A program made the translations under genes and the position numbers. Positions 1 to 64,000 of a DNA stretch of 64,000 bases are shown one piece after another. The notes beneath the pieces were generated by a model. That model was not told where the DNA came from. It saw only the letters and a program-made list of their open reading frames with translations, and made no database searches. Source of the stretch: Bacillus sp. MM2020_4 (GTDB lineage Bacteria; Bacillota; Bacilli; Bacillales; Cytobacillaceae); NCBI RefSeq assembly GCF_011250555.1, contig NZ_JAANMZ010000006.1:1-64000 (forward strand), given 5' to 3'. Each line of letters starts with the position of its first letter. Position 1 is the stretch's first letter.

Positions 1-117
1 GTTCTAATGGGGTTAAAAATTAAAGACATACTATATTTCAACGTAGGTATAATCTCGGCAAATATTTTTCTTTTAATTTCTCAAAAACTTTTCCTATTCA
101 TTTTTAAATCCTTTTAA
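1..117 (+). CDS. C-terminal end of an unidentified hydrophobic protein (5' truncated)
   Basis: The frame is open from the first base of the window and ends at TAA 115-117. The 38 visible residues are hydrophobic, with a likely final membrane segment around GIISANIFLLISQKLFLFIF. A good intrinsic terminator follows 20 bp later, which supports a real gene ending here. An internal ATG at position 7 has no visible ribosome binding site, so this is more likely the tail of a longer protein than a free small peptide. The family is not recognisable from so little sequence. Confidence 0.35.
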   Translation, partial: VLMGLKIKDILYFNVGIISANIFLLISQKLFLFIFKSF

Positions 118-135
118 TTGTGACAATGTTTTTTC

Positions 136-161
136 TTTTAAAGGCCCTTTGGGTCTTTTTT
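136..161 (+). terminator. Rho-independent terminator after the upstream gene
   Basis: An 8-bp stem (AAAGGCCC pairing with GGGTCTTT, one G-U) closes a TTT loop at 140-158 and runs into a T tract to 161. It separates the truncated upstream gene from the M50/ABC cassette. Confidence 0.6.
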
Positions 162-249
162 CAGTAAGCATAAAACAATCCCCACGTACTTCATGGAGAT
201 CGCATTATTATTTAGATAAGTTTTTAAATAAAATAAAAGGAGTTAGGAC

Positions 250-1308
250 GTGGGATTAACTAAAAGAAAGATTTATACCCTATATCTAGCTGTAATTGCC
301 ACAATGGTAAGTTTATTTGTTAAATCAAAGCCCTTCCTAATTTGGCTTAAATGGGGGAAAATCGGGGCTACCGTTACAACGATGTTTATTTCTTTTTGGT
401 CTTATACCCTACTTTATCCCTGGAAGTTTTCTTCCACACTTATTCTACTCATTTTTATTCATGAAATAGGGCATGTACTGGCAGCCAAATACAGAGGTCT
501 GCAAGTTACCGCACCTACTTTTATTCCTTTTTTAGGAGCTTTTGTTATAACTAAAAATACCAATACTTCACTGGAGAAAAGAGCTTTTATAAGTATAGGG
601 GGACCCATTATTGGAGGGATTAGCGGGATTATTTTCTTCCTATTTGGACAACAAGTGGCAGCAGACTGGCTTTGCTCAGCAGCTCTCTTGTTTTTACTGG
701 TGAATTTAGTCAATTCATTTCCATTTTACCCAATGGATGGTTTTTGGATCCTTAAGGCAATTACATATCGCAGCCCAAAAATTCAGGGAATCCTATTTAG
801 ACTCTTTATTCTTTGTGGCTTTGGCGTAGGGATTTATTTTAAAAATATGACAATTTGTATTATCTATTTACTACTGCTCATCGAAACCTGGCTCAATAGA
901 AATGATGAAACAGTGGGGAAATTTTTTACGAGAAAATTGATTGTGAATAAGTCATTGTTTTTAAATAATGACGTTCCAATCCCCAAAAAGAGGAAGAAGC
1001 TAGAACTTCAATTCACACCTGAAAAAAATGGGGGGTATAAAATGACGATGGTTCAAGTATTCTTTCCTCAAGTAGGGATGATTGGAAGAATTGAGGCTGG
1101 AAAATTGGACATTAAGAGATTGTCGTTAATTGAAACGGTGCAAAGCAGCGAGCAATTAGTACTTACATTAAGCGGGGAAGAAGGGATTGCCGATATCCCA
1201 AAAGATGGAATTCCCCAAAAGATTAGATGGGGATATGGCATTTTATACACCATTCTAGTTTTCTCACAATTCCTTTTTTTATATTATTTCTGGAACAGTT
1301 ACTATTAG
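250..1308 (+). CDS. Membrane-embedded M50-family (site-2-type) zinc protease
   Basis: This 352-aa multi-span membrane protein has the M50 zinc motif HEIGH at residues 71-75 inside a hydrophobic segment. A second motif, FPFYPMDGF (Asp163), matches the NxxPxxxxDG zinc-ligand motif of the family. The start is GTG at 250, preceded by AAGGAG at good spacing; no ATG fits. The C-terminal third (from about residue 230) is soluble and unassigned. It lies 61 bp upstream of an ABC ATPase and permease, an arrangement resembling B. subtilis yydHIJ, where a YydH protease accompanies the YydIJ exporter of a modified peptide. Processing or handling of a peptide is an inference; no substrate peptide is visible in the window. 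Confidence 0.75.
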   Translation: MGLTKRKIYTLYLAVIATMVSLFVKSKPFLIWLKWGKIGATVTTMFISFWSYTLLYPWKFSSTLILLIFIHEIGHVLAAKYRGLQVTAPTFIPFLGAFVITKNTNTSLEKRAFISIGGPIIGGISGIIFFLFGQQVAADWLCSAALLFLLVNLVNSFPFYPMDGFWILKAITYRSPKIQGILFRLFILCGFGVGIYFKNMTICIIYLLLLIETWLNRNDETVGKFFTRKLIVNKSLFLNNDVPIPKKRKKLELQFTPEKNGGYKMTMVQVFFPQVGMIGRIEAGKLDIKRLSLIETVQSSEQLVLTLSGEEGIADIPKDGIPQKIRWGYGILYTILVFSQFLFLYYFWNSYY

Positions 1309-1369
1309 GACAAAGCACAATCGAGAGCTAAGTCATGGGACCTCTAGTTAGGAAGGAAGCTTTAAACGT

Positions 1370-2113
1370 ATGAACCAGGTCATTTTAGAGATTACAAATC
1401 TATCAAAAAGGTACGACGATTTTGATGTTCTCAAATCCATATCCTTCACTGTTGAAAAAGGAAAATGCTTTGGTGTTTTAGGGCCAAATGGTGCCGGTAA
1501 AACCACCTTATTTTCAATCATTTCCGGGATATTGGATAAGAATGAAGGAGAAATATCTATTAACGGGGAAAGCATTTCCCATGATGCCCAATTAAAACAT
1601 GGAAAAATCGGGATCCTTTTTAATGAAATTGGGATCTACGAGAAGTTAACGGCCCGTGAATTTTTAACGTTTCTTGGTGTCATGTACAACCTGCCCGAAG
1701 AAAAGGTAGAAGAACGGATTCGGTATATCGCTCATATCTTGCAATTAGATTTAAGCAATAAGACCTTAATCGAAAAATATTCAACAGGAATGAAAAAGAA
1801 GATTGCCTTTGCAGCCGCCATTATCCATTCTCCTGATTTGTTGCTTTTAGATGAACCATTTGAATCAGTAGATGCCATCGTCACACATAATATTAAAGAG
1901 CTGATTCGTTCCTATATTGAAGAAGGCGGTACGATTCTGATTGCCAGCCATATTCTCCAAATTATTGAGGAAATCTGTGATGACTTTATCATTATTGATA
2001 AGGGGAAAGTCCTTCTGAAATCGAATGTCAATGAACTGAATGGCCATAATCTAGAACAATACTTTGTGGACATCATCAGTAATCAGGAGGTTGCTGATGC
2101 GAAAGCTACTTGA
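1370..2113 (+). CDS. ABC transporter ATP-binding protein
   Basis: A 247-aa ATPase of the ABC-2 exporter type. Walker A is GPNGAGKTT at residues 38-46, the signature is the variant YSTGMKKK, Walker B is LLLLDEPFESVD, and the switch His lies in ASHI. It overlaps the next gene by 17 bp, so the two are translationally coupled and probably form one transporter of two ATPases and two permeases. The substrate is unknown; the adjacent M50 protease suggests a peptide or bacteriocin-like export or immunity role (inference). Confidence 0.85.
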   Translation: MNQVILEITNLSKRYDDFDVLKSISFTVEKGKCFGVLGPNGAGKTTLFSIISGILDKNEGEISINGESISHDAQLKHGKIGILFNEIGIYEKLTAREFLTFLGVMYNLPEEKVEERIRYIAHILQLDLSNKTLIEKYSTGMKKKIAFAAAIIHSPDLLLLDEPFESVDAIVTHNIKELIRSYIEEGGTILIASHILQIIEEICDDFIIIDKGKVLLKSNVNELNGHNLEQYFVDIISNQEVADAKAT

Positions 2114-3530
2114 AGTAATGAAATTATATTATCGGGTAAATATCTCCTATGAAATCAGAACGGGCGCAATCGTAAAGTTACTTTTACGCTGCGTTATCCT
2201 TCTTTTATTTATCACAGGAATCGCCATTTTATCTTTTATGCCCAACATCCCTTGGATGAGTGGAGAGGAGCTTTACTTCTACATCCTTCTCTTCTTCCTT
2301 AGCATCACACAATACATAAGTCATTTTGTCAAAAATGAGTTCAATTACTACTATATTAATAGATTTCCTGTAAAGTCACATGAGGCGTTGCTATTACGAT
2401 TAGTTTATAGAAATCTTGATATTACTAGCATTGCCTGCCATATTATTGGTCTCATTATTCTTTCCATGAAATTTGCGATGACCTTTTCCTTACTAGCTAA
2501 TTTTCTAGTCTATATCCTTTGTATTCAGATAGTAACGGAAATCTTGAATGCCGCGGGAACCAAGCTGTATATAAACAAAAACCTATACATCCTTTTTATT
2601 AGCCTATTTTTAACTCTGATTCTAGCCTTTGCCTACTTCAGGTTATTTTTACCGAACTATTTACTCTATAGCTTACAACATCCAAGCTATGGTCACACCC
2701 TTGGCCTAATTGGAACAGCGTTGCTATTAACGGGGGTATACAAACTTGTCTATTCGATGGATTTCCGATTAAAATCATGCAAAGGCTTCAGTCTGAACTT
2801 TTCCTTCGTCTTTGAATTTCTGATAAAACGGTTGGTCTTTATTGATAAACCCTTACGGTACTTAATTGCCAAGGATTTCATCCTCATGTTACGAACAAAA
2901 AAGCATGTTTTCTTCTATTGTTTTCTTTTATCTTTGACCTTTTTCTCAAACGACGTTGGTGCGGAGAATTCAATCTTTTACAACTTATTGATCGCATTCC
3001 CTGTACAGGTTTGTATTAATAGTTTTTCGCTTGATCAAAAGGGTGTGATTTCTATTTTCCAGACCAATGTGAATAGAAGGGATGTTTTTCTGGCCAAAAA
3101 TATCGTGAGTGGCTTATTGATTATTCTTTTATATATCATATTTTCAACCATCTTTTTCATCATGGGAGGTACCACGCTTTTCAATGCTGGTAAACTGTTT
3201 TTGTTTATGATACCGGCGTTATTTTTCCTACTTCCTCTCTGTAACTACCTTTCTGTCACGTTTCCACTTAAAGAAACCGACAGTGGCGGCGCGTTATTTG
3301 CCACGATTAATTTTAAAAGCATTATCATCTATACCGTTATTTCAATCCTTGTCCTAACCGTTTTTACCGTATTAGCCTACTTCTATAAGAACCAACTATT
3401 TATTCCCTTTCTTATCGCATCAACTGGATTAGGCTACCTCTTCTATCTAAAATCTTTAGATAAAGTGGTAAAAAAGTTGAACGATAAAGAAAGGAAGATA
3501 ATCACGAAATTACTTTTTTCAAGGGGATGA
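2097..3530 (+). CDS. ABC transporter permease, multi-span membrane protein
   Basis: A 477-aa highly hydrophobic protein with about ten or more predicted membrane segments. The same frame is open from 2064, but ATG 2097 is preceded by a perfect AGGAGG at 2085-2090, so the start is set here (MRKLLEVMK). It overlaps the ATPase gene and is the obvious membrane partner. No conserved ABC-2 motif can be named with certainty. Its composition is AT-rich compared with the housekeeping genes further right. Confidence 0.7.
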   Translation: MRKLLEVMKLYYRVNISYEIRTGAIVKLLLRCVILLLFITGIAILSFMPNIPWMSGEELYFYILLFFLSITQYISHFVKNEFNYYYINRFPVKSHEALLLRLVYRNLDITSIACHIIGLIILSMKFAMTFSLLANFLVYILCIQIVTEILNAAGTKLYINKNLYILFISLFLTLILAFAYFRLFLPNYLLYSLQHPSYGHTLGLIGTALLLTGVYKLVYSMDFRLKSCKGFSLNFSFVFEFLIKRLVFIDKPLRYLIAKDFILMLRTKKHVFFYCFLLSLTFFSNDVGAENSIFYNLLIAFPVQVCINSFSLDQKGVISIFQTNVNRRDVFLAKNIVSGLLIILLYIIFSTIFFIMGGTTLFNAGKLFLFMIPALFFLLPLCNYLSVTFPLKETDSGGALFATINFKSIIIYTVISILVLTVFTVLAYFYKNQLFIPFLIASTGLGYLFYLKSLDKVVKKLNDKERKIITKLLFSRG

Positions 3531-3535
3531 ACAAA

Positions 3536-3913
3536 ATGGCACAATTTGAAGGTGAAATAAAAAAGCAACTGGGTAGTGATGAAAACCTATTAGGCGCTTA
3601 TTCAGGCCGAACCGCTCCGGCAGGTTTATTTTGGCAAGTCTTTAATGAAGCATCCTGGCTAACCACATCCAATACGCCGGCAGTACTGGGGATCACGAAT
3701 AAACGATTACTAGTTTATAAACTTCATCTCAATTCATCTATTGATCTTCTTGAATCAATTCAATTAAAAGATGTGGCCTCCTGCGAGGAGAGTAATGGTT
3801 TGTTAAATGGCGGGATCCTGATCCAGCTGCGCAATAATAAAAAGCTTAAGTTCGTGTTTAAGAAGGAGCAAGTGGCGCAGATTATTCCAATGATTAGCCA
3901 ATCCTTATCTTGA
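3536..3913 (+). CDS. Small PH-like domain protein (YokE/bPH type)
   Basis: About 125 aa, with no membrane segment or signal. The pattern GITNKRLLVYKL followed by a series of beta strands is typical of bacterial PH/YokE-like domains, whose function is generally unknown. An ATG at 3527 overlaps the permease stop, but the Shine-Dalgarno-like AAGGGG at 3521-3526 is correctly spaced only for ATG 3536. It is the last gene of the cassette and could be an accessory cytoplasmic factor (inference). Confidence 0.55.
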   Translation: MAQFEGEIKKQLGSDENLLGAYSGRTAPAGLFWQVFNEASWLTTSNTPAVLGITNKRLLVYKLHLNSSIDLLESIQLKDVASCEESNGLLNGGILIQLRNNKKLKFVFKKEQVAQIIPMISQSLS

Positions 3914-3930
3914 TCTGCAGCAATGCTGGT

Positions 3931-3951
3931 GGGAAAAATGGGATTTTTCCC
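3931..3951. repeat. Perfect inverted repeat between convergent genes
   Basis: GGGAAAAAT and ATTTTTCCC flank a 3-base loop, forming a 9-bp hairpin between the PH-like gene (+) and corA (-). It could terminate both, although neither side has a long T run. Confidence 0.4.
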
Positions 3952-3958
3952 GGTGAAA

Positions 3959-3982
3959 CAGGGGACGGTTCTTGCGCTTCAT
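3959..3982 (-). repeat. Copy of the AACCGTCCCCTG dispersed repeat
   Basis: The block containing GGGGACGGTTCTTGCGCTTC recurs twice, inverted, at 10214-10284. Here it sits directly after the corA stop codon. Confidence 0.6.
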
Positions 3983-4906
3983 CTATTTAAAGAACGACCC
4001 TTTCTTTTTCCCTTTTAGCAGGTCTCCTGTCCAGCCTTTGATTTTTAAATAGCCATAAAGCAAAAGTGTGGAGATGATAATGAGAAGAATCGACCAACCA
4101 TAGCCGTGCCGCCATTCGAGCTCCGGCATATGTTTAAAATTCATGCCCCATAACGCCCCGAAGGCCATAACTGGGGTAAAAATCGTTGTAATCACCGTCA
4201 AGGTTTTCATAATTTCATTTCCGCGATGGGAGGAAATAACCTCCTCTAAATTAATAATCGAATCGAGCTCATGTTCATATTCATTCAGCAGCACCATCGC
4301 CCGCTCAATCCGCTTGGAAGTACAGAAAAAGTAACCCTCGCTGCCGCCCTCATGAAGATTGACTTCCTCAATTGCCATTTTGACTTCATTGATTGGAATC
4401 AGGAGATTCTTGCACACCAAAAGTTCATGCCTGCGGGTATAGACAAGCTCAAGGATCCTCGTTTCATTGCGCTTGCGCACACTCCAAATCAGTGTTTTCA
4501 GCGCCTTCTCAAACTGATCAATTTCCACTAACATCTCATTCATCAGCTCGCCAAGAAGCATTAAAAAGCCGTCTACGGCATTTTTCGCCCTCTCTAATTG
4601 CCATAAAGGCTCTTCCGAATCCATCTTAAGATTAATCGTCACCAGCATATCCGTCGTCAGATAAAAATGGAATATTTTAAAATCCCGCTCCCTGGCAAAA
4701 TGTTGTTTATAAATAAGCGACCCTTTAATAACCTTTTCCCCATTCTCTAAGCAGCCCACCCGCAGATAATTGGTTTTATTCTCCTGAACCTGCTCCAGCC
4801 AGCCGTTCGTACAATCATCCTGCTCAATCGCTTGTTTGATGCGATCCATTTCATTCTGGTGCAACTGCAAGAATTTCCATTTGTTTTCACCGATTAATTG
4901 TTCCAA
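3983..4906 (-). CDS. CorA-family divalent cation (Mg2+) transporter
   Basis: A 307-aa protein: a long soluble N-terminal domain with helical regions, then two C-terminal membrane helices. The diagnostic GMN motif lies at the end of the first helix (LWGMNFKHMPE), as in CorA/Mrs2/Alr1 channels that carry Mg2+ or related metals. The start is TTG at 4906 with AGGGGAG upstream; no earlier ATG fits. The N-terminal domain is shorter and diverged from classical CorA, so substrate specificity is not certain. It faces the ABC cassette convergently. Confidence 0.85.
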   Translation of the reverse strand: MEQLIGENKWKFLQLHQNEMDRIKQAIEQDDCTNGWLEQVQENKTNYLRVGCLENGEKVIKGSLIYKQHFARERDFKIFHFYLTTDMLVTINLKMDSEEPLWQLERAKNAVDGFLMLLGELMNEMLVEIDQFEKALKTLIWSVRKRNETRILELVYTRRHELLVCKNLLIPINEVKMAIEEVNLHEGGSEGYFFCTSKRIERAMVLLNEYEHELDSIINLEEVISSHRGNEIMKTLTVITTIFTPVMAFGALWGMNFKHMPELEWRHGYGWSILLIIISTLLLYGYLKIKGWTGDLLKGKKKGSFFK

Positions 4907-5020
4907 TTAATTCTCCCCTTTTTACCCTGTACATTCCCGAAATCAGCAGATATCAAACATAAAAAAATAGGTTTGATGATAGGGTCACTGGGGTATTTAT
5001 GGTGATAAGGAGGGATTGTG

Positions 5021-5290
5021 ATGAAACGAGTTTTAAATACAAGCACCTTACTTGCTGTAGGAGTTGGCGCATCGGCAGCCATGTGGTTGTCCAATAAACC
5101 GAATCGCATCAAGGCGGAAAGTTTTCTACGGGACATAAAACGCAAAGTAAAACCGACCGTTTTTGAAAAAAGCGAGGAGCTTCCGATTAAAAAAGGCGGC
5201 CATCCCCACCCGCATGATTTAGAGGATAACAACATGGTCAGTGAGGGCGCGGGCTATTCCGTTCAATTTTATAATGAGAAAATGCAGTGA
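5021..5290 (+). CDS. Small membrane-anchored hypothetical protein
   Basis: 89 aa. An N-terminal hydrophobic stretch (LLAVGVGASAAMWLS) precedes a basic, then His-rich segment (GGHPHPHDLED). The start is ATG 5021, with AAGGAGGG at 5007-5014; a GTG one codon earlier is badly spaced. It loosely resembles YtxH-type one-helix proteins, but no family can be named. It is monocistronic and divergent from corA. Confidence 0.65.
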   Translation: MKRVLNTSTLLAVGVGASAAMWLSNKPNRIKAESFLRDIKRKVKPTVFEKSEELPIKKGGHPHPHDLEDNNMVSEGAGYSVQFYNEKMQ

Positions 5291-5371
5291 TAGTGTGACT
5301 CTTTTAATAAGGTAAAGTTCAGTGATGGTTGGGGTGCTCATGCCCCAGCTATTTTTGGTAAGAGGTGAACG

Positions 5372-5550
5372 ATGCTGCTCTTTTTAGTGATTTATTCGGT
5401 GATTGTTCGGGCTGTTATCGAAATCTTTGTGATTCTCTTTCGGTTAACTGGCCTTAAAGTAAAGGCGATCAGCTATTGTTGTTTGGTGCGGAAAAGGCCA
5501 TTTTAGAATTGTTTGCACACGATATTCGGCTGATGGAGGAAAAACTGTAG
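5372..5550 (+). pseudogene. Internally deleted TrkA_C-domain membrane protein gene
   Basis: ATG 5372 with AGAGGTG upstream opens a hydrophobic N-terminus (MLLFLVIYSVIVRAV...FRLTGLK) typical of one-helix TrkA_C proteins of Bacillus. After about 31 codons this frame runs into unrelated sequence and stops at 5504-5506. The neighbouring frame from 5461 encodes a clear TrkA_C ending, KGDQLLLFGAEKAILELF, up to TAG 5548-5550. The middle of the gene, including most of the ligand-binding domain, is missing and the halves are out of frame. This is read as a decayed gene. Confidence 0.55.
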
Positions 5551-5685
5551 TTGTGGTGTGAAAAAAACTGGCGCCTTGCAAAATATATTTACAGATTGCT
5601 TGAGTGGATCATTTCCTTTACTATCAAGATAAAGCTGATAATTTAAATTTTTGGCGATCATTGCATTATACCAAAGGAGGAAGAC

Positions 5686-6057
5686 ATGGAAGTTTTCGCG
5701 AAATATGTAGCCGGTATCGATAACCCTGATCACCGCAATCGAACAGAGGAAATTTTGGCGTGGGTTGCTAGTAAATTCCCAAATTTGGAACCTCAAATTA
5801 AGTGGAATACCCCGATGTTTTCTGATCATGGCACATTTATTATCGGTTTTTCCACAGCGAAGCAGCATTTGAGCGTTTCACCCGAAGAAGCAGGCATTAC
5901 GCACTTTGCCGACGACATTGCACAAGCTGGCTACAGCGCTACCAAAGGCTTGTTTCGAATTCCGTGGAACAAGCCGGTAAATTACGAATTGCTAGAGAAC
6001 ATGATTGAATTTAATATTCAGGATAAAGCAGAATTTACGAACTTTTGGCGGAAATAA
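5686..6057 (+). CDS. DUF1801 / YdhG-like small protein
   Basis: A 123-aa soluble protein with the DUF1801 pattern: an N-terminal helix, [27 protein letters not shown], and a C-terminal amphipathic region with [13 protein letters not shown]. Some members are described as frataxin-like iron chaperones (B. subtilis Fra/YdhG), but assigning that role here would be a guess. ATG 5686 is preceded by AAAGGAGGAAG. It stands alone, followed by a long hairpin and a repeat array. Confidence 0.7.
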
Positions 6058-6066
6058 TCCGTGACG

Positions 6067-6117
6067 CCTTATCAAGAAACGCATGACACGAAAGTGGTTA
6101 TGCGTTTTCTGATAAGG
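6067..6117. repeat. Long imperfect hairpin after the DUF1801 gene
   Basis: CCTTATCA...TGATAAGG pair perfectly at the ends, and the inner arms (GAAACGCAT with ATGCGTTTTC) pair with one bulge, giving about 18 bp of stem. There is no T tract, so it is not a classical terminator. Confidence 0.55.
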
Positions 6118-6128
6118 TACCACCAGCT

Positions 6129-6199
6129 TCGACCACTTTCTCTGGGATATCGACTACTTTCACTATTTATCGACCACTTTTCACCTTCTAGCAACCACC
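6129..6199. repeat. Phased array: TCGACYACTTT every 20-21 bp
   Basis: TCGACCACTTT at 6129, TCGACTACTTT at 6150 and TCGACCACTTT at 6170, with a degenerate TAGCAACCACC at 6189. The starts are 21, 20 and 19 bp apart. The array lies between convergent genes. Confidence 0.6.
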
Positions 6200-6241
6200 A
6201 CCCCTTTCCTGCTTAGAAACAAGCCTCATCCCAAGCTTGTC

Positions 6242-7564
6242 TCAATTCTTGCTAATCTCCAAATACATAATATGATAGCCATCCGCCTCATGGACATGGA
6301 ACGAATACCCCTCTGCATCCACCGCTACACACAGCTCGGTCTCATTATTTTGCGTCAAGTACCAGCCGCCAATCGTATCGACATCTTCCGCGCTCAAGTT
6401 CGTTCCGAGCAGTTGATTTACCTCTGAAATAGGCACTTTAGCATCTACAATATAGTGATTTCCCGCTGCTCCAGTCCCAGATCCATTCACGGAAACCTTG
6501 CGAATCTCGGGAACCTCATCAGCATCAAATTCATCGCGCACCTCGCCCACGATTTCTTCTAAAATATCTTCGACCGTTACTAACCCAGATGTGCCGCCAT
6601 ATTCATCAAGCAGAATGGCCATATGGGTCCGCTCCATTTGCATCCGAATCAACAAGTCATGAATCGGAATCGTTTCCATCACACGAATAACGGGCTGGAC
6701 ATAGGATTTTATTTTCCAATTTTTATAGATACCCTTATTCATCAGTTTGGAGGTAAAAAACATTTTCACGTTCATTACACCAATAATATGATCCTTATCG
6801 CTCTCCATCACCGGATAGCGTGTAAACTTTTCCGTCCTCATCGTTTCCACGACATCACCTACCGAATCTTCAACCGAGAGACATACCATTTCTGTACGCG
6901 GTACCATAATTTCCTTTGCGACCCGCTCATCAAATTCAAAAATATTGTTGACATATTTCCATTCATTTTGGTTAATTTCCCCGCTATGAAGGCTTTCTGA
7001 CAGCAGAATTCGCAGCTCCTCCTCCGAGTGCGCCAATTCATTTTCGGACGCCGACTTTAATCCAAATAGGCCAACGAGCATACGGGCTGTATTATTTAAG
7101 GCCCAAATAAACGGATACATGATTTTATAAAAAAGAATGATCGGTTTCGCAAACAGCAGCGTGATGGTTTCTGCTTTTTGAATCGCCACGGTTTTCGGCG
7201 CCAATTCCCCTGCGACTACATGGATAAAGGTAACAAGGGCGAAGGCAAGGACAAAAGAGACAATTTGCGTCACAGCATCATTCATTCCCAGTACTGTCAA
7301 GAATGGATGAAACAGCCTTTCGACCGTCGGTTCCCCAAGCCAACCGAGTCCCAGCGCGGTCACCGTGATGCCGAGCTGGGTTGCGGATAAATATTCATCG
7401 AGATGTGTTACCACCTGTTTTGCCGCAATGGCGTTCTTCTTTCCCTCCGCAATCAGCTGGTCAATCCGCGATGTCCGCACCTTCACAATCGCAAATTCAA
7501 TCGCCACAAAGAAACTGGTTAACACAATGAGCCCCACAATCATCAATAAATGGATCAGCAGCAA
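6242..7564 (-). CDS. CNNM/HlyC-CorC-type membrane protein with CBS pair
   Basis: 440 aa in the usual order: a DUF21/CNNM membrane domain with about four helices (residues 1-195), a CBS pair (about 215-335, with [12 protein letters not shown] and [24 protein letters not shown]), and a C-terminal CorC_HlyC domain. Members are linked to Mg2+/Co2+ export or resistance, often annotated hemolysin-like. The start is TTG 7564, preceded by GGGAGG; the first ATG lies seven codons inside the membrane segment. It is monocistronic. Confidence 0.88.
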
Positions 7565-7669
7565 ACCAACAGCCTCCCTTCTAAAAATAACAATCCGAAA
7601 TCGATTGAGGATTCCGGATTGTTTTGTTTATTAATGTTCCTTATCCAATCAATATCGGATAGCTAAAAT

Positions 7670-9160
7670 CTATCCATTTTCCCCTTCTATTTTTTCATCC
7701 AATTTCCCTAAATATTTGGCAGCGAACTCTTTGCCACCGAGGCCGAATGCTAGACCAAATGCCAAGGCCAATCCGCCCAGGACAAGAATAAAGGCCGCAT
7801 TGACAATCGAGTGGGCGACACCCAATTGGTCTAATGCCATAAACAGCGTGATTGTAAAAATAGTATACTTCGCAATCCGCGCCAACGTCCGGGAATAGCG
7901 CTGTTTTAAGACGTTTTGTAACACGCGTTCCACTAAATGGCCTAAATATAAACCAACGCCCAAGATGACGAGTGCCGCTAACACCATTGGTAGGTAGGCG
8001 AGTACTCCTGTTGCCAAAGTAACTAAGAAGTCTAAATGAACAATCTGCATGGCCTCTGAGGTAAATAACAGGATCACGCCGATTTTTGCTAGCAATCCTA
8101 CCAGCTGTGATAGTGTGTATGTCGATTGTTCCGGTGTTAAAGAACCGATTCCCATATGATGGAGAATATTGTCGAAACGTAAGCGCCAAAGCATTTGCGC
8201 GACCATTTTTTCAATCCATTTTCCAAGCCCTATTCCTGCTAAAATCAAGAGGATCGCTGCGGCAATGTTTGGAATTAGTGTCATAATCTGATGAAGCATC
8301 GCAATCGCCGGCTCCGAGATTCCTTTTAAGTCTAATTTTTCTAAAGCGGTTATAATGGTTGGGATTAAAATGAGGATGAACACAAGATTCCCCATCATCG
8401 TTGAAAGATCCGCCTTCGCTAATCCCACCCGTTCACCGAGTCGGTCCATTCCGATGCTTTTTAAAAAATTGGTTACAATATCGCGGACGATTTTCGCAAT
8501 CAGCCAGCCGATGAAGACAATTAACGCGGCGGCAAATAGCTTTGGAATCAAGCCTAGCATGGTGGATAACGTATGTGTGAATGGCTCTGAAATTCCTTCG
8601 AGCTGCAAGGCCCCTAGCACTGCTGGTAAAAACAGCAGGAGCACAAGATAAAAGATCGTTTGCGCGATGCCGTTTATCGTGCTTGCTGTATTCCCCTTAC
8701 TATTGGATATGTTCCATTTTGCAAGCCAGCTTTCAACATGAAGCATCGTCGCTCCTTTTTTAACCAGCATTCGGGCAAAATAGGCTACGACCCAAGCCAA
8801 TAGGAGAATAAGAGCTGCTTTTAGTAGATTCGGAATTGCCGAGGTCAATGTCGACACCATTTTTACAAGCGGTTCGGCCATCATGCTGAGGTGAAGCATG
8901 TTGAAGAAGAATATTAGGACGACAACTACTAACAGATAGTAAACCATTTTTCCGATTATCACTTCTGATGCGTATTTCCTTTTTCCAACATTAGCGAACA
9001 GCTTGTTATCGAGATTTGTTTTCGTTAAGGCCTTTTCGACTGCTTTGCCCATCGCCTTCGCCACCAGCCAGCCAATGATTAACATGAGAAGCGCTAATAG
9101 TACGTGGGGAATTCGGTCTGTATATATGTACCAGCCGGCCATCATATTGGGTAATGTCAT
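7670..9160 (-). CDS. Mechanosensitive-type channel with repeated TM_helix segments
   Basis: 496 aa, built from about four repeats of a membrane helix followed by an amphipathic segment (IGWLVAKAMGKAVEK, LAWVVAYFARMLVKK, IGWLIAKIVRDIVTN, ILAGIGLGKWIEKMV), the conserved TM_helix repeat of MscS-related proteins. It ends in a Gly/Ala-rich helix, GGLALAFGLAFGLGGKEFA, resembling the MscS pore. ATG 9160 follows AAGGAGAG. A role in osmotic-shock release is expected from the family but not shown. Confidence 0.8.
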   Translation of the reverse strand: MTLPNMMAGWYIYTDRIPHVLLALLMLIIGWLVAKAMGKAVEKALTKTNLDNKLFANVGKRKYASEVIIGKMVYYLLVVVVLIFFFNMLHLSMMAEPLVKMVSTLTSAIPNLLKAALILLLAWVVAYFARMLVKKGATMLHVESWLAKWNISNSKGNTASTINGIAQTIFYLVLLLFLPAVLGALQLEGISEPFTHTLSTMLGLIPKLFAAALIVFIGWLIAKIVRDIVTNFLKSIGMDRLGERVGLAKADLSTMMGNLVFILILIPTIITALEKLDLKGISEPAIAMLHQIMTLIPNIAAAILLILAGIGLGKWIEKMVAQMLWRLRFDNILHHMGIGSLTPEQSTYTLSQLVGLLAKIGVILLFTSEAMQIVHLDFLVTLATGVLAYLPMVLAALVILGVGLYLGHLVERVLQNVLKQRYSRTLARIAKYTIFTITLFMALDQLGVAHSIVNAAFILVLGGLALAFGLAFGLGGKEFAAKYLGKLDEKIEGENG

Positions 9161-9205
9161 CTACCATCTCTCCTTTTTTGTCATTTGCTAGATGTAATAC
9201 CCTGT

Positions 9206-9235
9206 TTGGTTGGTTTCAAACATTTTCAATATAAT
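9206..9235 (+). promoter_or_regulatory. Sigma-A-type promoter for the lipoprotein gene
   Basis: TTGGTT (9206-9211), an 18-bp spacer, then TATAAT (9230-9235), about 60 bp upstream of the coding start. Confidence 0.45.
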
Positions 9236-9296
9236 GTTTCATCACCTGATTTCCTGGGAATACAATCACCAGTTCGAAAATAAAGGAGGAGTTAAC

Positions 9297-9596
9297 ATGA
9301 ATAAAAAAACACTTCTAACAGGCGGAATGGCGGCCATGTTGACATTTGGCGGGTTGGCCGGCTGCGGCGACGGGGTCGACCAGGATAATGGTATCAGTGA
9401 TGGCGAGCAAAAGGATCAGATTGATGGGGATACTAAAAAGGAAGCGAACGAAACGTATAAGGAAGCGAAGGATAATATTGAAGACGCCAAGAATACTATC
9501 GAGGATGAACTAAAAGAAGAAGGCATCGGTGACGGCGTCGATCAGGATAACGGCATTAGTGATGGCGAAAAGAAGGATGCGCCTGATATACCTTAA
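9297..9596 (+). CDS. Small acidic lipoprotein with a duplicated motif
   Basis: 99 aa. The signal peptide ends in the lipobox LAGC (Cys23). The mature part is hydrophilic, with a central charged helix. The peptide GDGVDQDNGISDGE occurs just after the lipid Cys and again near the C-terminus. The start is ATG 9297 with AAAGGAGGA; the longer frame upstream has no site. It is probably a surface-anchored protein; no family is recognised. Confidence 0.7.
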   Translation: MNKKTLLTGGMAAMLTFGGLAGCGDGVDQDNGISDGEQKDQIDGDTKKEANETYKEAKDNIEDAKNTIEDELKEEGIGDGVDQDNGISDGEKKDAPDIP

Positions 9597-9720
9597 TAGA
9601 AGGGTAAAAAATAGAGCTGATTCGGCGAAAATGTTGAAGCCAAACATTTAAGCGACTCCCTTTTGGTGTAAATTCACACCAACTCAATTGATTTCCAAGA
9701 TAACATTAATGGCATAACCA

Positions 9721-9796
9721 TTCTATCGGCGAAAATTTGAATTCTATCAGCGAATCTCAGGGTTCTATCAGCGAATTTTGCCATTCTATCGGCGAA
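9721..9796. repeat. Phased array: TTCTATCRGCGAA x4, period exactly 21 bp
   Basis: TTCTATCRGCGAA starts at 9721, 9742, 9763 and 9784. Thirteen conserved bases alternate with eight variable ones. It lies between the lipoprotein gene and csbD, just before the sigma-B-type promoter. Confidence 0.8.
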
Positions 9797-9833
9797 TCCA
9801 AGAAAGCAACCATCTATAAGAAAAATATAGATA

Positions 9834-9858
9834 GTTTATTTCTATTTTAATAGGGTAA
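9834..9858 (+). promoter_or_regulatory. Sigma-B-type promoter of csbD
   Basis: GTTTAT (9834-9839), a 13-bp spacer and GGGTAA (9853-9858), each one base from the sigma-B consensus GTTTAA/GGGTAT at correct spacing. csbD genes are known general-stress genes in Bacillus, which supports the reading. Confidence 0.6.
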
Positions 9859-9921
9859 ATAGAATAATAGAAATGAAAACTCTGATTACTAAATCTAGAT
9901 CATATAAAGGAGGAAACGAAC

Positions 9922-10089
9922 ATGAACAAAGATAAATTAAAAGGCAGCCTAGATCAAGTAAAAGGTGAAGCCAAAGAGCAATGGGGTAAATTAACCGATG
10001 ACCGTTCGACCGAAGCGGATGGAAAGCTGGATAAAGCGAAGGGTAAATTGCGCGAAGGCGTTGGCAAAGTGAAGGATAAACTGGACTAA
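9922..10089 (+). CDS. CsbD-family general stress protein
   Basis: A 55-aa soluble, Lys-rich helical protein with the CsbD pattern (KLKGSLDQVKGEAKEQWGKL, then DGKLDKAKGKLREGVGKVKDKL). ATG 9922 follows AAAGGAGGAAAC. A sigma-B-like promoter lies 64 bp upstream and a strong terminator 20 bp downstream, so it is a monocistronic stress gene. The molecular function of the family is unknown. Confidence 0.88.
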   Translation: MNKDKLKGSLDQVKGEAKEQWGKLTDDRSTEADGKLDKAKGKLREGVGKVKDKLD

Positions 10090-10107
10090 TGCAGAAGAGG
10101 CAAAAAG

Positions 10108-10150
10108 AAGAGGCGGGGATTCCCATTAATGGGACCCCGCCTCTCTTTTT
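10108..10150 (+). terminator. Strong intrinsic terminator of csbD
   Basis: AGAGGCGGGGATTCCCA pairs with TGGGACCCCGCCTCT around a short ATTA-type loop, followed by CTTTTTG. Confidence 0.85.
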
Positions 10151-10213
10151 GTTTTCTATCAATACCCCTTTAATTTGACCACGGCTCCCTTCCCCAAAGA
10201 AGCCGACCAAAGG

Positions 10214-10284
10214 ATGAAGCACAGGAACCGTCCCCTGCTTCAGTTCCCCCAAAAAATGAAGCGCAAGAACCGTCCCCTGCTTCA
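10214..10284. repeat. Two direct copies of the AACCGTCCCCTG repeat
   Basis: Units starting ATGAAGC and ending CTGCTTCA at 10214-10242 and 10256-10284 share GAACCGTCCCCTGCTTCA and are 42 bp apart. Read on the minus strand, the nuoN-proximal copy forms TGAAGC...GCTTCA followed by T6, so it could act as the nuo terminator. A related copy is inverted at 3959-3982. Confidence 0.7.
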
Positions 10285-11772
10285 CTACTTCAAATTATTC
10301 AAAAAGTCGAGCGCGATGTTTGGCATGATCCCAAACAGTACAGATCCGACGACGGCGACGAGCAAGACGACGACGATACCGAATGGAATGTTCAGCTTGC
10401 GATCGTCAGTTGCCGGGCGGAAGAACATTTGTGTCATGACACCGAAATAATAGAAGTACGAAACAACGGTTGTCGCAATCATAATCGCTGCCAGTACATA
10501 ATGCGGTGTACCGGCGAAGGCGCCGACAAAAATGTTTAATTTGCCGATGAAGCCGGCAGTGCCCGGGAAGCCTGCCAGGGAAACGAGTAAAATTCCCATT
10601 AGGACGGCTAGTACAGGTGAGCGGCGGTAAAGGCCGGCAAAGTCGGCAATCTGCGTGCTGCCGGACTTTTCGGTCACTACTTGGATGACCGCAAACGCGC
10701 CAAGGTTCATTAACATGTATGCAAGCAAGTAGAACCAAATCGAATAAATCATATTCGTGCTCAGTGTCGTTAGTGCCACCAGGATATAACCGGCATGGGC
10801 GATACTGGAATAGGCAAACATCCGTTTAATATTCGATTGTTTCAAGGCAACGACGTTACCGACAATCATCGTGACTGCGGCAATAACGGCAAGGTAGTCA
10901 TGCATTTTAAACAAGATACTTTCACCATTGGCACCCGTTGGCGCGGCATTGTAGAATACCGCAATTAGAATCCGGATAACGATGACGAAGCCGGCAGTCT
11001 TCGAAATGACGCTTAAGAAGGCCGTAACTGGTGTCGGCGCACCCTGATACACATCTGGTGCCCACATATGGAACGGTGCCGCTGCCAGTTTGAACGATAA
11101 TCCGACAAGAATCATTAAAAACGCAAGTCCGAGCAGATAGGCCTGCTGACCATCAGAAATCGCCGATACTGTCGTGGCAATTTCAAAAAGATTGGTTGAT
11201 CCGGTCAAGCCGTACACATAGCTCATCCCAAACAACGTGATCGAGGTGGAAATACCGCCATTGATGACGTATTTCATCGCCGATTCATTCGATTGCCTGT
11301 TGTGCTTCTTGATGCCAGCTAAGATATAGGAAGGAATCGATAACAATTCTAACCCAATAAATAACGTGATTAAGTCACCGCTTGATGTCATAATCATCGC
11401 ACCAAGCAAAGCTGCTAAGAATAAGTAATAAAATTCGCCGCGATAGTCTTCAAGGCCTTCTTTTGCCTCATAGCTGATCGCTAAAAAGAGCACAAGTGCC
11501 CCTCCGACGAGCAGGATGAGTTTGAACGCTTTTCCGAATACATCAAGTGTGAAGGAATCGTCTAAAATTGAAGTCGCCTCCGTGCCAAGCAGGCTGGCAA
11601 CCGCGATGATAGCCGCTACTACCCCGGCGATCCCGATCCAGCCGAGGATGCGGCGATCTTGTCTTTTCGGTAAAAATAAATCCAACAATGTCAATAGTGC
11701 GATGACGCCAAGGATGATGAACTCAGGCGTCATGACACTCCAGTTAAATGATTTCAATGTCTCTATATCCAT
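10285..11772 (-). CDS. nuoN: NADH-quinone oxidoreductase subunit N
   Basis: 495 aa, an antiporter-like membrane subunit of complex I with about 14 helices, and the usual length for NuoN. Conserved buried charges can be seen in FIGLELLSIPSYILAG, SFKLAAAPFHMWAPDVYQGAPTP-type sequence and KRMFAYSSIAHAGYI. It is the last gene of the nuo operon, 6 bp after nuoM. Role: proton translocation in the membrane arm. Confidence 0.95.
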   Translation of the reverse strand: MDIETLKSFNWSVMTPEFIILGVIALLTLLDLFLPKRQDRRILGWIGIAGVVAAIIAVASLLGTEATSILDDSFTLDVFGKAFKLILLVGGALVLFLAISYEAKEGLEDYRGEFYYLFLAALLGAMIMTSSGDLITLFIGLELLSIPSYILAGIKKHNRQSNESAMKYVINGGISTSITLFGMSYVYGLTGSTNLFEIATTVSAISDGQQAYLLGLAFLMILVGLSFKLAAAPFHMWAPDVYQGAPTPVTAFLSVISKTAGFVIVIRILIAVFYNAAPTGANGESILFKMHDYLAVIAAVTMIVGNVVALKQSNIKRMFAYSSIAHAGYILVALTTLSTNMIYSIWFYLLAYMLMNLGAFAVIQVVTEKSGSTQIADFAGLYRRSPVLAVLMGILLVSLAGFPGTAGFIGKLNIFVGAFAGTPHYVLAAIMIATTVVSYFYYFGVMTQMFFRPATDDRKLNIPFGIVVVLLVAVVGSVLFGIMPNIALDFLNNLK

Positions 11773-11778
11773 CCTTCA

Positions 11779-13287
11779 TCACCCTCCTAACCCTATCATG
11801 ATCGTTTCAAGTGTAGTTTGCAGCGGAGAGCTTAGAACACTTGGGTAAACCCCGATTAACACGATTAGACCCATTAAAACAACGACTGGCACGAATTCGA
11901 CCCCTTTTAAGTCAAGGACACCGGTAAATTCGCGGTGTGACTTGCCGTAGGTGATACCGAGTACTGCGCGGAGCAAGTATGCAGCCGTCATGATAATTCC
12001 AATCGTCCCGACAGCCGCAATCCATGGCAATTCTTTGAACAAGCCAAGGAAGGCCATAAATTCACTGACAAAACCGGACATACCTGGAAGCCCAAGTGAC
12101 GCCATCCCGCCGGCTAGCAAGAAGCCTGCGGCAATCGGCATCCCCTTCGCCATGCCGCCAAGGTTTTCCATGAGCGACGTATCTGTCCGCTCGTAAATGA
12201 TGCCAACCAAGAAGAACAATAACGCAGAAATCAATCCGTGTGATACCACTTGAAAAATCGCCCCTTGGACCCCTGCTTCGTTTAGTGCCGCAAGTCCAAT
12301 TAAAACGATTCCCATGTGGGAAATGGATGAATAGGCCAAAACCATTTTAAAATCTGTTTGAATGAATGCTAGGAATGCCCCGTAGAGGAGGTTAATCACG
12401 CCAAGGACTGCGATAATGGTCGCAAGCGTTTCAAACTGCTCGGGAAAAATCCCCATTCCAAATCGGATTAAGCCGTACGCACCTATTTTTAATAGAATCC
12501 CAGAGTGAATCATCACTACAGATGGCGGTGCTTGAACGTGCACCTTCAACATCCAGCTGTGCAATGGGAAAATCGGTAATTTCACACCGAATGCAATTAA
12601 TAGACTGATTAACAGTCCAAGTTTTAGATCGCTAGACAGCGGTGCACTTGGGTCTGCCATGATTTGTGTTAATAAATCAATATTTGTTGTCCCTGTTTTT
12701 GCAAATAGAATCATAATTACGATCAGGAGCACGGCAGAACCTAGACCGTTATAGATTAAGAAGCTGTAAGCTGCTTTTTCTTTTTCAAAATAGCCCCATT
12801 TTCCGATTAAGAAGAACGTCGGAATGAGCGTGACTTCAAAAAAGATAAAGAACAGGATTAAGTTTTCAGCGGTAAAGACGCCGAGCATGCCGATTTCTAA
12901 AAGAAGGAAGAGCATAAAGTAGCCTTTCCATTCTTTTTTTACAAACCGCGCAGCAGCAATCGCTGATAGTGTTGCGACGATCGCGGTGAGAACCACGAGC
13001 AAGAGCTGAAAGCCGCTGAGGCCTAGTTCATAATACACCGAATAGATTGGCTCTTGGACGTTCATGCCGCGGAATTGAATCCACGCTTTTGAGACCGAAA
13101 AGTCGGCGAGATCCTTGCCCCATTGAAAATGGAGATAGGCGGCTATGGCCAGCAATAATGCCGGCAATGTCGCAAGAAAGCCAACTAGTTTGATTAGTTT
13201 TTCTGACGTTTTTGGCAAAAATGCTAAAACGATGATTCCTAGTAAAGGGGAGAATACTAGGAATGATAGAACAGAATGCAAATTCAT
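11779..13287 (-). CDS. nuoM: NADH-quinone oxidoreductase subunit M
   Basis: 502-aa antiporter-like subunit. The motif KLPIFPLHSWMLKVHVQAPP with the conserved Lys, FFEVTLIPTFFLIG with the key Glu, and KMVLAYSSISHMGIV are all present. It overlaps nuoL by 4 bp. Role: proton pumping in the membrane arm of complex I. Confidence 0.95.
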   Translation of the reverse strand: MNLHSVLSFLVFSPLLGIIVLAFLPKTSEKLIKLVGFLATLPALLLAIAAYLHFQWGKDLADFSVSKAWIQFRGMNVQEPIYSVYYELGLSGFQLLLVVLTAIVATLSAIAAARFVKKEWKGYFMLFLLLEIGMLGVFTAENLILFFIFFEVTLIPTFFLIGKWGYFEKEKAAYSFLIYNGLGSAVLLIVIMILFAKTGTTNIDLLTQIMADPSAPLSSDLKLGLLISLLIAFGVKLPIFPLHSWMLKVHVQAPPSVVMIHSGILLKIGAYGLIRFGMGIFPEQFETLATIIAVLGVINLLYGAFLAFIQTDFKMVLAYSSISHMGIVLIGLAALNEAGVQGAIFQVVSHGLISALLFFLVGIIYERTDTSLMENLGGMAKGMPIAAGFLLAGGMASLGLPGMSGFVSEFMAFLGLFKELPWIAAVGTIGIIMTAAYLLRAVLGITYGKSHREFTGVLDLKGVEFVPVVVLMGLIVLIGVYPSVLSSPLQTTLETIMIGLGG

Positions 13288-15152
13288 CGTAAGTACCCCC
13301 CTGTTAACGCAAAGATGACGGCGAGCAGTGCAAGTCCGATAAAGGCGACTGCGCCATATGTTTGAACCTGGCCGGACTGCATTTTCGAACCGGCACCGCC
13401 AATTCCTTGGACAATCCCGACCACCCCTTTGACAAGTCCTTCAACGATGAAGACATCAATGAATTTGAGCAGGTAGCTGAAGGCTGTTGTCGCAGCCATG
13501 ATGGTCATTTTATAAAACTCATCCACATAGTATTTGTTCAGTAAAATCGTATGCAGGGCGTCACCCGTGCCACTTAACCAGTTGCGGGCGATGCTGCGTT
13601 TGCCGTACATCAAGTATGCAAGGTAGATTCCCGCTAAGGAAACAATGGTTGCCGCGATCATGATCCACACAGGACCTTCCATGTGACCGTGACCAAGGGC
13701 TGGGTTTCCGTCGACGAGCCAGTCGCCAAGGAACGAGCCGAACCATGGTGTGTTCACATAACCGGCAATGATGGCTAAAACGCCGAGCAGAATCATCGGG
13801 TACGTCATGTTGCTTGGTGATTCGTGCACATTTTTTTGATGGCCGCGCGCCTCACCGGTGAAGACCATGAAGAACAAGCGGAACATATAAAATGCGGTCA
13901 TGAATGCTGCGATTAACGCAAGCAAAAAGAGAACTGGATGTCCGCCTTCCCATGCCGCAATTAAAATTTCATCTTTACTGAAGAATCCAGATAGCCCCGG
14001 TACACCGCTGATGGCGAGTGTCCCGATTAGGAATAACGGTCCGGTCAGTTTTAACTTTTTCCAAAGTCCGCCCATTTCCTCGATATTCTGCGTGTGAACC
14101 GCGTGAATCACGGAACCGGCAGCAAGGAAGAGAAGCGCCTTGAAAAATGCATGTGTCATCAAGTGGAACACACCCGCCACATAGCCGGCCGAACCAAGTG
14201 CGAGCATCATGTAGCCGAGCTGTGAGACAGTTGAATAAGCGAGTACTCTTTTGATATCGGTTTGCACAAGCCCGATGCTTGCGGCAAAAATGGCAGTGAA
14301 CGCACCAATGGTAGCAATGGTGAGCAGCGCTGTTTTGCTTGCAGCGAACAGTGGGAATAGAGCAGCGACTAAATAGACACCGGCAGCAACCATTGTTGCG
14401 GCGTGGATTAAGGCCGAAACAGGTGTCGGACCTTCCATCGCATCTGGAAGCCATGTGTGGAGCGGGAATTGGCCTGATTTTCCGACTGCTCCGATAAAAA
14501 TTAAGATCGCTGTTAAAGTAATCATCGTTTGTGATACAGCACCGGCATCGATCGCCGCGAAAATGTCGCTGTATTCAAATGATTTCGTTTCCCAGAAGAG
14601 CAGGATCATGCCGATGAAGAGACCAACGTCCCCGATCCGGGTCATGATGAACGCCTTTTTGGCAGCGGCCTTTGCTTCTTCTTTGTAATAATAAAAACCG
14701 ATTAATAGGAAGGAACCAACACCAACAAGCTCCCAGAAAATATAGGTTTGCAGCAGGTTTGGCGAAATAACCAGACCGAGCATGGCAAACGTAAATAATC
14801 CTAAATAGGCATAGAATACTGGGAACCGCTCATCTCCATGCATGTACCCTTTGGAGTAGGTATGTACTAAGAAACTGACGAGCGATACGATAAACAGCAT
14901 CAATGCATTTAATTGATTCACTTCAAAGCCCGCTGTTAGATGCAGATCTCCTATCGTGAGCCAGTCAAACTTATGTTCGTAGGTTGGCTCTGAAAAGCGC
15001 TCAAATAACACCAAAATCGAATAGATAAGCGAGGCCAATGTGAAGAGAATCCCCACATATGCGCTCGCCTCCTTCAGTCGCTTACCGAATAGAAGAAGGA
15101 TCAAAAACGATAATAGCGGGAAAAGCGGTATGAGCCATGCATTTTCCATCAT
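13284..15152 (-). CDS. nuoL: NADH-quinone oxidoreductase subunit L
   Basis: 622 aa, matching NuoL length, with the distal antiporter module (FWELVGVGSFLLIGFYYYKEE, KSGQFPLHTWLPDAMEGPTPVSALIHAATMVAAG) and the C-terminal lateral-helix region. The frame is open to 15248, but those extra codons fall in repeat DNA. ATG 15152 has AAGGGGA upstream and gives the normal MMENAW start. The 134-bp gap to nuoK holds a repeat element. Confidence 0.95.
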   Translation of the reverse strand: MMENAWLIPLFPLLSFLILLLFGKRLKEASAYVGILFTLASLIYSILVLFERFSEPTYEHKFDWLTIGDLHLTAGFEVNQLNALMLFIVSLVSFLVHTYSKGYMHGDERFPVFYAYLGLFTFAMLGLVISPNLLQTYIFWELVGVGSFLLIGFYYYKEEAKAAAKKAFIMTRIGDVGLFIGMILLFWETKSFEYSDIFAAIDAGAVSQTMITLTAILIFIGAVGKSGQFPLHTWLPDAMEGPTPVSALIHAATMVAAGVYLVAALFPLFAASKTALLTIATIGAFTAIFAASIGLVQTDIKRVLAYSTVSQLGYMMLALGSAGYVAGVFHLMTHAFFKALLFLAAGSVIHAVHTQNIEEMGGLWKKLKLTGPLFLIGTLAISGVPGLSGFFSKDEILIAAWEGGHPVLFLLALIAAFMTAFYMFRLFFMVFTGEARGHQKNVHESPSNMTYPMILLGVLAIIAGYVNTPWFGSFLGDWLVDGNPALGHGHMEGPVWIMIAATIVSLAGIYLAYLMYGKRSIARNWLSGTGDALHTILLNKYYVDEFYKMTIMAATTAFSYLLKFIDVFIVEGLVKGVVGIVQGIGGAGSKMQSGQVQTYGAVAFIGLALLAVIFALTGGYLR

Positions 15153-15187
15153 TATCACTATCCCCTTTATTCGGGCGGTGACACGGC

Positions 15188-15272
15188 GGTGCCTGTCACA
15201 ACCCGAATTTTGTCGATTATGGTGCCTGTCACCCTTAACCACTCTCACATAGGAGAAATGGTGTCAGGCACC
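15188..15272. repeat. GGTGCCTGTCACC / GGTGTCAGGCACC element inside the nuo operon
   Basis: Half sites lie at 15188-15200 (degenerate), 15221-15233 and 15260-15272. The last two are inverted and span exactly 52 bp, the same span as copies at 33795, 39754 and 44904. Confidence 0.75.
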
Positions 15273-15285
15273 CAAAGTTGTCTGT

Positions 15286-15600
15286 CTAGTTTTTCATTGT
15301 GTCAATTTCGTCGATGTTGACGGTTTTCTTGCTGCGGTAGAGCGATATTAGGATCGCGAGTCCGACAGCGGCTTCGGCTGCTGCCACACAGATGGCAAAC
15401 AGGGCGAAGATTTGGCCTGTAATGGATGGATTTAATCCATATTTGCTAAAGGTCACCAGGTTAATATTGACGGCATTTAGCATCAATTCAATCGAAATCA
15501 ACACGATAACCGTATTTTTTTTCGTTAATGCACCGTATAGTCCGATGCAGAATAAGATCAGTGCAAGCGCCAGGAAGGCTGAAGCGGGAATTGAACTCAT
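15286..15600 (-). CDS. nuoK: NADH-quinone oxidoreductase subunit K
   Basis: 104 aa with three membrane helices. The conserved Glu in [14 protein letters not shown] and a second Glu in [13 protein letters not shown] are the buried carboxylates of the E-channel. It overlaps nuoJ by 4 bp (ATGA type). Confidence 0.95.
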
Positions 15601-16115
15601 TCCTTATCCGCCTCCTTCTTCTCGGTTTTTGCCAAAATAATCGCACCAACTAAGGCCGCTAAAAGTAAAACAGATGTTAATTCAAACGGAATAATATATT
15701 TCGAGTAAAGTGCTTCCCCAATTTGCATCGTATTGTTTTCATGAAGCTTCGTCGGCACTTGGTCGATATTGAAATTGTAAATCCCAATGTAGACAGCAAA
15801 GGCAAAGCCAAGAATCCCTAAAAACAAAAGCAGCTTTCTCCATTTACCCGTTTTTGGCTCACTTTCGTCATCATGCTTTGTTAACATGATACCAAACAGC
15901 ATGATAATCGTGATGGCACCGGAATAAATCAAGATTTGTACAGCGGCCACGAATTCCGCGGAAAGCAGTACATAGATACCGGCAATGGCGACGAAAGTGA
16001 AGATAAGGGCAACGACCATATGAACGACTTTGTTTAGGTTCAATAGAAGCACGCCGCCGATAATCGCAACAAGTGCGAGTCCCATAAAAGCGAGGAATTC
16101 GCCTGAAAATGTCAT
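15597..16115 (-). CDS. nuoJ: NADH-quinone oxidoreductase subunit J
   Basis: 172 aa with five membrane helices and the NuoJ motif [21 protein letters not shown] (the pi-bulge helix). It overlaps nuoI and nuoK by 4 bp on each side, indicating coupled translation. Confidence 0.95.
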
Positions 16116-16540
16116 GCTTTATTCACCTGCCGTATGTTTTCGTCGTTTTCATCTAACCATTCCAGGTTTTTAAATAACATGTCGCGGCTGTATTCAGCGA
16201 GCTCAAAGTTATTGGTCATGATAATCGCTTCAGTTGGGCAAACCTCCGTACATAAGTCACAAAGGATGCAAATCTCGAAGTTAATATCATATGTGTCGAT
16301 AATTTTTCCCTTTTTCGTTGGATCCGGATGCTTCTTACCCGTCAATTGAATACAATCCGTCGGGCAGATCTGCGCACATTGATTACAAACAATACACTTC
16401 TCCGGATAAAACTTTTGAATCCCGCGGAAGCGGTCTGGCAGCGGAAGCGGCTCGTTTGGATAATCATACGTAACCTTCTCGCGTGATAATTGTTTAAGGG
16501 TATATTTCAAGCCTTTAAATACTCCAAGCACGTTTTTCAC
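16112..16540 (-). CDS. nuoI: NADH-quinone oxidoreductase subunit I (2 x 4Fe-4S)
   Basis: 142 aa with two 4Fe-4S motifs, CIVCNQCAQICP and CILCDLCTEVCP, which carry the N6a and N6b clusters. The N-terminal amphipathic helix attaches it to the membrane arm. It passes electrons to NuoB. The gap to nuoH contains a repeat half site. Confidence 0.95.
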   Translation of the reverse strand: MKNVLGVFKGLKYTLKQLSREKVTYDYPNEPLPLPDRFRGIQKFYPEKCIVCNQCAQICPTDCIQLTGKKHPDPTKKGKIIDTYDINFEICILCDLCTEVCPTEAIIMTNNFELAEYSRDMLFKNLEWLDENDENIRQVNKA

Positions 16541-16566
16541 CCCTTTTACAGTCTAAAAATTGTTAT

Positions 16567-16628
16567 TGGTGTAAGAAACCGTTTCGCGCACTTATACAGT
16601 GTAAATGCAGTTATAGGTGTCAGGCACC
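16567..16628. repeat. Degenerate plus intact GGTGTCAGGCACC half sites between nuoI and nuoH
   Basis: GGTGTAAGAAACC at 16567-16579 and GGTGTCAGGCACC at 16616-16628 are direct and span 62 bp, close to the 61-bp span of the copies at 36346 and 42201. Confidence 0.55.
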
Positions 16629-16633
16629 ATCGA

Positions 16634-17638
16634 TTAGAAAAATAATGATTTAAGTAAAGCGGTTAGGAAGATGTTTGCCAAGGCGATTGGCAATAATACT
16701 TTCCAACCAAATTCCATGAGTCTGTCGGCACGGAATCGTGGCAATGTGCTGCGAATCCAGAAGTAAACAAAGACAACCATACAAAACTTAAGGGCAAACC
16801 AGACTGCGCCCGGGATAAAGCTAAGGAACGCAAATGGCGCCAACCATCCACCAAGGAACACGACCGTAATCAATGTCGACATTCCGAAGACATACACATA
16901 CTCGGAAAGCATGAAGAACGCCCAGCGGAATCCGGCATACTCAACGAAGTAACCGGCAACAAGTTCATTCTCCGACTCCGGCAAGTCAAATGGCGTCCGG
17001 TTTAATTCGGCAATCGATGCGATAAAAAAGACGATAAAGCCAATCGGCTGCAAGAGAATAAACCAACCATGCTTTTGCTGCATTACAATGTCATTTAAAT
17101 TTAAGCTTCCAGAGAGTAAAATAACGCCAAGGACCGCCATGACCAATGGAATTTCATACGAAATCATCTGTGCCGCAGCCCGCATGCCTCCTAAGAGTGC
17201 ATACTTATTATTCGATGCCCAGCCGCCCAATACCATCCCAAAGACGGTTAAACCGGAAACGGCAATATAATACAGTAACCCGACATTAATATCGGCAAAT
17301 TGAAACTTATCGGTAAACGGCAATGTTGCCAGGACCAAAAATGATGGCGCAAACGCAATTACCGGCGCCAGAATAAATAATGGCCTGTCAGCTGCTTTCG
17401 GAATGATATCCTCTTTTAGTAACAGCTTCAAAACGTCAGCGACCGTTTGCAGCAACCCAAAGCGTCCACCCAGTTGGTTTGGACCGTGACGCAGCTGCAT
17501 GTACCCCATTACTTTCCGTTCTGCTAAAATCCCGTAAGTAACGAAGCCTAATACGACTAAAAGCAAGACCGCACCGAGTAAAAAGAAGATCCCGAAATTG
17601 GCCCAGCCGGGACTTGAATGGAGCAAATCTTCCATCAT
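16634..17638 (-). CDS. nuoH: NADH-quinone oxidoreductase subunit H
   Basis: 334 aa with eight membrane helices, containing [19 protein letters not shown] and [20 protein letters not shown], the charged loops that line the quinone chamber. The start ATG 17638 overlaps the nuoD stop (TAATG), with GGAGGTG upstream. Confidence 0.95.
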
Positions 17639-18738
17639 TAGCCGTCCACCTCCCCAAGGACAATATCAATTGCCCCTAAAATAGCAATCAGATTTGCAAT
17701 ATTTTCGCCTACTAATAGTTTCGGGAGAATTTGCAGATTATAGAATGATGGTCTTCTAAACTTCAAGCGATACGGCTCTTTTTTTCCATCACTGGCAATA
17801 TAGCAGCCAATTTCGCCGCGCGGCGATTCGATTCGGACAAAGGCTTCCCCTTTTGGCGCCTTGATGATTTTCGGCACCTTAGCAAGAATCTCACCTTCAG
17901 CCGGAAATTGTTCAACGGCCTGCTCAAGTATTCTGAGCGATTGTTCAATCTCGATAAGACGAAGATTATACCGTGCCAAACAGTCGCCATCCTCTAATGT
18001 CGGAACATCAAAATCAAAACGGTCGTAAATCGAATACGGCTCATCTTTGCGAAGATCCCATTTCACCCCGGTACAGCGCAAATTCGGGCCGCTGAGGGAA
18101 TAGTGGATGGCCTCTTCTTTCGTATAGCGGCCAATTCCTTTTACCCTGTCTAAAAAGATTTCATTGCCGCTGACAAGCGAATGATAGCCGACAAGCTGCT
18201 CACGCATATAGGGGATAAAGTCTCTCAGCCTGTCAATCCAGCCTTCAGGCGCATCCCACTTCACACCGCCCACACGCATATAGTTGAACGTTAAACGTGC
18301 ACCGGATAACTCGTTCAGCATATTGATAATCATCTCGCGGTCACGGAAGGCATAGATGAATGGGCTCGTCGCCCCAAGGTCAAGGATGTAGGTGCCCCAA
18401 GCAACAAGGTGGCTGGCGATACGCCCAAGCTCCATGGCAATCACACGCAGATATTCCGCACGTTCCGGCACTTGAGTCCCCATCATCGTTTCGACCGCAT
18501 GACAAATCACATAGTTGTTGGTCATCGCTGACAGATAGTCCATCCGGTCGGTATAAGGAATAATCTGTGTATACTGCAGATTTTCTGCTAATTTTTCCGT
18601 TCCGCGGTGTAAGTAACCGATGACAGGCGTAGCTTCCGTAATGATTTCCCCATCAATTTTAATCACAAGCCGGAATACTCCGTGCGTACTAGGATGCTGA
18701 GGACCGACGTTAAGTAACATTTCTTCTGTTCTAATCAT
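17638..18738 (-). CDS. nuoD: NADH-quinone oxidoreductase subunit D
   Basis: The 366-aa 49-kDa-type subunit. The N-terminal [15 protein letters not shown] holds the quinone-site His residues; [16 protein letters not shown] and the C-terminal GEVDG are also present. With NuoB it forms the quinone-reduction site. It follows nuoC by 3 bp. Confidence 0.95.
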
Positions 18739-18741
18739 TGG

Positions 18742-20118
18742 TTATACCTCCACATCATACTGTTCATAATCTTTACGCAGTGGATGGCCAACCCAATCTT
18801 CCCCAAGCAGGATCCGATGTAAATTCGGATGTCCTTTAAACTTAATTCCAAGTAAATCAAATGCTTCACATTCAGGCCAGTTCGCTCCGGCCCAAATTGG
18901 CTGCAAGGACTCGATTGTTGGTTCATCGCGGTCAATCTTCACTTTTAACGCCACCGTTTGCCGGTTTTTGTATGAGTACAAGTGAACATAGACTTCCATA
19001 TGTGTTTCGAAATCCGATCCATGCAGCTCAGATAGATAATCAAACCCAAGCAGCTCATTATATTTTAAAAATTGAGCCACTTTAAAATATGTATCATGCT
19101 TTGCCACAAGTGTCGGAACATCTTTGGATAGTTTATTAATATAAGAATCTTCTAAAACATCAGAACCTAAGTTTTCGGCAATCACCTTCACATACTTATC
19201 TAAGTACGGCTGATTTGGTGATGGTTTCGCTTCGGCTGCCGGGGTCGCTGCATCGCCAGCTTTTCCACCCGCTGCTGCCTTGGCTTTTGCTGCCGCCGCT
19301 GCTTTGGCTTTTGCCTTTGCCGCTGCGATGGCTTTCGCTTTCTCATCATCGCCACCTGCTGCTGACGCGTCTGATCCAGCTCCTGCACCGGCTGCTTTGG
19401 CTTTTGCCGCTGCTGCTGCTTTCGCCTTCGCTACCGCTACTGCCTTGGCTTTCGCTGCTGCCGCCGCTTTTGCCTTCGCATCGTCACCTGTTGCAGCATC
19501 TTCGACAGTGCCGCCCGCTTGTTCCGTTGCTTTACGTTTCGCCGCCGCCGCTGCTTTTGCCTTTGCTACCGCTGCTGCTTTTTTCTTCGCTAGATCATCG
19601 GCATCGTTTGCCGCTGGTGTTTCTGGTTCTACGGCCGGGGCCTCTTCACTCACTGGACCATTGCCTCCAGCCAGTTCCATCGCCTTCCGCTTGGCCGCCG
19701 CCGCTGCTTTTGCCTTTGCTACCGCTGCTGCCTTTTTCTTTGCTAGATCATCGGCATCGTTTGCCACTGGTGTTTCCTCTACTGGCGTTGCCGTTTCTAC
19801 CGGCGGCGTTGATTCTGCCGCCAAGGCAGTCTCATCTGCGGACCCTTCCCGTTTCTTCTTCGCCAGTGCAGCTGCTTTCGCTTTTGCTGCCGCTGCTGCT
19901 TTTTTCTTCGCTAAATCAGCATCATCTGCTCCAACTGGGGCTTGCGATGTGGCTGCTGCCGGTGTTTCAGCCTTTTCCGATCCAACCTCTGGTTTCGGTG
20001 CTTCCGGTTTCGGCTCTGCAACCCCCGCTTCCTTCGCCTTTCGCTTTGCTAATGCCGCAGCTTTAGCCTTTTCAGCGGCTTCTCTCTTTAATTGATCGAG
20101 ATCTTTTTCCCCGCTCAT
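18742..20118 (-). CDS. nuoC: NADH-quinone oxidoreductase subunit C with a giant Ala/Lys-rich N-terminal extension
   Basis: 458 aa. The conserved 30-kDa domain is only the last 157 residues (from about residue 302, NQPYLDKYVKV, with WPECEAFDLLGIKFKGHPNL and GHPLRKDYE). The first 301 residues are low complexity. They contain repeats of DDLAKKKAAAVAKAKAAA type separated by acidic Pro/Glu linkers, probably long helical segments. Ala/Lys extensions of NuoC occur in other Bacillus as far as known, but this one is very long. ATG 20118 is 3 bp after nuoB. The domain bridges NuoD/NuoB to the peripheral arm. Confidence 0.92.
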   Translation of the reverse strand: MSGEKDLDQLKREAAEKAKAAALAKRKAKEAGVAEPKPEAPKPEVGSEKAETPAAATSQAPVGADDADLAKKKAAAAAKAKAAALAKKKREGSADETALAAESTPPVETATPVEETPVANDADDLAKKKAAAVAKAKAAAAAKRKAMELAGGNGPVSEEAPAVEPETPAANDADDLAKKKAAAVAKAKAAAAAKRKATEQAGGTVEDAATGDDAKAKAAAAAKAKAVAVAKAKAAAAAKAKAAGAGAGSDASAAGGDDEKAKAIAAAKAKAKAAAAAKAKAAAGGKAGDAATPAAEAKPSPNQPYLDKYVKVIAENLGSDVLEDSYINKLSKDVPTLVAKHDTYFKVAQFLKYNELLGFDYLSELHGSDFETHMEVYVHLYSYKNRQTVALKVKIDRDEPTIESLQPIWAGANWPECEAFDLLGIKFKGHPNLHRILLGEDWVGHPLRKDYEQYDVEV

Positions 20119-20121
20119 TTG

Positions 20122-20634
20122 TTAAATCACCTTCTTCCCAGTCTTCGCTTCATAACGAATTTTCCCTTTTAATTTATTAATCCCATAAATTAATGCGGCC
20201 GGGTTTGGCGGGCATCCAGGAATATATACATCCACAGGTACGATTTGATCGACACCCTTCACAACGGCATATGATTTGACATATGGGCCGCCGGCAGTTG
20301 CACAAGATCCCATCGCGATTACCCATTTTGGCTCTGGCATTTGATCATATAAACGGCGTAAGATCGGCGCCATCTTTTTCGTCACTGTTCCAGAAACAAT
20401 CATACAATCCGATTGCCGTGGAGATGTCCGAAAAATTGTCCCTTGACGGTCAAGGTCATAGTTTGCTCCACCTGTTCCCATCATTTCAATCGCACAACAA
20501 GCCAGACCAAATGTCATTGGCCACAAGGAATTACTCCGTGCCCAACCCTTAATTTGCTCCAGCGTCGCGAAAAATACATTTCGTTCTAACTCTTTCATTT
20601 CCTGAGGCGATAAGTCTTCTAGTTTTAAGTCCAT
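20122..20634 (-). CDS. nuoB: NADH-quinone oxidoreductase subunit B (N2 cluster)
   Basis: 170 aa. The N2 4Fe-4S ligands are the tandem cysteines in [11 protein letters not shown] plus Cys in GSCATAGG and PGCPPNP. The frame is open to a TTG at 20655, but ATG 20634 has GAAGGTG correctly spaced and gives MDLKLED. It overlaps the nuoA end by 10 bp. Confidence 0.95.
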
Positions 20635-20999
20635 CGTAGCACCTTCTTTTTCCAAGCATACACTAAGCCGATTAATAGCATCACCACGAAAATTAACATT
20701 TCAACAAGCGCAAAAATGCCTAGTTTATCATAAGCGACTGCCCATGGATATAAAAACACCGTTTCTACATCAAAGATAACAAACATTAGGGCAAAAATAT
20801 AATAGCGGACATTGAACTGTACACGGGAATCGTGAAATGGCTCAATACCGCTCTCATATGTGGTATACTTCGCTTCGCTCGGTTTAAACGGACGCAGAAG
20901 TTTCCCCAAATATAACGCCACCACTGGCAGCAGCACCCCGAGACATAGAAACACAAAAACGATCAGGTAATTATTCTGATATACATTTAGAAGATCCAT
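20625..20999 (-). CDS. nuoA: NADH-quinone oxidoreductase subunit A
   Basis: 124 aa with three membrane helices and the conserved loop [36 protein letters not shown]. Of three in-frame upstream starts, ATG 20999 is the one correctly spaced from GGAGGGG (21006-21012). It is the first gene of the operon; a strong promoter lies 57 bp upstream. Confidence 0.95.
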
Positions 21000-21055
21000 G
21001 TCCATCCCCTCCAATGTTGTAAATTTTCATACTTGTGAATATTGTAACCGAATTC

Positions 21056-21084
21056 ATTATAGCATTGTTACAAACCCCTGTCGA
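21056..21084 (-). promoter_or_regulatory. Sigma-A promoter of the nuo operon
   Basis: On the minus strand: TCGACA (21084-21079), a 17-bp spacer, then a perfect TATAAT (21061-21056). Confidence 0.7.
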
Positions 21085-21126
21085 CAAGCCATTTTAATCT
21101 AAATTGGAATTCCAACACCGCGGAAA

Positions 21127-21182
21127 TTCTCTATTTTAAGTCTCTTGAGAGCTCGCTCTCAAAAGAGACTTAAAATGGAGAA
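21127..21182. repeat. Long inverted repeat upstream of nuoA
   Basis: Arms of about 24 bases (TTCTCTATTTTAAGTCTCTT against its near-complement ending GACTTAAAATGGAGAA) meet at the inner palindrome GAGAGCTCGCTCTC. It lies upstream of the nuo promoter. It has no T tract matching the minus strand. Confidence 0.65.
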
Positions 21183-21184
21183 CT

Positions 21185-21545
21185 TTTTCAAGCCGCAGCG
21201 TCAGCGAAGGCGCTGGAACAGGATTTGTAAAAGCCCAAAATGCTCACGAAATTCGACAACAACCCCTATTTAATAACAAAAGCTAAACCATGTCAGTGAG
21301 GTTTGTCATTCATTCAAACCTCTTTTTTGAAAAAATAAAAGGCCTAAATACGGAATCAACCTCTGCCCACTAGTTTCCCCTACCATCATATGCATAATTG
21401 TCCATATCATGCCCTTTACAGCGAAACTAGCCCCTTCAGATCACGAAAGACTGACCCATCAAAACAACTGATATGCGTCGTTTCAGTTTCCTTCCAACCT
21501 ACACTTTCTTATCAACGGCTTGAACACACCTGGCAACGAACACAA
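21185..21545. other. Gene-free gap between the nuo and atp operons
   Basis: No coding region with a ribosome binding site was found here on either strand. A plus-strand open frame from 21390 runs into atpC antisense and is not convincing. The segment AGTGAGGTTTGTCATTCATTCAAACCTC at about 21294-21322 can form a short hairpin followed by T-rich DNA. Confidence 0.4.
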
Positions 21546-21547
21546 AA

Positions 21548-21597
21548 ACCCCTCGGGGCCAGCACAAGAATTGTACGGCCACGAGGGGTCTTATTTT
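21548..21597 (-). terminator. Terminator of the atp operon
   Basis: On the minus strand, GACCCCTCGTGGCC and GGCCCCGAGGGGT form a long stem followed by TTTTTGTG. The plus strand also ends in T6, so it can act in both directions. Confidence 0.75.
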
Positions 21598-21619
21598 TTG
21601 TAATTTGGACTAAGAGAAA

Positions 21620-21665
21620 TGTCCAGCTCCAAGCGCCGATAATCACGCGCTTTCCGCTTTTCTTT

Positions 21666-21667
<2 letters not shown>
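21620..21667 (-). repeat. Short copy of the AAAAGCGGAA...GGAGCTGGACA element
   Basis: It starts at the atpC stop codon. On the minus strand it begins AAAAGCGGAAAGCGC and ends GCTTGGAGCTGGACA, matching the termini of the longer copy at 32233-32386. Confidence 0.65.
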
Positions 21668-22076
<409 letters not shown>

Positions 22077-22094
22077 TTACCCTCCCCGGCGCCC

Positions 22095-23528
<1,434 letters not shown>

Positions 23529-23545
23529 TTACTTACTCTTTGTTC

Positions 23546-24409
<864 letters not shown>

Positions 24410-24489
24410 TCACCACCCTCATTCAAAGAATGTTCTTTGAGGGCTCTGCCCCCACAACCTATACTCAATAATCATTGAATGTTGGAGGT

Positions 24490-24502
24490 GGGGTCAGACC
24501 CC
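24490..24502. repeat. GGGGTCAGACCCC palindrome between atpA and atpG
   Basis: A near-palindrome with a second half copy (TGTCAGACCCT) 20 bp further. The layout GG-GTCAG-C-CC resembles the GGTGTCAGGCACC half site found elsewhere in the window. Confidence 0.5.
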
Positions 24503-24523
24503 TTTAGTTAATGTCAGACCCTA

Positions 24524-27226
<2,703 letters not shown>

Positions 27227-27245
27227 TCAAAACAGATATATCAAT

Positions 27246-27258
27246 GGTGCCTGACACC
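27246..27258. repeat. Single GGTGCCTGACACC half site between atpF and atpE
   Basis: Identical to the half sites of the paired elements elsewhere; no partner within 100 bp. Confidence 0.6.
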
Positions 27259-27295
27259 CTTTTTACTATTGTTACAGCATAAATAGACATAAACG

Positions 27296-27331
27296 AATGG
27301 CGAAGGTTCTCATGAAATGATCTTCGCCATT
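27296..27331. repeat. Hairpin in the atpE-atpF gap
   Basis: AATGGCGAAG and CTTCGCCATT form a perfect 10-bp stem with a 16-base loop. In the minus-strand operon mRNA it lies just after atpE and is not followed by a T tract; on the plus strand it is. Confidence 0.6.
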
Positions 27332-27360
27332 TTTTGACCGTCTATTGGTTACTCTTACTA

Positions 27361-27618
<258 letters not shown>

Positions 27619-27642
27619 TCAAAAATTTGAACGGTTATTATA

Positions 27643-28362
<720 letters not shown>

Positions 28363-28378
28363 TCACCTCGCTTCCGCG

Positions 28379-28753
28379 CTAGTTATGTATTTGCAAAGAT
28401 CGTATAAAAAAATCTATCATAATGACAATATAGGATGTCATTAACCCTATAACCACACTAATGAGGTGAAGATGCTCTGGAAACCTCATTGCAACAATCA
28501 CAGCCAAGGCTGCACTTGCAAACCGTGAAAAAGATCCGAGTGACCGTACCTTTTTCCCTTGTGTCACCGCATTACCAAACTGATTCATCTTGCGGACCAT
28601 TAACCACAAATTAAAAAGGCTCAAACTTGTCCCAACAACCAATCCCAGAAAGATAGATTGATAAGACGTGAACCCCCAGCCGAGTACATAAATAGATAAT
28701 AAAGTAAACATCCATTTTCGCTGTCTTGAAAACATTAATTGAAGTTCCGGCAT
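28379..28753 (-). CDS. atpI: ATP synthase assembly/Mg2+ protein AtpI
   Basis: 124 aa with four hydrophobic helices and the usual AtpI layout; first intact gene of the atp operon. ATG 28753 follows CAGGAGA at slightly long spacing, inside the end of the atpZ relic. AtpI assists c-ring assembly; with AtpZ it has been linked to Mg2+/Ca2+ uptake in alkaliphilic Bacillus. Confidence 0.88.
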   Translation of the reverse strand: MPELQLMFSRQRKWMFTLLSIYVLGWGFTSYQSIFLGLVVGTSLSLFNLWLMVRKMNQFGNAVTQGKKVRSLGSFSRFASAALAVIVAMRFPEHLHLISVVIGLMTSYIVIMIDFFIRSLQIHN

Positions 28754-28759
28754 GGTTGG

Positions 28760-28873
28760 CTAATCTCCTGAAAAGAAATGACGGATCGAAGTGAACATGG
28801 AACAAATACCTGCCGTTAACCCCAAGAACAATCCGATTATTAAGAAAATTGGTTCTGTACTCCGTAACGGACT
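28760..28873 (-). pseudogene. atpZ: Remnant of atpZ (5' half lost)
   Basis: The frame ending at TAG 28762-28760 encodes TEPIFLIIGLFLGLTAGIC and then SMFTSIRHFFSGD, the typical C-terminal half of Bacillus AtpZ. Going upstream it meets TGA (28876-28874) after eight more codons, with no ATG and no first membrane helix. A nearby ATG at 28901 is in another frame without a ribosome binding site. This reads as a deletion plus frameshift of atpZ directly upstream of atpI. Confidence 0.6.
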
Positions 28874-28961
28874 TCAGGTATTTTGAAATAGATAGACGCA
28901 TTATTTATCTAAATAATTCTATATGAAAATAATGAAAACCCTATCATTCATACCCTTTGTT

Positions 28962-28990
28962 AGCATACAATAGGCACCTGTCAATGTCAA
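28962..28990 (-). promoter_or_regulatory. Probable sigma-A promoter of the atp operon
   Basis: On the minus strand: TTGACA (28990-28985), a 17-bp spacer and TATGCT (28967-28962). A second TTGACA overlaps directly downstream but would use a poorer -10. Confidence 0.55.
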
Positions 28991-29051
28991 TGAATTTACG
29001 TGAATTAATCCACATACAATTCCCCGTAATTTCTTCCATTTTGGATTTTTT

Positions 29052-29076
29052 ATTTACACTTTCATTGTAGTGTAAA
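29052..29076. terminator. AT-rich hairpin between the S8 protease and atp operon
   Basis: TTTACACT and AGTGTAAA form an 8-bp stem followed by TTTTG on the plus strand. It is weak, and no plus-strand gene ends here, so its role is doubtful. Confidence 0.3.
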
Positions 29077-29167
29077 TTTTGAACGTTTTTGGTCCATTTT
29101 GTGTCCATTTTGTGAACTTTGTTAGATATTTCCCAAAATTGGGGCGAGGTGGGGCTCGGATTGGCCC

Positions 29168-31387
29168 CTACTCACCCTTTTCATTAATGACAATCATCCT
29201 TTCGATAAAATCCTCCTTCCCTTCCTTTTTCGCAAAGATTTTAACTAGATAGGTGCCAGCAGCCGGCAGCATTTCGGTGGTAAGATTCCGGTGAATCTGA
29301 CCCTTTTTCACATTTGTTATTGTATCTAAGAATCCAACGAATCGATAATCCTCCGGGTTAAACAAAGCAATCCCAAACTCCTCCGCCCCTCCAGGCAAAT
29401 ACACTTCATAGCGGTACTCCCCTGGTCTGTCCCCTTCCGCGAAACCAAACCCCATCACCCTCGGATATCCCGGCTCCTCTAACACATACAAATACGGAAT
29501 CTGAATCGTCTTTGCCCCCGCCTGCAACTGCAAGAAGCCATCGTGGATCTTCCCTTTAAATACGCTTTGATCCACCATTAACTCCACCGCAACCTCCCTA
29601 GACTGCCCTGGCTCTAAGGTAAACGACAGCGGAAACCGCCATGCCAGCCCCTCCACTTTTTTCGGAATCACAAAGGCATACCGTTGCACGTTTTTACTTG
29701 TATTTTCAACACGCAAACGAGCATTATGGCTATCATTCTCCCCGGCAAACTTTCCAAAGCGGATACTGCCCGGGGTCACGAGCGATGCTGCCTTGATCGC
29801 TTCATCCACCTGAATTCTGCCGGCTCCCTGTTCGTAGGTGCGGTAATAGGGAGATTCAGTCGCAGCCCTGTCCATGTTCACTGATTCCCCCTGCCTCGCC
29901 AGCGGTTTCGCCGTATTCATCAACGCTGCCTTAATTTGCGCCGGCGACCAATCCGGATGAGCCTGCTTGATTAACGCGCATGCCCCCGCCACATGCGGCG
30001 CCGCCATGCTTGTCCCTTGCAGACTCAAATATCCCCCCGGAATGGTTGAATTTATCGCCACCCCCGGTGCCACAATGTCCGGCTTGATTTCCCACGTTCC
30101 CGTCACCGGCCCCCTCGAACTAAAATCCGCGAGCCTGTCCCGCTCTTCATTCACCAAGACTCGCACCGTCACACTTCGCTTTTTCAATTCTTTTTGTAAA
30201 ATAACTCCGTCACTCCTCGAGAGGGAGCCAACCGGGAGGGTCAGCTGAGTATCGAGATTCCCCATGAAGTTGCCGCTCATATTGTTGTAAATCAGAACCG
30301 CTTTAGCACCCGCTTCAAGAGCATTGTTTGCTTTTTCAGTAAAAGTAAGTGTTCCTCTTTTAAGTAAGGCTATTTTCCCTTGCACATTCTTTAACTCACT
30401 TTTTCTGCCAATTCCCCCATCGACCACCTCTAATGAGCGATCCAGCGTCCATTTGCCCGAGCCTTCCATCGGCTGGAGGCGCACTCTTTCCTGCCTTCCT
30501 TCTATTATTAGGGATGGAATCTCCATCGTTGGGGTCGAGGCTCCGACCGAGATAGCCTTCGACGCTGTTCCCGGCGAGCCGACACTCCAAATATCCGGTC
30601 CGGAATTTCCGTTTGCGGCCACCGCGACAATCCCTTTATCCACGGCACGATTGAGCGCCAGGCTGATAGGCAGGTCCGGACCGTTGATATCATTTCCAAG
30701 CGAGAGATTGACGATATCGACTTTGTCCTTGATCGCCTGCTCAATCGCTGCAATCACCTGCTCCGTTGTCCCCCCGCCGCCCGGACCGAGGGCACGGTAA
30801 GCCACAATTTTCGCTTCTGGGGCCACGCCCTTTATTTTTCCATTTGCTGCAATGATTCCGGCCACATGGGTCCCGTGAATGGTCGCTTTTCCTTGCGCGA
30901 GCGTTTCCATCGGGTCGCGATCATTGTCGACAAGGTCGTGTCCGCCTGCATAATTCCGCTTGAGGTCCGGGTGGGTATAATCGACGCCGGTGTCAATGAC
31001 TCCAACAGTTATTCCCTTTCCGGTGAGCCGTTCATCTTTCTGATCAAAATAACTGCGCACATCGTCGCCGCCAATTATTTTCACACTTTCCTCTGTTTGG
31101 GCCTGGTATTGGGTAACAGGGGACACATTTAGGATATTTTTTTGCTGTGAAATTTTTGCAATAGCCGTACGGCTGCCTTCAATTGAAAAGCCGTCAATCG
31201 CTTCCCGAAAAACACGGCGCAGTTTCACCTCTTTATACGGACGGAGGAACTGTTTGATTTCCGGCTCGGATTTGGGCTGTTCCAGAAGAACTATCGCAAT
31301 GGTATCTTGATTTGGTTTCGGAATGGGCGGATGAATGAGTATTTCGGAAGTTTGAATCGTGAGAAGGATCGCTAGCAGCCATTTCAT
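29168..31387 (-). CDS. Extracellular S8 (subtilisin/Vpr-like) serine protease
   Basis: 739 aa with an N-terminal hydrophobic signal (MKWLLAILLTI), an inhibitor-type propeptide to about residue 100, and an S8 domain. The triad is Asp132 (VIDTGVDYTHPDL), His171 (HGTHVAGIIAANG) and Ser460 (GTSMAAPHVAG), with oxyanion Asn261 (AANGNSGP). A PA-like insert at about 300-415 (AKAVLIYNNMSGN) is characteristic of Vpr. The frame extends upstream to 31528, but ATG 31387 with AAGGGG is the credible start. It stands alone between upp and the atp operon. Confidence 0.88.
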   Translation of the reverse strand: MKWLLAILLTIQTSEILIHPPIPKPNQDTIAIVLLEQPKSEPEIKQFLRPYKEVKLRRVFREAIDGFSIEGSRTAIAKISQQKNILNVSPVTQYQAQTEESVKIIGGDDVRSYFDQKDERLTGKGITVGVIDTGVDYTHPDLKRNYAGGHDLVDNDRDPMETLAQGKATIHGTHVAGIIAANGKIKGVAPEAKIVAYRALGPGGGGTTEQVIAAIEQAIKDKVDIVNLSLGNDINGPDLPISLALNRAVDKGIVAVAANGNSGPDIWSVGSPGTASKAISVGASTPTMEIPSLIIEGRQERVRLQPMEGSGKWTLDRSLEVVDGGIGRKSELKNVQGKIALLKRGTLTFTEKANNALEAGAKAVLIYNNMSGNFMGNLDTQLTLPVGSLSRSDGVILQKELKKRSVTVRVLVNEERDRLADFSSRGPVTGTWEIKPDIVAPGVAINSTIPGGYLSLQGTSMAAPHVAGACALIKQAHPDWSPAQIKAALMNTAKPLARQGESVNMDRAATESPYYRTYEQGAGRIQVDEAIKAASLVTPGSIRFGKFAGENDSHNARLRVENTSKNVQRYAFVIPKKVEGLAWRFPLSFTLEPGQSREVAVELMVDQSVFKGKIHDGFLQLQAGAKTIQIPYLYVLEEPGYPRVMGFGFAEGDRPGEYRYEVYLPGGAEEFGIALFNPEDYRFVGFLDTITNVKKGQIHRNLTTEMLPAAGTYLVKIFAKKEGKEDFIERMIVINEKGE

Positions 31388-31486
31388 TGGATGAATTCCC
31401 CTTTTTTCATAGCGTTTTCTTTGAAGGGGGAAAGTATACAAGTTTTTAAGAGGAGCCGAGTTGTCGTTCGTTCTGCTCCCACCAAC

Positions 31487-31521
31487 TAAAAAAAGCCGAG
31501 CGGCATCCGCTCGACTTTTTC
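31487..31521 (-). terminator. Terminator of upp
   Basis: On the minus strand, AGTCGAGCGG and CCGCTCGGCT pair around a short loop and run into TTTTTTT, just after the upp stop codon. Confidence 0.8.
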
Positions 31522-31528
31522 CAACCAC

Positions 31529-32185
<657 letters not shown>

Positions 32186-32200
32186 TCATGCATTCGTCTC

Positions 32201-32229
32201 ATTTTACAGAAAAAATGGCTGTTGAGCAA
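32201..32229 (-). promoter_or_regulatory. Possible promoter of upp
   Basis: On the minus strand: TTGCTC, a 17-bp spacer and TAAAAT, about 45 bp upstream of the upp start. The -35 is weak. Confidence 0.35.
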
Positions 32230-32232
32230 ATC

Positions 32233-32386
32233 AAAAGCGAAAAGTGGAAGGCGTCCGTTTATCGGCGTATGGCCTGGAGGACTTCGACTGAGATAAAGGA
32301 AACACGGGGAACGAAGTGATCCGATGTTGACTTATCGTAGGGAGAAGAGCGAAGTACACTAGCCGATGACGCCTGGAGCTGGACAA
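32233..32386 (+). repeat. Full-length copy of the AAAAGYGGAA...GGAGCTGGACA element
   Basis: About 154 bp beginning with AAAAGTGGAAGGCG and ending CGCCTGGAGCTGGACAA. Its ends match the 35-50-bp copies at 21620, 26095 and 38185. Partial internal complementarity (AAGGCG near the left end with CGCCT near the right) could fold it. There is no coding potential. Confidence 0.65.
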
Positions 32387-32411
32387 TTCCCAAAGTCAAA
32401 ATTATTTTTCC

Positions 32412-32450
32412 TTTTAAAAAATCGACCTTCCTTAATGGGAGGTCGATTTG
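32412..32450 (-). terminator. Terminator of glyA
   Basis: On the minus strand, AAATCGACCT and AGGTCGATTT form a perfect stem followed by TTTTAAA, immediately after the glyA stop. Confidence 0.8.
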
Positions 32451-32457
32451 CTGGAAA

Positions 32458-33699
32458 TTAGTATTCTGGATAAAGGGTAAATTTATTGGTTAATGCTTCT
32501 ACACGTTCACGTGCCTCTTCAAGCTTCGCTTCGTCTTCATGATTTTTCAAGGTGAAAGCGATGATGGCGGCGATCTCGTCCATTTCTTCTAAACCAAAGC
32601 CACGGCTCGTAACTGCTGCCGTTCCAATGCGGATACCACTTGTAACAAACGGGCTTAGTGTTTCGTAAGGAATCGTATTTTTATTCACCGTAATGCCGAC
32701 TTCATCAAGTACCTTTTCAGCTACTTTCCCTGTTAGGTCAAGTGCCGTTACATCTACTAGCAATAAGTGATTGTCTGTCCCGCCCGAAACAAGCTTTAAG
32801 TCTTCTTTTTGCAGGCTTTCCGCTAAACGCTTGGCGTTGTCGATGATGTGACCGGCATATTCTTTAAAGCTCGGCTGTAAGGCTTCACCAAACGCAACGG
32901 CTTTCGCTGCAATCACGTGCATAAGCGGGCCGCCTTGAATGCCAGGGAAGATCGATTTATCAATTTTCTTGCCAAATTCCTCTTTGCAGAGGATCATCCC
33001 GCCGCGAGGGCCTCGTAAGGTTTTATGGGTAGTTGTCGTAACAAAATCAGCGTATTGCACTGGGTTTTGGTGCAAGCCTGCAGCCACAAGTCCGGCGATG
33101 TGGGCCATATCCACCATTAAGTAGGCACCCACTTCATCTGCGATTTCGCGGAATTTAGCAAAGTCGATTTCACGCGGGTATGCACTGGCACCGGCCACAA
33201 TTAGCTTTGGCTTGTGTGTCTGCGCTTTTTCACGAACATCATCATAATTGATGCGGTGCGTTGTTTCATCGACACCATATTCAACGAAGTTATATTGAAT
33301 ACCGCTGAAGTTGACTGGGCTGCCGTGTGTTAAGTGGCCGCCATGGGAAAGGTTCATCCCGAGAACGGTATCACCTTGCTCAAGAATTGTGAAATAGACG
33401 GCCATGTTGGCTTGTGCCCCGGAATGTGGCTGCACGTTCACATATTCTGCACCGAAAATTTCCTTTGCGCGGTCGCGGGCGAGATCCTCAACGACATCGA
33501 CATATTCACAGCCGCCATAGTAACGACGTCCCGGATAGCCTTCTGCATACTTATTGGTTAAAACAGACCCCTGTGCTTCCATGACCGCTTCACTCACAAA
33601 GTTTTCTGAGGCAATTAGTTCGATTTTTGAGCGCTGACGTCCTAATTCCTTCTGAATTGCTTGAAAAACCTGCTCGTCCGCTTGAGACAAATGCTTCAT
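32458..33699 (-). CDS. glyA: Serine hydroxymethyltransferase
   Basis: 413 aa. A PLP enzyme interconverting serine and glycine with tetrahydrofolate, the main source of one-carbon units. The PLP Lys lies in [15 protein letters not shown]; the N-terminal [14 protein letters not shown] and [11 protein letters not shown] are conserved. It has its own promoter and terminator. Confidence 0.97.
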
Positions 33700-33755
33700 C
33701 CTTAAATCCCCCTCATATGTATGAAAATCACAAACAATTAGAAAATTCCCTCTAT

Positions 33756-33783
33756 ATCATACCACGTTTTTCCCCGAAGTGAA
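33756..33783 (-). promoter_or_regulatory. Possible sigma-A promoter of glyA
   Basis: On the minus strand: TTCACT, a 16-bp spacer and TATGAT, about 57 bp upstream of the coding start. No convincing PurR box was seen. Confidence 0.4.
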
Positions 33784-33794
33784 GGAAAAAGAAT

Positions 33795-33846
33795 GGTGCC
33801 TGACACCATTACTAATCCAACAGTAGTAGAAATGGTGCCTGTCACC
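33795..33846. repeat. Paired 13-bp element after ywlG, 52-bp span
   Basis: GGTGCCTGACACC (33795-33807) and GGTGCCTGTCACC (33834-33846). Here the halves are direct rather than inverted, but the span is again exactly 52 bp. Confidence 0.7.
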
Positions 33847-33853
33847 CTTTCTA

Positions 33854-34420
33854 CTACGTACAGCTTAGATTGTCTGGTTCTTTTTCATAGACGGCTCTGG
33901 CGCCGCCGATTAATTTTGGACGGACTTTTGCTAAGGTGACGTAGGCTTGGCCGACAGTTTTTTGTTTGACGCGAATCGGTACGGCGACGTGTTTCAGGTG
34001 CATGCCGATTAACGTGTGGCCAATGTCGATCCCGGCGTCCGCCTTTACGAATTCCACCACGACGGCATCCTCCATATTCGCAAAAGCATGTGTGGCCATC
34101 GCCCCGCCTGCTTTTCGGACAGGAACGACCGATACCTCGTCGAAACCATGTCCCAAGGCAACGGAGCGTTCGACGACCAACGCCCGGTTTAAATGTTCGC
34201 AGCATTGGAAGGCCAACTGAATACCGGTTGACGCTTGAAGCTTTTGCATCTGCCGAAAGATCATCTCCGCCACTTCAAGGGTACCGGACGTGCCGATTCG
34301 CTCGCCAACAACTTCACTTGTACTGCAGCCGACGACTAGCAATTGCCCAGGCTTCAATTCGGCTGCCTCTTTGAAGTCCGCTAAAATTGCCTCAAGCTCT
34401 TTTTCCCAATCTTGAATCAT
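33854..34420 (-). CDS. ywlG: TIGR01440/UPF0340 family protein YwlG
   Basis: 188 aa, a conserved Firmicutes protein of unknown function. It contains [21 protein letters not shown] and a Cys-His-Leu segment, [14 protein letters not shown], as in B. subtilis YwlG. The start is ATG 34420 with GAAGGG upstream; the longer frame reaches into rpiB. It follows rpiB by 28 bp, probably one operon. Confidence 0.85.
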
Positions 34421-34448
34421 AAGCTTAGCCCTTCTTTCAATACAGATA

Positions 34449-34895
34449 TCAGAGATGCTTATTTTCGTATTCCGTAATTTTCCCGACACGATCTGCATGA
34501 CGGCCGCCTTCGAATTCCTCAGTCAACCAAATTTCTACGATGTCACGGGCGAGTCCCGGGCCAATGACGCGCTCACCCATAGCCAGCATATTCGAATCGT
34601 TATGGGCACGCGTTGCTTTCGCGCTAAATGTATCGTGGACAAGGGCACAGCGGATCCCTTTTACTTTGTTGGCAGAAATACTCATGCCGATGCCCGTTCC
34701 ACAAATCAAAATCCCACGGTCGAACTCGCCGCTCGCCACCTTTTCAGCAACAGGCAGCGCATAATCCGGATAATCGACCGATGTTTCACATTCACAACCG
34801 AAATCGACATATTCAATCTTTAATTCATCTAATAAATTGGCGATTTCCTTACGAATATGAATCCCGCCATGGTCTGATGCTAGGGCTACTTTCAT
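34449..34895 (-). CDS. rpiB: Ribose-5-phosphate isomerase B
   Basis: 148 aa. It interconverts ribose-5-phosphate and ribulose-5-phosphate (possibly allose phosphate). The N-terminal [15 protein letters not shown] and the catalytic-Cys segment [28 protein letters not shown] are present. The true start is ATG 34895 after AGGAGG. It lies between ywlE and ywlG as in B. subtilis (ywlF). Confidence 0.93.
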
Positions 34896-34976
34896 GTAAA
34901 ATCCTCCTATTCCTATTTCCATAATTCTGCTTTCATTTTGACACACTGTGAAAAAAAGATAAAGGGAAATATCCAA

Positions 34977-35009
34977 GCAAAAAAAATAGCTCCCCATATC
35001 AAGAGAGCA
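34977..35009 (-). terminator. Terminator after ywlE
   Basis: On the minus strand, GCTCTC and GGGAGC close an 8-base loop, followed two bases later by T8. Confidence 0.6.
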
Positions 35010-35019
35010 TCCATTTCAA

Positions 35020-35460
35020 CTACGGTTTTAGTTTTTCAATCGCCTTATTAATTAATTCATTTAATTCACGAAAAGTGGTTTCATACATTCCCAGATTTCC
35101 GCCGTACGGATCGACAACATCATGATTAAATGGTTCGCCGCTGTATTCCTTTAAGGTAAACACTTTGACGTGAGCGTCGGGGAATTGCTGCTGTATCGCA
35201 AACTTGTGGGACGTGGTCATCGTTAAAATCAGGTCAGCCCATTCCACTTCGGTACCCGTTAACAAATTGGAGCGATGATTGTGCGAAATCCTGTTGTCAT
35301 CGAGCACCCTCTGTGCATGTGGTGATGCCTCACTTCCGCTTGCGGCATAGATCCCTGCTGACTTTACTTCTACGCCATCGAGGTGTTTATTTTTCAAAAT
35401 GGCCTCTGCCATCGGACTCCGACAGGTATTTCCCGTGCAAACAAACAAAATGTGCTGCAA
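35020..35460 (-). CDS. ywlE: Protein-arginine phosphatase, low-molecular-weight PTP fold
   Basis: 146 aa with the CX5R loop VCTGNTCRSPMAE near the N-terminus. The Thr in GNT (Ile or Val in tyrosine phosphatases) is the residue that gives YwlE its preference for phosphoarginine. The acid Asp lies in VVDPYGG. The start is TTG 35460 after AAAGGGGG; no ATG fits between the site and the catalytic loop. It is expected to counteract McsB arginine phosphorylation. Confidence 0.88.
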   Translation of the reverse strand: MQHILFVCTGNTCRSPMAEAILKNKHLDGVEVKSAGIYAASGSEASPHAQRVLDDNRISHNHRSNLLTGTEVEWADLILTMTTSHKFAIQQQFPDAHVKVFTLKEYSGEPFNHDVVDPYGGNLGMYETTFRELNELINKAIEKLKP

Positions 35461-35647
35461 TATGTTAACCCCCTTTCGTTCTATTATGCCAGATAGATTA
35501 GATCCGAACACAGCTAATCCTTGCCTATGTACATTCTACCCCAGCCTATTCACCGAGGAACCCAGGGGCACCTTCAAACATTCCACTATATTTCCATTTT
35601 ATCATATTTCATTATCGGTGGCCCTATTTGGAGATTCCGGTTGCCTT

Positions 35648-36205
35648 TTACCCTATTAAGGCGAGCAGCTTTATCCCAAACGCCAGTAAAATGGTGCCGC
35701 CAAGTGCCTCACTATACCTCCCAAGCCAGCCTTGTACCTTTCTTCCAAGCAGCAGCCCGGCCCATGTTTGCACGGTTGCCATTATACCAAAGCATAAAAT
35801 CACCATAATGGTTTTTGCCCCGTATATCCCTAATGTCAGTCCAACGGAAAAACTGTCAAGACTCACACTCAAGGCAAATAATAGTAGGCCAAAGCCAACT
35901 GGCGAAATAACCTTTTCCTCTCCCTTTTTCATAGTAGACCAAATCATTTGCACGCCGAGTACAATCAAGAGCAAACCGCCAATCACCGTGGCAAAGACCC
36001 CAAACTGCTCTGATAAAAATTTGCCTGCTATTAAGCCTACAAGCGGCATCCATACGTGGAAAAGGCCAATTGTAAGGCCGATATTGAAAATTTTCCTTAA
36101 ACGCAGCTCGTACATCCCCATGCCGAGCCCGACCGAGAAGGCATCCATCCCCAGCGCAAATGCCATTATTACTAGTGTAACCACTTCACCAACCACTTCA
36201 GACAT
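35648..36205 (-). CDS. mntP: Manganese efflux pump MntP
   Basis: 185 aa with six membrane helices in two repeated halves, each with the Asp motif ([16 protein letters not shown] and [16 protein letters not shown]). The start is ATG 36205, with AAGGGGG upstream; a TTG just before is too close. It lies at the ywlD position next to ywlE. No yybP-ykoY manganese riboswitch was recognised upstream. Confidence 0.9.
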
Positions 36206-36345
36206 CAACCCCGCCCCCTTGGACTAACTAACCTAAGCATATGCACGTCCAATCTGATTTAGAAGTCACATAGGCGAAACGGAATACCATGAAAAATCGC
36301 GCCTTCTACGGTTAATCACCTTAGTATGGTAGAGAAAGTAAAAAT

Positions 36346-36406
36346 GGTGCCTGTCACCGTTAATCATTTATCTACAGTAGATAGCTGAAAAAGGGTGTCA
36401 GGCACC
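36346..36406. repeat. Paired 13-bp element after ywlC, 61-bp span
   Basis: GGTGCCTGTCACC (36346-36358) and the inverted GGTGTCAGGCACC (36394-36406), immediately downstream of the ywlC stop codon. Confidence 0.75.
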
Positions 36407-36410
36407 ATTG

Positions 36411-37454
36411 TTATTGTGTTATGAGTTTGTTTCCTGCCGCTTTTTGCAGGCGGTTCATGATGGCGGATCCGACGCCGGTTTCGGGGAACATTTCGCTGAA
36501 GATGACATCGACGTTTTCCTGATTAAATCTTCGTAACGTGTCGTAAAGGGCGGCGGCAACTGTCTCAAGCTCCGCGCGACGACCGCACGCCAGCACAAGA
36601 TCGGCCTTATACCCGGACACATTCTCTTCCGTCGTCAGCACCCCGACTTTGAGTCCTTCCGCCCGCTTTTCTTCTATTAAACCTTGGAGATACTCCACAC
36701 TCCCTGACACCATAAAGAGCGGAGCATTTGGTGCATAATGGCGGTATTTCATACCCGGGGCTTTTGGTCGGGCATTTTCGTCCGTTAACGCAGCATCCAC
36801 ACTAACTTCTCCGACCACAGCCTCTAGCTGTTCTTTTGTCACGCCGCCAGGTCTTAAGATGACCGGAATCGCTCCCGTGCAATCCACAACGGTTGATTCC
36901 ACACCAACCCCTGTTGCGCCCCCGTCAACCACCCCAGCAATTTTGCCCTCCAAATCGTCCAGCACATGAGCGGCTGTCGTAGGGCTGGGTTTCCCCGAAC
37001 TATTCGCACTAGGCGCCGCAATCGGCAATCCACAGGTTTTCAACAGCGCCAGTGCCACCGGATGATCTGGCATCCGCACCGCCACCGTTGCAAGTCCTGC
37101 TGTCGCCTTTTCCGACAGGACGCCTTCCTTCCTTTTAAAAATAATCGTCAGCGGACCCGGCCAAAATGCGTCCATTAATATTTCAGCCACCACAGGAATG
37201 TCAGTGACAAATCTAGTAAGCTGCTTCCGTTCTGCAATGTGAATAATTAACGGATTATCCCCAGGACGTCCCTTTGCCGCAAAAATCTTCGCCACCGCCA
37301 CGTCACTTTCAGCATTGCCGCCAAGACCGTAAACCGTCTCTGTCGGCAATGCGACCACATCATTTTTTCGTAATACGTCCGCTGCATCCACAACTTGTGG
37401 ATTACTTTCAAGATTATCCACATACTTATCCACTTTCCACACTCTTGTGTTCAT
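36411..37454 (-). CDS. ywlC: L-threonylcarbamoyladenylate synthase
   Basis: 347 aa of the long Sua5 form: a catalytic YrdC domain at about 20-220 (VVALPTETVYGLGGNAESD, KGRPGDNPLIIHI, PSANSSGKPSPT), a linker, and a C-terminal Sua5 domain. It makes threonylcarbamoyl-AMP for the t6A37 modification of tRNA. The start of the gene overlaps a cluster of DnaA boxes. Confidence 0.93.
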   Translation of the reverse strand: MNTRVWKVDKYVDNLESNPQVVDAADVLRKNDVVALPTETVYGLGGNAESDVAVAKIFAAKGRPGDNPLIIHIAERKQLTRFVTDIPVVAEILMDAFWPGPLTIIFKRKEGVLSEKATAGLATVAVRMPDHPVALALLKTCGLPIAAPSANSSGKPSPTTAAHVLDDLEGKIAGVVDGGATGVGVESTVVDCTGAIPVILRPGGVTKEQLEAVVGEVSVDAALTDENARPKAPGMKYRHYAPNAPLFMVSGSVEYLQGLIEEKRAEGLKVGVLTTEENVSGYKADLVLACGRRAELETVAAALYDTLRRFNQENVDVIFSEMFPETGVGSAIMNRLQKAAGNKLITQ

Positions 37455-37676
37455 AGTTATCCACCTTTATCCTACATGAATCTTTTATCGAAATTTGGCG
37501 AATTTAGACTGAAAGACCCATACTTTTTCACTGAGTACGTTTGAAAGTATAAAAGAAGGTGGGGATAAAAACAAGTTTTATCCACAAATTGTGCATAAGA
37601 TCAGTGAAAAAGTGGATAACTTTGTGGATATACCCACAACTAGAGGGAAAATTTTAAAAATAACGAGTTATCCACA
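37395..37676. promoter_or_regulatory. DnaA-box cluster across the ywlC-ywlB junction
   Basis: Perfect TTATCCACA at 37414, 37578 and 37668, and TTATGCACA (minus) at 37598-37590. One-mismatch boxes: TTATCCACT at 37426 and (minus) 37619-37611, TTATCCACC at 37457, ATATCCACA (minus) at 37631-37623, TAATCCACA (minus) at 37403-37395. Nine boxes in about 280 bp. B. subtilis has known DnaA-box clusters outside oriC, one of which, from memory, is at ywlC. Confidence 0.75.
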
Positions 37677-38092
37677 TTAAAAACGTGTCGAATATGCTCT
37701 GAGTGGTAAAAGTCCGCGGGTAATTCCTCCTGCTCCCGGTCCAACTGCTGGAAGCCCATCAATTCGAAGAACGGTAGTGCCACACTTTTATTGGTGGCTA
37801 AATATAAACGTTTCATCCCTTTTTCTTTTGCCAATTGCACCATTTGATCAAACAGCAAGAAGATCTCCTTATCAGCCTGTCCAGGAGAAACGACTAGGGA
37901 ACGCAAGAGCCCATTTTCCGCAAATGCCTCCATGCCAAGCGACCCCCTTAATGTACCGTCTTCATTCTCTAGCAGCAGAAAATAGTCAACCGTTTCATCA
38001 TTTAGTCCATCTGTCCCAAGGTTTGCCCGTGATAGAAACTCTCGTAAACTGCCCAAATCCTGTTTATTCGCCTTGCGAATCATTGCCTGCAT
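37640..38092 (-). CDS. ywlB: GNAT-family acetyltransferase YwlB
   Basis: 150 aa with a GNAT fold: GSLGMEAFAENGLLRSLVVSPG as strands 3-4 and the CoA site, and KGMKRLYLATNKSVALPFFELMGFQQL as the C-terminal half. ATG 38092 after AGAGGTG is preferred to GTG 38101. The substrate is unknown. Its 3' end overlaps a DnaA box. Confidence 0.85.
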   Translation of the reverse strand: MQAMIRKANKQDLGSLREFLSRANLGTDGLNDETVDYFLLLENEDGTLRGSLGMEAFAENGLLRSLVVSPGQADKEIFLLFDQMVQLAKEKGMKRLYLATNKSVALPFFELMGFQQLDREQEELPADFYHSEHIRHVFNVDNSLFLKFSL

Positions 38093-38184
38093 CCCATCCA
38101 CCTCTTTTTAAGATTCTACTCTATTACTATGAAAAACTAGAAAAAATAGAACAGGGTGATCCAGGAATCTAGTAAAATTTTTTC

Positions 38185-38219
38185 AAAAAGAAAAACGCTA
38201 GGGCGCTGGAGCTGGACAT
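38185..38219 (+). repeat. Short copy of the GGAGCTGGACA element
   Basis: AAAAAGAAAAACGC, then GGGCGCTGGAGCTGGACA, in the gap between spoIIR and ywlB; a deleted version of the 154-bp copy at 32233. Confidence 0.55.
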
Positions 38220-38252
38220 TTCTCAAAGTTGAAATTTATACTTTCTTATCTG

Positions 38253-38288
38253 TAAAGAAAAACCAGCCCCCCAAAAAGGAACTGGTTG
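38253..38288 (-). terminator. Terminator of spoIIR
   Basis: On the minus strand, AACCAGTTCC pairs with GGGGGCTGGTT, followed by TTTC. It overlaps the coding end. Confidence 0.6.
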
Positions 38289-39188
38289 TTAATTAAACAT
38301 TTTCTCCCACATCTCAGCCACAAAAAATTTCACCTTCACCGGCTCTTCATCTTCGGCCGTATACACGGGAGCCGTCTTTTTTGTATGCTTTTTCGACTTT
38401 TTCACTTCCTTGTCTTTCCTTACTGCTTTCTGCTTGTCATTGTCCAAGCTGTTATCAACCTCTACCACCTTTTTATTAGGAGTAGACGCCACTTCCTTTT
38501 CTTCCCCCTTCTCCTGCTCCATATCTTCTTTCACAGGCTCCATTTCCTTCTTCTCTGGTTTTACGCTCTCATTAACAGGAACTACAACCTTTTCCTTTTC
38601 CTTTACCTTTTGCTCAGGGGCTGCCTGCTCACTTACCGTCTCCGCCTTCGCCACCTGCTTTTCCTCTTCAAACCCGTCACTTACCGCCACTCCATTTGAA
38701 AAGTCAAGAAAGCATAATGGCGGATAAAGAACGCACCACCAGTTCGCGCCTTCCCCGCTCCCCAATGTAATCAAAATCGCTTGATACTCGCCTGCCGGAT
38801 ATAAAAACTGGCCATATAATTTTGTTGGAAACTGTACTTTACCGAACTCAACCTTCACCGATTGATCCGAGCCCTGTTCGTGCACGACTTTTTCCGCAAT
38901 GGCCTGAATCTCAGGAAGTCTCGAGGTCATGAGCTTTTTCGCTTCCTGCATCGAGGTTAAATCCTGCACCCAAAGGGTAATTTGCGCATTCACCGCATCA
39001 CGCACTTTCCGTTTAATCGCTTGATCTTTTTCAAAGTCACTATTTGCCAGAATCCTCAAGCGAATCGCTTCCCCCGGAATCACGATCGACTCCTTCGCCG
39101 CCGCTTCCGTCTTCGGCATATATAAACTCAACATTGTTCCCAATGATAAAACCACTAAATATCCCCAAACTATCAATTTGCTTCTCAT
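38289..39188 (-). CDS. spoIIR: Stage II sporulation protein R with expanded charged tail
   Basis: 299 aa. Made in the forespore and secreted across the septum, SpoIIR triggers SpoIIGA to process pro-sigma-E. It has a signal anchor (LIVWGYLVVLSLGTMLSLY) and a conserved domain (IRLRILANSDFEKDQAIKRKVRDAV, GEYQAILITLGSGEGANWWCVLYPPLCFLD). From about residue 169 there is a Lys/Glu-rich segment of roughly 115 residues before the conserved end VKVKFFVAEMWEKMF. B. subtilis SpoIIR is about 224 aa. The start is ATG 39188, because the upstream TTG/ATG codons lie within the sigma-F promoter. Confidence 0.92.
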   Translation of the reverse strand: MRSKLIVWGYLVVLSLGTMLSLYMPKTEAAAKESIVIPGEAIRLRILANSDFEKDQAIKRKVRDAVNAQITLWVQDLTSMQEAKKLMTSRLPEIQAIAEKVVHEQGSDQSVKVEFGKVQFPTKLYGQFLYPAGEYQAILITLGSGEGANWWCVLYPPLCFLDFSNGVAVSDGFEEEKQVAKAETVSEQAAPEQKVKEKEKVVVPVNESVKPEKKEMEPVKEDMEQEKGEEKEVASTPNKKVVEVDNSLDNDKQKAVRKDKEVKKSKKHTKKTAPVYTAEDEEPVKVKFFVAEMWEKMFN

Positions 39189-39215
39189 GCTCCAGCACCG
39201 TCCCTTCGCTATCAA

Positions 39216-39245
39216 CATTGTGGACAAAATGCCAGAATCCTAAAC
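39216..39245 (-). promoter_or_regulatory. Sigma-F promoter of spoIIR
   Basis: On the minus strand: GTTTA (39245-39241), a 15-bp spacer and GTCCACAATG (39225-39216), against the consensus GYWTA / GGNNANAHTR (one mismatch). spoIIR is a known sigma-F gene. Confidence 0.6.
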
Positions 39246-39284
39246 TAGTAAATTTTAATATTTTTGCAAAAAGCGGCACTACTA

Positions 39285-39317
39285 CAAAAAAGCCTCGGGA
39301 TTCTTACACCCCGAAGC
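39285..39317 (-). terminator. Terminator of prfA-prmC
   Basis: On the minus strand, GCTTCGGG and CCCGAGGC form the stem, with TTTTTT after it. It overlaps the last codons of prmC. Confidence 0.7.
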
Positions 39318-40233
39318 CAATCTCCGCAAACACCATGCGATCCTTGCCATTAATATCCTTCACGACTTCTACCTTTACATTCGTAAATTCCTTTTGAAAA
39401 AGCTCCGCTACCGCTTCGCCCTGACCGGCCCCGATTTCAAAACATACCAGCGCGCACGGTGCGAGTACTTGCGGCAGCTCCACCATGAATCGGCGGTAAA
39501 AATCCAGTCCATCCTCGCCCGCAAACAAAGCTCGATGCGGCTCATGCTCTGTCACCACCTCGGACATCGTCGTTTGATCTCCAACCGGAATATACGGCGG
39601 ATTGGAAATGACCACATCGAACGCCCCGCCAATAAACGGCGTTAATAAATCCCCCTGAACAAATTCCACCTCAGCCTGAAGGCGGCGGGCATTTTCCCGC
39701 GCCACCTCTAAAGATTCTGCAGCAATATCAGAGGCAAACACCGTCAATGTGTTGGTGCCTGACACCCTTTCTACTGCCTTCATAGTGGTATTGGTGTCAG
39801 GCACCGGTCTTGTTTCCCATTCGAGTTTTAAACTGATGGCAATGGCGCCGCTGCCTGTGCCGATGTCGACGAGCCTGATTTCCCGGTCGCAGCCAGTGAA
39901 AATCCGCTCCATCCTTCTTAAAGCCCCGTAAACAAGTTCTTCTGTTTCCGGCCTCGGAATTAGCACCTCTTCATTAACCATAAACGTCCGGCCGTAAAAC
40001 TCCTCCGAGCCGATGAGATATTGTACGGGCACGCCATTTCCGTGCTCCCTTACAGCCTGCTCAAAATCAGCCCAAACCGCGGGCGGTAACTCCTCACGCA
40101 TCTCAGAAAACAGCTGCGCCCTCGACCATCCAGTAAAATGCCGTAGTAACAATTCCCCCGCATTCTCTTCCCGATTCGATTCCAATAAAAAAGAAGAAGC
40201 CCATTTCAGAGCTTCGAATACTTTTTTACTCAT
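39304..40233 (-). CDS. prmC: Peptide chain release factor N5-glutamine methyltransferase with an in-frame repeat insertion
   Basis: 309 aa. It methylates the Gln of the GGQ motif of release factors. The SAM motif is [14 protein letters not shown] and the catalytic motif SNPPY. Between the first Rossmann helix (ending LKLE) and strand 2 (LTVFASDIA) there are about 20 extra residues ([18 protein letters not shown]) that are encoded exactly by a 52-bp repeat element. ATG 40233 with AGAGG overlaps the prfA end by 8 bp. Confidence 0.93.
39754..39805. repeat. 52-bp paired element inside prmC
   Basis: GGTGCCTGACACC (39754-39766) and inverted GGTGTCAGGCACC (39793-39805). It encodes residues 143-160 of PrmC without breaking the frame. 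Confidence 0.85.
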
Positions 40234-41305
40234 TTGATGCCTCTTCAAGTCTTCTTGCCTGGTCATCCATCACTAACGCATCAATGATTTCATCCAGCTT
40301 GCCTTCGATGATTTGGTCTAGTTTTTGAATGGTCAGGCCAATGCGGTGATCCGTCACCCGATTTTGCGGGAAGTTGTACGTGCGAATCCGTTCAGATCGG
40401 TCACCGGTACCGACTGCTGATTTACGAACCTGATCATATTCGGCCTGCGCTTCCTGCTGGAACTTGTCATACACACGCGCACGCAATACCTTCATCGCCT
40501 TATCCCTGTTTTTATGCTGGGATTTTTCATCCTGAATCGATACCATAATACCTGTTGGAAGGTGTGTCAAACGAACGGCCGACATCGTCGTATTAACGGA
40601 TTGCCCGCCCGCACCGCTTGAAGCAAACGTATCAAAACGGATATCTTTATCATGAATCTCATATTCAAATTCTTCTGCTTCCGGTAAACAAACAACTGTA
40701 GCTGTCGAGGTATGAATTCGCCCGCCAGATTCCGTTTCCGGAACACGTTGCACCCGGTGTGCCCCGTTCTCAAATTTCAATTTTGAGTAGGCACCAGCGC
40801 CATTAATCATAAAACTAATTTCCTTGTAGCCGCCAAGACCAGTAGGGCTCGCATCGATCAAATCTGTCTTCCAGCCCTGTGCTTCCGCATATCGGCTATA
40901 CATCCGATAGAGGGAACCAGCAAATAAAGCCGCCTCATCACCGCCGGCCGCACCGCGGATTTCAAAGATAACGTTCTTATCATCATTCGGATCCTTTGGA
41001 ACGAGAAGAATTTTCATCTTTTCTTCCAACTCCGCAATTTGCGTCTCTAGATCATGAACCTCTTCTTTTACCATTTCGCGCATTTCTGCATCTAACTTTT
41101 CATCGAGCATTGCCCTTGCATCTTTGTGCTGCTCCTTCGCCTCTTTATATTGGCGATACGTTTGCACCGTTTCTTGTATATCAGATTGTTCTTTTGAAAA
41201 TTCACGAAGTTTTTTTGAATCATTAATAATTTCGGGGTCGCTCAAAAGTTCGTTTAACCTTTCGTAGCGATCCTCCACTGATTGTAGACGATCAAACACA
41301 GTCAT
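40226..41305 (-). CDS. prfA: Peptide chain release factor 1
   Basis: 359 aa. It recognises UAA and UAG: the RF1-type PxT tripeptide is PET in [14 protein letters not shown], and the GGQ loop is [12 protein letters not shown]. The N-terminal domain is a long coiled coil. It lies directly upstream of the enzyme that methylates it. Confidence 0.97.
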
Positions 41306-41437
41306 TCACCTCAAGTTTTAGTCCATAACATTCTAATTATAGTATAGGTGAAAACCAGCGTCAAAACCAAATTGCGGGAGAAATTTTTTATGGGAGATAT
41401 TGGAGGGCTTATTTTTGGAAAAAATCCCGCTGCCATT

Positions 41438-41468
41438 GAAAAACATGCTCTAAAAATCAGAGCATGTT
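41438..41468 (-). terminator. Terminator of the yhcN-like gene
   Basis: On the minus strand, ACATGCTCT and AGAGCATGT form a perfect stem followed by TTTTC, overlapping the stop codon. Confidence 0.75.
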
Positions 41469-41985
41469 ATCTGCGGTCTTCCTTCACTCGCACTTCAATA
41501 TTGTATCTTGGCAAGGCCTGGATTAGTTTCTTATGGAGGCGTGCTTCGGCGGCAACTTTCCCTTGGTCAGAAAGCATGCCCTTCTTATAAACAGACACCC
41601 ACATCCGGTCACCATTGATCCAAACAGAATCCGTGACATATTCCTTCGTGTCAGCTATCACTTGCTTGGCCTTGTTGATATCCGTGCCATGATTCCCGGC
41701 ACTGGCTTCACTTCCGCTTCCCGTATGCTTTAGATCAAGGAAGTTCGGATTTTGGTTGGTGATATCATCTTCGACTAAATGCTGTTCGTTCTTACCTCGA
41801 TTGCGATTGGACACATTTTCTGGTATATCCTGGTCATTCCCGCGATTGGACATGTAATTAGGAGCTGTGCGGTCGGAACGCAGGTCGTAGGCTTCCTCAT
41901 CCGCACTGCGATTATTATTTTGGCATCCACTAGCTGTTAGGACGGAGAGCGAGATGAGCGAGAGAAACATCCACCTTTTCAGCAT
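41467..41985 (-). CDS. YhcN/YlaJ-family sporulation lipoprotein
   Basis: 172 aa. The lipobox is TASGC (Cys21). An Asn/Asp-rich linker precedes the C-terminal YhcN/YlaJ domain (INKAKQVIADTKEYVTDSVWINGDRMWVSVY). Family members are spore membrane lipoproteins made in the forespore. The start codon is an ATG after AGGGGGTG, and a sigma-G/F-like promoter lies just upstream. Confidence 0.82.
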   Translation of the reverse strand: MLKRWMFLSLISLSVLTASGCQNNNRSADEEAYDLRSDRTAPNYMSNRGNDQDIPENVSNRNRGKNEQHLVEDDITNQNPNFLDLKHTGSGSEASAGNHGTDINKAKQVIADTKEYVTDSVWINGDRMWVSVYKKGMLSDQGKVAAEARLHKKLIQALPRYNIEVRVKEDRR

Positions 41986-42002
41986 ATTACACCCCCTATC
42001 AC

Positions 42003-42031
42003 TATCATGCCCGCCAGGAGGCCAAGCTTGC
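42003..42031 (-). promoter_or_regulatory. Sigma-G/F-like promoter of the yhcN-like gene
   Basis: On the minus strand: GCAAG (42031-42027), a 17-bp spacer and CATGATA (42009-42003), against GHATR / CATNHTA (one mismatch). Confidence 0.45.
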
Positions 42032-42061
42032 CGAGGGAAATATTTCCAAGACGGGAGGGTG

Positions 42062-42133
42062 ATTCCGCCGGCATTTGGATTGATTCCGCAAACCCGGTTA
42101 TTATTCCGCCAACTTACACCACAATTCCGCCAA
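42062..42133. repeat. Phased array: ATTCCGCMRA-type core every 20-21 bp
   Basis: ATTCCGC starts at 42062, 42083, 42103 and 42124 (steps 21, 20, 21). The core is unrelated to those at 6129 and 9721, but the period and copy number are the same. Confidence 0.7.
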
Positions 42134-42200
42134 GCCCCATTTTCCTCACAAAAAAACTGCCCCAGAGAACCAACTCCAAGACAGTGTTTACATTATTAAC

Positions 42201-42261
42201 GGTGTCAGGCACCATAAACTGCTTTTGTACAGTGTTTATACCATTATTGGTGTCAGGCACC
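42201..42261. repeat. Two direct GGTGTCAGGCACC half sites, 61-bp span
   Basis: 42201-42213 and 42249-42261. The bases before each half also match (ACAGTGTTTA), giving a direct repeat of about 35 bp. It lies just downstream of tdk. Confidence 0.75.
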
Positions 42262-42275
42262 ATTAACAACGTACA

Positions 42276-42872
42276 CTATCGTACGGTAGCGGGTGCGGTT
42301 TTTGGGACTTCGTGGTGATGGCGACAGCGGGGCTCGTAGGCCTCCGATGCTCCGACTAGTATGACCGGGTCATGATAGGATGCGGGACGGCCGTCAATTA
42401 ACCGCTGGGTCCTGCTTGATGGTGATCCACAAACCGTGCAAACTGCCTGCAGCTTCGTCACCGATTCCGCAATCGCCATCAACTTCGGCATCTGCCCAAA
42501 CGGCTCACCGCGGAAATCCATATCGAGGCCGGCACAAACCACACGATGACCGCTATCGGCCAACTGTTGAACCACCCGGACAATCCCCTCATCAAAAAAC
42601 TGAATTTCATCAATCGCAATAATATCCATATCCGCCTCAACATGATGAAGAATCTCAATTGAATGGGAAATGGGCCTCGCATGAAAGGAAGATCCATTAT
42701 GGGAAACTACAGACTGCTCACTGTAGCGATTATCAATTTTCGGCTTAAAAACAGCTATTTTTTGTTTCGCAAATTGTGCTCGTCTGACGCGGCGAATCAA
42801 TTCTTCCGATTTTCCAGAAAACATACTGCCGCAGATAACCTCAACCCATCCGCTTTGCTTCATTAAGTACAT
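42276..42872 (-). CDS. tdk: Thymidine kinase (type II)
   Basis: 198 aa. It phosphorylates thymidine to dTMP. The P-loop is [17 protein letters not shown], the DExQ-like segment is [13 protein letters not shown], and a zinc site is formed by CTVC and the C-terminal CRHH. ATG 42872 with AAGGAG is preferred; the frame is open to 42896. Confidence 0.94.
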
Positions 42873-42933
42873 AAAACGGTGTCTCCTTCCTAGCAAACCC
42901 TTATAGATCTATAATAAAATTTTTAAATTTAGT

Positions 42934-42970
42934 AAATAAAAAACAGGCAAGCGACTTACTTCTTGCCTGT
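42934..42970 (-). terminator. Terminator of rpmE
   Basis: On the minus strand, ACAGGCAAG and CTTGCCTGT form a perfect 9-bp stem followed by T6. Confidence 0.85.
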
Positions 42971-42981
42971 ACGTTTCACGA

Positions 42982-43197
42982 TTATTGTTGCTGTGGAGTC
43001 TTAATGCCGTATTTTTTGTTGAAACGGTCTACACGTCCGCCAGCTTCAGCGAATTTTTGACGACCAGTATAGAATGGATGACATTCTGAACAAGTTTCAA
43101 CACGGATTTCATTCTTCACTGAACCAGTTTCAAAAGTATTTCCGCATGCACAAGTCACCTGTACCATTTTATAATTTGGATGAATTCCTGCTTTCAT
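42982..43197 (-). CDS. rpmE: 50S ribosomal protein L31, zinc-binding form
   Basis: 71 aa, [19 protein letters not shown]... with Cys pairs CAC and CSEC, the zinc ribbon of the RpmE form (the Zn-independent paralogue lacks them). The start is ATG 43197, spaced 9 bp from AAGGAG; the upstream open frame is not coding. It has its own terminator and lies next to rho, as in B. subtilis. Confidence 0.95.
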
Positions 43198-43403
43198 TCT
43201 TTTCATCTCCTTCCGCCCTGAATCATTCGAAACAGAGTTATGGTAAATGCTTGTCAAAAAAACAAGCAGCAATATACTAAAAACACACTGCAACCATTAT
43301 AACAAGGTCAACTTATTTTGGCAAGTTGGGATTTGCTGGTTTTTTTTGAAAAAGGAACCTAACTTTGCTCCCCAACTAGGCAAGACCTAGGAGTCATTTT
43401 CTT

Positions 43404-44666
43404 CTAGCGCCTAGATTTTAACTCTTCCCCAAGCTGAGCGAAAAATTCTTCATTCGACTTCGTTTGACGTAATTTTTTCAGGAAACGCTCGGCAAAGTCT
43501 GGTGAGTCTGACATTGACTTCCGAATGGCCCATAACTTATCCAAATGATCCTTTGGAATCAACAATTCTTCCTTACGTGTACCGGAACGGCGAATATCAA
43601 GCGCAGGGAAAATCCGGCGCTCAGCAAGCTGACGGTCAAGATGCAGCTCCATATTACCTGTCCCTTTAAATTCTTCATAAATAACATCGTCCATCCGGGA
43701 ACCGGTATCGACCAATGCCGTTGCGAGAATCGTCAAGCTGCCGCCCTCTTCAATATTACGAGCCGCCCCGAAGAAACGTTTCGGACGGTGGAACGCCGCC
43801 GGGTCAATCCCCCCGGAAAGTGTCCGGCCGCTTGGCGGAATCACAAGGTTATAGGCCCTTGCAAGACGTGTAATGCTGTCCATTAAAATAACCACATCGC
43901 GTTTGTGTTCGACAAGACGCATAGCCCGGTCAAGCACAAGCTCGGCCACTTTAATATGGTTTTCAGGCACTTCATCAAAAGTCGAGCTGACAACATCACC
44001 AGCAACGGAACGTTCAATGTCAGTAACCTCTTCCGGACGTTCATCGATTAACAACACGATCAACTCAACATCAGGATGGTTTGTCGTGATGCTGTTGGCT
44101 ATTTCTTTTAGCAACATCGTTTTACCCGCTTTTGGCGGCGCCACAATTAATCCCCTTTGTCCAAAACCGACCGGTGTGATGACATCCATGATCCTTGTTG
44201 AAAGATGTTTTTGCGTTGTCTCAAGCGTGATCTTCCGATTTGGATATAAAGCGGTTAACGCAGGGAAATAGACACGCTCTTTCGCCGATTCCGGATCTTC
44301 TCCGTTTACCGCCTCAACGTGCAACAAGCCGTAATAGCGCTCATTTTCCTTTGGCGGACGAACCTTACCAGAGACCTTGTCCCCATTCCGAAGATCGAAA
44401 CGACGGATTTGCGACGCTGAGATATAAATATCCTCGGAACTCGGCGAATAATTAATCGGGCGCAAGAATCCGAAACCTTCCGATTGGATGATTTCAAGGA
44501 CACCTTCCATGAAGAAATACCCCTGCTGTTCAGCACGGGATTTTAAAATCGCAAAAATTAATTCTTTTTTTGTTAATTTGCTGTAATAGGTCACCTTATA
44601 TTCGCGTGCAAGCTCATAAAGTTCCTTCAGCTTCATATTTTCTAAACTAGATATTGTTAAGTCCAT
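43404..44666 (-). CDS. rho: Transcription termination factor Rho
   Basis: A 420-aa hexameric RNA helicase: an N-terminal Rho_N domain ([25 protein letters not shown]), a cold-shock-like RNA domain ([20 protein letters not shown]), and an ATPase with Walker [14 protein letters not shown] and the Q-loop/R-loop [20 protein letters not shown]. The Shine-Dalgarno is weak (GTGTGGTG). Confidence 0.97.
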
Positions 44667-44973
44667 TTGTGCACCACACTTTAAAATTTTTCCATCAAAC
44701 CGCTTATTTTTTAGACAGCGGGAGATTGTAAGTAAAATAAAAATTAAGAGTTAGAGGAATTGAATGGGAAGTAGATAAAGAAATGAATAGAATGGCAGAA
44801 ATTATGCACACTAAAAACAATTACTATTTTACCCTCTGTACGAAAAATTAATCAACTACATTTACATATTTTTTAAGTTGGAAATTTTTCCTATGAATGA
44901 ATTGGTGCCTGACACCCTTTGCACTATCTCCGTGCAGTTATTGGTGTCAGGCACCATTTTTCCGCTTTTCGTG
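44667..44973. other. Gap between glpX and rho
   Basis: No gene. It contains the leader side of rho, including a small stem CCGCT...AGCGG at about 44698-44723, AT-rich DNA, and the 52-bp paired repeat at 44904-44955. No clear consensus promoter could be picked for rho. Confidence 0.5.
44904..44955. repeat. Paired 13-bp inverted element after glpX, 52-bp span
   Basis: GGTGCCTGACACC (44904-44916) and GGTGTCAGGCACC (44943-44955) are perfect inverted repeats with a 26-base interior. It is the best copy of the family in the window. Confidence 0.85.
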
Positions 44974-45936
44974 TTATTTAATGACTAGGTTTGGTTTTTT
45001 CTTGAGGCTGTGGCGTCCTTCGATGAAGCGGACGGTGCCTGATTTAGCGCGCATGACGACGGAGTGCGTGGAGCCGTATGAGCCTTTGAATTGCACGCCG
45101 CGTAATAGTTCACCGTCTGTGACACCTGTCGCAGCAAAGATCGCATCATCGCCTTTAACTAGGTCTTCCATTCGTAATACGCGGTTCACATCCAAGCCCA
45201 TTTTGATGCAGCGCTCAAGCTCCGCATCACTTTGCGGCAATAATTTTCCCATGATTTCGCCACCAAGACATTTAAGTGCAACTGCCGAAAGGACACCCTC
45301 CGGTGCACCGCCAGAGCCGAACAGTATATCGACACCGGTGTTATCGAAAGCGGTATTGATGGCGCCGGCTACATCGCCGTCATTGATCAATTTAATCCGC
45401 GCTCCCGCATCACGAAGCTGGGCGATGATATGTTCATGACGCGGACGATTCAAGACCGTTGCCACCACATCCTGAATATCCTTGTTTTTCGCCTTCGCCA
45501 CAGCTTTCAGGTTGTCCAAAACAGAAGCATTAATATCAACGCAGCCAACGGCTTCAGGGCCAACAGCAATTTTTTCCATGTACATATCCGGTGCATGCAG
45601 CAAATTACCATGGTCGGCAACTGCAAGAACGGCTAAGGCATTCCAGCCGCCCGATGCTAAAATATTCGTTCCTTCTAACGGGTCAACGGCAACATCCACA
45701 CGCGGGCCGTACCCTGTACCAAGTTTTTCCCCGATATAGAGCATTGGTGCCTCGTCCATTTCCCCTTCACCAATGACAACCGTTCCTTTCATTGGAACTG
45801 TATCAAATACATCACGCATCGCTGATGTTGCAGCACCATCGGCCTCATCCTTCAGCCCACGGCCCATCCAGCGGGCACAAGCAAGAGCAGCTCCTTCTGT
45901 TACACGAACAAGTTCCATCGTTAAACTTCTTTCCAT
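44974..45936 (-). CDS. glpX: Fructose-1,6-bisphosphatase class II
   Basis: 320 aa. It hydrolyses fructose-1,6-bisphosphate in gluconeogenesis. Conserved metal and substrate motifs: [28 protein letters not shown] and [18 protein letters not shown] 45936 ([10 protein letters not shown]) is chosen by similarity to GlpX N-termini and GGGAG spacing; ATG 45945 is the alternative. Neighbours murA, tal and fba also feed sugar phosphate metabolism. Confidence 0.94.
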
Positions 45937-46048
45937 CAGTTCCATCTCCCATTTCCTCTTTTGTCTATCTACGCAGAGTCAATTAAAGCTTACGTGTTTG
46001 CTAGGTGTTTCTACACTTGAAAGAACTATCTTCACAATCGGCCACACC

Positions 46049-47335
46049 TTACGTGTTTTTAAGGTGTTCTAGCTCTTCCTTTGTTAAGGCTTCCCGCCAA
46101 GCCGTGGCACCAAGGCCGTTTAATTTTTCAACGAGATTACTATAGCCGCGGTCGATATGCTCAAGCCCTGTGACTTCGGTAACACCCTCGGCCATCAGCC
46201 CGGCAATAACGAGCGCCGCCCCTGCTCTTAGGTCGCTTGCTTTCACTTTAGCGCCCTGAAGCTGAATCGGGCCATTAATGATAGCGGAACGTCCTTCCAC
46301 CTTAATATTTGCATTCATTCTTCTCAATTCATCAATATGTTTAAAACGGGCACCATAAATTGTATCGGTGACAACGCTGGAACCTGTGGCTTTTGTTAAA
46401 AGGGTCGTAAACGGCTGCTGCAAATCCGTTGGGAATCCTGGATACACCAGCGTTTTAATATCAACCGCTTTCAATTTAGCTGAACCGTCAACAAATACCT
46501 GGTCATCACCAGATTCAACGTGCACACCCATCTCTCGGAGCTTGGCAATCAACGATTCTAAATGCTGCGGGATAACATTATCAATCAATACCCCTTCACC
46601 CACAGCGGCACCTAAAATCATATACGTCCCCGCTTCAATCCGGTCCGGAATAATCGTGTGGCGGCAGCCGTGCAGTGTATCCACACCATCAATCCGAATA
46701 ACGTCCGTTCCGGCGCCTTTAATTTTTGCTCCCATATTGGTTAACAATGTGGCAACATCGATAATTTCAGGCTCTTTCGCGGCATTTTCAATGACAGTAC
46801 GGCCTTTGGCCCGTACGGCCGCAAGCATGATATTAATCGTTGCACCAACGCTGACAACATCAAGGTAAATGCGGGCACCGCGCAGTTCATCTGCACGTAA
46901 ATAAATCGCGCCCTGCTCATTCGTGATTTGGGCCCCAAGTGCCTCAAACCCCTTTATATGCTGATCAATCGGCCTTGGCCCCAGATGGCAGCCACCCGGA
47001 AGACCGATAACAGCCTTTTTAAAACGACCAAGCATGGCACCCATTAAATAATAAGAGGCACGCAGCTTTTTCACTTTACCGTTTGGCAGCGGCATAGAAA
47101 TCATCTCAGAAGGGTCGACTGTCATTTCCTCATCTGTCATTTCCACTTTCCCGCCAATTTCCTCAAGCAGGTCTTTCAAGATTTCGACATCTGAAATATG
47201 TGGTAAACCTTCGATTGTTACTGGTGATTCTGCTAAAATAGTCGCTGGAATTAAGGCAACAGCACTATTCTTTGCTCCACTGATGCGAACCGTCCCCTTT
47301 AACGGATATCCGCCCGCAATTTTAAGTTTTTCCAT
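46049..47335 (-). CDS. murA: UDP-N-acetylglucosamine 1-carboxyvinyltransferase
   Basis: 428 aa. First committed step of peptidoglycan synthesis, using PEP. The fosfomycin-target Cys is in [15 protein letters not shown], and the N-terminal [13 protein letters not shown] is conserved. From its position next to fbaA and tal it corresponds to the second Bacillus paralogue (murAB/murZ). Confidence 0.95.
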
Positions 47336-47468
47336 TTTCGACTCCCTTCTAAGCCTATGTAAGTCATGACCGTATGCTGGAATGGGGGGCCTTTTTAGCG
47401 GGAAAGCACCTATTTTTAACTGCGCTTTTGCCTTTTAAAAAAGACCCCGAGTCCCAAACTTGGCTTCA

Positions 47469-47496
47469 GGTATATTTTTCCAACAATAAAAGTCAA
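47469..47496 (-). promoter_or_regulatory. Possible promoter of murA
   Basis: On the minus strand: TTGACT, a 16-bp spacer and TATACC, in an otherwise gene-free 259-bp gap between tal and murA. Confidence 0.35.
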
Positions 47497-47594
47497 ATTC
47501 CGACAGCTTGTCTATTCTTTAGTTTACACGAAAATTCTATTTTCATGTATCGAAATTAAAAAAATTTACATCGAAATGGAAAAACCGTGGAAAC

Positions 47595-48263
47595 TTACGC
47601 GTTTGTGTGAGTATTCCAATCCTTCAGGAAGCCTTCCATTCCTTTGTCGGTCAATGGATGCTTCGTTAACTGTTCAATGACTTTGTAAGGAATTGTGGCA
47701 ATATGAGCACCTGCCATCGCTACACGCGTTACATGGTCCGGATGGCGAACAGATGCCGCAATGATTTGTGCATCCAAGTTATGAATACGGAATAATTCTG
47801 CAATCTTCGCTACTAATAGTACACCATCTTCCGAAATATCATCAAGACGGCCTAAGAATGGAGAAACGTAGCTTGCACCTGCGCGAGCTGCCAAAAGTGC
47901 CTGGTTCACAGTGAAGATCAATGTCACGTTGACTTTAACGCCTTTTTTGGCAAGATAACGAGTCGTCTCTAAGCCAGCCACTGTCATAGGAACCTTGATG
48001 GTAACTTTTTCATCGCCGCCATTAATTTTGATCAGTTCATCTGCTTCTGCCATCATTTGTTCCGCTGTTTCCGCATATGGAGAAACCTCTGCAGATACTG
48101 ATTCTACTTCAGGGACAGCTTGTAAAATTTCCTCGATTCGATCTTCAAATTTCACGCCTTCTTTAGCAACTAACGATGGATTTGTTGTCACACCGGATAA
48201 AACACCCATTTTATAAGCCTTTTTAATATCAACTAAGTTTGCAGTATCAATAAAAAATTTCAT
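47595..48263 (-). CDS. tal: Transaldolase / fructose-6-phosphate aldolase-like (TalC type)
   Basis: 222 aa, a small TIM-barrel. The Schiff-base Lys is probably in [12 protein letters not shown] or VTIKVPMT; the end [24 protein letters not shown] is typical of TalC/YwjH. Whether it acts as transaldolase or F6P aldolase cannot be told from sequence; Bacillus orthologues at this locus are annotated transaldolase. It follows fbaA. Confidence 0.9.
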
Positions 48264-48315
48264 CGTTTTCCCTCCAAATTTCGACTAAATTTTCAGTTTT
48301 CCATTTACACACTGA

Positions 48316-48340
48316 AACCGCCCTCTTGCCAAGGGCGGTT
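48316..48340 (-). terminator. Hairpin after fbaA, weak terminator
   Basis: AACCGCCCT and AGGGCGGTT pair perfectly around a 7-base loop. On the minus strand only TTC follows, so read-through into tal is likely. Confidence 0.45.
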
Positions 48341-48362
48341 ATCAATAAAAAAAGTCTTTTGG

Positions 48363-49217
48363 TTACGCTCTGTTTGATGAACCGAATTCGCGCATTTTGC
48401 CGATAACTGTTGCTTTGATAGCGTCGCGAGCTGGGCCTAAGTATTTACGTGGATCATATTCGTTTGGTTTTGCTGCTAATGTTTCGCGCACTGCTTTTGC
48501 AGAAGCAATTTGGTTTTCTGTATTTACGTTGATTTTAGCTGTTCCAAGTGAAACAGATTTTTGGATATCCTTCGTTGGGATTCCAGTACCGCCATGAAGC
48601 ACTAATGGCATATCAGTAAGTTTACCAATTTCCTCCATTTCAGCAAAACCAAGTTTTGGTTCGCCTTTGTAAGGACCGTGAACAGAACCTAATGCAGGTG
48701 CAAGGCAATCGATGCCTGTGCGCTTCACTAGTTCAACACACTCATTAGCGTCTGCATAGATAATGCTTCCAGAAACATCGTCTTCTTGCCCGCCGACAGT
48801 TCCCAATTCTGCTTCAACAGAAACACCTTTTGAATGCGCATATTCAACTACTTTAGAAGTAATTTCAATGTTTTCTTCAAATGGGTGATGAGAAGCATCG
48901 ATCATAACAGATGTGAAGCCGGCATCAATCGCCTCTTTACATTTGTCAAAGCTTGAACCGTGGTCAAGGTGAATTGCCACTGGAACAGTAATTTTATAAT
49001 CTTCAAGTAAGCCTTCAACCATTTTTACAACCGTTTTGAATCCGCCGATATAACGGCCTGCCCCTTCAGAAACACCAAGAATTACTGGTGAATTTTCTTC
49101 TTGAGCCGCTTGAAGAATTGCTTGTGTAAATTCTAAGTTATTAATGTTAAATTGCCCAACAGCGTAGCCTTCCGCCTTCGCTTTATTAAGCATGTCTTTC
49201 ATGGATACTAAAGGCAT
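48363..49217 (-). CDS. fbaA: Class II fructose-bisphosphate aldolase
   Basis: The 284-aa zinc enzyme of glycolysis and gluconeogenesis. Metal ligands are in [25 protein letters not shown] and [18 protein letters not shown] 49217 follows AGGAGGAA. Confidence 0.97.
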
Positions 49218-49245
49218 TTCTCTTCCTCCTTAAATTAGGTTGCTC

Positions 49246-49449
49246 TCATTTCGAAACAGGGTCTTCCCTAACAGGTTTTCCCTCTGAATTGACGATTATG
49301 TATAAATCGAAATGAATGTCAGCCTGTAAAAGTTCATATGTATCATAACAAATCAACGGAGGAAATACCATAAATCCAACCCAGTTTTTTAAACTGTCAT
49401 AATGAAAGCGCACCCATTGACCAACACATCTTTTTTCAAAAAAAACCAC
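49246..49449 (-). CDS. Hypothetical 67-aa open frame between fbaA and spo0F
   Basis: The frame starts with GTG 49449 and has a plausible amino-acid mix (YDSLKNWVGFMVFPPLICYD), but no convincing ribosome binding site. It fills most of the 257-bp gap. It might be a small protein or a chance frame. Confidence 0.3.
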   Translation of the reverse strand: MVFFEKRCVGQWVRFHYDSLKNWVGFMVFPPLICYDTYELLQADIHFDLYIIVNSEGKPVREDPVSK

Positions 49450-49474
49450 CTGGAAAAAGGCAAACTTCCCCTAT

Positions 49475-49846
49475 TTAATTCGCCTTTTGAGGAATATGTT
49501 TGCGCACAGCTGCCCTGATATCATCAATATCAAAAGGTTTGGCGAAATGGGTAATCGCACCAAGGTCTTTGGCTTCCTGAATCATATCCAATTCACCATA
49601 GGCAGTCATGATAATGACACGAATATCCTGATCAATGACTTTCATTCGTTTTAAAATTTCAATTCCGTCCATTCCCGGTATTTTCATATCAAGCAGCACA
49701 AGATCGGGATTATGCTTTGTCACAATATCCAGTGCCTGAACTCCATTTGCTGCTTGGAACGTTTGATATCCTTCTTTTTGGAACACCTCATTTAGCAAAA
49801 TGCGAATGCCAAATTGATCGTCGACAATTAAAATCTTTTCCTTCAT
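49475..49846 (-). CDS. spo0F: Sporulation response regulator Spo0F
   Basis: A 123-aa single receiver domain without an output domain. The acidic pocket is VDDQ (Asp9, Asp10), the phospho-acceptor is Asp53 (VLLDMKIPG), with Thr in IIMTAYG and Lys in FAKPF. It relays phosphate from sporulation kinases to Spo0B. ATG 49846 follows AGAGGTGGAG; upstream codons overlap the promoter. A sigma-H promoter precedes it. Confidence 0.96.
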
Positions 49847-49902
49847 TAACTCCACCTCTTCCTTTTGATTTTTAAATGGATGAATTTCTATCACTTGTAA
49901 TA

Positions 49903-49930
49903 ATTCTACTTTGTGTGGGAACTTTCCTGC
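49903..49930 (-). promoter_or_regulatory. Sigma-H promoter of spo0F
   Basis: On the minus strand: GCAGGAAAG (49930-49922), a 12-bp spacer and GTAGAAT (49909-49903), matching RNAGGAWWW / RNNGAAT with one mismatch. spo0F is a known sigma-H gene in B. subtilis. Confidence 0.65.
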
Positions 49931-49939
49931 CTGTTTTTC

Positions 49940-49965
49940 TTCCACAATAGTGTTATTTTGTGGAA
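49940..49965. repeat. Inverted repeat between spo0F and ywjG
   Basis: TTCCACAA and TTGTGGAA are perfect 8-bp arms around a 10-base centre, just upstream of the spo0F sigma-H promoter and of the divergent ywjG. It could be an operator. Confidence 0.45.
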
Positions 49966-50030
49966 ATTGGCTTTTATTTTTGTCTTTTTGTGAAAAAGCT
50001 TATAATAAGGTGGTGAGAAGGAGGGTTTTT

Positions 50031-50564
50031 ATGTTAAAAATGTTTACGACCCAATTAACAGGAATTTTCAAAAAAATAGATGAAAAAGAGGAATTTTCAT
50101 TCGAGGATGGGGCACGTTTGCTTGCTCAAGCTCCTGTCGGGGACGGATCTATCTATCTTTTTGGCGCAAAAGAAATGAAAGCGGTCGAATATGAGGCGCT
50201 GGAAGGCGCTGAGCCCTTTACGGGAGCGAAGCCGTTGTCTGCGACGAGTGTAGAGCAACTTACCGACGCTGATCGTGTCGTGATTTTCACGCGGACTTCC
50301 GCTGATGTGGAAGCTGTTGCACTGGGAAAACAGCTCCGCGAAAACGAGATTCCCTTTGTAGCGGTTTCGACCGTGATGGATCCCGAAGCTGAAGGCAATT
50401 TGGCGGAACTAGCCGATGTCCATATTGATTTACGGCTGACCAAAGGCATACTTCCCGACGAGATGGGAAATCGCTATGGATATCCCTCCGGGGTGGCGGC
50501 ATTGTTCGTTTATTATGGTTTAAAATTTACGATTGATGAGATGTTGGCGGAATATGAGGAGTAA
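50031..50564 (+). CDS. ywjG: DUF2529 protein YwjG
   Basis: 177 aa, soluble, with an alternating alpha/beta pattern like a SIS-type phosphosugar-binding fold (FTTQLTGIFKKIDEKEEFSFEDGARLLAQA, IPFVAVSTVMDPEAEGNLAELADVHIDL). Function unknown. ATG 50031 follows AAGGAGGG; TATAAT at 50001-50006 may be its -10. Divergent from spo0F, convergent with pyrG, the ywjG position of B. subtilis. Confidence 0.85.
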   Translation: MLKMFTTQLTGIFKKIDEKEEFSFEDGARLLAQAPVGDGSIYLFGAKEMKAVEYEALEGAEPFTGAKPLSATSVEQLTDADRVVIFTRTSADVEAVALGKQLRENEIPFVAVSTVMDPEAEGNLAELADVHIDLRLTKGILPDEMGNRYGYPSGVAALFVYYGLKFTIDEMLAEYEE

Positions 50565-50565
50565 A

Positions 50566-50593
50566 AGCGGCCCTTTTTGGGTCGCTTTTTTTT
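50566..50593 (+). terminator. Terminator of ywjG
   Basis: GCGGCCC and GGGTCGC (one G-U) around TTTTT, then T9. Confidence 0.75.
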
Positions 50594-50630
50594 TAAAAAA
50601 GACCAGTCCCCCCAAACGGAGAACTGGCCA
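50594..50630 (-). terminator. Terminator of pyrG
   Basis: On the minus strand, GGCCAGTTCTCC pairs with GGGGGACTGGTC and runs into TTTTTT. Confidence 0.7.
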
Positions 50631-50642
50631 TAACGCACGTAT

Positions 50643-52268
<1,626 letters not shown>

Positions 52269-52328
52269 TTATTCAGGTAGTTTAAGGATTTTCCTGAAAA
52301 AATATGTCCCTATTGCTCCAACAAAACG

Positions 52329-52358
52329 AAAAAACTCCAGCTTAGTAGGGAGTTTTTT
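52329..52358 (-). terminator. Second terminator-like hairpin in the pyrG leader
   Basis: On the minus strand, AAAAAACTCC and GGAGTTTTTT flank a 10-base loop, the right arm supplying the T tract. It lies between the attenuator and the coding start. Confidence 0.6.
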
Positions 52359-52359
52359 T

Positions 52360-52400
52360 AAAAATAAAAAGCGCTCCATCTCGCGATTGCAAGGGAGCGC
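52360..52400 (-). promoter_or_regulatory. pyrG attenuator (CTP-sensing terminator)
   Basis: On the minus strand, GCGCTCC and GGAGCGC form the stem, followed by TTTTTATTTT. The 5' arm reads GCTCCCTTG, the C/U-rich type of sequence to which the poly-G 5' end binds in B. subtilis pyrG to block termination when CTP is low. Confidence 0.7.
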
Positions 52401-52433
52401 ATATTCGTAAATACTCATTCGTCCTTTTTTAAG

Positions 52434-52475
52434 GAGCCCAAAAAAGATATTACAAGGGCGGGAATAAAAAGTCAA
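52434..52475 (-). promoter_or_regulatory. pyrG promoter with reiterative-start GGGCTC
   Basis: On the minus strand: TTGACT (52475-52470), a 17-bp spacer, TAATAT (52452-52447), then CTTTTTT and GGGCTC beginning at 52439. GGGC(T/U)C is the known initial sequence at which RNA polymerase adds extra G residues in B. subtilis pyrG. Confidence 0.75.
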
Positions 52476-52505
52476 GCTGTTTCGTTTGAAAAGACCATGC
52501 CGAAA

Positions 52506-53084
52506 CTAGTCTTCTTTTTCCTCGTCGTCCTCAAACTCTTCCTCTTCATCGAGCTCATCCTCATCCTCAAGGTCTTCTTCTTCATCCAGCTCGAATTCTT
52601 CATCGTCCTCAAGGACATCCTCATCGTCATCTTCGTCAAATTCATCCACTTCATCAAGATCGATCTCATCTTCTTCATCAAGAAGATCATCTTCATCGGT
52701 GAAATCATCTAGATCATCATAATCTTCATCCTCGACTTCATCGAAATCATCGAGTTCCTCTTCATCAACGACCTTCTTCGCCTTTTTCTTCTTCGGCTTA
52801 ACGACGGTCACTACTTCTTCCTCCGCTGTATCAACAGGATACCAAACGCGAAGTCCCCAACGGTTATCTCCTAAGGAGCGAAACCGGCCATCAATGTTAA
52901 TATCCGTATAAAACTGCGCCAGACGGGATTTGATTTCATCGTTGGAAATTCCTGCAGCTGACTGAATCTCTTTCACTATTTCATGAAAGGAGATTGGCTG
53001 TTTGCTATTTTTTAAAAATTCGTAAGCCATTTCGAGGAGGGATAATTCTTGCAATTCCTCTTTTGAGTATTGTGCTAAACTCAC
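52506..53084 (-). CDS. rpoE: DNA-directed RNA polymerase delta subunit
   Basis: 192 aa: an N-terminal HARE-HTH domain (ELSLLEMAYEFLKNSKQPISFHEIVKEI) and a very acidic disordered tail, almost entirely Asp/Glu from about residue 105. It promotes RNA polymerase recycling and specificity. GTG 53084 is spaced 9 bp from AAAGGAA and gives MSLAQYS; GTG 53093 abuts the site and is unlikely. It lies upstream of pyrG as in B. subtilis. Confidence 0.94.
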   Translation of the reverse strand: MSLAQYSKEELQELSLLEMAYEFLKNSKQPISFHEIVKEIQSAAGISNDEIKSRLAQFYTDINIDGRFRSLGDNRWGLRVWYPVDTAEEEVVTVVKPKKKKAKKVVDEEELDDFDEVEDEDYDDLDDFTDEDDLLDEEDEIDLDEVDEFDEDDDEDVLEDDEEFELDEEEDLEDEDELDEEEEFEDDEEKED

Positions 53085-53249
53085 TATTGGCACTTCCTTT
53101 CTCTATTTAACACTCTGTTAGTCGAGTAGTTAAGGGCATTTCTACCATGTTCGGCTTGGAGCGCCTAGGCGCCTTTAGCCTTTCTATAAAAATACATATT
53201 CTTCATTATAAACAAATTCTTCCCGTTTATGCTAGTTCTAGTTGGACAA

Positions 53250-53438
53250 TCACTTGATTTTTTCATTCGGCGGTTCATCCCTATCCTCTTCCCTCAGCTT
53301 TTTCATCTCCTTTATGGAAATAACCAGGAAAAAGATCGCTAGTAATAGAAAGGAAATGGCACCTAATTGACGTTGATAGAGATAGTATAATGGCCAGGCA
53401 AAAATGAGTAAAATAATAATTATGTGACTACCCTTCAT
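53250..53438 (-). CDS. Small two-helix membrane protein
   Basis: 62 aa. Two hydrophobic segments (SHIIIILLIFAWPLYYLY and LGAISFLLLAIFFLVISI) are followed by a charged C-terminus (KKLREEDRDEPPNEKIK). ATG 53438 follows AGGTG. No family recognised; monocistronic. Confidence 0.55.
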   Translation of the reverse strand: MKGSHIIIILLIFAWPLYYLYQRQLGAISFLLLAIFFLVISIKEMKKLREEDRDEPPNEKIK

Positions 53439-53593
53439 CAGTATACACCTGCCCATACGCTCTAAGAAGTTTTGAATGCTCTAATTGATTATATAAGATA
53501 AATGTTTAATTTAATATCTCCTCGAATCATAAATTTACTAAAAAAATACAATGGCTTAAAAAACAGCCATTGTAGTTACATATATTGGAAAGT

Positions 53594-53606
53594 GGTGCCT
53601 GCCACC
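53594..53606. repeat. Single GGTGCCTGCCACC half site after icmF
   Basis: One mismatch to the 13-bp half sites elsewhere. It sits about 25 bp beyond the icmF stop. Confidence 0.5.
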
Positions 53607-53631
53607 ATTTCGGTCGCTTCCGCTTTCCCTC

Positions 53632-56600
53632 TTACATATTTCTTCGATACTGCCCGCCGACTTCGTATAATGCGCGAGTGATTTGGCCGAGGCTTGCGAC
53701 TTGGACGGTTTCCATGAGAGCAGCAAAGATATTGCCGCCGCTAACGGCTACTTCTTTTAAACGTTTCAAGGCATCGGCTGACTCCCCGGCATGCGCTTCC
53801 TGGAAAGCACGTAAATGTTGAATTTGCCATTCCTTTTCCTCAGTTGTCGCTCGAGCCAGTTCCATATTATTCACGTCCTCCACGGAAGGAGGATTCGGAT
53901 TCAAATACGTATTGACCCCGATTATCGGCAATTCACCTGTATGCTTTAACATTTCATAGTGCATCGACTCATCCTGGATTTTACCGCGCTGATACTGCGT
54001 CTCCATCGCTCCCAGAACCCCGCCGCGGTCATTCAACCGTTCGAACTCCTGCAGCACCGCTTCCTCGACAAGCTCTGTCAGCTCTTCGACTACGAACGAT
54101 CCCTGGAGCGGATTCTCATTTTTCGAGAGCCCCTGCTCTTTCGTGATAATCATCTGAATCGCCATCGCCCGGCGCACCGATTCTTCAGTCGGTGTCGTAA
54201 TCGCTTCATCATAGGCATTCGTGTGCAGCGAATTACAATTATCCTGCAACGCCATTAACGCCTGCAAGGTTGTGCGGATATCATTGAAATCAATTTCCTG
54301 CGCATGGAGGGAACGTCCCGATGTTTGCACATGGTATTTTAACTTTTGGCTGCGCTCGTTCGCACCATATTTATCGCGCATCACCGTTGCCCAAATCCGA
54401 CGCGCCACTCGGCCAATGACTGTATACTCCGGATCCAAACCATTACTAAAGAAAAATGATAGGTTCGGTGCGAAATCATCAATGTTCATTCCGCGGCTCA
54501 AATAATACTCGACATAGGTAAATCCATTTGAGAGTGTGAACGCAAGCTGCGAAATCGGATTGGCACCTGCCTCGGCAATATGATAGCCAGAAATTGACAC
54601 CGAATAGTAATTGCGCACTTGATGGTCGATGAAATATTGCTGGATATCGCCCATCATCCTTAGGGCAAATTCTGTTGAAAAAATACATGTATTCTGGCCT
54701 TGGTCCTCTTTTAAAATATCGGCCTGTACCGTACCACGTACCGTTCGAAGTGTATACGCGCGCACTTTTGCAAACTCTTCAACTGTTAACACACGGCCAA
54801 GCTCCGCTTCCTTCTTCTGTACCTGCTGATCAATCGCCGTGTTCATGAACATCGCTAAAATAATCGGCGCCGGACCGTTAATCGTCATCGAAACCGATGT
54901 TGACGGGTGACACAAATCAAAGCCATCATAGAGCTTTTTCATATCATCCAACGTACAAATGCTCACACCGCTCTCACCGACCTTCCCGTAAATATCGGGA
55001 CGGTAATCCGGGTCTTCTCCGTAAAGGGTCACCGAATCAAAGGCCGTACTTAAGCGCTTCGCGTCATCGTCCTTCGATAGATAATGGAAGCGGCGATTTG
55101 TCCGTTCCGGCGTTCCTTCACCGGCAAATTGACGTTTCGGATCTTCTCCTTCACGCTTAAACGGAAATACTCCGGCCGTATACGGGAACGAACCAGGCAC
55201 GTTTTCCTGGTACACCCAGCGGAGAATTTCCCCGTAATCCTTATAACGCGGTAATACCACTTTCGGTATATCAAGCCCAGATAAGCTTTTTGATTTTAAC
55301 ACCGTGATAATCTCTTTATCACGAATACGTGTGATGAATTTTTCACCAGCGTAAGCAGCTTTCGTCTCCGCCCACGTAGAAAGGATTTTCCGTGATTCCG
55401 GCGTCAACTTCTCTTCCGTTTCCTTCTTCACCACTTCAAGAGCCGCCACAACTGATGGCTGCCCAGCACATGCTAGCAAAGCCCCTTCAAGCTGGAAACA
55501 TTTCCGGGCAATATTCGCCTGTTCTTCCGCCTTCCGATGATACCCGCGCACTGTTTCCGAAATTTCGCGTAAATAATAACGGCGGTCGGTTGGAATAATC
55601 ATGTTTTGCTTTTCCACCACCACGCCATTCTTACTAAAAGACGTCACCCAATCCGTCGCCATAACAAGATTAACTTTTTCCACTAACGCCGCAAACAAAG
55701 CATTCGTACCCGGGTCATGGAACTGGCTGGCAATCGTGCCGTACACCGGCATTTCATCTATTTCCTTTTCAAACAGCATATGATTCCGCTGATACTGCTT
55801 TTGCACCTGACGCTTCGCATCCTCCGAACCTTTACGCTCGAATTTATTGATGACAATCAGGTCTGCAAAGTCAAGCATATCAATCTTTTCAAGTTGTGAC
55901 GGCGCCCCGAACTCACTCGTCATCACATACATCGAGACATCACAGATTTCCGTGATTTCCGCATCCCCTTGGCCGATCCCGCTCGTTTCCACGATGACCA
56001 AGTCAAACCCGGCCGCCTTCGTTACTGCCACTGCATCCTTAATCGCAAGCGACAGCTCATTTTTCGAACGCCGTGTCGCCAGACTGCGCATATACACATT
56101 CGGTGAGAAAATCGCGTTCATCCGAATCCGGTCGCCAAGTAGTGCCCCGCCCGTTTTTTGCTTCGTTGGGTCAACCGAAAGAATCGCGACCCGTTTTTCC
56201 GGAAATTCATTGATAAAACGACGGATCAGTTCGTCTGTTAGCGAACTTTTTCCGGCTCCGCCCGTTCCCGTGATACCAACGACCGGAATCCCCTTTTCAA
56301 GCGACTTTACCTGTTCGAGCACCTGCTCCGCTGTTGCCGCCGCCTCATTGCTTTTATCGACATGAAGCTCAGCTAACGTAATCAGCTTGGCAATACTGTT
56401 AACATCGCCGGACGGCAATTTTTCAATATGCTCACTGACATCTGTTGTCACTGTGGAAAAATCACATTCCCGAATCATCTGGTCAATCATCCCTTGCAGT
56501 CCGAGCTCCCGGCCATCATCCGGTGAAAAAATCCGGGCAATCCCATACTGGTGCAATTCATCGATTTCGCGGGGAATAATCACACCGCCACCGCCGCCAT

Positions 56601-56883
56601 ACAGGCGAATATGTGGCGCCCCTTTTTCCTTCAACAAGTCATACATATATTTAAAGTATTCAACGTGCCCGCCTTGATAGGATGAAATCGCAATCCCCTG
56701 CACATCCTCCTGAATCGCGGCATTCACAACCTCCTCCACCGAACGATTGTGACCAAGGTGGATGACCTCCGCCCCGCTCGCCTGAAGAATCCGGCGCATA
56801 ATATTAATCGAAGCATCATGACCGTCAAACAAACTCGACGCCGTCACAAAGCGGATATGATGCTTTGGCTGATAAGTACCCAT
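53632..56883 (-). CDS. icmF: Fused isobutyryl-CoA mutase IcmF (B12-dependent)
   Basis: 1083 aa in the IcmF order. An N-terminal cobalamin domain carries the Co-ligating His22 (FDGHDAS) and [12 protein letters not shown] MeaB-type G-protein chaperone domain has Walker A GTGGAGKS at 206-213 and NKFE as NKxD variant. The C-terminal TIM-barrel mutase holds substrate motifs ([21 protein letters not shown]). It interconverts isobutyryl-CoA and n-butyryl-CoA (some members also pivalyl-CoA), joining valine or branched acyl groups to beta-oxidation. It is the last gene of the operon. Confidence 0.95.
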
Positions 56884-56905
56884 CGTGCTCCCCCTCTTGT
56901 AAAAA

Positions 56906-56918
56906 TGAACCTAGTTCA
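56906..56918. repeat. Palindrome TGAACCTAGTTCA between tetR and icmF
   Basis: Perfect 5-bp arms (TGAAC/GTTCA) around CTA, 23 bp upstream of the icmF start codon. It could be a regulator site. Confidence 0.3.
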
Positions 56919-56931
56919 ACGCTAGCCACAT

Positions 56932-57588
56932 TTATTCGTTTTTCGGAACCGTGTCAGTTGCCGAGAACTCTGCACCAATCCCCGATAATAAGAGCTCCGT
57001 CTGCAACTCAATGTATTCCTCGAGCGTAAATAACTTCCGCAACGCCCAGCGGCGAAAGCCCCACATCTGCCCTTGGACAAAAATGTTATGGGCAATCATC
57101 TCCACTTGTTTCTCTGACAGCTGCAGCTCCCCGTTTTCCACACATCTTGATAGCAGGTTTTCAAACATGCCGACCATTTCCATCTCTTTTTTCAAGACAT
57201 ATGGCAGCGCATCCTTTGACAGCGACTTCACTTCTTGGTACATCACAAGCACTTCCGCTTGCATCTCGTCCATCACCTGAAAGAAGTTGGCGATTCCGAT
57301 CTTTAAGCTCTCCAACGTCCCTTTTTTCAAAGCAAGATCCTGCTGCAGACGCTCGCTGACATGGTCATATATACTGTCGCAAACTAGATAGAGCACGTCT
57401 TCCTTCGTACGAATGTATTCATACAGCGTCCCGATGCTAAAACCGGCTGCTTTGGCAATTTCCCTTGTCGTCGTCCGGTGAAACCCCTTTTGTTTAAAAA
57501 GCGCAACGGCCCCTTTAATCATTTGGTCACGTCGTTTTTGCACGAGACGCTCATCCTTGACCGATGCCTGTACTTCCCGTTTCGTCAT
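56932..57588 (-). CDS. TetR-family regulator (FadR-like) of acyl-CoA degradation
   Basis: 218 aa with an N-terminal helix-turn-helix at about residues 25-70 (GAVALFKQKGFHRTTTREIAKAAGFSIGTLYEYI). The C-terminal ligand domain resembles regulators that sense acyl-CoA. It is encoded within the operon it probably represses. Two short palindromes nearby (56906-56918 and 62226-62239) are candidate sites. Confidence 0.85.
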   Translation of the reverse strand: MTKREVQASVKDERLVQKRRDQMIKGAVALFKQKGFHRTTTREIAKAAGFSIGTLYEYIRTKEDVLYLVCDSIYDHVSERLQQDLALKKGTLESLKIGIANFFQVMDEMQAEVLVMYQEVKSLSKDALPYVLKKEMEMVGMFENLLSRCVENGELQLSEKQVEMIAHNIFVQGQMWGFRRWALRKLFTLEEYIELQTELLLSGIGAEFSATDTVPKNE

Positions 57589-57641
57589 CCCTCTAACCGC
57601 CTTTGTTCAATTTGGGCGATCCATACTTGCCGCCTTTCTAG

Positions 57642-58781
57642 TTATTTGGTTAACATTCTTGAAATAACGAGGCGCTGAATTTCCTGTGTCCCCTCATAAA
57701 TCTGGGTGATTTTCGCATCACGCATGAAACGCTCGACCGGATAATCCTTCGTATAGCCATAGCCCCCAAATACTTGAACGGCTTCCGTTGTCACTTTCAT
57801 CGCCGTGTCGCCGGCAAATAATTTCGACATCGCCGATTCTTTACCATATGGTAAGCCGTTTGATTCCAACCACGCCGCTTGATAGGTTAATAGTCTTGAA
57901 GCCTCAATATTCGTCGCCATATCAGCTAGTTTAAAGCTGATGCCTTGGTTTGCCGCAATCGGTTTTCCAAACTGATGGCGCTCCTTCGCATAGTCAACTG
58001 CAGCATCAAGTGCCCCTTGGGCGATCCCCACTGCCTGCGCCGCGATACCGTTACGGCCGCCATCAAGGGTCATCATCGCCACCTTAAAGCCATCGCCCTC
58101 TTCACCAAGTCGGTTGGCAACAGGGACCTTGCAATCTTCAAAAATAATTTCTGTTGTCGGCGATGAACGAATCCCGAGTTTCTTTTCTTTTTTCCCAACA
58201 GAGAAACCTGGGAAATCACTCTCGACGATAAACGCAGTCGTTCCTTTATGCTTGCTGGTTGGATCTGTTACAGCAAAGACAACGTAAATTTCAGCCTCGC
58301 CGCCATTGGTGATGAAAATCTTTGAACCGTTCAGGACGTAATGATCGCCCTCGAGACGTGCTGTTGTTCTCATTCCACCGGCATCCGAACCGCTGCCAGG
58401 CTCCGTTAAGCCATAGGCGCCAATTTTCTTGCCTTCCGCCATGGGGCGCAGGTATGTTTGTTTTTGCTCTTCATTGCCAAATTTGTAAATTGGCCAGCCT
58501 GCTAGAGACGTATGAGCAGAAAGCATTACACCTGTAGATGCATCCACGCGGGACAGCTCTTCAACAGCAATACAATAAGCAAGATAGTCGCTGCCAATGC
58601 CGCCGTATTCTTCCGGCCACGGAATCCCCGTTAAGCCCAGCTCCGCCATTTTGTCAAAAATCTCACGGTCAAAGCGCTCTTCCTCGTCCCGCTCAGCCGC
58701 CGTCGGTGCCACTTCATTCCGTGCAAAGTCACGTACCATTTTTCGAATCATTTCATGCTCTTCTGATAATTTAAATTGCAT
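57642..58781 (-). CDS. Acyl-CoA dehydrogenase
   Basis: A 379-aa FAD enzyme of the short-chain family. Motifs: [35 protein letters not shown], and the C-terminal [41 protein letters not shown], which holds the catalytic Glu in YEGT. ATG 58781 follows AGGAGG. It resembles Bacillus AcdA/MmgC. The substrate may be butyryl- or branched short-chain acyl-CoA, consistent with icmF in the operon. Confidence 0.93.
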
Positions 58782-58858
58782 TTTAACGTCCTCCTAGGAT
58801 TAAACTTGAGTGTTTCAACAAACATTCGGAATATATGAACAAATCACTCTTCAACAAT

Positions 58859-59989
58859 TTACAAATACTTACTAATCACTATCCGCTGAATCTCGCTCGT
58901 TCCTTCGTAAATCTCTGTTACCTTTGCATCTCGGAAATAACGCTCAACCGGGTAATCTTCCGTATAACCGTAGCCGCCAAATACTTGAATGGCTTCTGTT
59001 GTGACCTCAACCGCCGTCCTGGTCGCAAACAGCTTCGCCATCGAGGCTTCCAGGCCGCATTTCAACCCCTGGCTGCGCAAATCCGCGGCGCGATAGACTA
59101 ATAGTTTGGCTGCCTCAACACTTGTCGCCATGTCTGCAAGCTTAAAAGCAATCCCTTGCTGAGCGGCAATCGGCTTGCCAAATTGCTGACGCTCCTTCGC
59201 ATAGGCCGTTGCGGCCGACAGTGCGGCCTCCGCAATGCCAAGTGCCTGGGTGGCAATCCCGATGCGGCCGACATCCAGGTTGGCCATCGCAATTTTAAAG
59301 CCTTCACTTTCATTCCCAAGAAGATTTTCCACCGGAACATGCATGTCTTCAAACGTCAGCTGAACCGTTCGCGAGCCGTGCAAGCCCATTTTCTTCTCAT
59401 CCTTACCGATGATAAGACCCGGGGTATCTTTTTCCACAATAAAGGCAGCAATCCCCTTTGTGCCTAATCTCTGGTCCGTGTTGGCAAAAACAATATAAAT
59501 ATCGGCCTCGCCGCCGTTGGTAATAAACATTTTTGAACCGTTAAGGATATACTGGTCACCCTTCTTGACTGCGCGGGTCTTCAAGCTCGCGGCATCCGAC
59601 CCTGAGCTTGGCTCAGTTAAACAAAAGGCCCCCAAATACTCCCCAGAGGCAAGCTTCGGCACGTACTTCTGCTTCTGCTCCTCTGTGCCAAAATAAACAA
59701 TCGGGTTAGTACCAACCGAGGTATGCACGGAAAGGATGACACCAAGCGTTGCACTCACCCTAGATATCTCGTTAATGGCAATAATATAAGAGGTGAAATC
59801 CATTTCGGCTCCGCCGTATTTCTCGGGGACCGGAATCCCCATCAGGCCCAGCTCGCCCATTTTGCGGAGGATTTCGCGCGGGAACTCCCCCTTTTCCATA
59901 TTTTCAATAAATGGGGCCATTTCGTTCTCGGCAAAATCGCGTACCATTTTCCGCATCATTTCTTGTTCTTCCGTAAATGTAAGCTTCAC
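58859..59989 (-). CDS. Acyl-CoA dehydrogenase (second paralogue)
   Basis: 376 aa, clearly related to the neighbouring enzyme, with [36 protein letters not shown] and [34 protein letters not shown] (catalytic Glu). The frame is open to 60106, but GTG 59989 with AAAGGGG gives the normal [15 protein letters not shown] start. Tandem paralogues suggest different chain length or branching preference. Confidence 0.93.
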
Positions 59990-60027
59990 GATGATTTCCC
60001 CTTTCCGAGGATCCTTTTCTAAAAAAA

Positions 60028-60879
60028 TTATTCGTACGTGTAAAACCCGCGCCCCGTCTTCTTCCCTAGCCAGCCGGCTTTTACATATTTGCGGAGCAAC
60101 GGACATGGGCGGTATTTATCATCGCCAAAGCCCTCGTGAAGCGTTTCCATAATGTACAGGCATGTATCCAAACCGATAAAATCAGCCAACGTTAATGGCC
60201 CCATCGGGTGGTTCATCCCAAGCTTCATCACATCGTCAATCGCTTCCTTCGTGGCAACGCCCTCATACAGGGTAAAAATCGCTTCATTGATCATGGGCAT
60301 CAGCACACGGTTCGATACGAATCCAGGGTAGTCATTGACTTCGACAGGTACCTTGCTCAATGTTTTCGTCATATCCTCAATCACTTGGTACACCTCATCG
60401 GCGGTCGCCAAACCACGGATGATTTCCACAAGCTTCATGACTGGCACCGGGTTCATAAAGTGCATGCCGATAACCTTTTCCGGACGCTTTGTTGCCGCCG
60501 CAATTTCAGTGATGGGCAGCGATGAGGTATTGCTTGCTAAAATGGCATGTTCAGGCGCGATTTCATCTAACTGGGCGAAGATCTTTGCCTTAATCTCCAT
60601 ATTTTCAACGGCTGCCTCAATGACAAGGTCTACACCGCTCGCATCGTTCAAGTCGGTCGACGCGGTCAGCCTTGCCAAAACCTCTTGCTTTTGTTCCTCG
60701 GTCATCCGACCTTTATCGACATTGCGCGATAAGTTCTTACTGATGCCGTTTAAGCCACGCTCGACGAATTCTGGTTTTAAATCGTTTAATAAAACCTGAT
60801 ATCCCGCTTGGGCACAAACCTGAGCAATTCCTGACCCCATTTGCCCGGCTCCAATTACCATTACAGTTGAAACTTGCAT
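60028..60879 (-). CDS. 3-hydroxybutyryl-CoA dehydrogenase
   Basis: 283 aa. The N-terminal Rossmann fold ([26 protein letters not shown]) binds NAD(P). The catalytic His is in [16 protein letters not shown], and the C-terminal domain has [16 protein letters not shown]. It matches Bacillus MmgB/Hbd. It converts 3-hydroxyacyl-CoA to 3-oxoacyl-CoA before thiolysis. Confidence 0.95.
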
Positions 60880-60921
60880 ATTTTCCCCTCCGATTTTTCT
60901 ACCCTTTTTTCTAAAAAAGTG

Positions 60922-60953
60922 CTATGCGACAGTTTCGCCACCCTATCCGACAG
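60922..60953. repeat. Two-unit phased repeat CTATSCGACAG, 21-bp step
   Basis: CTATGCGACAG at 60922 and CTATCCGACAG at 60943, in the 96-bp gap after the thiolase gene. It is a short version of the 20-21-bp arrays at 6129, 9721 and 42062. Confidence 0.5.
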
Positions 60954-60975
60954 CAAACTCCGCCTTTAAGCCCTC

Positions 60976-62163
60976 TTACCCCCGCGGCACCTCAATCATC
61001 ACGGCATCGCCTTGACCGCCGCCTGAGCAAATGGCTGCAATCCCGATTCCGCCACCGCGGCGCTTTAATTCATTCATCAACGTGATGATAATCCGTGCCC
61101 CGCTTGCGCCGATAGGGTGCCCTAATGCAACTGCACCGCCATTGACATTGACCTTCTCCGCATCCAATCCGGCAATTTTCCCACTCGCCAAGGCAACGGC
61201 AGCAAAAGCTTCATTAATTTCAAACAAATCAATTTCATCCAGGTTCCGGCCCGTTTTTCGTAAAAGCTCATTAATGACCAATCCCGGCGTTTGCGGGAAA
61301 TCCTTCGCTTCTACAGCAATTGCGGCATGGCCAAGAATGACAGCCCCAACATCACGCCCCTCACGAACTGCACGCTCTTCACTCATCAACACAAGGGCGG
61401 CCGCACCGTCATTGACTCCAGGAGCGTTACCTGCTGTGATCGTTCCCGTGGAATTGAAGACAGGTGCCAGTTTCGCTAACCGTTCTAAAGAGGTATCCTT
61501 CCGTGGACCCTCGTCTGCTGAGACTACGATTGGAGCGCCTTTTCGCTGTGGCACTTCGACAGAAACAATCTCTTCGGCAAATTTCCCGCTCTCCATCGCG
61601 GCAATCGCCCGGACATGGCTGCGCAATGCCCATTCATCCTGTGCCTCTCGAGAAATATCCATTTCCTCAGCTGTGGAGTTGCCGTATGTGCCCATGTGAA
61701 CACCGGTGAAGCTACAGCTTAAGCCGTCATGGATCAATAAATCCTTCACGGAAGAATCGCCCATTCGGAAGCCCCATCTTGCTTTTGGTAAAATATACGG
61801 GGCATTGCTCATCGATTCCATGCCGCCTGCAACAATCACTTCTTCATCGCCAGCACGGATAATTTGGTCGGCTAACGTCACGCTGCGCATCCCGGAGGCG
61901 CACACCTTATTAACCGTTTCTGTTTTGACTTCCCACGGCAGTCCGGCATGGCGTGCTGCTTGGCGGGATGGAATTTGTCCTTGACCCCCTTGGAGAACCG
62001 TGCCAAGGATGACTTCCCCTACCTCTTCAGGCTTTACACCCGCTCGTACCAACGCCTCTTTTGCAGCAATTCCCCCAAGCTGTGAAGCGGTAAAGCTGCT
62101 TAAAGCCCCGCCTAATTTTCCAAATGGCGTTCTGACCCCGCTTAAAATAACCGTTTTCCCCAT
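60976..62163 (-). CDS. Acetyl-CoA acetyltransferase (thiolase)
   Basis: 395 aa. Active-site Cys in [13 protein letters not shown], with His in [14 protein letters not shown] and the second Cys in [11 protein letters not shown]. It cleaves or condenses acetoacetyl-CoA-type thioesters (MmgA-like). ATG 62163 with GGGGAG is preferred to the GTG three codons earlier. First gene of the acyl-CoA operon, preceded by a cre-like site. Confidence 0.95.
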
Positions 62164-62225
62164 CCGAAACACTCCCCTTTTCCTAATATTCAGTCATGTC
62201 TTTTTAAAAATTTTTCGAGCCCGAC

Positions 62226-62239
62226 TGAACGCTCGCTCA
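62226..62239. promoter_or_regulatory. Candidate TetR/FadR operator
   Basis: TGAACGCTCGCTCA, an imperfect palindrome (TGARCG-N2-CGYTCA), lies between the promoter and the thiolase gene. Its form is like FadR-type sites, but the match to the Bacillus consensus is partial. Confidence 0.35.
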
Positions 62240-62299
62240 ATATTTAACGAAAAATGAAACGCCAGCTCCTTGCCAACGCCCTTTAAACAAAAGGATAAA

Positions 62300-62313
62300 T
62301 GTAAGCGTTTTAT
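62300..62313. promoter_or_regulatory. cre site (CcpA) of the acyl-CoA operon
   Basis: TGTAAGCGTTTTAT matches the cre consensus TGWAARCGYTWNCW at 13 of 14 positions. It lies just downstream of the predicted promoter, a position typical for repression by CcpA. Confidence 0.55.
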
Positions 62314-62325
62314 TTCCTCTATTCT

Positions 62326-62354
62326 ATTTTACATAAAAAATAGCAGAAGTTGAA
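62326..62354 (-). promoter_or_regulatory. Possible sigma-A promoter of the acyl-CoA operon
   Basis: On the minus strand: TTCAAC, a 17-bp spacer and TAAAAT. The -35 is weak, as expected for a regulated promoter. Confidence 0.4.
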
Positions 62355-62431
62355 ATGTTTTACACAAAATTTTAAAATTTTATGAAAAGTTCCAACCTCC
62401 GCTATTGTGAATTTTTCTAAGCTACGTGATT

Positions 62432-64000
62432 TTAAGAAGCAACAACCTCTGGAACGCCGCAAACGGCCTTTTCTAGCAGTTCCGCCACATCATAGGTTGA
62501 AACCTTTTCTTCCACTTCTTTTGCCTTGGTTCCGTCTGACAGCATCGTTAAGCAATACGGACATGCCGAACTGATAATTGTTGAGTTTGTTTCAAGCGCC
62601 TGCTCTGTACGGGCGACATTGATCCGCGAGCCGGTGTCCTCTTCCATCCACATCAAACCGCCGCCGGCACCACAGCACATCGCCTTCTCACGGTTCCGCT
62701 CCATTTCCACAAGCTTCACACCAGGGATCGCTTTTAAAATCTCACGCGGTGGATCGTAGACGTCATTGTAACGGCCTAAGTAACAAGAATCATGGAAGGT
62801 AATCGTTTCGTTAACCGCATGCTTTGGAACAAGCTTACCATCACGAACCAGTTCAAACAGAATTTCAGTATGGTGATAGACTTCGACACCCTCCAAGCCG
62901 AAATCAGGATATTCATTTTTGAAAATATTGTAGGCATGCGGGTCAGTCGTGATAATTTTCTTCACACCGGCCTTTTCAAATTCCTCAATATTTTTCACTG
63001 CTAAGTCCTGGAACAGGAATTCATTTCCGAGACGACGCGCCGTATCGCCAGAGTTCTTTTCCTTGTTGCCAAGGATAGCGAATTTCACACCGGCTTCGTT
63101 CAATAATTTTGCAAAAGAAAGAGCAATCTTCTGGCTGCGGTTGTCGTAAGAGCCCATCGCACCCACCCAGAATAAGTAGTCGAACTCCTCGCCCGCTTTG
63201 TTCAGTTCTTTTACAGTTGGTACATGAACATCCTCACGAAGCTCGCGCCAATTTTCACGCTCTTTGCGGTTTAGGCCCCAAGGATTGCCCTGGCGTTCGA
63301 TATTGGTCATCGCCCGCTGTGCATCCGGATTCATTTTTCCTTCGGTTAACACAAGATAACGGCGCAGGTCGATGATTTTCTCGACGTGCTCGTTCATCAC
63401 CGGACATTGGTCTTCACAATTCCGACATGTGGTACAAGCCCATATTTCTTCTTCGGTAATGACGTCGCCGATTAGGCTTGGGCTATACGCTGACGCAGCA
63501 GCAGATTCTTGCGCACCCTGACCTGCAGCAGCCAAAGCAAGTTGATTTCCTTTTGTATTCGCAAACGCAAAGGTCGGCACCCATGGCTGTTTCGAAGTGA
63601 CTGAAGCACCGTAATGGGTCAGATGGTCACGCATTTTTACAATTAGATCCATCGGTGACAGCATTTTGCCTGTTCCGGAGGCCGGACACATGTTAGTACA
63701 ACGTCCACATTCCACACAGGCATAAAAATCAACCATTTGCAGCTGGGTAAAGTCTTCAATTTTTCCAACCCCAAAGGATTCCTGAGATTCATCTTCGAAA
63801 TCGATTTTGCTCAATTTGCCCGGCTTTTCCAAACGGTTTAAGTAAACATTCGCCGGACCGGCAATTAAGTGGGCGTGCTTTCCTTGCGGTACATACACTA
63901 AGAAAGACAGCAAGAATACTAAGTGCATCCACCACGCGATGTAGAACACCACAATGGAGGCGGTTTCATTTATCCATGAAAAGGCGAGTGAAATTACAGA
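62432..64000 (-). CDS. fadF: FadF-like heterodisulfide-reductase-type Fe-S oxidoreductase (5' end outside the window)
   Basis: 523 codons visible, open to the window edge, so the N-terminus is missing; what remains of it is hydrophobic (IVVFYIAWWMHLVFLLSFLVYV). Two 4Fe-4S motifs (CVECGRCTNMCP, CTTCRNCEDQCP) are followed by two CCG-type domains (FHDSCYLGRYNDVYD, MCCGAGGG, SACPYC). B. subtilis FadF (YwjF) sits at the same locus and is thought to pass electrons from ETF to the quinone pool. It is separated from the thiolase operon by its own 268-bp upstream gap on that operon's side. Confidence 0.88.
   Translation of the reverse strand, partial: SVISLAFSWINETASIVVFYIAWWMHLVFLLSFLVYVPQGKHAHLIAGPANVYLNRLEKPGKLSKIDFEDESQESFGVGKIEDFTQLQMVDFYACVECGRCTNMCPASGTGKMLSPMDLIVKMRDHLTHYGASVTSKQPWVPTFAFANTKGNQLALAAAGQGAQESAAASAYSPSLIGDVITEEEIWACTTCRNCEDQCPVMNEHVEKIIDLRRYLVLTEGKMNPDAQRAMTNIERQGNPWGLNRKERENWRELREDVHVPTVKELNKAGEEFDYLFWVGAMGSYDNRSQKIALSFAKLLNEAGVKFAILGNKEKNSGDTARRLGNEFLFQDLAVKNIEEFEKAGVKKIITTDPHAYNIFKNEYPDFGLEGVEVYHHTEILFELVRDGKLVPKHAVNETITFHDSCYLGRYNDVYDPPREILKAIPGVKLVEMERNREKAMCCGAGGGLMWMEEDTGSRINVARTEQALETNSTIISSACPYCLTMLSDGTKAKEVEEKVSTYDVAELLEKAVCGVPEVVAS

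Follow-up and report, generated by a model that had tools for sequence, protein, structure and literature searches.

The whole 64,000-nucleotide stretch of DNA analysed here (the window) raises the question of how two copies of a dispersed repeat came to be read as codons inside prmC, the gene for release-factor glutamine methyltransferase, and of what kind of element they represent. In agreement with the original prediction, the copies form an inverted 52-bp pair of repetitive extragenic palindromic (REP) type that lies in frame within an uninterrupted open reading frame (ORF) of 320 aa (Table 1). The extra residues had also been held to be encoded precisely by this pair, and here a correction is needed: the distance between the DIGTGSG and GDLL motifs is 43 residues in insertion-free PrmC proteins vs 64 in the window's PrmC, a net gain of 21 aa or 63 bp, and the nearest relative (L031/L133) carries 25 extra aa (75 bp) flanked by a Glu and a Gln codon, the native residues downstream being kept. 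In the window, approximately 9 bp of native sequence were lost; since about three native codons are gone, the foreign stretch should correspond approximately to the 72 bp given in Table 1, and the 52-bp pair is most of the insert, not the whole of it. The edges were derived from the comparison with L020, which has no insert, and with the 75-bp insert of L031/L133. No clean target-site duplication was seen at the prmC insert; a GAA possibly present at both edges was noted in the nearest relative only. In Rfam, no family matched the prmC element at the gathering threshold.

Table 1 Features of the prmC locus, REP pairs and single cores in the window, and exact 13-mers at native codons elsewhere (positions refer to the window unless a locus is named)
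Feature	Position	Strand	Remarks
prmC, release-factor glutamine methyltransferase ORF	39304..40266	-	320 aa from first ATG, uninterrupted
Whole inserted stretch relative to insertion-free relatives	39748..39819	-	72 bp; edges inferred from comparison
REP pair in prmC, GGTGCCTGACACC-N26-GGTGTCAGGCACC	39754..39805		52 bp, inverted, in frame
REP core copy GGTGCCTGACACC on +	39754..39766	+	prmC frame (minus strand) reads V-S-G-T
Spacer of prmC REP pair	39767..39792		26 nt; core spacing 39 bp = 13 codons
REP core copy GGTGTCAGGCACC on +	39793..39805	+	prmC frame (minus strand) reads V-P-D-T
Intergenic REP pair, same build as prmC pair	44904..44955		39-bp spacing, inverted
Intergenic REP pair	15221..15272		39-bp spacing, inverted; one-mismatch core beside at 15188
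Intergenic REP pair	33795..33846		39-bp spacing, direct
Intergenic REP pair	36346..36406		48-bp spacing, inverted
Intergenic REP pair	42201..42261		48-bp spacing, direct
Single REP core	16616..16628	+	
Single REP core	27246..27258	-	
Single REP core, N = G variant	53594..53606	-	
Native coding 13-mer, trhO	L062 2212		exact, no visible insertion
Native coding 13-mer, pyrC	L076 2101		exact, no visible insertion
Native coding 13-mer, pheT	L097 5530		exact, no visible insertion
Native coding 13-mer, murD	L075 2099		exact, no visible insertion
Native coding 13-mer, larE	L077 2070		exact, no visible insertion
Native coding 13-mer, comEC	L084 2026		exact, no visible insertion

Does the gene still encode a maintained enzyme? 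On the minus strand, prmC is preceded by prfA, and an alternative start is possible at 40233, adjoining the prfA stop. PrmC_N and methyltransferase domains were recognised in the 320-aa ORF, whose product is closest to that of Neobacillus bataviensis (86%) among the 29 named loci found. D134, GTGSG (136-140), D180 and NPPY (222-225) are invariant in an alignment of the window's PrmC with 23 relatives (24 rows), and dN/dS of the PrmC core is 0.09-0.2 in ten pairs from the five-genome clade described below; PrmC with the insert is still under purifying selection. In the predicted model (mean pLDDT 81.5; structure match 2b3t, E. coli PrmC from its complex with RF1, TMt 0.90), the extra residues are placed between helix 141-151 and strand 174-180, which is the loop between the first Rossmann helix and strand 2 to which they had originally been assigned. 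The pLDDT is below 50 at residues 154-170, corresponding to the insert, which is thus predicted to be a disordered loop; residues 225-231 and 233-249 are further parts with low pLDDT. In this fold, the loop presumably points away from the active site. That the insert is tolerated with the frame kept agrees with the net gain of 63 bp and with the disorder predicted by the model. In the prmC message, the REP pair as RNA gives a 13-bp hairpin (-28.8 kcal/mol, z -6.0).

Another question is whether the insert could be an artefact of assembly or sequencing. The window comes from a Neobacillus genome whose assembly is a draft of 150 contigs and 4.9 Mb. G067, an independent genome of the species in one contig, carries the same insert in a PrmC that is 98% identical, and related inserts are found in G040, G066 and G005; the identical insert in a one-contig genome argues against an assembly error, and the probability of an artefact is negligible.

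The repeated unit, the 13-mer GGTGNCAGGCACC, is a near-palindrome that occurs at 16 window sites with at most one mismatch, vs 0.10 expected. Genome-wide, 168 exact copies were counted in 4.9 Mb, 84 in each orientation, and none of the reversed pattern; one mismatch adds 29 further sites (197 minus 168), vs four for the reversed pattern. Chance occurrence is ruled out by these counts against the reversed control, by the window expectation and by the synonymous shuffling reported below. All 61 genomes of the genus contain copies (5-345 each), and across the family at least one copy is present in 120 of 151 genomes, many of which have only 1-3.

The surroundings of the copies were characterised in 42 stretches (330 kb including the window) chosen around listed sites; 110 of the 168 exact sites lie inside the stretches examined and approximately 58 outside. 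According to simple codon-usage ORF calls, 22 of the 115 sites with at most one mismatch fall in ORFs, some at gene ends. The 13-mers group into 28 pairs and 60 singles. Eighteen pairs, 8 inverted and 10 direct, have spacings of 39, 48, 57 or 66 bp; nine inverted ones are spaced 17-36 bp, several having A and T tracts as in terminators; and one, which includes a one-mismatch core, has a 33-bp spacing. Folding of three REP pairs gave z-scores of -6.0 to -11.6. A second in-frame pair was found in the SNF2 domain of a helicase (L067 5405-8431; sites 7033 and 7081, 48-bp spacing). Exact GTAG stands upstream of 19 of the 89 intergenic sites (GTGG 9, GAAG 7, TGAG 4, GATG 2), and A-G-T-R is enriched at -9..-6 in the intergenic upstream flanks. 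With 8 of 18 pairs inverted and GTAG at 19 of 89 sites, the classical REPIN/GTAG layout is therefore only partly reproduced.

The window contains several other features of a repetitive or structured nature. One is another REP-like family around GGGGACGGTTCTTGCGCTTC (3953-3987, 10213-10242 and 10251-10285), and a third dispersed repeat is TAATTTGGACTAAGAGAAATGTCCAGCTCCA (21601-21635, 32370-32404 and 38206-38236). A 177-nt direct repeat, 72% identical, lies at 57663-57839 and 58874-59050 and possibly reflects paralogous genes. An L31-Firmicutes ribosomal protein leader (Rfam RF03156) is located at 43207-43237 on the minus strand. The minus strand also encodes, at 18742-20118, a protein of 458 aa whose Ala/Lys-rich N-terminal region is built from 24-bp repeats and whose C-terminal part we take to resemble NADH dehydrogenase subunit C.

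Is the repeat linked to an enzyme able to move it? The window's genome has one Y1_Tnp gene, which is RAYT-like and lies at L061 9038-9661, with an exact 13-mer just upstream. Among 20 further Y1/RAYT loci, which include those of G040 and G067, picked with knowledge of a nearby copy, 17 show an exact 13-mer that precedes the HUH codon by 216-606 bp. The exceptions are L251 and L261, which lack the 13-mer, and L258, where only one-mismatch sites occur; all three appear to belong to other RAYT subfamilies. Of the 61 genus genomes, 58 gave a Y1_Tnp match. The three without one are G019, a one-contig genome with 171 copies, G021 with 177 and G075 with 7; for G019 and G021, this suggests that the RAYT was lost or is too divergent.

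Comparison of the window's genome with G067 bears on whether the family still moves. In 165 kb of aligned blocks, 58 of 61 exact 13-mers are shared, and the other three differ by point changes or a small gap. When flanks were placed separately, 56 of 109 sites were comparable one way and 52 of 73 the other way; among the comparable sites no gain or loss of an element was found, and one core differs by a point change. Length differences near some sites reach 344 bp, once 1492 bp, with the core present in both genomes. As no gain or loss occurred among the compared sites, there is no sign of present activity.

The copies are unevenly distributed along the chromosome. Sampled in 20 stretches of 6 kb each, the GC skew of G067 switches sign near 2.0 Mb, with a few samples on each side against the trend, and this flip was taken as the origin. 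Within 1 Mb of it lie 78 of 108 T-variant sites (p = 5e-10) or, counted as clusters, 65 of 93 (p = 8e-8); gene content or replication dosage could cause such clustering. No strand bias with respect to replication was detected among 100 of the 108 T-variant sites (minus/plus counts of 28/26 left of the flip and 21/25 right of it).

How old is the insertion in prmC, and did it occur only once? PrmC was surveyed in 53 of the 61 Neobacillus genomes (G060-G063 and G069-G072 were left out), and 29 of the 53 have a loop insert of at least 6 aa. A core with at most one mismatch is present in the loop or at its strand-2 end in 27 of these 29 proteins; in G046 the net gain is 1 aa only, yet the core is present at the loop. 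On the PrmC tree (56 rows, i.e., 53 plus 3 outgroup, loop left out), the insert state changes at least eight times, a number that represents a parsimony count and not a dated history because no single branch separates the outgroup from the other rows and support is weak for 14 of the 53 inner branches. The window's genome, G067, G040, G066 and G005 form an insert-sharing clade (support 100/98) whose sister clade (G012, G073 and G022) has no prmC insert. This insertion-free sister clade polarises the change as a gain, and the insert, judged by its distribution, is older than the diversification of the five genomes. The original prediction that the element inserts into new sites is thus upheld for the polarised in-frame gain and not for recent movement, of which an insert older than the clade is no evidence. 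Nor is the insert confined to the window's genome, as five genomes share it and the loop holds other inserts in many congeners; the observation is more general than was first proposed, since the loop has been struck repeatedly across the genus and the repeat is RAYT-linked.

The inserts range from 6 to 38 aa and vary widely in sequence. Some lengths differ by steps of 13 aa, namely, 25 aa in G040 vs 38 in G066 and G005, and 14 in G064 vs 27 in G021, G068 and G042; the 13-codon (39-bp) step fits some PrmC inserts, and other lengths do not fit it. The inserts of G075 and G049 (7 and 15 copies genome-wide) have no core at one mismatch, which may mean that inserts persist after the repeat family has dwindled or that they arose in another way. 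A second repeat-like sequence, similar to TGTCCACCTGGGGCGGACA, was observed in frame at the PrmC loop of other Neobacillus species (L134, L142, L150 and L151), and it reads C-P-P-G-A-D-K-C or similar in several species. One protein loop is a repeated landing place for REPs across the genus, and its graded states (no insert, core only, at least one unit) allow insertion and array growth to be ordered in time.

We consider it likely that a RAYT-linked, REPIN-like REP pair entered prmC in an ancestor and now forms an in-frame disordered loop of an enzyme under selection. The pair would have entered between the first Rossmann helix and strand 2 in the ancestor of the species and its nearest relatives, and the RAYT may have performed the insertion by single-strand cleavage and joining, by analogy with what others showed for TnpA-REP. 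With a net gain divisible by three and a loop free to be disordered, PrmC could stay under purifying selection with the insert in frame; the insert is presumably translated in the cell, and the loop probably leaves catalysis undisturbed. Once in place, arrays would gain or lose 39-bp units, and in other Neobacillus species this loop would have undergone repeated hits or remodelling, some of it through a different repeat-like sequence. Points that weigh against this reading are the lack of observed gains or losses within the species among the comparable sites, the two high-copy genomes that gave no Y1_Tnp match (G019 and G021), the only partial REPIN/GTAG layout, the missing clean target-site duplication, the core-less inserts of G075 and G049, and the decayed cores described below.

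Simple insertion leaves one observation unexplained, namely, the exact 13-mers at native coding sites. Approximately ten coding 13-mers lie at conserved-looking motifs of insertion-free proteins, as judged by eye (examples in Table 1), vs a rough expectation of ~ 0.09 exact coding sites per genome (2 hits in 1000 synonymous shuffles of 91 G067 ORFs taken from 20 stretches at even intervals); another estimate, of 2.7 exact coding sites, is too high because the underlying stretches were chosen around sites. An alternative reading, possible but doubtful, is that the 13-mer is a DNA-level signal, recognised by a protein and behaving like DNA uptake sequences or chromosome-organising sites, kept by selection or biased conversion, for which REP pairs are only one spreading route and of which prmC holds copies because its loop is permissive. 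The excess of exact over one-mismatch copies (168 vs 29) speaks in its favor, as do the crowding of sites near the skew flip (78 of 108 no farther than 1 Mb away) and the inverted short-loop pairs, several with terminator-like A and T tracts. The strong REP-RAYT linkage, on the other hand, may suffice for dispersal, no reader protein is known, and the density of approximately one copy per 29 kb is far below that of uptake sequences, which occur at about one copy per kb or so.

Further evidence on such a signal comes from a cross-species comparison of native sites, which covers two genes only, TrhO and PyrC. Full-length or nearly full-length matches in 60 genomes were used, the best 30 of 51 for TrhO and the best 30 of 60 for PyrC. 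The exact 13-mer is present in 20 of these best-scoring 30 TrhO loci and in 17 of the best-scoring 30 PyrC loci, and in both genes the neighbouring codons vary. The commonest codon haplotype of the TrhO core accounts for 20 of 30 loci, vs 0.17 (median) and 0.47 (maximum) in 40 comparable windows away from it in the same gene, and its uniformity ranks second of 43 windows, the first being an overlapping window. For PyrC, the commonest haplotype accounts for 18 of the 21 loci (of 30) reading V-P-D-T and ranks first of 140 windows (136 comparable windows, median 0.14, maximum 0.57). Within the species, the 58 identical 13-mers of 61 exceed the 77% identity of 296 near flanking 12-mers (p = 7e-4) and the 79% of all 646 control 12-mers (p = 1e-3). 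Moreover, the inserts in prmC of the five-genome clade share two cores; all five genomes keep the second one exact and four of the five the first, despite a core dS of 0.5-0.9 between species.

Conservation is not universal. In G005 the third core has decayed, in G009 one core, and in G021, G064 and G068 the site at strand 2; a native site in a TetR-like gene also differs between the two same-species genomes. Alongside the conserved cores, these cases indicate that nucleotide-level conservation of the 13-mer extends to many sites but not to all. Exactness in TrhO goes with a higher copy number in an uncorrected rank test (p = 2.8e-4), but the association is at the clade level, and phylogeny-paired tests of TrhO and PyrC exactness vs PrmC insertion and copy number, each with 1-5 independent pairs, gave nothing significant; the paired test of PrmC insertion vs copy number (1-5 independent pairs) was likewise not significant. 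Base-level conservation of the core at the native codons of TrhO and PyrC suggests a DNA-level role or drive beyond plain mobility. It is a surprising pattern, for which selection, biased conversion and drive are candidate causes, and it makes directly testable the long-standing question of whether REPs are only parasites of the RAYT or serve the cell. We entertain only tentatively the wider proposal that the Neobacillus REP core of the RAYT is a genome-wide signal, maintained base by base at intergenic pairs, inserts and native codons. If it were true, a signal of the uptake-sequence type would exist in a Gram-positive genus, and the reader of the 13-mer could be the RAYT itself, a competence factor or a chromosome-organising protein.

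Could the loop instead have expanded without transposition, by local duplication or slippage from a native REP-like strand 2 reading V-S-G-T-D-I? L052, in which an exact 13-mer lies at native strand 2 (V-S-G-T-D-I) and no insert is present, is a possible seed state for such expansion; the site is matched with at most one mismatch in G047 and with two mismatches in L046. Moreover, the last core is the strand-2 site itself in many inserted species, and some arrays differ by 39-bp units. The window's clade, however, keeps the native strand 2 (T-V-F-A-S-D-I or T-V-Y-A-S-D-I) with the insert upstream of it, its first pair is inverted, an arrangement that single-site slippage does not produce, and the spacer resembles intergenic copies, so that we regard this origin as improbable. 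Selection for the inserted peptide as a new functional PrmC segment is less probable still, and very unlikely, because, despite the recurrence of inserts at one loop in many species, their length (6-38 aa) and sequence vary widely, they are predicted to be disordered, and what is conserved is the 13-mer DNA though its readings differ (V-S-G-T, V-T-G-T and V-P-D-T).

In-frame REPs inside genes have been described, so the kind of event is known. The portions of PMC3733652 consulted report intragenic GTAG/CGTC REPs in protein genes, as in-frame singles and dimers, with dimers or groups adding 20-30 residues; many of them are in DNA synthesis and repair genes, and the recB genes of two Xanthomonas species carry REPs at about the same site. 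The main text of that source mentions neither hemK nor Firmicutes, and Bacillus appears twice, in one instance demonstrably for Bcr1 elements; the passages of PMC3116915 and PMC8049555 consulted contain no mention of Bacillus. No published work naming this 13-mer element was found among the matches listed, mostly from openly available literature, and neither recurrence at one loop across a genus nor base-level core conservation at insertion-free native codons was found in the literature searched. Compared with the intragenic GTAG/CGTC REPs, as presented in those portions of PMC3733652, Neobacillus has one loop with inserts in 29 of 53 genomes. The Rickettsia palindromic elements mentioned there are alike in being palindromic repeats in frame inside protein genes; RPE-1 is longer than the Neobacillus element.

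Neisseria DUS, according to passages of PMC2397512, are strictly conserved between genomes, form terminators as inverted pairs and have copies inside genes. The 13-mer resembles them in the dominance of exact copies and in nucleotide-level conservation in genes (two genes, TrhO and PyrC), whereas it is far sparser (168 in 4.9 Mb) and RAYT-linked. A close likeness is to REP/REPIN systems with a RAYT (TnpA-REP), which share a short, high-copy near-palindrome that is often paired, stands beside an HUH/Y1 transposase gene and is mostly intergenic. In these systems, as far as the consulted text of PMC8266576 goes, the E. coli TnpA-REP cleaves single-stranded REP DNA and needs GTAG, and others tolerate GTAG changes. 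The Neobacillus family differs from REP/REPIN in its degenerate tag (AGTR..AAA), in pairs that are as often direct as inverted, in pair spacings of 39, 48, 57 or 66 bp, and in exact cores that also occur at insertion-free native codons.
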